From an uncultured bacterium (lineage in GTDB: Bacteria; Cyanobacteriota; Vampirovibrionia; Gastranaerophilales; Gastranaerophilaceae), in assembly GCA_902777855.1 (NCBI GenBank), contig CACYVN010000011.1, positions 1 through 35,679 of the forward strand: a DNA stretch of 35,679 nt, read 5' to 3'. The notes beneath the pieces are model-generated. The model had not been told where the DNA came from and searched no databases. It saw nothing but the letters and a program-made list of their open reading frames with translations. The translations under genes and the position numbers were made by a program. This document shows, piece by piece, positions 1 to 35,679 of the stretch. How positions within the stretch are numbered: position 1 is the stretch's first letter; each line of letters opens with the position of its first letter.

Positions 1-291
1 TACGACACGACAACAGGGCGGGATTTGTCTGAACGAAGTGAGTTATCCCGCCTGAATGTGGAGTAATTACAATGTTTTATGAACGAAGCATCAGCCTGCA
101 GGTTTCTGCTTGGTTACTCGCTATCGACAGCACTCCACGTTTTGCTTTTTGTGGCTTTTGCCACAAGCAAAACTGTTCCGGCTTTGGCTCGTAATCCGCT
201 TTCTGACCGCTTTCTTTGCCCGTTCAAAGAAAGCGGTCATGACTTAAATAATATATCTTTTCGTGAGGTAAGGATAATATTGTTTATGTAA
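1..291. repeat. Hairpin-rich repeat DNA at the left edge
   Basis: No convincing gene lies here; the 70-codon frame from 79 has no ribosome binding site and runs through the hairpins. Three inverted repeats are visible. GGCGGGAT (17-24) pairs with ATCCCGCC (45-52). GTTTTGCTT..GTGGC (139-155) pairs with GCCACAAGCAAAAC (161-174) with a 3-nt bulge. GACCGCTTTCTTTG (205-218) pairs perfectly with CAAAGAAAGCGGTC (225-238) around the loop CCCGTT. The word gaacgaag occurs at 31 and 81. The TTTCTTTG/CAAAGAAA core and the 19-mer at 273-291 recur inverted at the right end, so this looks like one copy of a dispersed family. It is not obviously an insertion sequence, since no transposase is seen. Confidence 0.7.
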
Positions 292-349
292 ATTTATATG
301 TAGTTTTTCTTAATTTTTGTCAAAAAATATTTTGTTTTGACTTTTATTC

Positions 350-358
350 TGATATAGT
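350..358 (+). promoter_or_regulatory. Extended -10 promoter of the uridine-kinase-like gene
   Basis: TGATATAGT is a TGn extended -10 with box TATAGT at 353-358. The -35 region is poor. A start near 365 gives a leader of about 23 nt before the ATG at 388, and leaves the GTG at 361 upstream of the transcript, which supports the ATG as the real start. Confidence 0.4.
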
Positions 359-387
359 AGGTGAAAATAATTCCACAAAGGAAGATT

Positions 388-1254
388 ATGTTAAATACAT
401 TAAAAACGGCACAAAATAAACAAAAGTCCGGCTCGGCTTATGTTTCGGAGCCAAATCAAAAACTATCTCAAATAGAAATCCGTTTAAAAAATATATTTGA
501 AAACGAACTAAAATCTGATGATTCAGTTTTGGTCAGTTATAAACCTGAGGTTATAAAACGTCTTGCGGATTATGTTTCAGGTAAAATTACCCGTCCTGCA
601 TCAATAGGTATCGCAGGAGAAACAGCAAGCGGGAAATCTACAATTACTCTCGATATTATCGACACTATCAATGCTTTTGCACAAAAAGAAGAACTTGAAA
701 ATGTCATAACAAGAGTTAACACCGACGATTATTATTATGACCGTTCAGATATGGTCAAAAAAGCAGGAAGTTTTGCACAGTTCGCAAAGCATTATGATTT
801 AGATATTCCCGATGCCTTGGAGCTTGAACTTATGCATGCTCATATAAAAGAACTTTTATCAGGCAAAGAAGTCTATCTGCCTAAATACGACATGTCGGGA
901 ACTGCTATCAGATATGATAACTATACACTTGCAAAGCCATCAAAAGTAATTATTTCAGAAGGTTTATTTACACTGACTCCGAAGATTAAAGATGCTTTTG
1001 ATTTTAAAATTTATGTTGATGTCAGACAACACGTTCAGAAAGAAAGATTTTATATAAGAGCGGAAGAAAGGCATCTTGGCGACAGCGCACATTCTATATA
1101 TAAAAACGCGTCAGATAAAGCAGAAATTTATATCAGACCTTGCAAACAAGAAGCAGATATTGTATTATCGGGCGAAGCAGTCAGAATCCGTTACAAAAAT
1201 TTCTTAAATAAAATTATCGCAATTGTAGAAGAAGAACACTTTGCTAAAGTATAA
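388..1254 (+). CDS. Uridine kinase-like nucleoside kinase (P-loop)
   Basis: The protein has 288 residues. It probably phosphorylates uridine or cytidine (pyrimidine salvage) or a related small substrate in the cytoplasm. The sequence shows a Walker A loop, GETASGKST, preceded by IGIA, then NTDDYYYD and an acidic, Lys/Arg-rich body with RPCKQEADIVLSG near the C-terminus. This pattern belongs to the uridine kinase/phosphoribulokinase fold. An N-terminal stretch of about 60 residues precedes the P-loop. An in-frame GTG at 361 would add nine residues, but AAAGGAAG at 377-384 is well placed for the ATG at 388. The gene is convergent with der, with three bases between the stop codons and no terminator visible there. 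Exact substrate is not certain. Confidence 0.8.
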   Translation: MLNTLKTAQNKQKSGSAYVSEPNQKLSQIEIRLKNIFENELKSDDSVLVSYKPEVIKRLADYVSGKITRPASIGIAGETASGKSTITLDIIDTINAFAQKEELENVITRVNTDDYYYDRSDMVKKAGSFAQFAKHYDLDIPDALELELMHAHIKELLSGKEVYLPKYDMSGTAIRYDNYTLAKPSKVIISEGLFTLTPKIKDAFDFKIYVDVRQHVQKERFYIRAEERHLGDSAHSIYKNASDKAEIYIRPCKQEADIVLSGEAVRIRYKNFLNKIIAIVEEEHFAKV

Positions 1255-1257
1255 AAT

Positions 1258-2586
1258 TTATTTCTTCTCTTTTCTTTCTCTTGCACTGAGGCGAATTGGG
1301 TTGCCAAAAAATCCGAATGCTTCTCTTAATTTGTTTTCAAGATAGCGTTTGTAATTGTCTTTTAGTAGTTCTTCATTATTTACAAAAAGCACAAATGTAG
1401 GAGGCTGTGATGTAACCTGAGTTGTATAATAAATTTTTAATCTCTTGCCTTTGAAGCTTGTCGGCGGGTTTAGTGCATAGGCTTCATTAATGACCTTATT
1501 CAAAAGCCCCGTTGAAATACGCTTGCAAGCCTCGTTATAAACCTTTATACCCTCATCAAAAATTTGAGTTAATCTTTGTTTTGTCGCTGCACTGATAAAA
1601 ATTTTCGGGGCATAACTCAAAAACGGAATATCACGTTCAAGTTTTTCTGTGAATTTGTTAATAGTATTCGCTTTTTTATCCTCTATTAAATCCCATTTGT
1701 TAATTGCAACAATTATCCCCTTGCCTGCTTCGGTTATAATTGATGAAATTCGTTTATCCTGTTCTGAAATACCCTCTTTTGCATCTATTACAAGAAGTGC
1801 AACATCACAGTCACGAATTGAGCGAATTGCTCTGTCAACCGCAAATTTTTCCACACCGTAATCAACTTTGGATTTTTTTCTGATCCCTGCAGTATCGACA
1901 ATAGTGAACTCCGTATCTTTATATTTGATATGACTGTCAATACTGTCACGGGTTGTACCCGAAACATCCGAAACGATTACTCTTTTTGTGTCTAATAATG
2001 CGTTTACGATAGAAGATTTGCCAGCATTAGGTCTGCCGACAATTGCTATTCTTATGCGGTTATCTTTCTCTTCTTCATCCGTAATCTCAAAATCTTCCGT
2101 TAAGATATCTAATAAATCCCCAACACCGCCCGAACCGTGCAAAGCGGAAATCGCAATCGGTTCTCCTGCAGACAAGGCATAAAAATCACTTGTCATAGCC
2201 ATTGATTGAGGGTTATCACACTTATTGACAGCAAGAAATATCTTTTTCCCCGCCCTGCGCAAAATATTTGCGATATCGTAATCAATCGGGTTAATGCCGT
2301 CTTTGCCGTCAACAAGAAAAATAATTTTATCTGCTTCCTCGCAGGCAAGTTGAGCCTGAGAAAAAATCGAATTCATAATATCGTCATTGTCCCCCGGGAT
2401 AATACCGCCTGTGTCTATTACCGTAAAGCCCTTGCCCTGCCACTCAACATCAAAATAAATTCTGTCACGGGTAACTCCGGGGGCATCATCGACAATGGAA
2501 TTTCTGCCTCCTGCAAGACGGTTAACGAATGTCGATTTCCCGACATTCGGACGACCTACTATTGCTACCACGGGTTTTCTTTTCAT
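1258..2586 (-). CDS. der: Ribosome biogenesis GTPase Der (EngA)
   Basis: A 442-residue double-GTPase needed for maturation of the 50S ribosomal subunit. Two tandem G domains are visible: GRPNVGKS near residue 11 with DTGG and NKCD, and GRPNAGKS near residue 185 with DTAG and NKWD. A KH-like C-terminal domain ends in a basic tail, LSARERKEKK. Length and order match the family. The start is fixed because the first G1 motif begins only 10 residues after the Met. The Shine-Dalgarno sequence is weak (the leader reads acccct just before ATG). It is divergent from the 85-aa gene at 2698 and shares a 111-bp promoter region with it. Confidence 0.97.
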   Translation of the reverse strand: MKRKPVVAIVGRPNVGKSTFVNRLAGGRNSIVDDAPGVTRDRIYFDVEWQGKGFTVIDTGGIIPGDNDDIMNSIFSQAQLACEEADKIIFLVDGKDGINPIDYDIANILRRAGKKIFLAVNKCDNPQSMAMTSDFYALSAGEPIAISALHGSGGVGDLLDILTEDFEITDEEEKDNRIRIAIVGRPNAGKSSIVNALLDTKRVIVSDVSGTTRDSIDSHIKYKDTEFTIVDTAGIRKKSKVDYGVEKFAVDRAIRSIRDCDVALLVIDAKEGISEQDKRISSIITEAGKGIIVAINKWDLIEDKKANTINKFTEKLERDIPFLSYAPKIFISAATKQRLTQIFDEGIKVYNEACKRISTGLLNKVINEAYALNPPTSFKGKRLKIYYTTQVTSQPPTFVLFVNNEELLKDNYKRYLENKLREAFGFFGNPIRLSARERKEKK

Positions 2587-2641
2587 AGGGGTAAAATAAC
2601 ATAAAATTTGCAGTTTGTAAAATGGTAAGATGTTAATTTTC

Positions 2642-2670
2642 TTGATTTAAGAAGTCTTTTTTTGTAAAAT
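2642..2670 (+). promoter_or_regulatory. Sigma70-type promoter for the 85-aa gene
   Basis: TTGATT at 2642-2647 and TAAAAT at 2665-2670 are separated by 17 nt. The predicted start near 2677 leaves a leader of about 20 nt carrying the AAGGGAG ribosome binding site. Confidence 0.55.
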
Positions 2671-2697
2671 AGAGTAAGAAGATGAAGGGAGTATATT

Positions 2698-2955
2698 ATG
2701 GCACAACAGTACAATAATCCGAATGCGCAAAACATAAAAAAACGTTATGCAATATTGGCTTTTCTTAAAGGCTCAACGGCACCGCTGGTTTTGTATGTAA
2801 AAGAACCTCAACAGCTTTATGATGAACTTGTCGGGCTGATGCAGTCGCAAAAAGCGGTACTTTTTGAAAGAGAAACCGAAGGACCCATCAAAAAAGTCTG
2901 TTTCCTGTCTAATCAGCTTGCTTCAGTTGCAATTCAGGAAGAACAGTATATGTAA
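2698..2955 (+). CDS. 85-aa conserved-looking protein of unknown function
   Basis: I do not recognise this protein. It has 85 residues, no signal peptide and no membrane segment. It starts with a short Asn/Gln-rich stretch (MAQQYNNPNAQN), then a compact region predicted to be mixed alpha/beta (KKRYAILAFLKG; APLVLYVKEPQQLYDELVGL; KKVCFLSNQLASVAIQEEQ). Coding support is good: a consensus promoter at 2642-2670, GAAGGGAG seven bases before the ATG, and normal codon use. It is the first gene of the run leading to yceD, rpmF, plsX and fabH, but a 149-bp repeat-bearing gap separates it from yceD. Confidence 0.75.
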   Translation: MAQQYNNPNAQNIKKRYAILAFLKGSTAPLVLYVKEPQQLYDELVGLMQSQKAVLFERETEGPIKKVCFLSNQLASVAIQEEQYM

Positions 2956-2972
2956 TTAAAAGGTTATTTATT

Positions 2973-3078
2973 GTGAACAGTGCATAGTGGATCGTGAACA
3001 GACCTATACTGATTTCAGAATTATTAATATGTACTTTAGCACCGAAAATGACTATTCACTACTCACCGTTCACTATTC
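2973..3078. repeat. Inverted repeat built of degenerate heptamers
   Basis: The left arm (2973-3001) reads GTGAACA, GTGCATA, GTGGATC, GTGAACA, G: four 7-nt units sharing GTG. The right arm (3052-3078), read on the minus strand, gives GTGAACG, GTGAGTA, GTGAATA. The arms pair imperfectly around a loop of about 50 nt. No gene is present. The stem would lie in the leader just upstream of yceD. Confidence 0.7.
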
Positions 3079-3104
3079 TCTTTAAGTAAATCCGGGAATA
3101 AATT

Positions 3105-3605
3105 ATGCATAAGGTAGTATTGATAGAAGATATTGAAAATGCGGATAATAAGACGTTACATTGTATTTTCAATGAAAAAATAGACGAAATAGATTGTTTG
3201 ACTCCGATTAAAGCGGAACTTGATGTTAAATCTTTAGGTGAGTATATACAAATCAAAGGTCACGCAGTCGGGACTGTTTTATTGGAATGTGATTTATGCC
3301 TCGAAAAATTTGAGTACAAACTTGATTTTGATATTGATGAATTATATTCAAAGGAGTCATTGGTTGATGATTACGGAAATTCTGATAAAGAGTTTGAAAT
3401 CAAGGAAGGACAATTCATTACAGACCTTAATGGCGAAAATGAAATAGATATTTATGACTTATTGTATCAATCTGTAATATTAAATTTCCCAAATAAAAAG
3501 GTTTGTGGTATTAATTGTAAAGGGAAGGATTATTTATCTCAGAAAGATAATGCCGACCCAAGACTGGAAGTCTTTAAAAATCTCCAAATTAACCCAAAAA
3601 TGTAG
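3105..3605 (+). CDS. yceD: YceD/DUF177 family protein
   Basis: A 166-residue protein of the YceD (DUF177) family, which is genetically linked to 23S rRNA accumulation and is very often encoded just before rpmF, as here. Visible features are a conserved mid-region with VGTVLLECDLCLEKF (C62, C65), the acidic stretch following it, GENEIDIYDLLYQSVILNFPNK, and a second cysteine pair in CGINC (C134, C138). Together these could bind zinc, which is inference. GGGA at 3094-3097 lies seven bases before the ATG. rpmF begins 26 bases downstream, so the two are probably cotranscribed. Confidence 0.85.
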   Translation: MHKVVLIEDIENADNKTLHCIFNEKIDEIDCLTPIKAELDVKSLGEYIQIKGHAVGTVLLECDLCLEKFEYKLDFDIDELYSKESLVDDYGNSDKEFEIKEGQFITDLNGENEIDIYDLLYQSVILNFPNKKVCGINCKGKDYLSQKDNADPRLEVFKNLQINPKM

Positions 3606-3631
3606 ATAGCAAAAATAAAAAGGAAAGAAAA

Positions 3632-3988
3632 ATGGCAGTACCAAAGAAAAGAACAGGTCACAGCGCACAAGGCTCAAGAAGAGCAAACTGGAAAGCAACA
3701 AAACCTGAAACAACAAAATGCCCTAACTGCGGCGCAACAGTTTTGGCTCATACCGTATGTACAGAATGCGGTACATATAAAGGACAACCCGTAAAATTGG
3801 CAGATAAGGCAGCTGCAGCTGCAACGGCAAAGAAACCTGCCAAAAAAACAGCGGCTAAAAAAACAACTAAGAAAGCAGAAACTAAAGTTGCAGAAACTAA
3901 AGTTGAAGAAACTAAAGTTGAAGAATCTGCTGAAGTAAAAGAAGATGCAAAAGCAGAAGAACCTGCTAAAGAAGAAAAAGCAGAATAA
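3632..3988 (+). CDS. rpmF: Ribosomal protein bL32 with long charged C-terminal tail
   Basis: A component of the large ribosomal subunit. Residues 1-54 are canonical bL32: MAVPKKRTGHSAQGSRR start and a zinc ribbon with C30/C33 and C43/C46. The family is normally about 55-65 residues; this one has 118. The extra tail is first basic (KKPAKKTAAKKTTKK) and then acidic (EETKVEES...EEPAKEEKAE). Part of the tail is encoded by a 15-bp tandem repeat at 3875-3919. AAAGGAAAG precedes the ATG at 3632. The gene lies between yceD and plsX, the usual order. The reading frame is open throughout, so the tail is real coding sequence rather than a missed stop. Confidence 0.95.
   Translation: MAVPKKRTGHSAQGSRRANWKATKPETTKCPNCGATVLAHTVCTECGTYKGQPVKLADKAAAAATAKKPAKKTAAKKTTKKAETKVAETKVEETKVEESAEVKEDAKAEEPAKEEKAE
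3875..3928 (+). repeat. 15-bp tandem repeat in the rpmF tail
   Basis: Three units of gcagaaactaaagtt (3875-3889, 3890-3904, and 3905-3919 with one change to gaagaa) are followed by a partial fourth. They encode AETKV, AETKV, EETKV, EES. The repeat length is a multiple of three, so copy-number change would keep the frame. Confidence 0.85.
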
Positions 3989-4004
3989 AAGTCAAAAAGC
4001 AGAC

Positions 4005-4081
4005 AAGTGGATAAGTAGGTAAGTTCGTTACAATATATTCAGTTTTGATAATAACTTAACTACTTAGCTACTTGGATACTT
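4005..4081. repeat. Inverted repeat built of degenerate octamers
   Basis: The left arm is AAGTGGAT, AAGTAGGT, AAGTTCGT (4005-4028). The right arm (4050-4081), read on the minus strand, is AAGTATCC, AAGTAGCT, AAGTAGTT, AAGTTATT. The arms pair with few mismatches around a 21-nt loop. It lies between rpmF and plsX. It could weaken readthrough or stabilise the upstream mRNA; there is no U-tract typical of an intrinsic terminator. Confidence 0.7.
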
Positions 4082-4105
4082 ATACATCCATAAAAGAGAG
4101 GGAGT

Positions 4106-5170
4106 ATGGCAAGAATAGCAATAGATGCAATGGGCGGGGATTACGCACCGAGAAAAATCGTAGAAGGCTCGCTGTGGGCTGCGATGGAGTACGGTGTAGC
4201 ATTAGAGCTTGTCGGCAGAGAAGATGAAATTCAAAAGGAATTGGACCACATAAGAAAAGTCGGCTATATTTTATCTGATGTCGGAACAAAAGGTCATAAA
4301 AGAAAAATAAAAATTGATTTGGACAGCATAGATTACACCATTACTCATGCATCTGAAGTTATCGGTATGGGAGAAGCTGTTGGTCAGTCAATCCGCCGTA
4401 AAAAAGATTCATCAATTGTGGCGTCGGTTAACGCTGTTGCTCAGGGCAGATGTGAAGCGGTCGTTAGTGCTGGTTCAACTGGTGCGGCGATGGCTGCAAG
4501 TTTATTTGGCTTAGGCAGAATTTCAGGGGTAACAAGACCTGCAATTGCTGTTACGTTGCCGAGAATGGATAAGCCGGTTGTTGTTATTGATGGAGGTGCA
4601 AACAGTGATTGCAACGCAGGTATGCTTGCACAGTTTGCTCAAATGGGTGTAGCCTTTGCAAAATTAAATTTGGGTATTGAAAATCCGAAAGTCGGAATTT
4701 TATCTATCGGAGAGGAGGAAGGCAAAGGTAACGAACTCGTCAAAGAAACATATCCGCTTTTAAAACAGATGAATGAAGAAGGTCAGTTTGAATTTGTCGG
4801 AAATGTTGAAGGTAAAGAAGTATTCAAGGATAAAGCAGATGTTATTGTAACTGACGGTTTTTCGGGAAATATACTTCTCAAGGTAACCGAAGGTTCTTCA
4901 TCCATGCTTTTAAATATGATTAAGACCGAATTCAAATCAGATATTATCGGCGCAATAATAGGGTTGCTTGCAAAACCATTTTTACGCAGAATCTTAAAAA
5001 GAGTAAACTGGGAAGTCTTTGGCGGAATGTTACTTTTGGGGGTAAACGGGATATCGGTTATTGCTCACGGCAGAAGTTCTTCTTTTGCCATGAAAAATGC
5101 TGTCGGAGCAGCAGTAAAAGCACTTGATAAAGATATAAATTCAAAAATTTTAGAAAGTATAAACAAATAA
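4106..5170 (+). CDS. plsX: Phosphate acyltransferase PlsX
   Basis: A 354-residue enzyme that makes acyl-phosphate from acyl-ACP, feeding PlsY and phosphatidic acid synthesis at the membrane. The N-terminus IAIDAMGGDYAP, the segment ITHASEVIGMGE, AVVSAGSTGA and VTDGFSGNILLK are typical of the family, and the length is normal. GAGAGGGAG precedes the ATG at 4106. The stop overlaps the fabH start (TAATG), so the pair is translationally coupled. The rpmF-plsX-fabH order is standard in bacteria. Confidence 0.97.
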   Translation: MARIAIDAMGGDYAPRKIVEGSLWAAMEYGVALELVGREDEIQKELDHIRKVGYILSDVGTKGHKRKIKIDLDSIDYTITHASEVIGMGEAVGQSIRRKKDSSIVASVNAVAQGRCEAVVSAGSTGAAMAASLFGLGRISGVTRPAIAVTLPRMDKPVVVIDGGANSDCNAGMLAQFAQMGVAFAKLNLGIENPKVGILSIGEEEGKGNELVKETYPLLKQMNEEGQFEFVGNVEGKEVFKDKADVIVTDGFSGNILLKVTEGSSSMLLNMIKTEFKSDIIGAIIGLLAKPFLRRILKRVNWEVFGGMLLLGVNGISVIAHGRSSSFAMKNAVGAAVKALDKDINSKILESINK

Positions 5171-6180
5171 TGACAAATTTCAGACCAATGAAAATAGCAG
5201 GAATCGGATATTGTATACCGCAAACGGTAATCACAAATGATGATTTAAAAAAATTATACGAGACATCTGACGAATGGATATACACAAGAACGGGTATAAA
5301 AGAAAGGCGTGTTGTTTCGGGTAATGAAACCGCTATTGACTTGGGTTTGGTTGCGGCTCAGAATGCACTCAAAAAATCGGGATTTGAGCCAAAAGACATT
5401 GATTGTATAATTTCTGCCGCATCCGTTCCTCCACAGCTTTATCCTACATTGTCCTGCACTTTGCAGGCAAAACTCGGAATACCAAATCAAGTTCCGGCAT
5501 TTGATTTGACTGCAGCATGCACAGGGCTAATTTACGCACTGCAGGTCGCAAGAGGTTTTATCGGCGCAGGTATTTATAGAACAATTTTAATTGTTGCTTC
5601 GGATAACAACTCAAAAATTACTGACTGGACTGACAGAGGCACATCAATTCTGTTTGGTGATGGAGCAGGTGCAATGGTTGTAACAGAATCTGAAGACGGA
5701 ATTGACGACATTTTATCAATCAATATCAGTGCTGACGGCTCAATAGGACAAATGATTCAGACTAATATGCCAGGTCAGTGTTGTCCACTGGTAGAACAGG
5801 CTGATGAAGTCGGTACGGGTAAAATTATTATGAACGGTAAAGATGTTTATAAGTTTGCAGTAACTACAGTCCCTGCTTATGTTGAAGAATGCATTTCAAA
5901 ATCAGGCATGACATCAGAAGAAATAGATTATCTCATCCCTCATCAGGCAAACCAGAGAATTATAGAATCCATTCAAAACAGACTTAAATATTCTGACAAT
6001 AAAGTTATATCAAATATTAAATACTACGGCAACACATCCGCAGCATCAATACCGATTGCACTTGTTGAAGGAGTTGAACAGGGTAAAATTAAACTTGGAT
6101 CTACCGCCGTTCTTTGTGGTTTCGGGGCAGGTATGACATGGGGTGCGGCCGTTGTAAGATTAAGAAAAGGTATCTGTTAA
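5170..6180 (+). CDS. fabH: 3-oxoacyl-ACP synthase III (FabH)
   Basis: A 336-residue condensing enzyme that starts fatty acid synthesis by joining acetyl-CoA with malonyl-ACP. The catalytic triad is visible: C117 in TAACTG, H258 in IPHQANQR and N288 in YYGNTSAAS. The Gly-rich C-terminal FGAGMTWGAA is present. The start overlaps the plsX stop by one base (TAATG); there is no Shine-Dalgarno sequence, consistent with coupling. An alternative Met at residue 7 also has none. fabD, fabG and acpP, often next in this cluster, are absent here. Instead the gene ends tail-to-tail with the small minus-strand gene at 6177-6341, with a four-base overlap. Confidence 0.96.
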   Translation: MTNFRPMKIAGIGYCIPQTVITNDDLKKLYETSDEWIYTRTGIKERRVVSGNETAIDLGLVAAQNALKKSGFEPKDIDCIISAASVPPQLYPTLSCTLQAKLGIPNQVPAFDLTAACTGLIYALQVARGFIGAGIYRTILIVASDNNSKITDWTDRGTSILFGDGAGAMVVTESEDGIDDILSINISADGSIGQMIQTNMPGQCCPLVEQADEVGTGKIIMNGKDVYKFAVTTVPAYVEECISKSGMTSEEIDYLIPHQANQRIIESIQNRLKYSDNKVISNIKYYGNTSAASIPIALVEGVEQGKIKLGSTAVLCGFGAGMTWGAAVVRLRKGIC

Positions 6181-6341
6181 ACATCTTCAGGCAGATACAT
6201 TCTATTTCTTTGTAAAATTTCTCTTGTATGCTCGTAACAACAGCTGTTTTGAGTTAGTTTTTGGTATTCACGAACGATATTTAAAACATCATCAACTGTA
6301 AGACGAATCATGCGTCTTTCATTTTCAATAATTTCAGCCAT
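6177..6341 (-). CDS. 54-aa protein of unknown function
   Basis: This gene is short and easily missed. The 54-residue product begins MAEIIENERRMIRLTVDDVL and ends RNRMYLPEDV. It has two adjacent cysteines in the middle (QNSCCYEH) and is otherwise helical and charged. There is no signal peptide or membrane segment, so it is probably cytoplasmic. Support for coding comes from an excellent AAAGGAAG ribosome binding site six bases before the ATG, codon use like the neighbours, and a stop placed exactly against the end of fabH. It lies 87 nt downstream of the isocitrate-dehydrogenase-like gene on the same strand, and could be cotranscribed with it. I do not recognise the family. Confidence 0.8.
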   Translation of the reverse strand: MAEIIENERRMIRLTVDDVLNIVREYQKLTQNSCCYEHTREILQRNRMYLPEDV

Positions 6342-6428
6342 AAATTCTTCCTTTCTTTTGCTTTATATCGGAAGAATTTATTTTAAATTTAAAAAGTCGT
6401 TTATAAGGTTTAAAAACAAAATTTCAGA

Positions 6429-7424
6429 TTATAATAAATTTTTGATAATTGCCGCAGTAAATTCGGTAGTAGAAAGCCTTCCTCCTAAATCGGCAGTTCT
6501 ATCCCCGTTAGACAAAGTTTTAAATAACGCATTCTCAATTTTTTGAGCATGTTCGTATTCGTTGATATATTTAAGCATTTCAATTGCAGATAATAAAAGC
6601 GCAGTCGGATTAGCCTTATTTTGTCCTTTTATGTCAGGAGCCGAACCATGAACAGGTTCAAATACGGCACAATCTAAACCTATATTTGCGCCTTGCGCGA
6701 CCCCAAGTCCACCAATTAAACCCGCAGTTAAATCAGATACAATATCTCCATACAAATTGGGCAGGACGAGTACATCAAATCTTGTCGGATCCTGAACAAG
6801 TTGCATGCACAAATTATCAACCAAAATTTCTCTTTGCTTAATATCAGGATAATCTTTTGCAACATTTCGGTATGAGTCCAAAAATAAGCCGTCAGAAAGT
6901 TTCATAATATTAGCTTTTGAAACGGCACAAACTTCTTTTCTCCCATTTTTGACAGCATAATCAAAAGCAAAACGACAAATTCTTTCAGATGCCTGTCTTG
7001 TAATAATTTTTATACTGTGAGCAGTATTAGTGTCTATCTGTTCTTCAACTCCAGCATACAAATCCTCTGTATTTTCTCGAACAATAACCAAATCTACATT
7101 TTCAAATCTTGTTTTAACTCCGGGAAGATTTTTACATGGGCGAAGATTTGCATACAAATCCAATGCTTTTCTAAGTTGAACATTAACAGAACGAAAACCT
7201 TTACCAATGGGAGTAGTAACAGGTGCTTTCAGTGCAACTTTATTTTTTCTTATTGAATCCAAAACCCTTTGCGGAAGTGGAGTTCCTTCATGTTCGATAA
7301 CATCAGAACCGGCACTTTGAACATCCCAATTAATTTCGAGCCCGCTTGATTTTATAATTTTCATAACACTATCAGATATTTCAGGACCAATACCATCTCC
7401 GTTTATTAAAGTAATATTATGCAT
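6429..7424 (-). CDS. NAD-type isocitrate dehydrogenase-like protein
   Basis: A 331-residue decarboxylating dehydrogenase of the isocitrate/isopropylmalate family. The start TLINGDGIGPEI, the substrate loop with SVNVQLRKALDLYANLRPCK, VRENTEDLYAG, NLYGDIVSDL and EPVHGSAPDIKGQNKANPTA are all present. The short length and the ANLRPCK/ENTEDLYAG wording are closest to the NAD-dependent isocitrate dehydrogenase (IDH3-like) group. 3-isopropylmalate or homoisocitrate dehydrogenase cannot be excluded, but no leu genes are nearby. GCGGAGG lies eight bases before the ATG. Confidence 0.85.
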   Translation of the reverse strand: MHNITLINGDGIGPEISDSVMKIIKSSGLEINWDVQSAGSDVIEHEGTPLPQRVLDSIRKNKVALKAPVTTPIGKGFRSVNVQLRKALDLYANLRPCKNLPGVKTRFENVDLVIVRENTEDLYAGVEEQIDTNTAHSIKIITRQASERICRFAFDYAVKNGRKEVCAVSKANIMKLSDGLFLDSYRNVAKDYPDIKQREILVDNLCMQLVQDPTRFDVLVLPNLYGDIVSDLTAGLIGGLGVAQGANIGLDCAVFEPVHGSAPDIKGQNKANPTALLLSAIEMLKYINEYEHAQKIENALFKTLSNGDRTADLGGRLSTTEFTAAIIKNLL

Positions 7425-7445
7425 AATAAAAACCTCCGCAATATA

Positions 7446-7451
7446 ATTATA
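7446..7451 (-). promoter_or_regulatory. Possible -10 box for the isocitrate dehydrogenase-like gene
   Basis: Reading on the minus strand, TATAAT follows TGTAG about 22 nt before the start codon. No good -35 is seen at the usual distance. Confidence 0.35.
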
Positions 7452-7499
7452 CTACAGAGGGAAAATAGGGGAAAATAAGTCTTTTATAAAATTAAATGT

Positions 7500-8897
7500 T
7501 TAACCTTGGAATGCTTTAAATGAACGGTCAATGTTTTTGTTCATTGCATTTTTAACTGATTCATATTCTGTTTGAATAGCATTATGTTCAGAATCAAGCA
7601 AACTAATTTTTCTTTGATATTTTTCATCTTTTGCATTGATTTCAGCTGTTTTTCTTTGATATTCCGCTTCAGCCTGAGCAACTTTCTTATCATTATCGGA
7701 TTCAACAATATCAGAAATTGACGAGTAGATTTTTCCACTCCAGGTAATACCGTACAAATTATATGAGAAAGGATTTTCCTGATCAGCCAGTGTCATCTCA
7801 TCATTGGAAAATGCAGCCTGTTCAATATTTACAAGACCTTTAGACAATGCATTACTAATCCATACACTGCTGTTTAATAAGCTTGTATCATCAGGTAATA
7901 TTTTTTGTCCGTCTTTTGCTTCTCTGATACCATCACTGATATTGAAAGTTGCATAATTTTTAGCTCCTGAATTATCAGTTGAAGGTCCGTTTAATCTGTA
8001 CCAAAGATTTGTATACCACTGAGCTTTTGTAGGGTCATCATACTGATATGCACCTCTTGCAGAAATACCCAGTCTGTCTAATTCATCCTGATATTGAGCA
8101 AGAGCTGATTTATAAGCCTGATAGCCATTGTATAGTTCAACAACACTTTTTGTGCCACCATCTTTATTTACAGTAATAGATGCACCCATTTCACCTTTTT
8201 TTATTGCAGCCAATGCCATGTCAACAATTTTTGATTCTTTAGCTGTTTTATAAGAAACCAATTTGGTAAAATCTTGGAGTTGAGTTTCCATTTTATTTTG
8301 TTTTACGGAAATCTCAAAGTTTGAAACATCCTCGCCATCTTCTTGTAATTTTATGATATTTTTATATTCACCTAAAGCAGTTAAATATTCGGTTTGAGCA
8401 TTTACTTTATCCGCAGCCCATGAACTTTGTGAATATCCGTAATTTTCAACAGCATACTCCCAATCTAAAGCATTTTGAGTTAAATTGGTGTGAACATTAT
8501 TCCAGGCATTTTCTAATGTTACTGTTTTAAATTCCCGTTTTATACCATATTTATCAAGGAAAGATTCCAAATTAGGAGAATTTTCATAATTTTGAATATC
8601 TTTATTGCTTAACAAAACTTTTCCTGCAGAATTTGTTAATATATATTGATTTTTGCCATCAGCATATTCATACATTGTGGAGACGGTAAGAGGATTCCTT
8701 AAGGCTGTACCTGTGGAATCAAAGGAAATATATGAATACTCAGTATCATTTAGGGCTGCAATATATGCCTCACTCGCTTCCTGAGATTGAGTTGCAAGAC
8801 GCATTTTTGCATTAGAAATCTGCTGAGATTCATACTCATTAGAGGTCAGTCTTGCGGTAATTGATAATAATCTTGCCTGTGAAGATGCTAATCCCAT
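7500..8897 (-). CDS. 465-aa coiled-coil protein with MGLASSQARLL start, unknown function
   Basis: The function is unknown. The 465-residue product opens with MGLASSQARLLSITARLTSN, a conserved-looking helical segment that I associate with abundant, poorly described proteins of Melainabacteria and some other gut bacteria (recollection, not a search). There is no Sec signal peptide or membrane helix. The middle is Asn/Ser/Tyr-rich. The last 70 residues form a charged coiled coil (KVAQAEAEYQRKTAEINAKD onward) ending in NIDRSFKAFQG. The lack of a signal peptide with surface-protein-like composition is reminiscent of flagellar or type III export substrates, but this is inference. AAAGGAAT precedes the ATG and a good promoter lies at 8997-9024. 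It appears monocistronic. Confidence 0.85.
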   Translation of the reverse strand: MGLASSQARLLSITARLTSNEYESQQISNAKMRLATQSQEASEAYIAALNDTEYSYISFDSTGTALRNPLTVSTMYEYADGKNQYILTNSAGKVLLSNKDIQNYENSPNLESFLDKYGIKREFKTVTLENAWNNVHTNLTQNALDWEYAVENYGYSQSSWAADKVNAQTEYLTALGEYKNIIKLQEDGEDVSNFEISVKQNKMETQLQDFTKLVSYKTAKESKIVDMALAAIKKGEMGASITVNKDGGTKSVVELYNGYQAYKSALAQYQDELDRLGISARGAYQYDDPTKAQWYTNLWYRLNGPSTDNSGAKNYATFNISDGIREAKDGQKILPDDTSLLNSSVWISNALSKGLVNIEQAAFSNDEMTLADQENPFSYNLYGITWSGKIYSSISDIVESDNDKKVAQAEAEYQRKTAEINAKDEKYQRKISLLDSEHNAIQTEYESVKNAMNKNIDRSFKAFQG

Positions 8898-8996
8898 GAT
8901 AATTTATTCCTTTCAGAGTTACTCTTATTTGTTTCGACGGCATAAAAAGCGGTAATCTTTAACATATTCGAATAATTGTAAAGTTATGTAACAAAA

Positions 8997-9024
8997 AATA
9001 TATAAATTGAATATAAAAAGTCAA
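8997..9024 (-). promoter_or_regulatory. Sigma70-type promoter for the 465-aa protein
   Basis: On the minus strand TTGACT (9019-9024) and TATATT (8997-9002) are separated by 16 nt. The implied leader is about 95 nt. The rest of the 223-bp gap 8898-9120 is AT-rich and must also hold the promoter of the small plus-strand gene at 9121, which I cannot place confidently. Confidence 0.5.
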
Positions 9025-9120
9025 TATTTTTTTAAGTGAAGTTTTTATATATATGTAAGAGATAAATAAAAAAAAGAAAAATCGTTTAATTAAGAGTTTT
9101 AAGAAGAGAGGAACAAAACT

Positions 9121-9297
9121 ATGGCAACTGTGCTGTTATTTTCTGATGCAATTTTAAATACATATAAAGATACGTCTGACAGTCTGAAGGAAATCAAACT
9201 CAATGACAATCGCAAAGTCAGGAAGACTTTAACACAAATGATGAAACAGTCTTTCTTTCAGGGAGCAAACAGGTTTGGGACAAACTTTATAGCATAA
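9121..9297 (+). CDS. 58-aa protein of unknown function
   Basis: This is a short free-standing gene. The 58-residue product begins MATVLLFSDAILNTYKDTSD and ends GANRFGTNFIA. It is slightly basic in the middle (NDNRKVRKTLTQMMKQS) and has no clear membrane segment. Evidence that it is real: AGAGGA eight bases before the ATG, a strong intrinsic terminator at 9384-9410 on the same strand, and its position alone between a divergent gene and a convergent one. The function is not known to me. Confidence 0.7.
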   Translation: MATVLLFSDAILNTYKDTSDSLKEIKLNDNRKVRKTLTQMMKQSFFQGANRFGTNFIA

Positions 9298-9383
9298 GTA
9301 GTTGGACAATCAACAAAAGGAAAACGGAAAGAACATAAAAGGAATAAGGATAAGGATAACAAAGAATTAGGAATATATATTAT

Positions 9384-9410
9384 AAGCCCTCACAAAGAGG
9401 GCTTTTTATT
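9384..9410 (+). terminator. Intrinsic terminator of the 58-aa gene
   Basis: AAGCCCTC (9384-9391), loop ACAAA and GAGGGCTT (9397-9404) form an 8-bp stem followed by TTTTTATTTTAT. It directly abuts the stop of the convergent methyltransferase gene. On the minus strand the U-tract is poor. Confidence 0.88.
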
Positions 9411-10157
9411 TTATACGAAAAGTTTATACATAATAACAGATACACTTGATGCTAAATTAAGAGATTCGACATTATCTTTCATTTCAATTTTGACAGATTC
9501 AGTAGAATAATTAATCAATTCATCAGACAACCCTTCCGCCTCAGAGCCAAACATTAAAAGCAAAGGCATATTCGGTTTAAATGTTTTGAGAAGATTATTA
9601 CTTTTGGGTAAAGTCGCAATTTTTACAAATCCTTTAAATATATTGCTTATACTTCCAACAGATTCAGAATTTACTATTGGTATTTTCCACAAATTCCCAA
9701 CAGATGAACGCACACATTTCGGATTATATAAATCAACACAATCTCCGTATAAAACTATTCCCTCACAACCAAATGCAACAGCACTGCGAATTATAGTGCC
9801 TAAATTGCCAGCATCCTTTATTCCTTCTAACAAGATAACTTTATTAAAAGATTTAAATTGCTGGATATTGTATATTTTTTGTTTCGCAATTGCGACTGCA
9901 GGAGGCGCAGATTCAGTTGAAGATAACTTTTTAAGCACGACAGAATTAGTCAATATAATATTATCTTTCAGAAAAGAATAGTCTTTCATTTGAGAATGTT
10001 CGACAAATACAGTTTCAATCTCCAAGCCGTAATCAAAAGCTTCCTTTATTGCTTTATAACCTTCCAGCAAAAATTTTCCCGATTCAGTTCGGTATTTTTT
10101 TTGTAATAGCTTTGCACTTGTTTTAACCAATTCATTATTAACACTTGTAATTTCCAC
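9411..10157 (-). CDS. TrmH/SpoU-family RNA 2'-O-methyltransferase
   Basis: A 248-residue SPOUT enzyme that most likely methylates a ribose in rRNA (RlmB-like) or tRNA. An N-terminal substrate-binding domain (residues 1-95: KFLLEGYKAIKEA) precedes the knotted SpoU domain. The three family motifs are visible: KDAGNLGTIIRSA, LMFGSEAEGLS and VESLNLASSVSVIMY. The start is a GTG that overlaps the stop of the upstream aminopeptidase gene by one base (TAGTG), so translation is probably coupled. The target nucleotide cannot be told from the sequence. Confidence 0.92.
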   Translation of the reverse strand: MEITSVNNELVKTSAKLLQKKYRTESGKFLLEGYKAIKEAFDYGLEIETVFVEHSQMKDYSFLKDNIILTNSVVLKKLSSTESAPPAVAIAKQKIYNIQQFKSFNKVILLEGIKDAGNLGTIIRSAVAFGCEGIVLYGDCVDLYNPKCVRSSVGNLWKIPIVNSESVGSISNIFKGFVKIATLPKSNNLLKTFKPNMPLLLMFGSEAEGLSDELINYSTESVKIEMKDNVESLNLASSVSVIMYKLFV

Positions 10158-11719
10158 TATAGAACCTCAAATTCTTCAAGCCATAATTTTTCTTCATCCG
10201 TAAGCATATCATAATCGATGAGTTTTTTCTCGTAATTCATTTTTACAAAAGAATGAATATCACGGTCTTTATAATAGCAGGAATTTTCAAGCCTTACGCC
10301 AAAATTTCCCTGCTTATACAACCCGGGTTCAATAGAAAAACACTCCCCGTCTAATAAAGGAATTTTTGCAATTTCTCTTTCACTCAGGTTGGGCGGATAT
10401 TCATGAACATTTACTCCGATACCATGTCCTAACCCGTGATTAAACACAAATCCGTTTAAATCTTTAGAATTAAAAAAGTCTTTTACGAAATTGTGAATTT
10501 CTATACAATAAACAGGCGATTGTGAGGAAATTTTACAATAATTATAAGCATTTAAAAAGGCTTTTAATACGGTTGTATAGATAATTTTGTGCTCGGGCTT
10601 TGGTTCACCTTTCACAAAAACTCTTGTTATATCTGTTGCAAGTCCGCCCTCAAAATAGCCACCACAATCAATCAATATAAGACTTCCATCCTGCAGGATT
10701 TCATCTTTTGAACATTTGGAATAATGTGCAAGCGCACTATTTTGGTCTTTTGCAATAATAGGAGCGAAACTTAAACCCAATGCCCCTTGTTTTTTAAATT
10801 CTTTAGCAAGCTGAACAGCAATATCAAACTCAGATAAATTATCATTATTATATATATATTCTCTTATAGCCTTAACAGCATTATCGGTACGGGCAAATGC
10901 ATCTTTTAAATGTTCAATTTCAAATTTATTCTTTTGGGCTTTCATTAGCTTTACAGGATTAATTTTCATTTCAAAAGCTCTGTCTCCGAGCAAAGCGTAA
11001 TCATATGAGTTGATATTATTCTTATCTACAAAAACGTCATGCTTTACATTTTTCAAGAAATCATCAAGGGTATTGAGCTTTTCCCCTGAAAATAAAATTG
11101 CATTATCTTTCATAATCACAGCTTTGGCTTGAATTTTGGCACTATATGGCTGTCTTGTAAAATTTCTCATATTGAAAAGATAAGATACTTCATCTGAATC
11201 GGTAATATACAAGGCTTCATCAGAACTGAGATTAGCCGATATTTTTGCAATTTTATCCTCAGACATCATACCTGTATACTTAGCATCTACTAAAGTATCT
11301 CCGGCATTATTGTAGGATATATCATTATCAAAAGGGTCTGAGCTTAAAAATTTGAGAGGTCTTTTTACTTCTAAGTATTCTGCACTCTTTTGGGAAAGTT
11401 TTTTAGCAAAAATACCCAAAGTTTCATTTTCAGGAATTTTAGAAATTATTTCGTCATAAAGTCCTTCTAACGAGTTAAGTTTTACAACCGTTACAATATT
11501 ATGGTCAACTTCCATGTCTGCCTGTATATGGTACCTCCCGTCGACAAACAAATATATTGTTTCCGGAGTAACAAGAGCATCCCCGGTGGAACCGCTGAAT
11601 CCTGTCAATTTGTAACGTGAATTCTGAGCCAAAGTATTATACTCGACCAAAAATTCATTAGTCGAATTGACAAGCAGATAACGTAAACCGTTAGCCTGCA
11701 TAAAATCTCTTATATTCAT
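10157..11719 (-). CDS. Xaa-Pro aminopeptidase (M24B)
   Basis: A 520-residue cytoplasmic metallopeptidase that removes an N-terminal residue preceding proline. It has a creatinase-type N-terminal domain (FSGSTGDALVTP, VDGRYHIQA), a second similar domain, then the pita-bread catalytic domain. The metal ligands are recognisable: D in LIDCGG, D in ATDITR, H in HGLGHGIG, E in SIEPG and E in VRLEN. The length is a little short of the three-domain APP1-like type. GAAGGGG precedes the ATG. The 3' end overlaps the methyltransferase gene. Confidence 0.92.
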   Translation of the reverse strand: MNIRDFMQANGLRYLLVNSTNEFLVEYNTLAQNSRYKLTGFSGSTGDALVTPETIYLFVDGRYHIQADMEVDHNIVTVVKLNSLEGLYDEIISKIPENETLGIFAKKLSQKSAEYLEVKRPLKFLSSDPFDNDISYNNAGDTLVDAKYTGMMSEDKIAKISANLSSDEALYITDSDEVSYLFNMRNFTRQPYSAKIQAKAVIMKDNAILFSGEKLNTLDDFLKNVKHDVFVDKNNINSYDYALLGDRAFEMKINPVKLMKAQKNKFEIEHLKDAFARTDNAVKAIREYIYNNDNLSEFDIAVQLAKEFKKQGALGLSFAPIIAKDQNSALAHYSKCSKDEILQDGSLILIDCGGYFEGGLATDITRVFVKGEPKPEHKIIYTTVLKAFLNAYNYCKISSQSPVYCIEIHNFVKDFFNSKDLNGFVFNHGLGHGIGVNVHEYPPNLSEREIAKIPLLDGECFSIEPGLYKQGNFGVRLENSCYYKDRDIHSFVKMNYEKKLIDYDMLTDEEKLWLEEFEVL

Positions 11720-11746
11720 ATATCCCCTTCGCTATTGCAGAATATG

Positions 11747-12031
11747 TTAATCTTCTTTATCGGTAAGTTGAATAAGGTGCCAGCCGAACTGAGTTTCAAC
11801 AGGCTTAGAAACATCCCCTACCTCCATTGAAAAACAAGCATCTTCAAACGGTTTAACCATCATACCTTTTCCAAAATAACCCAAATCCCCGCCTGCTCTT
11901 CCGGACGGGCAAAGAGATTTTTCCATTGCAGCATCAGCAAAATCTATTTTCCCTGATACAATTTCTTCGTACAAATCTTTTGCTTCCTGCTCTGTCTTAA
12001 CAAGAATATGGCTTGCTCTAACTTCTTTCAT
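11747..12031 (-). CDS. Parvulin-type peptidyl-prolyl isomerase
   Basis: A 94-residue single-domain parvulin, the size of E. coli PpiC. Typical elements are RASHILVKTEQEA, GGDLGYFGKGMMVKPFEDA and TQFGWHLIQL. There is no signal peptide, so it acts in the cytoplasm. AAGGAG lies six bases before the ATG. It is 27 bases upstream of the aminopeptidase gene on the same strand, making a likely three-gene operon with the methyltransferase. Confidence 0.93.
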   Translation of the reverse strand: MKEVRASHILVKTEQEAKDLYEEIVSGKIDFADAAMEKSLCPSGRAGGDLGYFGKGMMVKPFEDACFSMEVGDVSKPVETQFGWHLIQLTDKED

Positions 12032-12092
12032 TTTCTACTCCTTTATTACTTAATACCACATATTAAAACGACTTATATAAAACTTATTCTAC

Positions 12093-12352
12093 AATAAAAA
12101 GACTTGCCTTGCAAGAAAACAAAACAAGCCGGAAGTTATAAAACATGAAAAATTGTTTTTAAAGTGTAAGTCCAAAACATTTTAGACCAAACCGGAAAAG
12201 AAACAAATCTTATCGCAACCCCGAAAAAGTGCCTGGATGCATTGAACTTACATTTATATAATAAACCTTCATGGCATGCTCGTGCACCATCCTTTGGGAT
12301 AAATTTTACCTACTCGCAGGGAGTATTTTAATATAATTCCAAAGTATTATAT
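12093..12352 (-). ncRNA. Candidate minus-strand RNA in a gene-free stretch
   Basis: The 399 bases between ppi (12031) and the anti-sigma gene (12431) hold no acceptable gene. On the minus strand a TATAAT (12347-12352) lies upstream. A short stem CTTGC/GCAAG (12103-12115) followed by TCTTTTTATT (12093-12102) resembles a weak terminator. Between them AAATGTAAGT and ACTTACACTTT (around 12245-12255 and 12162-12172) could close a 95-nt domain by a 10-bp stem with one G-T pair. It does not match any riboswitch, 6S, SRP or RNase P consensus I know. It could equally be a long leader of ppi or a decayed repeat. Confidence 0.3.
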
Positions 12353-12382
12353 GTATATATAAGTAAACATTTAAGCAAAAAA

Positions 12383-12412
12383 TGAACTTTTTTTTTTGCA
12401 AATCGTTATAAT
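12383..12412 (+). promoter_or_regulatory. Possible ECF-type (autoregulated) promoter
   Basis: TGAAC (12383-12387), 16 nt and CGTT (12404-12407) resemble the GAAC/CGT pattern of many ECF promoters. A TATAAT at 12407-12412 overlaps it, so basal sigma70 use is also possible. The start codon of the anti-sigma gene is at 12431. Confidence 0.4.
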
Positions 12413-12430
12413 AGTGTAAAGGATAAAATT

Positions 12431-12775
12431 ATGACAGAAAAATGTACAAAATACGAAGCACTTTTTACTTTTGCAAGTGAAGAAGATTTTAAAAAACATC
12501 TTGACCAATGTGAAGATTGCAGAAAAGAACATGAAAAAATGCAAAAAATTTCTTCATTAATACAGGAAGTAAAACCTCATTACAGAAAAAAAAGAACACA
12601 AGGCAGGATGCTAAAAATAGCTTGTTCTATGCTTTTGTTTGTTTTTCTTGGAACTGGTATATCTTTAATGAACTTTAATACTGACATCTCAGATACACTC
12701 AGATACGGAACAACATTAAGTGCTGAAGATTTGGGACTGCCGGTTGATTCATACGGTTTAATAATGGTAGAGTAG
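12431..12775 (+). CDS. Zinc-finger anti-sigma factor, membrane anchored
   Basis: A 114-residue protein with the ZAS motif H23-X3-C27-X2-C30 in KKHLDQCEDCRKEH, followed by a basic linker and one membrane helix at about residues 60-80 (MLKIACSMLLFVFLGTGISLM). A short extracytoplasmic tail of about 34 residues remains. It should bind and hold inactive the sigma factor encoded immediately downstream. AAAGGA lies before the ATG. The stop TAG is directly followed by the ATG of the sigma gene with no gap, which suggests coupled, balanced production. The placement before the sigma gene is less common than after it. Confidence 0.85.
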   Translation: MTEKCTKYEALFTFASEEDFKKHLDQCEDCRKEHEKMQKISSLIQEVKPHYRKKRTQGRMLKIACSMLLFVFLGTGISLMNFNTDISDTLRYGTTLSAEDLGLPVDSYGLIMVE

Positions 12776-13273
12776 ATGGATTTCAATAAAATTATAGAAA
12801 ATAATAAACAAAACATAAAAAACATTATCCGTCTGATTACCAAAGAGGATAATGAAGATATTGAACAAGAAGTATATCTCAAAATCTGGAAGCATTCGGA
12901 TAAATACAATGAAAAAGGTTCATCAAAAAGCTGGGTTTCAATGATAACCAAAAATACATCACTGGATTACCTGAAATCAGCCTATACAAGAATGTTTAAA
13001 AATTCTGATGGCGAGGATTATACCCTCGATAGTATCAAAGACAATAAGATATCTCCGGAAGATAAAATTATAAGTATAGAAAGACAAAAACAAATAATTA
13101 AAGCAATAGATTCCCTGAAACCAAAATTCAGAGAAGTAATAATAATGACAGAGATTGACGGATATTCATACGAAGAATGCGCGCAAAAGTTGAAATGTCC
13201 GTTAGGAACAATAAAATCACGTATATTTAATGCAAAAAAGGAATTAAGTATTCAATTACAAGACTTATTATAA
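12776..13273 (+). CDS. ECF RNA polymerase sigma factor
   Basis: A 165-residue sigma-70 family protein of the extracytoplasmic-function class: region 2 at about residues 10-70 (DNEDIEQEVYLKIWKH, KSWVSMITKNTSLDYL) and region 4 at about 105-160 (LKPKFREVIIMTEIDGYSYE, LGTIKSRIFNAKKEL), with no region 1.1 or 3. It should direct transcription of its own operon and other targets when released from the anti-sigma factor. It starts directly after the anti-sigma stop codon and ends 10 bases before the next gene. Confidence 0.93.
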   Translation: MDFNKIIENNKQNIKNIIRLITKEDNEDIEQEVYLKIWKHSDKYNEKGSSKSWVSMITKNTSLDYLKSAYTRMFKNSDGEDYTLDSIKDNKISPEDKIISIERQKQIIKAIDSLKPKFREVIIMTEIDGYSYEECAQKLKCPLGTIKSRIFNAKKELSIQLQDLL

Positions 13274-13283
13274 GGAGAACACC

Positions 13284-13841
13284 ATGAAAAAATTACTACC
13301 TGTACTTTTATTATCGGCAGTTTTAACAATCGGTTCAGCGCAGGCTTTTGCAAATGAATCAGCCGATACTATTCCTCAAAAACCTTCAAAAGAGCAGCAA
13401 ATGAAAGTCAGACAATCTTTTGAAAAGCGTTTGAATTTAACAGAAGAACAAAAGACAAAGGCTAAAAAAATCCACCAAAAAGGTGCAAAACAAATGAAAT
13501 CTTTGATGGATAAAAAGATTGAACTAAAAAAAGAAATAGGTACAATTAAAAAATCTGATTTAGATGAAACAAAAAAACATGAACAAATATCTAAAAAGTT
13601 CAAAGAAATGAGAAAACTTGATAAAAAAGCACACGAAATAAGGAAATCAAACAGTAAGGAATTTGAAAAAATCTTAACTGCTGAGCAAAAAAATGAACTT
13701 GCTAAGATGAAGGCTGAAGGCAGAAGAAGATTTGAAAAACATCATCCGCCAAGAGCGCCATTCAACATGTTTCCACCTGAACACAAAGGAGGAGAAAAAG
13801 GAATTTTCCCACCTCCACCGCCTCCAAGATTTGAAAAATAA
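13284..13841 (+). CDS. Periplasmic CpxP/Spy-like LTXXQ protein
   Basis: A 185-residue exported protein. A signal peptide is clear (MKKLLPVLLLSAVLTIGSAQAFA). The body is helical and very Lys/Glu-rich with two LTXXQ motifs, LNLTEEQ and LTAEQKNEL, as in Spy/CpxP chaperones and CnrX-type metal sensors. The C-terminus is rich in proline, histidine and glycine (KHHPPRAP, FPPPPPPRFEK), which could bind metal. It is encoded ten bases after the ECF sigma gene, with AAGGAG before the ATG. The context suggests a sensor or effector for the sigma/anti-sigma pair, by analogy with the cnrYXH and cpxP systems; the signal is unknown. Confidence 0.85.
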   Translation: MKKLLPVLLLSAVLTIGSAQAFANESADTIPQKPSKEQQMKVRQSFEKRLNLTEEQKTKAKKIHQKGAKQMKSLMDKKIELKKEIGTIKKSDLDETKKHEQISKKFKEMRKLDKKAHEIRKSNSKEFEKILTAEQKNELAKMKAEGRRRFEKHHPPRAPFNMFPPEHKGGEKGIFPPPPPPRFEK

Positions 13842-13852
13842 ATACAGTAAAA

Positions 13853-13884
13853 AAAGGTTCTGAAAAATCAGAACCTTTCTTTTT
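13853..13884. terminator. Bidirectional intrinsic terminator
   Basis: AAAGGTTCTGA (13853-13863), loop AAAA and TCAGAACCTTT (13868-13878) form an 11-bp stem, with TTTCTTTTT after it and a run of A before it. It therefore ends both the sigma operon (plus) and the convergent SLH gene (minus). Confidence 0.9.
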
Positions 13885-13902
13885 AATAATTATACGCAAT
13901 AA

Positions 13903-15180
13903 TTATTTGTTGCACTGTGGAACACTTGTGTCATCAAGTAAGATAACCTGAATTTCTTCTCCTTCGTGAGCAACATAGTTCAAGCCCGGAGTTACCAAAC
14001 CTGTGATTAAACCAACACCTGCACCAACAGGAGTACCAATAGCAACACCGGTACCTACTTTATCAGGGTTAGGAATGAATGAGAAACCAACACCTGCACC
14101 GGTACCAACTGCAGTACCACCAACAGTGTATAATGCAACTTTACCTGCTGTCATCCAAGGACCTTCTTTTAATGCATAGTCTTTGTAGAATGGTTTTGCA
14201 TTCATATCAACTGTTTTTCCGCAAGGAAGCTCAACTTTAGTAATTTGAGTATAAACTCTTGCGTTTTTGTTGAACCATTGCGGATCCTGAATATTTAATA
14301 CCGTACCGTAGAATTTAGAACCTGCAGGGAATACTGTAGTTCCTTCTTCAGTTACAATATCTTCAGGGTTCGTAAATACAATAGTGTCACCTGCAGAAGC
14401 TAATTTAGATTTGAATTTTTCAGTAAATTCAATTTCCAAAACGTTACCTTCTTTTACGATTTTTCTCAAGTTAGTAATTGTAACTTCGTTGTTAGGAGCT
14501 TTTTTGGAAACATTCAAGTGTTCAGTTCCTAATACAGTTTCAGATTTATATTGAGATTTAACTAAATCTAATTTTTTGCTTAATCTGTATAATAATACAG
14601 CAGCTTCAGCTCTTGTTAAATCTTCAGTTGGTCTCAATTCATTTTCATTCGGATGATTTACATAAATTCCGTAAGACAATGTTTTAGCATAAACATTTTT
14701 TGCCCAGTTAGGAACTTTGTTTGAATCTGAGAATTTTGAAACAATTGAATTGTCAACTGTACCATCAATAGTGATGTGAGAAATAACAGATTGAGCTTCA
14801 TCTCTCAAAATAGAACCGTTTGGTCTGAATGTTCCGTCAGGATAACCATAAACCAATCCAATTTGCTGAGATCTTGCAATTGAATCGTGGTCTGCACCTG
14901 ATTTAGCTACGTCAGTGTAAGGAACATCTGTAACGATAGCTGCATTGCTCTGACCTAAAACTTTTAATAATGCGGTAACAAAATCAACTCTTGAAATTCT
15001 TGCTTCTGGGTTAAATTTACCGTTTGATAAAAACATAACAGAATCTTCTACAACTTCAGCGATTTCTGTTTGAGCCCAGTAGTTTGCATCAACGTCTTTT
15101 ATCTTTGCAGCTGCAAAGACAGGAGCCGTAGTGATTGAAAGCATACCTGCTACTAATAAGCCTGCTAATAATTTTTTCAT
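13903..15180 (-). CDS. SLH-domain envelope protein
   Basis: A 425-residue exported protein. Signal peptide at residues 1-23 (MKKLLAGLLVAGMLSITTAPVFA). Three SLH domains follow at about 27-75, 88-140 and 148-200 (NGKFNPEARISRVDFV, YPDGTFRPNGSILRDEA, ENELRPTEDLTRAEAA), which usually bind peptidoglycan-linked polymers. The rest has a beta-rich stretch and a Gly-rich hydrophobic segment near 345-400 (VGGTAVGTGAGVGF, GTPVGAGVGLITGL) that could sit in a membrane. AGAGGAAG precedes the ATG and a near-consensus promoter lies upstream, so it is probably highly expressed. It is not a classical cyanobacterial SLH-OprB porin. Confidence 0.88.
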   Translation of the reverse strand: MKKLLAGLLVAGMLSITTAPVFAAAKIKDVDANYWAQTEIAEVVEDSVMFLSNGKFNPEARISRVDFVTALLKVLGQSNAAIVTDVPYTDVAKSGADHDSIARSQQIGLVYGYPDGTFRPNGSILRDEAQSVISHITIDGTVDNSIVSKFSDSNKVPNWAKNVYAKTLSYGIYVNHPNENELRPTEDLTRAEAAVLLYRLSKKLDLVKSQYKSETVLGTEHLNVSKKAPNNEVTITNLRKIVKEGNVLEIEFTEKFKSKLASAGDTIVFTNPEDIVTEEGTTVFPAGSKFYGTVLNIQDPQWFNKNARVYTQITKVELPCGKTVDMNAKPFYKDYALKEGPWMTAGKVALYTVGGTAVGTGAGVGFSFIPNPDKVGTGVAIGTPVGAGVGLITGLVTPGLNYVAHEGEEIQVILLDDTSVPQCNK

Positions 15181-15232
15181 TTTGTACTTCCTCTTTCTTT
15201 TCTACTACTATTAGTAAACCAACAACGTGATT

Positions 15233-15261
15233 ATTATAGTACAATTATTTCTAATTGTAAA
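15233..15261 (-). promoter_or_regulatory. Strong sigma70-type promoter of the SLH gene
   Basis: On the minus strand TTTACA (15256-15261) and TATAAT (15233-15238) are 17 nt apart. The leader is about 45 nt. Confidence 0.65.
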
Positions 15262-15342
15262 GTATGTAACTTAATTTAACCAACTACTTTATTAATATTT
15301 TTTGTCAGAATTTTCTTAGGCATATTTGTGTTAATATCTATA

Positions 15343-15348
15343 TATAAT
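15343..15348 (+). promoter_or_regulatory. Possible -10 box of metG
   Basis: TATAAT lies 24 nt before the ATG with AAGGGA between them. No clear -35 is seen. Confidence 0.35.
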
Positions 15349-15371
15349 ATTTTTTGAAAGGGAATTAGAAT

Positions 15372-16946
15372 ATGCTTAATAAATACTATTTAACAACGGC
15401 GATAGATTATGTAAACGGCGCTCCGCATATAGGACATGCATATGAAAAGATATTAACTGACATTATTGCACGCCATTATTCTTTAAGAACAGATAATATG
15501 TTTTTTTTAACTGGTACTGATGAGCACGGTATTAAAATTCAAAAAACAGCTGCTTCGCAAGGTATTACTCCAAAACAACTTTGTGATGAGAATGCACAAA
15601 AATTCAAAGATGCATGGGCAAAATTGGATATTAAATATAACAGATTTATCAGAACAACCGATAAAGACCATGAACAAATAGTTCAAAAAATCTTTCAAAA
15701 ATTAAAAGATAAAGGTGCAATATATAAGCATGAATATGAAGGCTGGTACTGTCAGGGCTGCGAATGTTTCTTAAACCCTAAAGATTTAACAGAAGACGGA
15801 CTTTGCCCGGATCACCTTAAAAAACCTGATGTCGTAAAAGAAGAAAATTATTTTTTCAAACTAACAGATTATAAAGATGCTATTATCAAACATATCAAAG
15901 AACATCCGGATTTTATAGTCCCAAGTTTCAGAGCGAATGAAGTTTTGAATCAGCTTGAAGATATACAGGATATTTCTGTCTCCCGTTCAAAGGAAAACGT
16001 AGGCTGGGGTATTGATATTCTTGATGATTCCGAGCAGTCAATTTATGTATGGATAGATGCGCTTTCAAATTATATTACCGCTATCGGATATGATCCTGAC
16101 GGTTCAAGTGAACAATTTAAAAATTTATGGCCTGTTGATGTCCATGTGATTGGTAAAGATATTTTGAAATTCCACGCAATTTATTGGCCTGCGATATTGA
16201 TGGCTTTGGATTTGCCGTTACCGAAGCATATTTTCGCTCACGGCTGGATTACGATTGATGAAACCAAAATGTCAAAATCGTTAGGCAATGTTGTTTCTCC
16301 GACTTCCGTTTTGGAAAATTTTGAATTAAAATATCCTGATGCATTCAGATACTATATGGCTACATCTGCGCCTTGCGGTCGTGACGGCAATTATTCAGAT
16401 CAGGATTTTAAAGAAAAAGTTAATGCTCATTTAGCAAACAGCATGGGAAACCTTTTAAACAGAAGCTTATCTATGCTTGTTAAATATTTTGACGGAGAGA
16501 TAAAACCTGAATTTATTGAAAATCGTTCACAAGAGGCAGAAAGCTTGTTAAAGACAGCCATAGGTACGATTAAGATTGTCGAAAACCATTTCAACCATTT
16601 TGAAATACAAGAAGCAGCGCAGGAAATTATTTCGCTTGTTGATGCAACAAACAAGTTTGTAACGGATAATGCACCATGGACTTTGGCAAAAGAAGAAAAA
16701 ATGACACAGTGCGGTCAGGTTTTGGCAACAGTTCTTGAAATTATGTGTGTAATATCTTCTCTGATTTACCCATATTGCCCAAACATCGCAACTGATATGG
16801 CAAAACAATTATCCTATGATGTTGCAACCAAATATGATGACATTACAGTTTCAAACATAAAAGCAGGAAAACTTATTACAAAAGAAGAAATTTTCCCTGT
16901 ATTTTTGAGAGTTGATTCAGAATTGGCAGACAAATCTAAGAAATAG
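15372..16946 (+). CDS. metG: Methionyl-tRNA synthetase
   Basis: A 524-residue class I synthetase that charges tRNA-Met. The HIGH motif is in APHIGHAYEK and KMSKS is in DETKMSKSLGN. The connective domain has CQGCECF and CPDHLKK, suggesting a reduced zinc-binding site. An anticodon-binding helical domain fills the C-terminus. There is no C-terminal EMAP/Trbp111 dimerisation domain, as in the shorter MetG forms. AAGGGA precedes the ATG. The last 11 bases overlap the 3' end of nagA on the other strand. Confidence 0.97.
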   Translation: MLNKYYLTTAIDYVNGAPHIGHAYEKILTDIIARHYSLRTDNMFFLTGTDEHGIKIQKTAASQGITPKQLCDENAQKFKDAWAKLDIKYNRFIRTTDKDHEQIVQKIFQKLKDKGAIYKHEYEGWYCQGCECFLNPKDLTEDGLCPDHLKKPDVVKEENYFFKLTDYKDAIIKHIKEHPDFIVPSFRANEVLNQLEDIQDISVSRSKENVGWGIDILDDSEQSIYVWIDALSNYITAIGYDPDGSSEQFKNLWPVDVHVIGKDILKFHAIYWPAILMALDLPLPKHIFAHGWITIDETKMSKSLGNVVSPTSVLENFELKYPDAFRYYMATSAPCGRDGNYSDQDFKEKVNAHLANSMGNLLNRSLSMLVKYFDGEIKPEFIENRSQEAESLLKTAIGTIKIVENHFNHFEIQEAAQEIISLVDATNKFVTDNAPWTLAKEEKMTQCGQVLATVLEIMCVISSLIYPYCPNIATDMAKQLSYDVATKYDDITVSNIKAGKLITKEEIFPVFLRVDSELADKSKK

Positions 16947-17853
16947 AAACGATATTAAAATCTTCATCCCACTCTAATTTCCCATCAAGGTTAATTTTGT
17001 GATATTTGTACGGATTTTCAACATATTGCGGATTAAACATTCCCTTTTTGCCGAGAGTTTTTACAATATCGGGCAAAAGTTTTGTACTACCGGCTATAGT
17101 ACCCTGCGCGGAAGTTGCTCTTTCTCCGTCAAAATAGACCTTTTCATCTGCAAAAATAAAACTACTGGCATTTGTTCTTGTACATGGTAAAGAATCAGAT
17201 ACAAGCAATATTTTATCGGCAGGTTTAGTTTTAAAAAGCAGCTTTAAAGTGTCATCATTGACATGATAGCCGTCAGCGATAACCTCAGTATAGATATTAT
17301 CATTTATAAGAGCAGAAAGCGAAGTTGAAGTTCCTCGATGATTTATTCCGCTCATCGCATTAAAAATATGCGTGACACCGTCACAACCGGTTAAATCCCC
17401 ACCGACACAATGTCCTGCCTGAACTTTTACTCCTTTATTTTTGAGAAAACTTATAAGATTTTCGCCGTTTTTCATATACGCACGACATAGTTCCGGAGCG
17501 AGAGTAACAATTTTTATAAAATCATCGGCAATTTTTTTGAAATTATCTATTGTCGGTGCAAGAAAATGCATCGGATTATGAATGCCCTTTTTCACAGGAT
17601 TTAAAAAAATACCTTCAAGATGCACCCCTAAAATTTTTGCACCTTCTGTTTGTTTTTCTGAAGCATCTTTTATTACTTTAATTTGCTTTTTTGTATTTTC
17701 AACGGTATCAGTGACAAGTGTCGGAAAAATCCCGCCGACACCTTCTTTTTTAATTTTCTTTGCTACATCAAGAACGTCACTTACGGTTGCTTTGTTAAAA
17801 TCAACTCCGTATGCTCCGTGAAAATGTTGTTCTATGAGTAATTTTGTTATCAT
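16936..17853 (-). CDS. nagA: Compact N-acetylglucosamine-6-phosphate deacetylase
   Basis: A 305-residue amidohydrolase that deacetylates GlcNAc-6-P in amino sugar and peptidoglycan recycling. The metal and catalytic motifs are present: HFHG at the start, GVHLEG, VQAGHC, VTHIFNAMS, ADGYHV and VSDSLPC. The family is usually about 380 residues. Here the N-terminal strand region before the HxH is missing (the motif begins at residue 10), as is most of the C-terminal part that completes the small beta domain. GAGG sits properly before the ATG and there is no coding sequence upstream, so it is not a misplaced start. No nagB is nearby. Confidence 0.85.
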   Translation of the reverse strand: MITKLLIEQHFHGAYGVDFNKATVSDVLDVAKKIKKEGVGGIFPTLVTDTVENTKKQIKVIKDASEKQTEGAKILGVHLEGIFLNPVKKGIHNPMHFLAPTIDNFKKIADDFIKIVTLAPELCRAYMKNGENLISFLKNKGVKVQAGHCVGGDLTGCDGVTHIFNAMSGINHRGTSTSLSALINDNIYTEVIADGYHVNDDTLKLLFKTKPADKILLVSDSLPCTRTNASSFIFADEKVYFDGERATSAQGTIAGSTKLLPDIVKTLGKKGMFNPQYVENPYKYHKINLDGKLEWDEDFNIVSIS

Positions 17854-17905
17854 TTAGACCTCAATCATTATGATATAAAAATCGTAAATTAATAATTTGC
17901 TACTT

Positions 17906-19381
17906 TTAGATTACACTTCCTGCAAAAACTTTTCTCGCTTCTTCTCTGTCATCAAAATGAATAGTTTTATCTTTCAAAATCTGGTAATCTTCATGTCCCT
18001 TACCGGCAATTATTACAACATCATTATTTGAAGCAATGGTTTTTAAAAGTCCGATAGCCTCTTTTCTGTCCGGCTCAACAGTAACCGTTTCGGAATCAAC
18101 CGATTTTAAACCGGCAATAATGTCTGTTATAATCTGCTGAGGATTTTCACTTCTCGGATTATCACTTGTAATAATTATTCTATCAGATAATTGCTGGGCT
18201 ATCGCACCCATTTTGGGACGTTTTGTAGCATCTCTGTCTCCGCCGCAACCAAATACACAAATCAATTTACCGTTTGGCGGTGTTATCTCTCTTGCTGTTT
18301 TTAAAACATTTTCCAAACCGTCAGGAGTATGTGCATAATCAACAATAACAAGCGGTTTTTTATTAACAACCTCAAACCTGCCTGCGACACCATGAACATT
18401 TTGCAATGCATTCAGTGCAATATTGATATCAATACCCATAGCGGCAGAAGATGCAATAGCTGCAAGAACATTATAAACACTGAACATACCGTTCATGTGG
18501 AGATTTACGTTGTATTCATTTTCTTTGTAAACAAGAACAAATTCTGCTCCGTTCGGAGAAAAACTTATATTTTCAGCCATTACATCTGCCTGTTTCTTAA
18601 CACCGTAAGTAAGTTTTATAATACCATCCGGGACTTCATTTAAAAATCTTTCGCCATATTCATCGTCAATATTTATAACTGCAAAATTACCTTCCTCTAA
18701 CCTTTGGAACAACAATGCTTTTGCCTTGAAATAATTTTCCATTGTAATGTGATAATCCAAATGATCCTGAGTTAAATTCGTAAAAACAGCGCCATTAAAA
18801 CGGCATCCGCCGACTCTGTTTTGTTCTAAGGCATGTGAACTAACTTCCATCACAACGTTATCAATCTTTTCAATGTCTTTTATCATTCTCAATGTTGCCT
18901 GAAGCTCAGGTGCCTGAGGAGTTGTATGCTTTGCATTACGATATTCGCTTGAAGATGACAACTTATAACCTAATGTTCCTATAAGAGCACATTTTTGATT
19001 GTTTTCTTCAAGTATCTTTTGAATGAGGTGCGTAACCGTAGTTTTACCATTTGTACCTGTAACACCAATTAAATTAATTCCTTTTGACGGACTTGAATAA
19101 AATCTGTCAGCAATGTCTGCAATCTGATATTTTGTGGACTCAACCTGAACCTGAGGGACATCAACACCATCGACTTTATGTTCTACAAGCAAAGCAACTG
19201 CGCCATTGTCTATAGCCATCTGAGCATATTCATGCCCGTCTGTATGTTCTCCTATAAGACAGACAAATATATCACCCTGTTTTGTCGTTTTTGAATTATA
19301 AGAAATACCAGAAATTTCAACATTTTTGAAGTTTATGAGGTCTTTATATTTTAAATATTCTATAAGTTCATCTAATTTCAT
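17906..19381 (-). CDS. murE: UDP-MurNAc-tripeptide ligase MurE (meso-DAP type)
   Basis: A 491-residue cytoplasmic ligase that adds the third residue to the peptidoglycan stem peptide. The Mur ATP loop GTNGKTT is at residues 109-115. MEVSSHALEQNRVGG and YAHTPDGLENVL follow, and the C-terminal domain has SDNPRSENP. The DNPR motif is the signature for meso-diaminopimelate, which agrees with dapB at 25809. AAGGAG precedes the ATG. It lies 15 bases after the ftsI-like gene, the usual ftsI-murE order of the dcw cluster; murF and mraY do not follow. Confidence 0.96.
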   Translation of the reverse strand: MKLDELIEYLKYKDLINFKNVEISGISYNSKTTKQGDIFVCLIGEHTDGHEYAQMAIDNGAVALLVEHKVDGVDVPQVQVESTKYQIADIADRFYSSPSKGINLIGVTGTNGKTTVTHLIQKILEENNQKCALIGTLGYKLSSSSEYRNAKHTTPQAPELQATLRMIKDIEKIDNVVMEVSSHALEQNRVGGCRFNGAVFTNLTQDHLDYHITMENYFKAKALLFQRLEEGNFAVINIDDEYGERFLNEVPDGIIKLTYGVKKQADVMAENISFSPNGAEFVLVYKENEYNVNLHMNGMFSVYNVLAAIASSAAMGIDINIALNALQNVHGVAGRFEVVNKKPLVIVDYAHTPDGLENVLKTAREITPPNGKLICVFGCGGDRDATKRPKMGAIAQQLSDRIIITSDNPRSENPQQIITDIIAGLKSVDSETVTVEPDRKEAIGLLKTIASNNDVVIIAGKGHEDYQILKDKTIHFDDREEARKVFAGSVI

Positions 19382-19396
19382 CTTAATTTCTCCTTA

Positions 19397-21172
19397 TTAG
19401 TGTTTTTTAGCAGATGTAGTTTGTACTTTATCCGGTTTTATATCTAATATTCTCGCAACCTGTTCTGTTACTTCATGAAATACCGGGCCTGCAACAGTAT
19501 TGCCCCAAATAGCCCCCTTAGTAGCACTATCCACAACTACATAAACAAGAACCTGTGGATCGTCTGCGGGGAAATAACCAATTGTCGAAGTATACATTGT
19601 ACCGGAGTAGCCTCTGCCGTTAGCAGCAGGCTTTCTTGATGTTCCTGTTTTAGCCGCAATGTTATATTTATCGGATTTTATTGTTGTTTTTCCGTTGTTG
19701 ACACTTTGTACCAATAATTTTGTTATAGTTTTTGCCGTCTGAGGTGAAATTGTCGGAATTCGTTTGATTTTTTCAGCTTCCTCCTCAGGAGTGTATTTTA
19801 TAATATGAGGGGTCACTCTGACTCCGTTATTCGCTAAGGCAGAAACAGCAGAGACCATTTGCATGATAGACACTGATGTCCCGTAACCGTAAGACATTGT
19901 CATTCGTAATCCGTCATCCCAGTATTTTGGCTGAGCAAGAAGTCCCGAAGACTCTCCCGGCAAATCAATTCCGGATTTATCGCCAAAACCGAATTTTTTA
20001 AGCATTGAATAAAACTCTTTGTAAGTCATCATTTTCCCGACATTTACAGAACCAACATTGCTCGAATGCTCAAAAAGATATACAAGATTAATTCTTCCCG
20101 GCGCTCCCTTCTGATCGTAATCATAGTTCTTTATGATAAAAGGTCCGAATTTAATTTTTCCCTGATCCGGAATTATTGAATATTCATTAATCTTGCCAAG
20201 CTCCATTGCGCTTGTAACGGTTATAATTTTGAACGTTGAGCCGGGAGGATAAACATCAACCAACGGCCAGTTTCTTATAGCAATATTAGATGCTTTTTGA
20301 AAATGATTAGGGTCGTAAGTCGGATAAACAGCATACGCAAGAATTTCACCGTTTTTAGGATTCATTACTATTACAGCACCTCTTAATGCTGCTTTTTCTT
20401 TGACCATTTTGAATAATTCTTTTTCGCATACATGCTGAATTGCAGCATCAATTGTTAAAGTAACATCAAGCCCCTTCGGATTTATAGTTGGAGCAACAGG
20501 GTCAGTTGAGAATTTATAAATAATCTTCCCGTCACGTGTTTGCTGGTAACCTGTAGCTTTTACCACATGTTCTAATTTATCTTTTGCGCTGTATTCAACA
20601 CCATCGGATACACCAGCATCAAAATTATAAAAACCGAGGGCATGAGATGCAAAAACCCCCTGGGGATACTCTCTGACATCCTTTTTGTCAAAAGAAACTG
20701 AACGAAAATTATTTTTGGAAACAATTTTCATAAGTTTTTGGGCAGTATCTCTGTCAACATTTTTCTTTATAGCAATAACTTTTATACTTTTATCGGATAA
20801 TTTTTTGGCAAGAGCAGCTTCCGGCATATTAAGAATCGGAGCAAAAAGCTTTGCAATTTTTGCAGGAGTTTCACGGCCTGAATTTTTAGAATAATCAACA
20901 GGGCGCGCATAGATATTGTAGTAAATTCTGTCCGTAGCAAGCTTAATTCCGTTACGGTCATAAATATCCCCCCTTAACTCGAAATCATGGCTTGCTCTTT
21001 GCATTTTGCCTCGTTCCCTATACCTGTGCGGATCAACTATTTGCAAAACGGCAAGATGAATAAGTAAAATAACAATGATAACGGTATAGCAAATATTAAG
21101 CCCGTTTGTTACACTGTTGCAACGTCTGCTACGCCCCCCGTTTTTCACATTTTTATCTTTTTCATATCCCAT
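19397..21172 (-). CDS. ftsI: Class B penicillin-binding protein (FtsI/PBP3-like)
   Basis: A 591-residue septal transpeptidase. A short cytoplasmic basic tail and one membrane helix (about residues 27-47: ICYTVIIVILLIHLAVLQIV) are followed by the dimerisation domain (RGDIYDRNGIKLA) and the transpeptidase domain. Active-site motifs are S312-TFK, SSN in EHSSNVGSV, and K508-TGT. The start has no clear Shine-Dalgarno sequence. It is followed 15 bases on by murE, so it is the division PBP of a split dcw cluster rather than PBP2. It is divergent from the HD-GYP gene. Confidence 0.94.
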   Translation of the reverse strand: MGYEKDKNVKNGGRSRRCNSVTNGLNICYTVIIVILLIHLAVLQIVDPHRYRERGKMQRASHDFELRGDIYDRNGIKLATDRIYYNIYARPVDYSKNSGRETPAKIAKLFAPILNMPEAALAKKLSDKSIKVIAIKKNVDRDTAQKLMKIVSKNNFRSVSFDKKDVREYPQGVFASHALGFYNFDAGVSDGVEYSAKDKLEHVVKATGYQQTRDGKIIYKFSTDPVAPTINPKGLDVTLTIDAAIQHVCEKELFKMVKEKAALRGAVIVMNPKNGEILAYAVYPTYDPNHFQKASNIAIRNWPLVDVYPPGSTFKIITVTSAMELGKINEYSIIPDQGKIKFGPFIIKNYDYDQKGAPGRINLVYLFEHSSNVGSVNVGKMMTYKEFYSMLKKFGFGDKSGIDLPGESSGLLAQPKYWDDGLRMTMSYGYGTSVSIMQMVSAVSALANNGVRVTPHIIKYTPEEEAEKIKRIPTISPQTAKTITKLLVQSVNNGKTTIKSDKYNIAAKTGTSRKPAANGRGYSGTMYTSTIGYFPADDPQVLVYVVVDSATKGAIWGNTVAGPVFHEVTEQVARILDIKPDKVQTTSAKKH

Positions 21173-21251
21173 AACATAATTTTACCACAACGCTACTTTA
21201 AACTCTACAAACTTAAATAATTTTAATATTACGTAACTAATGTAAATATCT

Positions 21252-21280
21252 TTGAAATAATTAAAAAAATGTTGTAGAAT
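21252..21280 (+). promoter_or_regulatory. Sigma70-type promoter of the HD-GYP operon
   Basis: TTGAAA (21252-21257) and TAGAAT (21275-21280) are 17 nt apart. The leader is about 12 nt and carries AGAGGA. Confidence 0.6.
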
Positions 21281-21298
21281 AGCAAAAGAGGATTAAAA

Positions 21299-23011
21299 AT
21301 GACAGTAGAAGTAAGCGATATAAAGAGATACATAAAAGACGGGCTTAATTTTATAGAAAATAAAGACTACCATTGCGCAAAAAACGTTGTTAATCAGGCT
21401 TTTGAGATTGCACAAAAAACAAATAACATTTCAGGGATTTCAATATGTCTGAATCTCAATGCTTTTTTGAACTATTCGATAGACGGCTCTGACAACTTTT
21501 CCACTATGGAAGACGGAGCATTTATGGCCGAAAAGTCGCAAAATATTACAGCATTGCTAATATCAGAATTGGTAAGAGGCAATGTAAATTTTGCCGAAAA
21601 TAATAAAGAAATTGCCCTGATTCATTATAATAACGCACTTAAATTATCCGCAAAAGAAGACGAATACTCATTGGCAGATTTAATTAATACAAGAATTAAA
21701 CAACTTCAAAACGGTATGGATTATTCGCTTCCGACTCAAACCGATCCTTTGGTTTCTCTGGTAAAAATAAGCCGTTCAATTACAGCACTAACAGATATTG
21801 ACGAACTTTTAAAAGTTATCGCAGAAGAAACACGAAATGCAATGCAGGCTGACAGATGTACCGTATTCCTTTGGGATAAAGACAGTAATGAATTATGGTC
21901 TAAAGTCGCTTTAGGTGTCGAAAATAAAGAAATCAGATTTCCTGCGGATAAAGGTCTTGCAGGATACGTAGTTCAGACTGGTGAAACTCTTAATATCACG
22001 GATGCATACTCAGATTCAAGATTTAATCCTGAAGTTGATAAAAATACGGGTTATCGGACAAAAACTATTCTTTGCATGCCCATTATGAATAATAATCACG
22101 AAATTATCGGGGCTTTTCAGGTATTAAACAAGATTGATGGTATTTTTACAAAGAATGACGAAGATTTACTTATAGCAATAGGGGGCAGTGCAAGTATTGC
22201 ATTAGAAAATGCCCAGTTATTTGATCAGCAGTTGCAAATGTATCGGGAACAAAAGCTTTTGTTCGAAAGTTTTATTGATACCTTAGCAACTTCAGTAGAT
22301 GCAAGAGATAAGATTACTGCAGGTCATTCAACAAGAGTTAAGCTTTATTCGTCACTAATTGCCGATGAACTTGGTCTGAGTCCAAAAGACAAAAATCTGC
22401 TTGAAAAAGCTGCAACGCTGCATGACATCGGCAAAATCGGTATTAGGGATTCTGTTCTTCAAAAAGAAGGTAAATTAACAGATGAGGAATATAAACACAT
22501 ACAGGAACATGTGCGAATTACACACAACATTCTGAACAGACTATATATGTCCCCCGATTTCAGAATTATAACTGAGATGGCATCGTCTCATCACGAGAAA
22601 TACGACGGCTCAGGGTATTACAGACATCTTAAAGGGGAAGAAATAACTCTTGGCGGACGTATTCTTGCTGTTGCGGATGTATTTGATGCGATTACCTCAA
22701 AAAGACATTATCGAGACAAAATGCCGATTAAGAATGTTCTCGGAATTATTTCGGATGGTGCAGGCTCTCATTTTGACCCGAATCTTGTAGATACCTTTCT
22801 GAAAACTCCCCTCGATAAGGTAACTAACGTATTGCTCTCCGATACCCAACATCAAATATTACCGGAGGACAAACAGATATTGGAAACACACAATCTTTAC
22901 GATATCAAAAACTATACCTGCTCGGAGCAGTTGAGTGAGGAAGAACAAAAAACTCTTGATTTATTTAATAAATATTATTTGAATCAGTTTGGAGGAAATG
23001 ATGAAGCATAA
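21299..23011 (+). CDS. GAF / HD-GYP signalling phosphodiesterase
   Basis: A 570-residue cytoplasmic protein. Residues 1-130 are helical and TPR-like. A GAF sensor domain spans about 155-305 (DRCTVFLWD, GLAGYVVQTGE, MPIMNNNHEIIGAFQVLNK), and an HD-GYP domain about 325-525. HD-GYP enzymes hydrolyse cyclic di-GMP. Metal ligands are visible: H375-D376 in LHDIGK and H431-H432-E433. The signature reads HHEKYDGSGYY, with tyrosine 441 where proline is canonical. AGAGGA precedes the ATG. It heads an operon with overlapping downstream genes for a secreted TPR protein and a response regulator. Activity is likely but not proven, given the GYY variant. Confidence 0.9.
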   Translation: MTVEVSDIKRYIKDGLNFIENKDYHCAKNVVNQAFEIAQKTNNISGISICLNLNAFLNYSIDGSDNFSTMEDGAFMAEKSQNITALLISELVRGNVNFAENNKEIALIHYNNALKLSAKEDEYSLADLINTRIKQLQNGMDYSLPTQTDPLVSLVKISRSITALTDIDELLKVIAEETRNAMQADRCTVFLWDKDSNELWSKVALGVENKEIRFPADKGLAGYVVQTGETLNITDAYSDSRFNPEVDKNTGYRTKTILCMPIMNNNHEIIGAFQVLNKIDGIFTKNDEDLLIAIGGSASIALENAQLFDQQLQMYREQKLLFESFIDTLATSVDARDKITAGHSTRVKLYSSLIADELGLSPKDKNLLEKAATLHDIGKIGIRDSVLQKEGKLTDEEYKHIQEHVRITHNILNRLYMSPDFRIITEMASSHHEKYDGSGYYRHLKGEEITLGGRILAVADVFDAITSKRHYRDKMPIKNVLGIISDGAGSHFDPNLVDTFLKTPLDKVTNVLLSDTQHQILPEDKQILETHNLYDIKNYTCSEQLSEEEQKTLDLFNKYYLNQFGGNDEA

Positions 23012-24542
23012 AATAATACTTTCCTTATCTGTAATGCTTTTATCTGCTCCGGCTTTCGCCCTCGATATGAAAGGAATTGCGCCAATAAATCCGCTTGACA
23101 ATAAACCGGGGACATATCAAAAAGAGGTTGTTATTCCGTCTTTTGAGCTAAAAAAAGCTACATTAACAAAAAATTCTATCAAAAATCAATATACAATAGC
23201 GATGGATAAATTTACAAAAAGCAATGTCCGTTCTGCCTATGCAGATTTTAGTATATTGATTGATACAGTTACTCCAAATGACTATATTTATATGCAATTT
23301 TCACAGGACATGGCATCGGTCGGTTTTTTTAATCTCTCAGAACTTGCAATGACAAAAATTCAGGATGAAAGCCTTTCTTCACAGTTTGAAGACGATGTAA
23401 AAACATTTTATTTCCCGTCAGAAAGATTAGAAAAAAAAGACCAGATATATCTTGCCGAATTGTATTCAAACATGCGTTACAATGATCAATCAAGAGAAGC
23501 GACAGCAGAACTTTCAAAGCAAACAGCATTATTAAATGATTCGGACTATGCAAATTATGTTGCGGCATTCGGAGCAATGAAAAGCGGAGATTTTAAACAG
23601 GCAAAAAAATATATTACTGCTGCCACTGATAAGAATCCCAAAAATATAAATTATAAACGTCTTAAAGCTGAAATTCTTGCTCAGAGCGATAATCCCAAAG
23701 AAGCAATGTCCGTTTTCAATTCTTTTGACACTAATAATTTTAAAACCGTAGTTTTTGACGAGGAAATAGATGCTTCAAAACAGTATGTTCTTTATAAATC
23801 TGTCAAAAATGATTATTTAAAAAAATATCATCTGGCGCACTATTACTACGATAACGGAGAATATAACAAAGCAATCGGAGTTCTTCAAACTTCAATCTCG
23901 GGGAAAAAATCCATAAATAAAGATGTTTATGCCCTGTATGCAATGGTTTATTACGATATGAAAGAATTTGAAAAGGCACAAAATTATGCGCAAAAAGCAC
24001 TCGATATCGACAAATCGAATCCTCAGAGTCTTTTAATTTTAGGGAATATAGCATATCGTGATAAAGATTACCAAACTGCGATGAGATATTATAGAAAAAT
24101 TCAAGGCAAATTCAAAGATTTTTCAGCCGAACTTGCACTTGCGCAGATATATTTAAATCTTAAAGAGATACAAAAAGCAAAAGATGTTTATTCTAAAATA
24201 TTAAGAATTTCATCAAAATCTTTTATGGCTTATTACCAAATGGCATTATTAGAACCAGACAGAGAGTTTGAATACCTGAAAAAAGCAATATCAATAAAGC
24301 CTGATTTTAAAGATGCATGGATAGACTTAGCAAGAATATCTTTGAAAAAAGAAAATATTGATAAGGCAATCTCTTATCTGCGTGTAGCAAAATACATTGA
24401 TGACAGTGATTATCGTTATTATTACTATCTCGGGCTTATTCTTAAAGATAAGGGAATGCCTATGCAGGCAAAGGAAAATTTTGAACACAGTTTAAAATTA
24501 AACCCGGATTATGATTTACCTAAAAAGGAACTGAATATATGA
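23001..24542 (+). CDS. Exported TPR-repeat protein
   Basis: A 513-residue protein with a signal peptide (MKHKIILSLSVMLLSAPAFA) and at least six tetratricopeptide-like units, clearest from about residue 200 onward (EFEKAQNYAQKALDIDKSNP, DYQTAMRYYRKI, EIQKAKDVYSKIL, PMQAKENFEHSLKLNPDY). I expect a periplasmic scaffold for protein interactions. GGAGG at 22991-22995 fits the second ATG (23001) better than the TTG at 22989 or the ATG at 22998. The start overlaps the HD-GYP stop by 11 bases, and its end overlaps the response regulator start as ATGA. Its role in the signalling operon is unknown. Confidence 0.85.
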   Translation: MKHKIILSLSVMLLSAPAFALDMKGIAPINPLDNKPGTYQKEVVIPSFELKKATLTKNSIKNQYTIAMDKFTKSNVRSAYADFSILIDTVTPNDYIYMQFSQDMASVGFFNLSELAMTKIQDESLSSQFEDDVKTFYFPSERLEKKDQIYLAELYSNMRYNDQSREATAELSKQTALLNDSDYANYVAAFGAMKSGDFKQAKKYITAATDKNPKNINYKRLKAEILAQSDNPKEAMSVFNSFDTNNFKTVVFDEEIDASKQYVLYKSVKNDYLKKYHLAHYYYDNGEYNKAIGVLQTSISGKKSINKDVYALYAMVYYDMKEFEKAQNYAQKALDIDKSNPQSLLILGNIAYRDKDYQTAMRYYRKIQGKFKDFSAELALAQIYLNLKEIQKAKDVYSKILRISSKSFMAYYQMALLEPDREFEYLKKAISIKPDFKDAWIDLARISLKKENIDKAISYLRVAKYIDDSDYRYYYYLGLILKDKGMPMQAKENFEHSLKLNPDYDLPKKELNI

Positions 24543-25186
24543 AAAAGAATCTCTTAATAGTTGAAGACCACGAGTTAACACGCTTCGGATTAAAAACTAC
24601 ATTTGAAGATGTTGATTATATAGATGTAATTTATGAAGCATCCAGCGGAGAAGATGCAATTGAAATATTTAAAAATAACAAAATAGATGTTGTTATTATG
24701 GATTTGGGCTTGCCAAAAATGAATGGAATAGAAACCACTCAGGCTATTCATTCTGTTGATTCTGATGCAAAAATTGTTGTATTAACTTCGCATAATGACG
24801 AAAAAGAGGTATTAAACAGCCTGAAAGCAGGAGCTAACGCATATTGTTCAAAAGAAATTAATCTGCAAAGACTTGTTCAGGTTGTTCAATCGGTATCAGA
24901 AGGTGCAGCCTGGTTTGATCCGAGCATTGCTCATATTGTCTTACAGGCGACAACATCATCCAAAATTGATGAAAAAGATATAAATTATAAAAATTACGAT
25001 TTGACTACAAGAGAAGCTCAGATACTGAAACTTATGACTGAGGGCTACAGTAATATGGAAATTGCCCAACATCTTGTTATAAGTGTAAATACAACAAAAG
25101 CTCACGTCGCAAGTATTCTGCAAAAACTTGAAGTAGATGACAGGTTACAGGCGGCACTGAAAGCATTGAAATACAAAATTGTATAA
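24539..25186 (+). CDS. NarL/FixJ-type response regulator
   Basis: A 215-residue two-domain regulator. The receiver domain (1-120) has the acidic pair ED, phosphoacceptor D55 in MDLGLPKMNG, T in VLTSH and K105 in CSKE. The LuxR-type helix-turn-helix follows (LTTREAQILKLMTEGYSNME, VNTTKAHVASILQKL). It is coupled to the TPR gene by an ATGA overlap. No histidine kinase is encoded nearby, so its partner is elsewhere or its receiver is controlled in another way. Its targets are unknown. Confidence 0.93.
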   Translation: MKKNLLIVEDHELTRFGLKTTFEDVDYIDVIYEASSGEDAIEIFKNNKIDVVIMDLGLPKMNGIETTQAIHSVDSDAKIVVLTSHNDEKEVLNSLKAGANAYCSKEINLQRLVQVVQSVSEGAAWFDPSIAHIVLQATTSSKIDEKDINYKNYDLTTREAQILKLMTEGYSNMEIAQHLVISVNTTKAHVASILQKLEVDDRLQAALKALKYKIV

Positions 25187-25218
25187 ACCACTTGACTATA
25201 TACCGCAGGATGTTTTAT

Positions 25219-25224
25219 TATAAT
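25219..25224 (+). promoter_or_regulatory. Possible -10 box of the pentapeptide-dapB operon
   Basis: TATAAT is preceded by TTGACT at 25192-25197, but the 21-nt spacing is longer than usual. A start near 25231 gives a leader of about 37 nt. Confidence 0.35.
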
Positions 25225-25267
25225 TTCCGTACATGTGCATAAATATATTTATCTTAAGGAGAAAAGC

Positions 25268-25807
25268 ATGTTAGATTATACAAAAGATGAATTATTGTCT
25301 TTAATAGAAAGAAGCCCCGAGCAGTTTAACGAATGGAAAAAAGACAAAGAAGACATAGATTTAAGCGAAGTCGATTTTTCTAATATTGTACTTAAAGAAG
25401 TCGATTTCAGCGGAGCGGACTTAAATTCAAGTTCTTTTGCTGACAGTGATTTATCCTTGATTAATTTCAGTAATGCGGATTTGACATCTGTTGATTTTAC
25501 AAGAGCTTCCGTTGTCGAATGTGACTTTACGGATGCACTTTTAACCGGTGCAGATTGCAGCTATGCACAAATGACTTATTGCACATTCGCAGGAACAGAT
25601 ATGGCAGGATGTATTTTGGCAGAAGCAGATTTATCAAATTCGGATTTTTCGGCTTCTGAAAATTTAGCATCAGCAAGATATGATAATGATACCCAATGGC
25701 CGGATACGGATATGCTTCCTGAAGATTTTGACAGTGAATGTGCTGATGATTTATCGGCTCTTAAAGACGAAGAAGATGCCCCTATTATGAGCGACGGAGA
25801 ATACTAA
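25268..25807 (+). CDS. Pentapeptide-repeat protein
   Basis: A 179-residue protein with about 20 pentapeptide repeats between residues 35 and 130 (VDFSGADLNSSSFADSDLS, NADLTSVDFTRAS), expected to form a right-handed quadrilateral beta-helix. A short N-terminal helix region precedes the repeats and an acidic tail follows (DTDMLPEDFDSECADDLSAL). No signal peptide, so cytoplasmic. AAGGAG fits the ATG at 25268; the GTG at 25235 is too far upstream. One base separates it from dapB, so they are cotranscribed. The function is unknown: some relatives mimic DNA and bind gyrase, but nothing here proves that. Confidence 0.88.
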   Translation: MLDYTKDELLSLIERSPEQFNEWKKDKEDIDLSEVDFSNIVLKEVDFSGADLNSSSFADSDLSLINFSNADLTSVDFTRASVVECDFTDALLTGADCSYAQMTYCTFAGTDMAGCILAEADLSNSDFSASENLASARYDNDTQWPDTDMLPEDFDSECADDLSALKDEEDAPIMSDGEY

Positions 25808-25808
25808 T

Positions 25809-26561
25809 ATGATAAAAGTAGCGGTGTGCGGAGCAAATGGCAGAATGGGAAAAGAAGTCTGCCAAACAGTTTTGAACGACAATACAACAGAGCTTGCAGC
25901 AAAAATTGATATATGCGGAGATAATGTATATCCCTCAATAGAACAAGCACACAAAGAGACTGATATTGATGTTCTTGTTGATTTTACGCAACCTTCTTCT
26001 ATTTTTGAAAACGCAAAATATTGTCTTAAAAACGGGATAAAGATTGTTATAGGAACAACAGGTTTAACTGACAATCAAATAGCGGAATTGCAGAAATTAT
26101 CCTGTGAAAATAATACAGGGTGTCTTATCGCTCCAAATTTTTCTACGGGTGCAGTTTTAATGATGATGTTTGCGCAGATGGCTGCAAAATATTTTGATAA
26201 TGCCGAAATAATTGAGCTTCATCACAATCAGAAAAAAGATGCACCATCAGGAACAGCAATAAAAACTGCACTTATGATGTCTGAGTCAAAAAATAGTTTC
26301 AAAACAGGGAATTGCCCTGAAACGGAAACCATTGAAGGAGCAAGAGGAGGAACATCCTATTCGGATATACAAATTCATTCTGTCAGAATGCCCGGATTTA
26401 TGGCTTCTCAGGAAGTTATTTTTGGTTCTAACGGTCAGGTTTTAAAAATCCGTCACGATTCAACGGACAGAAAATGCTATATGGACGGTGTTATGCTTGC
26501 CGTTAAACATGTTTTTGACAAAAATGATTTTGTTTACGGACTTGATAACCTTTTAAAATAG
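25809..26561 (+). CDS. dapB: 4-hydroxy-tetrahydrodipicolinate reductase
   Basis: A 250-residue enzyme of the lysine/meso-DAP pathway. The nucleotide-binding VAVCGANGRMGKEV, the substrate motif ELHHNQKKDAPSGTA and VRMPGFMASQEVIFG are present. The length is slightly short of 265-270 but complete. It supplies meso-DAP for the MurE at 17906. It is convergent with speE with a 31-bp gap. Confidence 0.96.
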   Translation: MIKVAVCGANGRMGKEVCQTVLNDNTTELAAKIDICGDNVYPSIEQAHKETDIDVLVDFTQPSSIFENAKYCLKNGIKIVIGTTGLTDNQIAELQKLSCENNTGCLIAPNFSTGAVLMMMFAQMAAKYFDNAEIIELHHNQKKDAPSGTAIKTALMMSESKNSFKTGNCPETETIEGARGGTSYSDIQIHSVRMPGFMASQEVIFGSNGQVLKIRHDSTDRKCYMDGVMLAVKHVFDKNDFVYGLDNLLK

Positions 26562-26592
26562 TATTTTAATTATTTACATGAAATACTAATAT

Positions 26593-27447
26593 TTATTTTA
26601 CCAGTACCTTTAAGTAATTTGGAAGTGCAAATCTTGCATAATGGTATTCCTTATTATACATTTTACAGGTCGGAATAATCTCACTTGCACGTTCATCATT
26701 ATAGTATTCAAGCGGTTTTACATCTACAGAGCAAAAAGCCCACGCCCAATATCCGCCGGGATAAGTCGGCATATTTGATGTATAAGTAGAAACAACAGGG
26801 AATACTCTGTGCAACTGCTCGTACATTTTTTTAATTTCACTGTGATTAGTAACGGGAGATTCAGATTGGGCAGCCATAATACCACCTTTTTTGAGCGAAT
26901 TTTTGATATTTGTATAAAATTCGTCTGTAAACAATCCTTCTCCTGGCCCCATCGGATCAGTTGAGTCAATCAAAATTATGTCATATTCGTCTTTTTTGTC
27001 TTTTATAAATTCAATGGCATCTTCAACTCTTATTTCAACTTTTGGATTATCAAGTTCACAAGCAACAGTCGGCAAGAATTTTTTTGATGCTTCAATTACC
27101 ATACCATCTATTTCGCATAAAACAACTTTTTCAACTGTGTTGTGTTTTAAAACTTCTCTGACCGTTCCGCCGTCACCACCGCCAATTACCAAAACAGATT
27201 TCGGACAAGGATGCTGCATCATCGGAATATGCGATATCATTTCATGGTAATGATATTCATCACCTTCTGTTACCATCATCAAATCATCAAGAGTTAAAAC
27301 ACGACCAAGCATTGAATCCGATTCAAAAACTTCTACCTTTTGGAACGGGGAATTATCAGAAAATAAGACCTCTTTCGCCTTTATAGCAAGCCCAAAGCCT
27401 TGTGGAGTAATTTCGTGATAATATCCATTTTCTATACCGTTTTTCAT
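26593..27447 (-). CDS. speE: Spermidine synthase
   Basis: A 284-residue aminopropyltransferase that joins decarboxylated SAM and putrescine. Family motifs are visible: VIGGGDGGTVREVL (SAM-binding loop), the catalytic DSTDPMGPGE and YPGGYWAWAFCS near the C-terminus. AAGGAAGGAA lies before the ATG. No speD or speA is seen in the window. Its leader carries a hairpin shared with alr (see 27472-27510). Confidence 0.95.
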   Translation of the reverse strand: MKNGIENGYYHEITPQGFGLAIKAKEVLFSDNSPFQKVEVFESDSMLGRVLTLDDLMMVTEGDEYHYHEMISHIPMMQHPCPKSVLVIGGGDGGTVREVLKHNTVEKVVLCEIDGMVIEASKKFLPTVACELDNPKVEIRVEDAIEFIKDKKDEYDIILIDSTDPMGPGEGLFTDEFYTNIKNSLKKGGIMAAQSESPVTNHSEIKKMYEQLHRVFPVVSTYTSNMPTYPGGYWAWAFCSVDVKPLEYYNDERASEIIPTCKMYNKEYHYARFALPNYLKVLVK

Positions 27448-27465
27448 TATTAAATTCCTTCCTTA

Positions 27466-27512
27466 GTACCGACATAACAATTCCGGCCTACGTTTTTACT
27501 TTTGGGGCGAAA
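27466..27512 (-). promoter_or_regulatory. 5'-leader hairpin element shared with alr
   Basis: On the minus strand the leader reads GTAGGCCGGAATTGTTATG then TCGG. GCCGG and TCGGT can pair around the loop AATTGTTATG, directly before the AAGGAAGGAA ribosome binding site. Further upstream GGTGCGA/TCGCCCC (27506-27523) forms another small hairpin. The matching element in the alr leader differs by wobble-compatible changes. Confidence 0.5.
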
Positions 27513-27527
27513 CATCGCACCATACAA

Positions 27528-27560
27528 ATAAAACCTGCGCAAAGTTTGTGCAGGTTTTAT
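27528..27560 (-). terminator. Intrinsic terminator of the 410-aa gene
   Basis: ATAAAACCTGCGC (27528-27540) and GTGCAGGTTTTAT (27548-27560) form a 13-bp stem with one G-T pair around the loop AAAGTTT. The stem carries its own U-rich end and lies 28 nt past the stop of the gene. Confidence 0.7.
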
Positions 27561-27587
27561 TGTAACATATAATTTTTTATGTTCAAA

Positions 27588-28820
27588 TTAGTCTAATAAT
27601 TCTTTAGGCACAGGATTTAAACCTATACCACCATCAACATCAGGGTAAAATACACCCTGATCAGACTTATACACATGCTGACCATTATTTAGGGTTATTC
27701 TTTCAACATTTGTAAAAGTATTGTACCCTCTGCGGCTGACATCAGAAACATGCCCGTCCTGCCAATTTTGCATTTTTGTCTTATAACTTTCAATGCCAGA
27801 TTTTAGAGACCTGTATGATAAACATAAATCTGAGTATTCATTTTGTTCAGGTTTACCATATATATTCATTTGAGATAATTCAGCACTAAAGTTTTTAAAC
27901 TTAAGACTCTGACTTTTATCAAATAATCTGTTTTCAGTAAAATCATCTCTTTGCATGTTATACTTTGATTCAATTTCTTTCATTCGAGTATCAATTCGGT
28001 TAAATTTTTGTAAAAATGACTGATAGTTTGAATCATTATTTAAATAATCATTTAGTTTTTCATCACTTAAAGGTTCTTGTTTAACAGGTTGAACAGTAGT
28101 CTCAGATTCATTTTTAACAATCGGTAACTCTTGCCCCGATTGTACTGAAGAATTGTACCGAACCGGATTATGGTTGGTTTCTACGGGATTTTGCTGTGAT
28201 TGTGTCGCTTGAGCCTGTTCTGCTGCTTGTTTTGACTCAATTTCTTTCATAAATTTTGCAACTTTTCGTGCGGTTTTCTGGTCCCCGCGCACTCCAATTT
28301 CAGTAGCTAACATATTTAATTGATCCAAATCCTGAGTCAGATTATCAGAATTTGCAATTTGTCTTAATTGCTTATCACTCATTTGCGACAGGGAATTTTT
28401 AAATTGTTCATTTTTTAAGGATTTAACAGCTTCATCACTAAGCCTAACCTCTCCCAAATTTAATTTTGGAGTTTCTGAATGTACAGGTTTTAATTCTGAC
28501 AAATCAACTTTTGGGGGGTCTTTTTTTACCTGCGGTTCAGTATCTGCTTTGTCTAAATAACCTTCAAAAATTTTATTATATTCTTCAGCAGATAATTTCA
28601 CCTGCTGACCATTTTGAACAATAAAATCTTTACCGCTTCCACCTAAATATCGGTGACCGCCATTAAAAATGGACTCCTCTTTTGAACGTGCTGAATTGAC
28701 ATCTGCCATCCTTTGCAGAATTTTATTCATATCAGATTCCGAAACATTCTTCCCCTGCGCCTTAAGATAGTTCCTTATACTGGATGCCAAATTGCTCTTT
28801 ACTGTAAAACCAAGTGACAT
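27588..28820 (-). CDS. 410-aa Gln/Ser-rich protein of unknown function
   Basis: I do not recognise this protein. It has 410 residues, no signal peptide and no membrane segment. The N-terminus is helical (FTVKSNLASSIRNYLKAQGK) and leads to YLGGSGKDFIVQNGQQVKLS. A low-complexity Gln/Pro/Ser/Thr linker covers about residues 195-250 (AAEQAQATQSQQNPVETNHN). A helical region and a C-terminal part with VERITLNNGQHVYKSDQGVF follow. The phrase around NGQQVKLS and NGQHVYKS appears twice, perhaps a repeated small module. GCAGAGG precedes the ATG. It is monocistronic, with its own terminator. Confidence 0.8.
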   Translation of the reverse strand: MSLGFTVKSNLASSIRNYLKAQGKNVSESDMNKILQRMADVNSARSKEESIFNGGHRYLGGSGKDFIVQNGQQVKLSAEEYNKIFEGYLDKADTEPQVKKDPPKVDLSELKPVHSETPKLNLGEVRLSDEAVKSLKNEQFKNSLSQMSDKQLRQIANSDNLTQDLDQLNMLATEIGVRGDQKTARKVAKFMKEIESKQAAEQAQATQSQQNPVETNHNPVRYNSSVQSGQELPIVKNESETTVQPVKQEPLSDEKLNDYLNNDSNYQSFLQKFNRIDTRMKEIESKYNMQRDDFTENRLFDKSQSLKFKNFSAELSQMNIYGKPEQNEYSDLCLSYRSLKSGIESYKTKMQNWQDGHVSDVSRRGYNTFTNVERITLNNGQHVYKSDQGVFYPDVDGGIGLNPVPKELLD

Positions 28821-28901
28821 AATTAAACCTCTGCAATATATTACAGATAAATTAACGGAAATATCTAAAAAAAACTTTAGACATATTAAATTTTATTAAG
28901 C

Positions 28902-29216
28902 TTATTTCTGCCCCAAAATGTGGACATGCAGATGAAAGACTTCCTGTCCGGCTTCTTTGCCTGTGTTTATTTGGGTTCTGTATGATTTTAAACCGATTTT
29001 CTTTGTAACTTTCTGAACAGTCTGTAAAAGCTCACCTAATAATTCCTTATCCACAACCTCATTTAGCGAAGGGTAATGTTTTTTTGGACACACAAGCATG
29101 TGAACAGGTGCTTTCGGATTTATATCATTAAAAACAACCGTATTTTCAGTTTCATAAACAAATTCCGTACCGAAATCCCCTCTGATTATCTTACAAAAAA
29201 TACAATCTTCACTCAT
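28902..29216 (-). CDS. HIT-family (HINT) nucleotide hydrolase
   Basis: A 104-residue histidine-triad protein, probably an AMP-lysine or nucleoside phosphoramidate hydrolase. CIFCKII at the start, VFNDINPKAPVHMLVCPKKH and the catalytic triad HLHVH near the end are canonical. AAGGGGG lies before the ATG. It starts three bases after the O-methyltransferase stop, so the two share a transcript. A weak AT-rich hairpin (28864-28881) follows the gene. Confidence 0.95.
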   Translation of the reverse strand: MSEDCIFCKIIRGDFGTEFVYETENTVVFNDINPKAPVHMLVCPKKHYPSLNEVVDKELLGELLQTVQKVTKKIGLKSYRTQINTGKEAGQEVFHLHVHILGQK

Positions 29217-29219
29217 AAT

Positions 29220-29795
29220 TTACCCCCTTATTTTTTCCCCTAACGACAATCCTGCCGGTAAAGGTAGAACAACATTTTCATAATTCGGATTACTGCCTAT
29301 ATCTTCCAAAAAATCCCGCACCTTCTGAGCATGTGAAATCACATTATCACATGCTATATACCCACCCTTTACAAGATGCTTATCAATCAGATGAAAGAAA
29401 TCAATATACTGTTTTTTACACGCATCTACAAATGCAAAATCGATTTTAAAATCATCCGGCAAATATTCAAGCACCGTTGAAGCATCGCCCTGTTTAATTT
29501 CTATAATGTCATCCACTCCGCACTTTTTAAAATTTTCTTTTGCGAGTTCAATTCTTTTTTCATAAAACTCAATTGTTAAAAGTTTACCGCCTGTTTTCTT
29601 CAGAGCCTTTCCAAGCCAAATTCCTGAATAGCCGTTAGATGTTCCGACTTCAATAACGTTTTTTATTCCACCGTCAACAATCAGATTATACATAAATTCT
29701 GCTGTTTGTCTTGAAATATTCCAAAAATCGTGCTGAGTTTTTTCAAGTTCTTGTAATATACCTTGTGTTGTTTGGTCAAATGTTTCTATAATCAT
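29220..29795 (-). CDS. SAM-dependent O-methyltransferase
   Basis: A 191-residue class I methyltransferase of the caffeoyl-CoA/catechol O-methyltransferase type (COG4122-like). Motif I is VIEVGTSNGYSGIWL; then LLTIEFYEKRIELA, IDFAFVDACKKQYIDFFHLI and CDNVI. The D and N/DN positions expected to bind divalent metal are present. The substrate cannot be inferred. The start lacks a clear Shine-Dalgarno sequence. It is followed three bases later by the HIT gene. Confidence 0.88.
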   Translation of the reverse strand: MIIETFDQTTQGILQELEKTQHDFWNISRQTAEFMYNLIVDGGIKNVIEVGTSNGYSGIWLGKALKKTGGKLLTIEFYEKRIELAKENFKKCGVDDIIEIKQGDASTVLEYLPDDFKIDFAFVDACKKQYIDFFHLIDKHLVKGGYIACDNVISHAQKVRDFLEDIGSNPNYENVVLPLPAGLSLGEKIRG

Positions 29796-29847
29796 AATTT
29801 TTATTTTAAATGAGATTCTTTGCTACATAACATTCTGAGTTTTTTTG

Positions 29848-31263
29848 TTATTTAATAGTTTTCACCCTGTCTGTTACAACAATTGCTCTAACCGGTACTT
29901 CTAAAGGACTTGTTTTTACAATATCCTTCTCAATTGTGTCAATAACAGAATACATCCCGGCCTTTGCATTTGTAACCATTATAAGTTCCGTATTTTCAAT
30001 CGGAGTAATATTTGTGGCAAATGATTCCGTATCAAGATATAATTTATCTGTTATCAAATCTGATTTTGTATCAATTATTTCAACAATATTTTCACTTGCA
30101 CCAAGAATATATAAATCATCTGCATGAACATACAATTTTACGGGCTTTTCGCAGGTATAAATTTCTTTTATAAGCTCTTTCGAAGCATAATCAACAATAG
30201 CCATTCTCGCTCTTGTTCTGCTTATAACATATATTTTGCCGTTCACATAAGCAATATCAGATATATTAGGGAATGTACCAAAATTTGTCAATTTATACTT
30301 ATTATCAAGTTCAATTGACCAGATATCATTTTTGTTTCTGTCAACATAGAATATTTTTTTTCCATCATCAGTCAAAATGAGTTTGTCGCATTTCCCGTTG
30401 ATTTTTAGTTGTCTTTTCTTTGTCATTTTCTCCAAATCAAAGACATATATGCTTGAACTTGAACCGGAAGAAATATAAGCAAGTTTATTTTCCTTATCAA
30501 TTACAATTTGCTCCGGTATTTCGTCAAAAGGAACTTCTTTTATAATCTTTTCATCCATCAATGAAATAACATTCATTATGTGAGAATCAAAATAAGTAAC
30601 CAGCAAAAATTTACCGTCCCAACCTTTGATATCATTTATAACAGCATCTTGTTCAAGCGCGTAAGCAGCAATTTTTGAATTGGAACCAACAACCTGAATA
30701 TTACGATTTACCCCCGGAGCAATATAAAAACTTTTGCTTTCAAGTTCCGGAACGGGAGTTGTACGTTTCGCCACAGTAAACTTCAAATTGTCGATTCTTA
30801 AACCTGTATCATCCGTAATATCAACATCCAAATCTCCAATTATACCTTTTAAAGAAGTAGGAATAACAAAGCCTTTGGGTAAAAGAATATCCTGAGATAA
30901 CAAACCTGACTGAAGTTCATCCGGAGGATTTGCTACATTTAATACTGTCTTTTTACCGTTGATATTTATGACTTTTAACAAGGTATAACCATTGTTTAAA
31001 ATAATCATATCAGGTTTGTTTTTCATAACCTGCCCGACAGGATAAACATTCTTTTCTTTTATTGCATCAACATCAACAATTTTCGATGGATAAACAAGCA
31101 GATACATAGTATTATCAGGTAATATTATTGCACCGTCAAAACGAAAATCCGTACCCGCAAAATCTTTGGTAATAAAATCTTTGACATCCTGCGGAACTTC
31201 AGCACTCAAAGCACTTCCTGCCATAAATAAACACATCATTATGGATAAAAAAAACTTTTTCAT
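29848..31263 (-). CDS. Exported beta-propeller protein
   Basis: A 471-residue protein with a signal peptide (MKKFFLSIMMCLFMAGSALS). The C-terminal half carries repeated four-stranded blades of the YVTN/NHL type (NKLAYISSGSSSSIYVFDLE, GKIYVISRTRARMAIVDYA, DDLYILGASENIVEIIDTKS). A distinct N-terminal domain of about 180 residues precedes them. The longer frame from 31371 is out; the ATG at 31263 is directly followed by the signal peptide and lies one base after the dnaJ stop, implying coupling. The ligand is unknown. The link with grpE-dnaJ is unusual for an exported protein. Confidence 0.83.
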   Translation of the reverse strand: MKKFFLSIMMCLFMAGSALSAEVPQDVKDFITKDFAGTDFRFDGAIILPDNTMYLLVYPSKIVDVDAIKEKNVYPVGQVMKNKPDMIILNNGYTLLKVININGKKTVLNVANPPDELQSGLLSQDILLPKGFVIPTSLKGIIGDLDVDITDDTGLRIDNLKFTVAKRTTPVPELESKSFYIAPGVNRNIQVVGSNSKIAAYALEQDAVINDIKGWDGKFLLVTYFDSHIMNVISLMDEKIIKEVPFDEIPEQIVIDKENKLAYISSGSSSSIYVFDLEKMTKKRQLKINGKCDKLILTDDGKKIFYVDRNKNDIWSIELDNKYKLTNFGTFPNISDIAYVNGKIYVISRTRARMAIVDYASKELIKEIYTCEKPVKLYVHADDLYILGASENIVEIIDTKSDLITDKLYLDTESFATNITPIENTELIMVTNAKAGMYSVIDTIEKDIVKTSPLEVPVRAIVVTDRVKTIK

Positions 31264-31264
31264 A

Positions 31265-32392
31265 TTACTTAAAAGCCCCTTTAACTTTAGACATAATAGA
31301 TTTTTTGTCTTTTGCTTCTTTACCTGTCTGCATCTCATAAAGCTGTTTGTAAAGATTACGTTCAGGTTCACTGAGGTTTACAGGTGTTTTTATTTTTAAT
31401 ATTACTATATGATTACCCTTTTGTGTAGGCCTTGAAATAACAGGTATCCCGCCTGCCTTAATTTTAACGAAATCACCAAACTGGGTACCTGCAGGTATAT
31501 CAATTTCATGTTCGCCGTAAAGAGTTTTTATTGTGACTTTATCTCCAATTACTGCCTGGGCAGGAGAAATTTCAAGTTCAGTTATAACATTTATACCGTC
31601 ACGTTTATAATATTTTGAGGGTTCAACATAAATAACAACGAACAAATCCCCGTTTGGACCTCCATTAATTCCGCAATCGCCCTCACCTGAAACACGCATT
31701 TTGGACATGTTATCAACACCGGCAGGAATTTTAATTGAAACAGTACGCTCTTTATTTATATGACCTTGTCCGGAGCAAGTAGTACAAGGTTTATCTATAA
31801 CCTGACCGGAGCCATGACAATGAGGGCACACAGAAATCTGCGAAAAACTTCCTAAAGGAGTTCTTGCGACTGTCTGAACCTGACCGGTACCATTACATTG
31901 CGGGCAAGTTTTTGGCTGAGAGCCTTTCTGAGCTCCGGTTCCGTTACAATCAGGACAAACTTCCAAATGATGGAATTTAATCTCCTTTTCAATCCCAAAG
32001 ACAGCATCCTCAAACTTAATTTTTGCATCATATCTTAAATCATCTCCGCGTCGCGGGGCATTTGGATCCTGCATTCCAAAACCAAACCCGCCAAAATTTC
32101 CGAAAAACGATTCAAATATATCATTAAGGTTCCCAAAACCGCCCGCAAAAGGACCTCCGGTATCAAATCCAGCGTTTTTTAAACCGTCTTCACCGTAGCG
32201 GTCATAAGTTGCCCTTTTATTGTCATCTGATAATGTTTCATAAGCTTTGCCAAGTTCTTTAAATTTTTCTTCTGCATCCGGAGCCTTATTAACATCTGGA
32301 TGAAGTTCTCTTGCACGTTTTCTGAATGCTGATTTTATTTCGTCTTTTGAAGCGTCTTTTGACACTCCCAAAATTTCATAATAGTCTGCCAT
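31265..32392 (-). CDS. dnaJ: Chaperone DnaJ
   Basis: A 375-residue Hsp40 cochaperone of DnaK. The J domain has HPD at residues 31-33. It is followed by a Gly/Phe region ([21 protein letters not shown]) and four zinc-finger repeats: [24 protein letters not shown] and CTTCSGQG. The C-terminal client-binding domain is complete. No good Shine-Dalgarno sequence is seen. It follows grpE by 54 bases; dnaK, usually between them or next to them, is missing here. Confidence 0.97.
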
Positions 32393-32446
32393 AAATTTTA
32401 TTAAAATATCCCTACTAATCTTCTGCTATCTATATTTATACTACAA

Positions 32447-33007
32447 TTATTCGGCTGTGGCAACATTTACCATTGTCGGTCTTAAAACTTTGTCACCCAT
32501 TTTGTATCCTTTTCTTAATTCGGCAATAACAGTATGTTCCTTATGTTCGCTTGTCGGAGTCTGCATAACCGCCTCATGAAAATTCGGATCAAATTCCTCG
32601 CCTACTGCTTTAATTTCTTCCAATCCAAGCTTTGACAAAGTTTCATATACCTGTTTCTGAATTAAATCAAAACTTTCTTTTACCTTTGCACAATCTTCAA
32701 CATTTTCCAGAGATTTCTGTCCTCTCTCAAAATTATCAAGGACTTCAATCAATTGCGTTAAAGCGTTTTCCGTACCAAATTTGATAAGATTTTCTCTTTC
32801 CTGAGCCTGACGTTTTCTGTAATTATCAAAATCCGCGGCAAGCCTGATGTACTGATTATTTAATTCATCATATTTCGCTTGTAAATCAGCACCTGCATCA
32901 GATTTTTCTGCTTCCTGCGCCTCTTGTGTTTCTTCAGCAGGTTCATTTATATTAACTTCTTCATTAATTTCGTCATTTTTGAACGGATTTGATGTATTTT
33001 CATCCAT
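32447..33007 (-). CDS. grpE: Nucleotide exchange factor GrpE
   Basis: A 186-residue DnaK cochaperone. The N-terminus is acidic and disordered, a long coiled coil follows (about 45-105: LNNQYIRLAADFDNYRKRQA) and the beta domain ends with the conserved LRKGYKMGDKVLRPTMVNVA. AAGGGAG precedes the ATG. A TATAAT at 33042-33047 on the minus strand is a possible -10. No CIRCE (HrcA) operator is visible upstream. Confidence 0.96.
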   Translation of the reverse strand: MDENTSNPFKNDEINEEVNINEPAEETQEAQEAEKSDAGADLQAKYDELNNQYIRLAADFDNYRKRQAQERENLIKFGTENALTQLIEVLDNFERGQKSLENVEDCAKVKESFDLIQKQVYETLSKLGLEEIKAVGEEFDPNFHEAVMQTPTSEHKEHTVIAELRKGYKMGDKVLRPTMVNVATAE

Positions 33008-33041
33008 AATATTATCTCCCTTATAACTGTTTTATAAAAAC

Positions 33042-33047
33042 ATTATA
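33042..33047 (-). promoter_or_regulatory. Possible -10 box of grpE
   Basis: TATAAT on the minus strand, 35 nt before the start. The -35 position is only a T-run, so the call is weak. The sequence 33048-33094 is otherwise AT-rich. Confidence 0.3.
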
Positions 33048-33094
33048 ACCCTCAAAAGGGGTAAAAAAAAGAATGTTTATTATTTTTTAATAAT

Positions 33095-34336
33095 TCATGA
33101 CAATTTAAAAAGGGCATCAAAAACACCTTCACTATATGTCGGATGAGGGAAGCAAACTTCTTTTAACTTATAAACGCTGATACCATTTTGAATGGCAATT
33201 GTAATCTGTTGAATTAAAGCGGATGCTTCATTTGAAACAATATGCGCTCCGACAATATTTCCGTTTTGGCTGAGAATTTTTATAAATCCGTCAGTCTGAC
33301 CGTCACAATGAGCCTTACCTATTGCAGAGAGTAAAACCAATGATTTTTTATAAGTATCAGGCTCTAAATCCTGTTCTCTTTTACCAATCCACGCAATTTC
33401 AGGAGTGCCATAAACTACACTCGGGGTTAAATTTCTTTCAAATTTTATTCCGTCAATATCTTCTATTGCCTGTTTTATTGCATAGTGAGCAAGCTGAATT
33501 TCTCCTGATACGTCGCCGATATAAGTTACACCGTCAATTTTATCTGTTATATTCGGTGTCCTGCCAACTCCGACAAGCACAATTTCAGGCTCGATAACTT
33601 CACCGTTTGAAAGAGTAACTTTTTTATTATTTATCGCTTTTACACAAGTTCTCGTATAGAATTTAATTTTTTCGGTTTTAAAAATTCTCTCTAACCTCTT
33701 TGAAACTTCGGCATCGGCAAGCGGAAGAAGATGGTCAGCCAATTCAACAACAGTCGTTTCGACATCGAAATTATTAAAAATCCTCGCCCATTCAACCCCG
33801 ATAGCACCCGACCCGACGATTAAGATACTTTGCGGGAGTTTTTCAAGTTTCAAGATGTCATCAGATGATAGTAAAAATTTATGGTCAAATTCAAGACCTT
33901 TTATAACTTTCGGACTTGAACCGGTTGCACAGACAATTTTTGAGCAATTATAAATTCCATCATTACATTCTATCGTGTTCTTATTTTTAATATGTGCCTC
34001 AGCATTTATAACAGTAACCTTTGCATTTTTAAGTGCAAGTTCGATGCCTTTACGTAAAGTTTCAACCGTTTTATTTTTGCGTTCAATAACTTTTGAATAA
34101 TCAAGAGTAACATTTTGAGCCGTAACCCCAAACTTTTCGCCGTTCAGAGTTTGCTTATAAATTTCTGAGGAGTGAAGAATAGATTTTGTTGGGATGCAAC
34201 CTTTGTTCAAACATACCCCACCTATTTGGTCTTTTTCAAAAAGTACAACGGATTTACCCTGCGCAGATGAGTGCAGAGCATATGTGTATCCTGCAGGTCC
34301 GCCCCCTATTATCCCTATATCAAAATTGTCATTCAT
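33095..34336 (-). CDS. Short dihydrolipoamide dehydrogenase-like flavoprotein
   Basis: A 413-residue FAD/NAD oxidoreductase of the lipoamide dehydrogenase family, with the N-terminal FAD loop GIIGGGPAGYTYA, the redox disulphide GGVCLNKGCIPTKS, an NAD-binding loop ILIVGSGAIGVEWA, and the C-terminal active-site HPTYSE. Lipoamide dehydrogenases are usually 455-475 residues, so this is about 50 shorter; the middle (second FAD segment YIGDVSGEIQLAHYA) and the dimer interface look compressed. Its partner could be a 2-oxo acid dehydrogenase or glycine cleavage complex, none of which is encoded here. A ribosome binding site (AGGA) precedes the ATG. Confidence 0.87.
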   Translation of the reverse strand: MNDNFDIGIIGGGPAGYTYALHSSAQGKSVVLFEKDQIGGVCLNKGCIPTKSILHSSEIYKQTLNGEKFGVTAQNVTLDYSKVIERKNKTVETLRKGIELALKNAKVTVINAEAHIKNKNTIECNDGIYNCSKIVCATGSSPKVIKGLEFDHKFLLSSDDILKLEKLPQSILIVGSGAIGVEWARIFNNFDVETTVVELADHLLPLADAEVSKRLERIFKTEKIKFYTRTCVKAINNKKVTLSNGEVIEPEIVLVGVGRTPNITDKIDGVTYIGDVSGEIQLAHYAIKQAIEDIDGIKFERNLTPSVVYGTPEIAWIGKREQDLEPDTYKKSLVLLSAIGKAHCDGQTDGFIKILSQNGNIVGAHIVSNEASALIQQITIAIQNGISVYKLKEVCFPHPTYSEGVFDALFKLS

Positions 34337-34384
34337 TTTTTCCTACTCCCTACCACTCGCCCTAAATGGCAGTTGTATAAATAA

Positions 34385-35509
34385 TTATCTTGTATAAACT
34401 CTGGGCAGTCTGACTTTCAGACGGCAGGTGAGTTCGTAATTTATTGTACCCAAAATCTTTGCCCACACATCTATTGACTTGTTTTCATCAAGCAGAGTAA
34501 TAACATCTCCGCACCTGCAATCAACTCCTGTTACGTCAAACATTATCTGATCCATAGTTATATTGCCGACCTGCGGAACTTCAGCCCCGTTTAAAGTTCC
34601 CGTAATCTTGTTTGACAATTTTCGTGGCAGGCCGTCAGCATACCCTATCGGAACTGTTGCAATAGTTCTGTCACCTTTTGCGGTATATGTATGACAATAA
34701 CTTATACCTTCGCCGTCTTTTGCCTTATGGATATTAACTATTCTGCCTTTTAAAGAAATCAGCTGTTTCAGTTTCGGCATCCTAAATTCAACCCCCTGCG
34801 GAAAATCAGGATACAAACCGTAGAGAGAAATTCCTATCCTGCACATGTTTGAATTAGGCTTTTTATAACAAATAGTTCCTGCGGTATTCAAAATATGCAG
34901 TAAAAGTCCTTCGGTATCGACATTATCTACAACACTGTCCCATTTTGCAAACTGTTCTTCTGTCTTATCAAGTTCCTCTGCAGCCGCAAGATGGGTAAAT
35001 ATACCTTTAAAATCAAGATATGGGGCATTTTGAACTTGTTTTATAAATTCGACCGCTTCGTCTGCACGAACACCTATTCGGTTCATTCCCGTATCAAGTT
35101 TTACATGGACTTTCGGTTTAACACCCGTTCTTTCAAAAATTTCTTTACAGGCTTTTAGGTGTTCCTCTGTAAAAATAGAGATACTTATATCGTTTTGAAT
35201 AGCAGTTTCTAATGCCCAGACAGGTACTGCACCGAGTACAAGAATATCGCACTTTATCTTTGCCTGTCTTAAATCAACACCTTCATCAATAGATGCCACA
35301 CCGAGCATATCAACTCCACTTGCCAAAATTGTCGGCGCAAGCATAATTGAACCATGACCGTAGGCATCAGCCTTGACTACACCCAAGAGTTTCATATCAG
35401 GCGAAACATTTTTCCGGATTTCTTTGATGTTATGTTCAAGATTTCCTACGTTGATTTCAACCCACGCATCTCTGTGAATATTTATGTTTGTCTGTCTTGT
35501 ACTGCTCAT
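34385..35509 (-). CDS. alr: Alanine racemase
   Basis: A 374-residue PLP enzyme that makes D-alanine for peptidoglycan. The PLP lysine is K46 in GVVKADAYGHG, and the C-terminal domain holds GISYCHTYTAKGD with the catalytic tyrosine and GYADGLPR. The start chosen is the ATG at 35509 (MSSTRQTNINIHRD), preceded by AAAAAGGA; an upstream in-frame ATG (35530) lies in the leader hairpin and has no ribosome binding site. Together with murE, dapB and ftsI it fits active meso-DAP cell-wall synthesis. Confidence 0.95.
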   Translation of the reverse strand: MSSTRQTNINIHRDAWVEINVGNLEHNIKEIRKNVSPDMKLLGVVKADAYGHGSIMLAPTILASGVDMLGVASIDEGVDLRQAKIKCDILVLGAVPVWALETAIQNDISISIFTEEHLKACKEIFERTGVKPKVHVKLDTGMNRIGVRADEAVEFIKQVQNAPYLDFKGIFTHLAAAEELDKTEEQFAKWDSVVDNVDTEGLLLHILNTAGTICYKKPNSNMCRIGISLYGLYPDFPQGVEFRMPKLKQLISLKGRIVNIHKAKDGEGISYCHTYTAKGDRTIATVPIGYADGLPRKLSNKITGTLNGAEVPQVGNITMDQIMFDVTGVDCRCGDVITLLDENKSIDVWAKILGTINYELTCRLKVRLPRVYTR

Positions 35510-35514
35510 AAAAT

Positions 35515-35559
35515 TCCTTTTTGCCGGCATAGTAATTCCGACCTACATTTTAAATTATA
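35515..35559 (-). promoter_or_regulatory. alr promoter -10 and leader hairpin element
   Basis: On the minus strand TATAAT (35554-35559) lies just upstream of TGTAGGTCGGAATTACTATG and CCGGC. GTCGG and CCGGC can pair around the loop AATTACTATG, so the hairpin would sit at or near the 5' end of the transcript. The ribosome binding site AAAAAGGA follows. The same element precedes speE. Confidence 0.5.
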
Positions 35560-35577
35560 GGACAAAATTACAAAATA

Positions 35578-35679
35578 TTACATAAACAATATTATCGGTA
35601 AGAGATAATATTGTTTAATATTCAAAATAAATATGCCCCATTTCTTTGACCGCAAAGAAACGGGGCGCAAAGAAACTCC
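35578..35679. repeat. Right-edge repeat: hairpins and inverted copy of left edge
   Basis: TAAACAATATTATC (35583-35596) and GATAATATTGTTTA (35604-35617) form a perfect 14-bp stem. The 19-mer 35578-35596 is the exact reverse complement of 273-291. CCCCATTTCTTTG (35636-35648) and CAAAGAAACGGGG (35653-35665) make a second hairpin with one mismatch, followed by another GCAAAGAAAC (35667-35676). The arrangement mirrors the left edge. The window ends inside the element. Confidence 0.75.

Follow-up and report, generated by a model that had tools for sequence, protein, structure and literature searches.

The window analysed here is a stretch of 35,679 nucleotides from an uncultured bacterium of the Gastranaerophilaceae (assembly GCA_902777855.1, contig CACYVN010000011.1). 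Within it lie three overlapping genes, encoding an HD-type protein (the HD protein), a TPR protein and a response regulator, RR1 (Table 1). Our ORF analysis agrees with the earlier note on this DNA; the HD and TPR genes share 11 nt, and the TPR stop and RR1 start overlap as ATGA. The longest TPR ORF begins at a TTG (22989), and the likely start is the ATG at 23001, which has GGAGGA just upstream. The length of 513 aa and the 11-nt overlap follow from taking this start. Same-strand genes continue past position 25186 with a pentapeptide-repeat gene (PP) and then dapB. Judged by gene order in relatives, the trio forms part of a longer operon, HD-TPR-RR1-RR2-pentapeptide, in which RR2 is a second response regulator. 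The three-gene set described earlier is better seen as belonging to this five-gene operon, and many relatives have RR2.

Table 1. Coordinates of the genes and promoter-like elements in the window.
Feature	Position	Strand	Remarks
HD-type (HD-GYP-like, GYY) phosphodiesterase, predicted	21299..23011	+	570 aa; ORF and domain searches
TPR solenoid protein, exported (predicted)	23001..24542	+	513 aa; TPR repeats, N-terminal signal sequence
RR1, NarL/LuxR-type response regulator	24539..25186	+	215 aa; receiver and GerE domains
PP, pentapeptide-repeat protein	25268..25807	+	179 aa; closes the family-wide operon
dapB (4-hydroxy-tetrahydrodipicolinate reductase)	25809..26561	+	TIGR00036 1.1e-73; 1 nt after PP
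Promoter-like element before HD gene	21252..21280	+	10/12 consensus matches
Promoter-like TTGACT-18-TATTAT between RR1 and PP gene	25192..25221	+	consensus match only

The promoter-like element ahead of the HD gene matches the consensus at 10 of 12 positions, but the scan total was at chance level. The conserved −10-like box of the upstream motif falls on the second part of this element, TTGTAGAAT (21272-21280). When 77 distinct upstream strings were compared, 50 lay within three mismatches of a 16-nt consensus derived from these very strings, compared with 5 of 385 block shuffles; the window's own string has four mismatches. The region upstream of the HD gene is strongly enriched in a palindrome-like sequence, ATTGTACAAT, which we rejected as an operator for RR1. 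The motif starts some 30 nt ahead of the HD gene, the variation in its TAnAAT half resembles that of a −10 box, and TTGTANAAT is overrepresented across the whole window (12 occurrences, 4.6 expected). The upstream motif is better read as a promoter element. The promoter-like site before PP suggests that part of the operon can be expressed alone. An RNA element in the window was considered and set aside; an Rfam scan at gathering scores gave no match.

Conservation of the operon

The HD and TPR genes are adjacent in 36/36 genus relatives. RR1 comes next in 35 of these, and the remaining locus is cut by a contig end. The TPR-RR1 spacing is −4 (ATGA) in all 34 genus relatives measured, and in 77 of the 78 measured in a set of 80 named genome records that overlaps the genus set. 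In other genera the spacing was −4 in 11 of 23 loci measured and between −56 and +8 in the others, with starts uncurated. On these counts, the ATGA overlap is not a matter of chance. The earlier note had taken the overlaps to indicate a fixed ratio, which overlap alone is insufficient to show.

We also inspected 25 loci from 21 other genera, picked for a strong RR1 match. The trio was contiguous in 22 and cut by contig ends in two; one more (L238) was contiguous once RR1 had been placed from search coordinates. RR2 was found in 19/36 genus relatives and 23/25 of these loci, in many relatives between RR1 and the pentapeptide gene, and is missing from the window's clade. The full operon was present in 18 of the 21 further genera examined. 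An RR1 match at 1e-85 was absent from 52/117 family genomes. The flanking genes vary while the operon persists. A penicillin-binding protein and a Mur ligase gene (names checked) lie upstream in the window's clade, and a zinc-ribbon gene flanks the operon in many genomes outside it. The dapB gene follows PP as a feature of the genus, but in none of the 25 loci from other genera, and was set aside as a functional member. By gene order, the HD-TPR-RR1 core is kept together in many related genera.

Outside the family, the pieces of the operon form two modules, HD-TPR and RR1-RR2-pentapeptide. The HD gene adjoins the TPR gene in 11/22 order-level genomes and lies apart from it in 7/22, with RR1 in the other module; for loci L112-L115 the gene labels rest on locus references. 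Both modules stand side by side, in convergent orientation, in three genomes (L051, L056 and L200). Hence, the earlier expectation that the trio is not scattered holds for close relatives, where it is contiguous, and for the 21 further genera, but not for other families of the order.

Such separable modules bear on an alternative that we consider possible but not probable: that the genes are co-regulated and mechanistically separate. A common role in surface adaptation would then be the reason for the shared promoter. The enzyme would act on c-di-GMP in the global pool, while the TPR protein would take part in an envelope assembly and RR1 would control an unrelated regulon. The promoter-like site before the pentapeptide gene, and the different predicted compartments of enzyme and scaffold, fit this alternative, which accounts less well for the TPR-RR1 overlap of 4 nt, nearly invariant within the genus, and for the order kept in 21 further genera. 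Overlap and order together argue for selection for tight joint expression, although interaction is not shown by that alone.

The HD protein

The HD protein has a helical TPR-like N-terminus (about 1-137), a GAF domain (166-302; 2.6e-19) and an HD_5 domain (333-496; 7.8e-35). A whole-protein hydropathy scan of the HD protein, RR1 and PP gave no 19-residue window above 1.6 (Kyte-Doolittle), and the HD protein is predicted to be cytoplasmic. We aligned 133 HD sequences (98 distinct, the window's counted in), 114 from the family and 19 from outside it. Residues H343, H375, D376, H404, H431, H432, D460 and K379 are kept in all 133, and all seven metal ligands shared with HD-GYP enzymes are present. 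The positions of the substrate-contacting Tyr440, Arg469 and Arg472 are likewise invariant, and D337 is conserved in 28/28 sequences compared; it corresponds to D183 of PmGH, the Persephonella marina GAF-HD-GYP protein. The conserved Asp and Lys expected for catalysis in HD-GYP enzymes are therefore D337 and K379. The eighth ligand, E or D at the position of PmGH E185, is absent; Ile is found in 132/133 sequences and Leu in one. The protein thus lacks the mark of the trinuclear (E/D-T-G) HD-GYP subgroup, and we assign it to the dinuclear class because Ile replaces E185.

The Pro of the GYP triad (HHExxDGxGYP) occurs in 0/133 sequences. The third residue is Y in 108, F in 16, C in eight and H in one, and the window's protein has GYY. 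Of the four further HD matches in this genome, two have GYP intact. In DGxGY, Asn replaces the Asp in 8/19 sequences outside the family, compared with 2/114 inside. According to one review, every active HD-GYP protein carries GYP (PMC8177086). PmGH mutants with alanine at each GYP residue are reported to retain activity (PMC4159591). The earlier note had called the protein a c-di-GMP hydrolase. The active-site residues make this likely, and the GYP signature is lacking.

These substitutions raise the prospect, which we regard as improbable, that the HD protein no longer hydrolyses c-di-GMP and acts on another nucleotide (3'3'-cGAMP or pGpG), or is a ligand-controlled binding protein. Such a change would suit the loss of GYP throughout, the Ile or Leu at E185 and the bias in DGxGY. 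It would also suit the structural model, which is least certain at the GYY loop (pLDDT <50, 435-444), but not the invariance of the metal ligands, of K379 and of the Tyr and Arg positions in 133 sequences, or that of D337 in 28.

The GAF domain has an NKFDE motif, with N in 132/133 sequences and K, F, D and E each in 133/133. This motif is given as the mark of cyclic-nucleotide-binding GAF domains in two papers (PMC11977230, PMC4411481). Judged by its residues, the GAF domain of the HD protein is predicted to be of this kind. The whole-protein pTM of the model is 0.46; hence, the idea of GAF-to-HD switching is without structural support here.

The TPR protein, response regulators and kinases

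The only 19-residue windows above 1.6 (Kyte-Doolittle) in the TPR protein start at residues 3-5, and the hydrophobic N-terminal stretch terminates in APAFA-LD. This apparent export signal bears out the earlier proposal of an exported protein. Fold searches returned generic TPR superhelices only, with low TM-scores; a phage search gave no match, and a PHROGs search gave one PHROG, of unknown function. None of these offered an identity beyond generic TPR. In other Gastranaerophilales families (for example L046, L047 and L051) the HD gene is adjoined, in 11/22 genomes, by a gene for a transglutaminase-TPR protein. Most of the TPR partners there are exported, some 1000 residues long and intact in the transglutaminase triad, and their C-terminal TPR half is 24-30% identical to the window's TPR protein. 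The Transglut_core Cys-His-Asp is intact in 13 of the 15 sequences covering the domain. Conversely, domain searches found no Transglut_core in the window's TPR protein, nor anywhere in its genome.

RR1 matches Response_reg (7.6e-29), GerE (1.4e-16) and the NarL model (1.2e-41), and falls under the curated cut-off of every model among the matches listed (25 of 108). Its receiver is complete (E9, D10, D55, T83, K105), and these five sites are intact in 116/116 RR1 sequences (79 distinct). By its domains, RR1 is a NarL/LuxR-type regulator. NarL-type regulators usually pair with HisKA_3-class kinases. A search of the window's own genome gave no HisKA_3 match; the same search matched in 7/14 control genomes. 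Ten HATPase_c proteins were scanned, two further matches above cut-off and one below being left out; nine matched HisKA (one below cut-off) and one was GyrB. No kinase gene adjoins RR1, so the earlier description of a transcription factor without a kinase stands for the neighbourhood of RR1 and for HisKA_3 in this genome. Because several HisKA kinases have no response regulator match close by, the partner of RR1 cannot be named, and we set aside the search for a dedicated kinase.

Proposed role and comparison with known systems

The genome encodes seven GGDEF proteins, two PilZ proteins and one PF00211 cyclase. We tentatively propose, at a little under an even chance, that the operon couples the expression of a cNMP-gated cyclic-dinucleotide phosphodiesterase to that of an envelope scaffold and a regulator. 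One transcription unit would thus combine a second-messenger enzyme, a scaffold and a transcription factor. The GAF domain would bind cAMP or cGMP from the PF00211 cyclase and switch the dinuclear HD site through the long linker helix. The HD site would linearise c-di-GMP (or 3'3'-cGAMP) that the GGDEF proteins produce. The exported TPR solenoid would be a scaffold, the non-enzymatic counterpart of the exported transglutaminase-TPR protein. A distant HisKA-type kinase would phosphorylate RR1, which would set surface or envelope gene expression; RR2 would be a second input in relatives. When the operon is on, cyclic-dinucleotide levels would drop while scaffold and regulator are made jointly.

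As the earlier note suggested, the set may link envelope state to gene control. Any direct coupling of the HD, TPR and RR1 proteins is hypothetical. Co-expression is the most economical link, ahead of direct contact across the membrane; HD-TPR contact is unlikely because the HD protein is predicted to be cytoplasmic and the TPR protein exported. A bolder version, which we think unlikely, is that the five genes make up a new kind of circuit in gut Gastranaerophilales, running from envelope to transcription. Here, a cAMP/cGMP-gated HD phosphodiesterase, its specificity loop reading GY[Y/F], would join mononucleotide to dinucleotide signalling. Translation of the enzyme would be coupled to that of an exported scaffold with a periplasmic transglutaminase as its relative, and the enzyme would be made with one or two response regulators lacking a neighbouring or HisKA_3 kinase.

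In the library searched, HD-GYP together with Melainabacteria gave no match, and c-di-GMP with Melainabacteria gave two papers mentioning the group once apiece. Little seems to have been published on second-messenger signalling in these gut bacteria, the non-photosynthetic relatives of cyanobacteria. The operon offers a concrete, family-wide entry point, through a predicted cNMP-gated dinucleotide phosphodiesterase. It also supplies roughly 100 distinct natural sequences that have GYP replaced and the metal site kept, which would make the role of GYP directly testable.

RR1 shares its receiver and GerE domain with NarL/FixJ family regulators, and differs in falling under the listed curated cut-offs and in a genome without a HisKA_3 kinase. 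PmGH (PDB 4MCW/4MDZ/4ME4), a GAF-HD-GYP c-di-GMP phosphodiesterase, is the best solved relative of the HD protein by sequence (4mcw, 1.5e-77, residues 154-506). It also ranks first in the fold search (E 1.6e-21), with TM-scores of only 0.33/0.48, followed by the GAF domains of PDE2, PDE5 and CyaB2. Both proteins have a GAF domain, a long helix and an HD-GYP-type domain, and the metal ligands are the same except for E185. The window's protein differs in having GYY, an extra helical TPR-like N-terminus and the full NKFDE motif, of which PmGH, read from the alignment, lacks the last residue.

The rcbAB operon of Vibrio vulnificus (PMC12282931) likewise encodes a TPR protein together with a c-di-GMP enzyme that itself carries TPRs. 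Its enzyme is a TPR-GGDEF cyclase, whereas the window's is predicted to be a degrading enzyme. At the flagellar pole, the rcbAB partners interact via their TPRs; in the window's operon the partner is predicted to be exported, and regulators are included. The different predicted compartments of the HD and TPR products argue against a similar TPR-TPR contact. Bd1971 of Bdellovibrio is a cAMP-sensing EAL phosphodiesterase with a CRP-like sensor, and its control by cAMP has been demonstrated (PMC6717892). The window's enzyme combines GAF and HD domains, and its control by cNMP is predicted. A cNMP sensor switching a c-di-GMP phosphodiesterase would be the logic shared by the two.

The operon and its conservation within the genus

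The earlier note described three overlapping genes encoding an HD-GYP protein (HD), an exported TPR protein (TPR) and an orphan response regulator (RR1). The ORFs and domains are confirmed. The ATG at 23001 is the best choice of TPR start.

Coordinates of the operon and adjacent features in the window
Feature	Position	Description
HD	21299-23011	HD-GYP-like phosphodiesterase, 570 aa
TPR	23001-24542	exported TPR protein
RR1	24539-25186	NarL/LuxR-type response regulator
Gap	25187-25267	many relatives carry a second regulator (RR2) here
PP	25268-25807	pentapeptide-repeat; same strand as trio, downstream
dapB	25809-26561	same strand as trio, downstream of PP

The window has a G+C content of 35% and belongs to a genome of 1.94 Mb that is 99.5% complete. 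The sequence TTGTANAAT is over-represented in the window, occurring at 12 places (e.g. 5403, 6210, 14183 and 21272) against 4.6 expected; none of 100 shuffles contained as many. It is probably a lineage-typical −10 promoter element.

The arrangement first described is conserved. HD and TPR matches were found, side by side, in 36/36 same-genus genomes, and RR1 is next in 35; in the other (L097) the contig stops partway through TPR. Between TPR and RR1 the spacing was −4 in all 34 same-genus genomes measured, a count that leaves out a split TPR gene, and in 77/78 measured among the best 80 of 87 named records, a second set overlapping the first. Among named records, the nearest ones carrying TPR come from gut metagenomes, those of rumen and deer included. 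Downstream of RR1, the 36 same-genus genomes have RR2 (19), PP directly (13), a contig end (3) or unrelated genes (1); the equivalent numbers for the best 80 of 87 records are 56, 20, 3 and 1. The window's clade is among those lacking RR2. The upstream neighbours vary: this clade has genes for a penicillin-binding protein and for a Mur ligase, many others a zinc-ribbon gene. The split TPR gene, from one genome (L023, L108, L142), has an internal TAA dividing it into two frames, with RR1, RR2 and PP still in order downstream. The TAA is either an assembly error or decay.

Organisation across the family and order

A family-wide search found RR1 in 65/117 genomes (23/41 genera), counting matches at 1e-85 or better; the remaining 52 genomes may hold weaker copies or none. 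We picked 25 loci from 21 other genera for their strong RR1 match. The trio is contiguous in 22, and by coordinates in a 23rd (L238); two are cut by contig ends. Spacing between TPR and RR1 was −4 in 11/23 measured, the remainder falling between −56 and +8. RR2 is present at 23/25 loci and PP at 24/25 (L228 has it past a 685-nt gap), while 18/21 genera have all five genes. Hence, the natural unit is HD-TPR-RR1-RR2-PP: the three genes stand as a contiguous set but not as the complete unit. Just upstream of HD, many family members carry a divergent gene of ~228 aa (e.g. L223:7999-8685). The one scanned encodes a glycosyltransferase of family 2, which may point to surface polysaccharide.

The comparison was extended, at set search cut-offs, to 22 genomes from six other families (f2-f7). 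HD lies next to TPR in 11 genomes (f2, f3), with ≤90 nt between them in nine and 526 and 816 nt in two. They are apart in seven; one genome has HD alone, one TPR alone and two neither. RR1 is followed by RR2 in 8/20 fetched loci (f2, f3, f4, f5 and, without PP, f7), and RR2 plus PP occur in six. One further locus ends after RR1; the matches at the other 11 are weaker (45-52%) and may represent paralogues. One f3 genus differs from the window: in three of its genomes (L051, L056, L200) the RR1-RR2-PP module is convergent with the TPR gene. That the same two modules are joined in two arrangements is the strongest indication that they are functionally linked, though both could derive from a single event followed by inversion.

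The TPR protein and the regulators

The TPR protein comprises a signal sequence, ~35 low-confidence residues and an all-helical TPR solenoid (model, mean pLDDT 83). A fold search returned generic TPR matches only; the best NCBIfam models were PrsT and PilW, every match being below its cut-off. In other families the protein is mostly ~1000 aa, with a Transglut_core domain (775 aa in f7). The L053 protein has 536 aa, and the Transglut_core region lies outside its span. The most hydrophobic stretch begins within the first 40 residues in 14/16 of these proteins, the exceptions being L055 and L115 (cut). The Cys-His-Asp triad is intact in 13/15 sequences spanning the domain; the Cys is lost in L060 (f6), and both Cys and His are lost in L057 (f7). 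Families f2-f5 (L046, L047, L051 and relatives) have exported ~1000-aa proteins combining a transglutaminase core, triad intact, with a TPR half, and in f2 and f3 their genes adjoin the HD gene. No Transglut_core was found in the window's protein or genome; among 36 genus relatives, only G011 scored above the cut-off, and G010 gave a weak match.

All five receiver residues of RR1 are intact in 116/116 sequences (79 distinct). RR2 consists of receiver and GerE domains (two scanned), and its phospho-acceptor Asp is replaced by Glu in 8/77 sequences (58 distinct). No HisKA_3 kinase was found in the window's genome.

The HD enzyme and its known relatives

The GAF domain of the HD protein has a complete NKFDE motif, which, according to PMC11977230 and PMC4411481, distinguishes cyclic-nucleotide-binding GAFs from others. 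A candidate source of ligand is the genome's single PF00211 cyclase match, a 667-aa ORF (L196:1471-3474). The genome also has seven GGDEF and two PilZ matches. The N-terminal 137 residues are predicted, at high confidence, to form helix pairs, which agree with the TPR arrays of longer relatives; no Pfam TPR match was found there. Complete HD proteins of other families are ~850-880 aa, and both of those scanned have long TPR N-termini. With an overall pTM of 0.46, and pLDDT <50 for the loop carrying GYY (the window's version of GYP), domain placement and loop in the model are untrustworthy.

The best solved relative is PmGH, the Persephonella marina GAF-HD-GYP enzyme (4mcw), by sequence (1.5e-77 across residues 154-506) and also by fold (E 1.6e-21, though TM-scores are just 0.33 and 0.48). 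The next closest folds include GAF domains of PDE2A, PDE5A, CyaB2, PDE10A and Lcd1. We compared 133 HD sequences, of which 114 belong to the family and 19 do not (one of the 19 is from another order); some genomes appear twice, and 98 sequences are distinct by their C-terminal 250 residues, the window's included. No variation occurs at the seven shared metal ligands or at K379, nor, in 28 sequences, at D337, the second catalytic residue. Where trinuclear enzymes have their eighth ligand, these sequences have Ile or Leu, suggesting a dinuclear site (PMC8177086, PMC4159591). The GYP proline is absent from all 133; the Tyr is kept, as are the substrate-contacting Arg and Lys/Arg positions of PmGH. 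A review states that GYP is present in all active HD-GYPs and associates it with recognising substrate and contacting GGDEF (PMC8177086), while single alanine changes in the GYP of PmGH scarcely matter (PMC4159591). Activity, on whichever substrate, is therefore likely.

The operon was not the subject of any title or abstract opening among the matches listed, from literature mostly outside subscription journals, and its function is something we infer. This is a real, conserved unit made of parts that each belong to a known kind; new to us are the way they are combined, the GYY/GYF loop and the loss of the transglutaminase domain.
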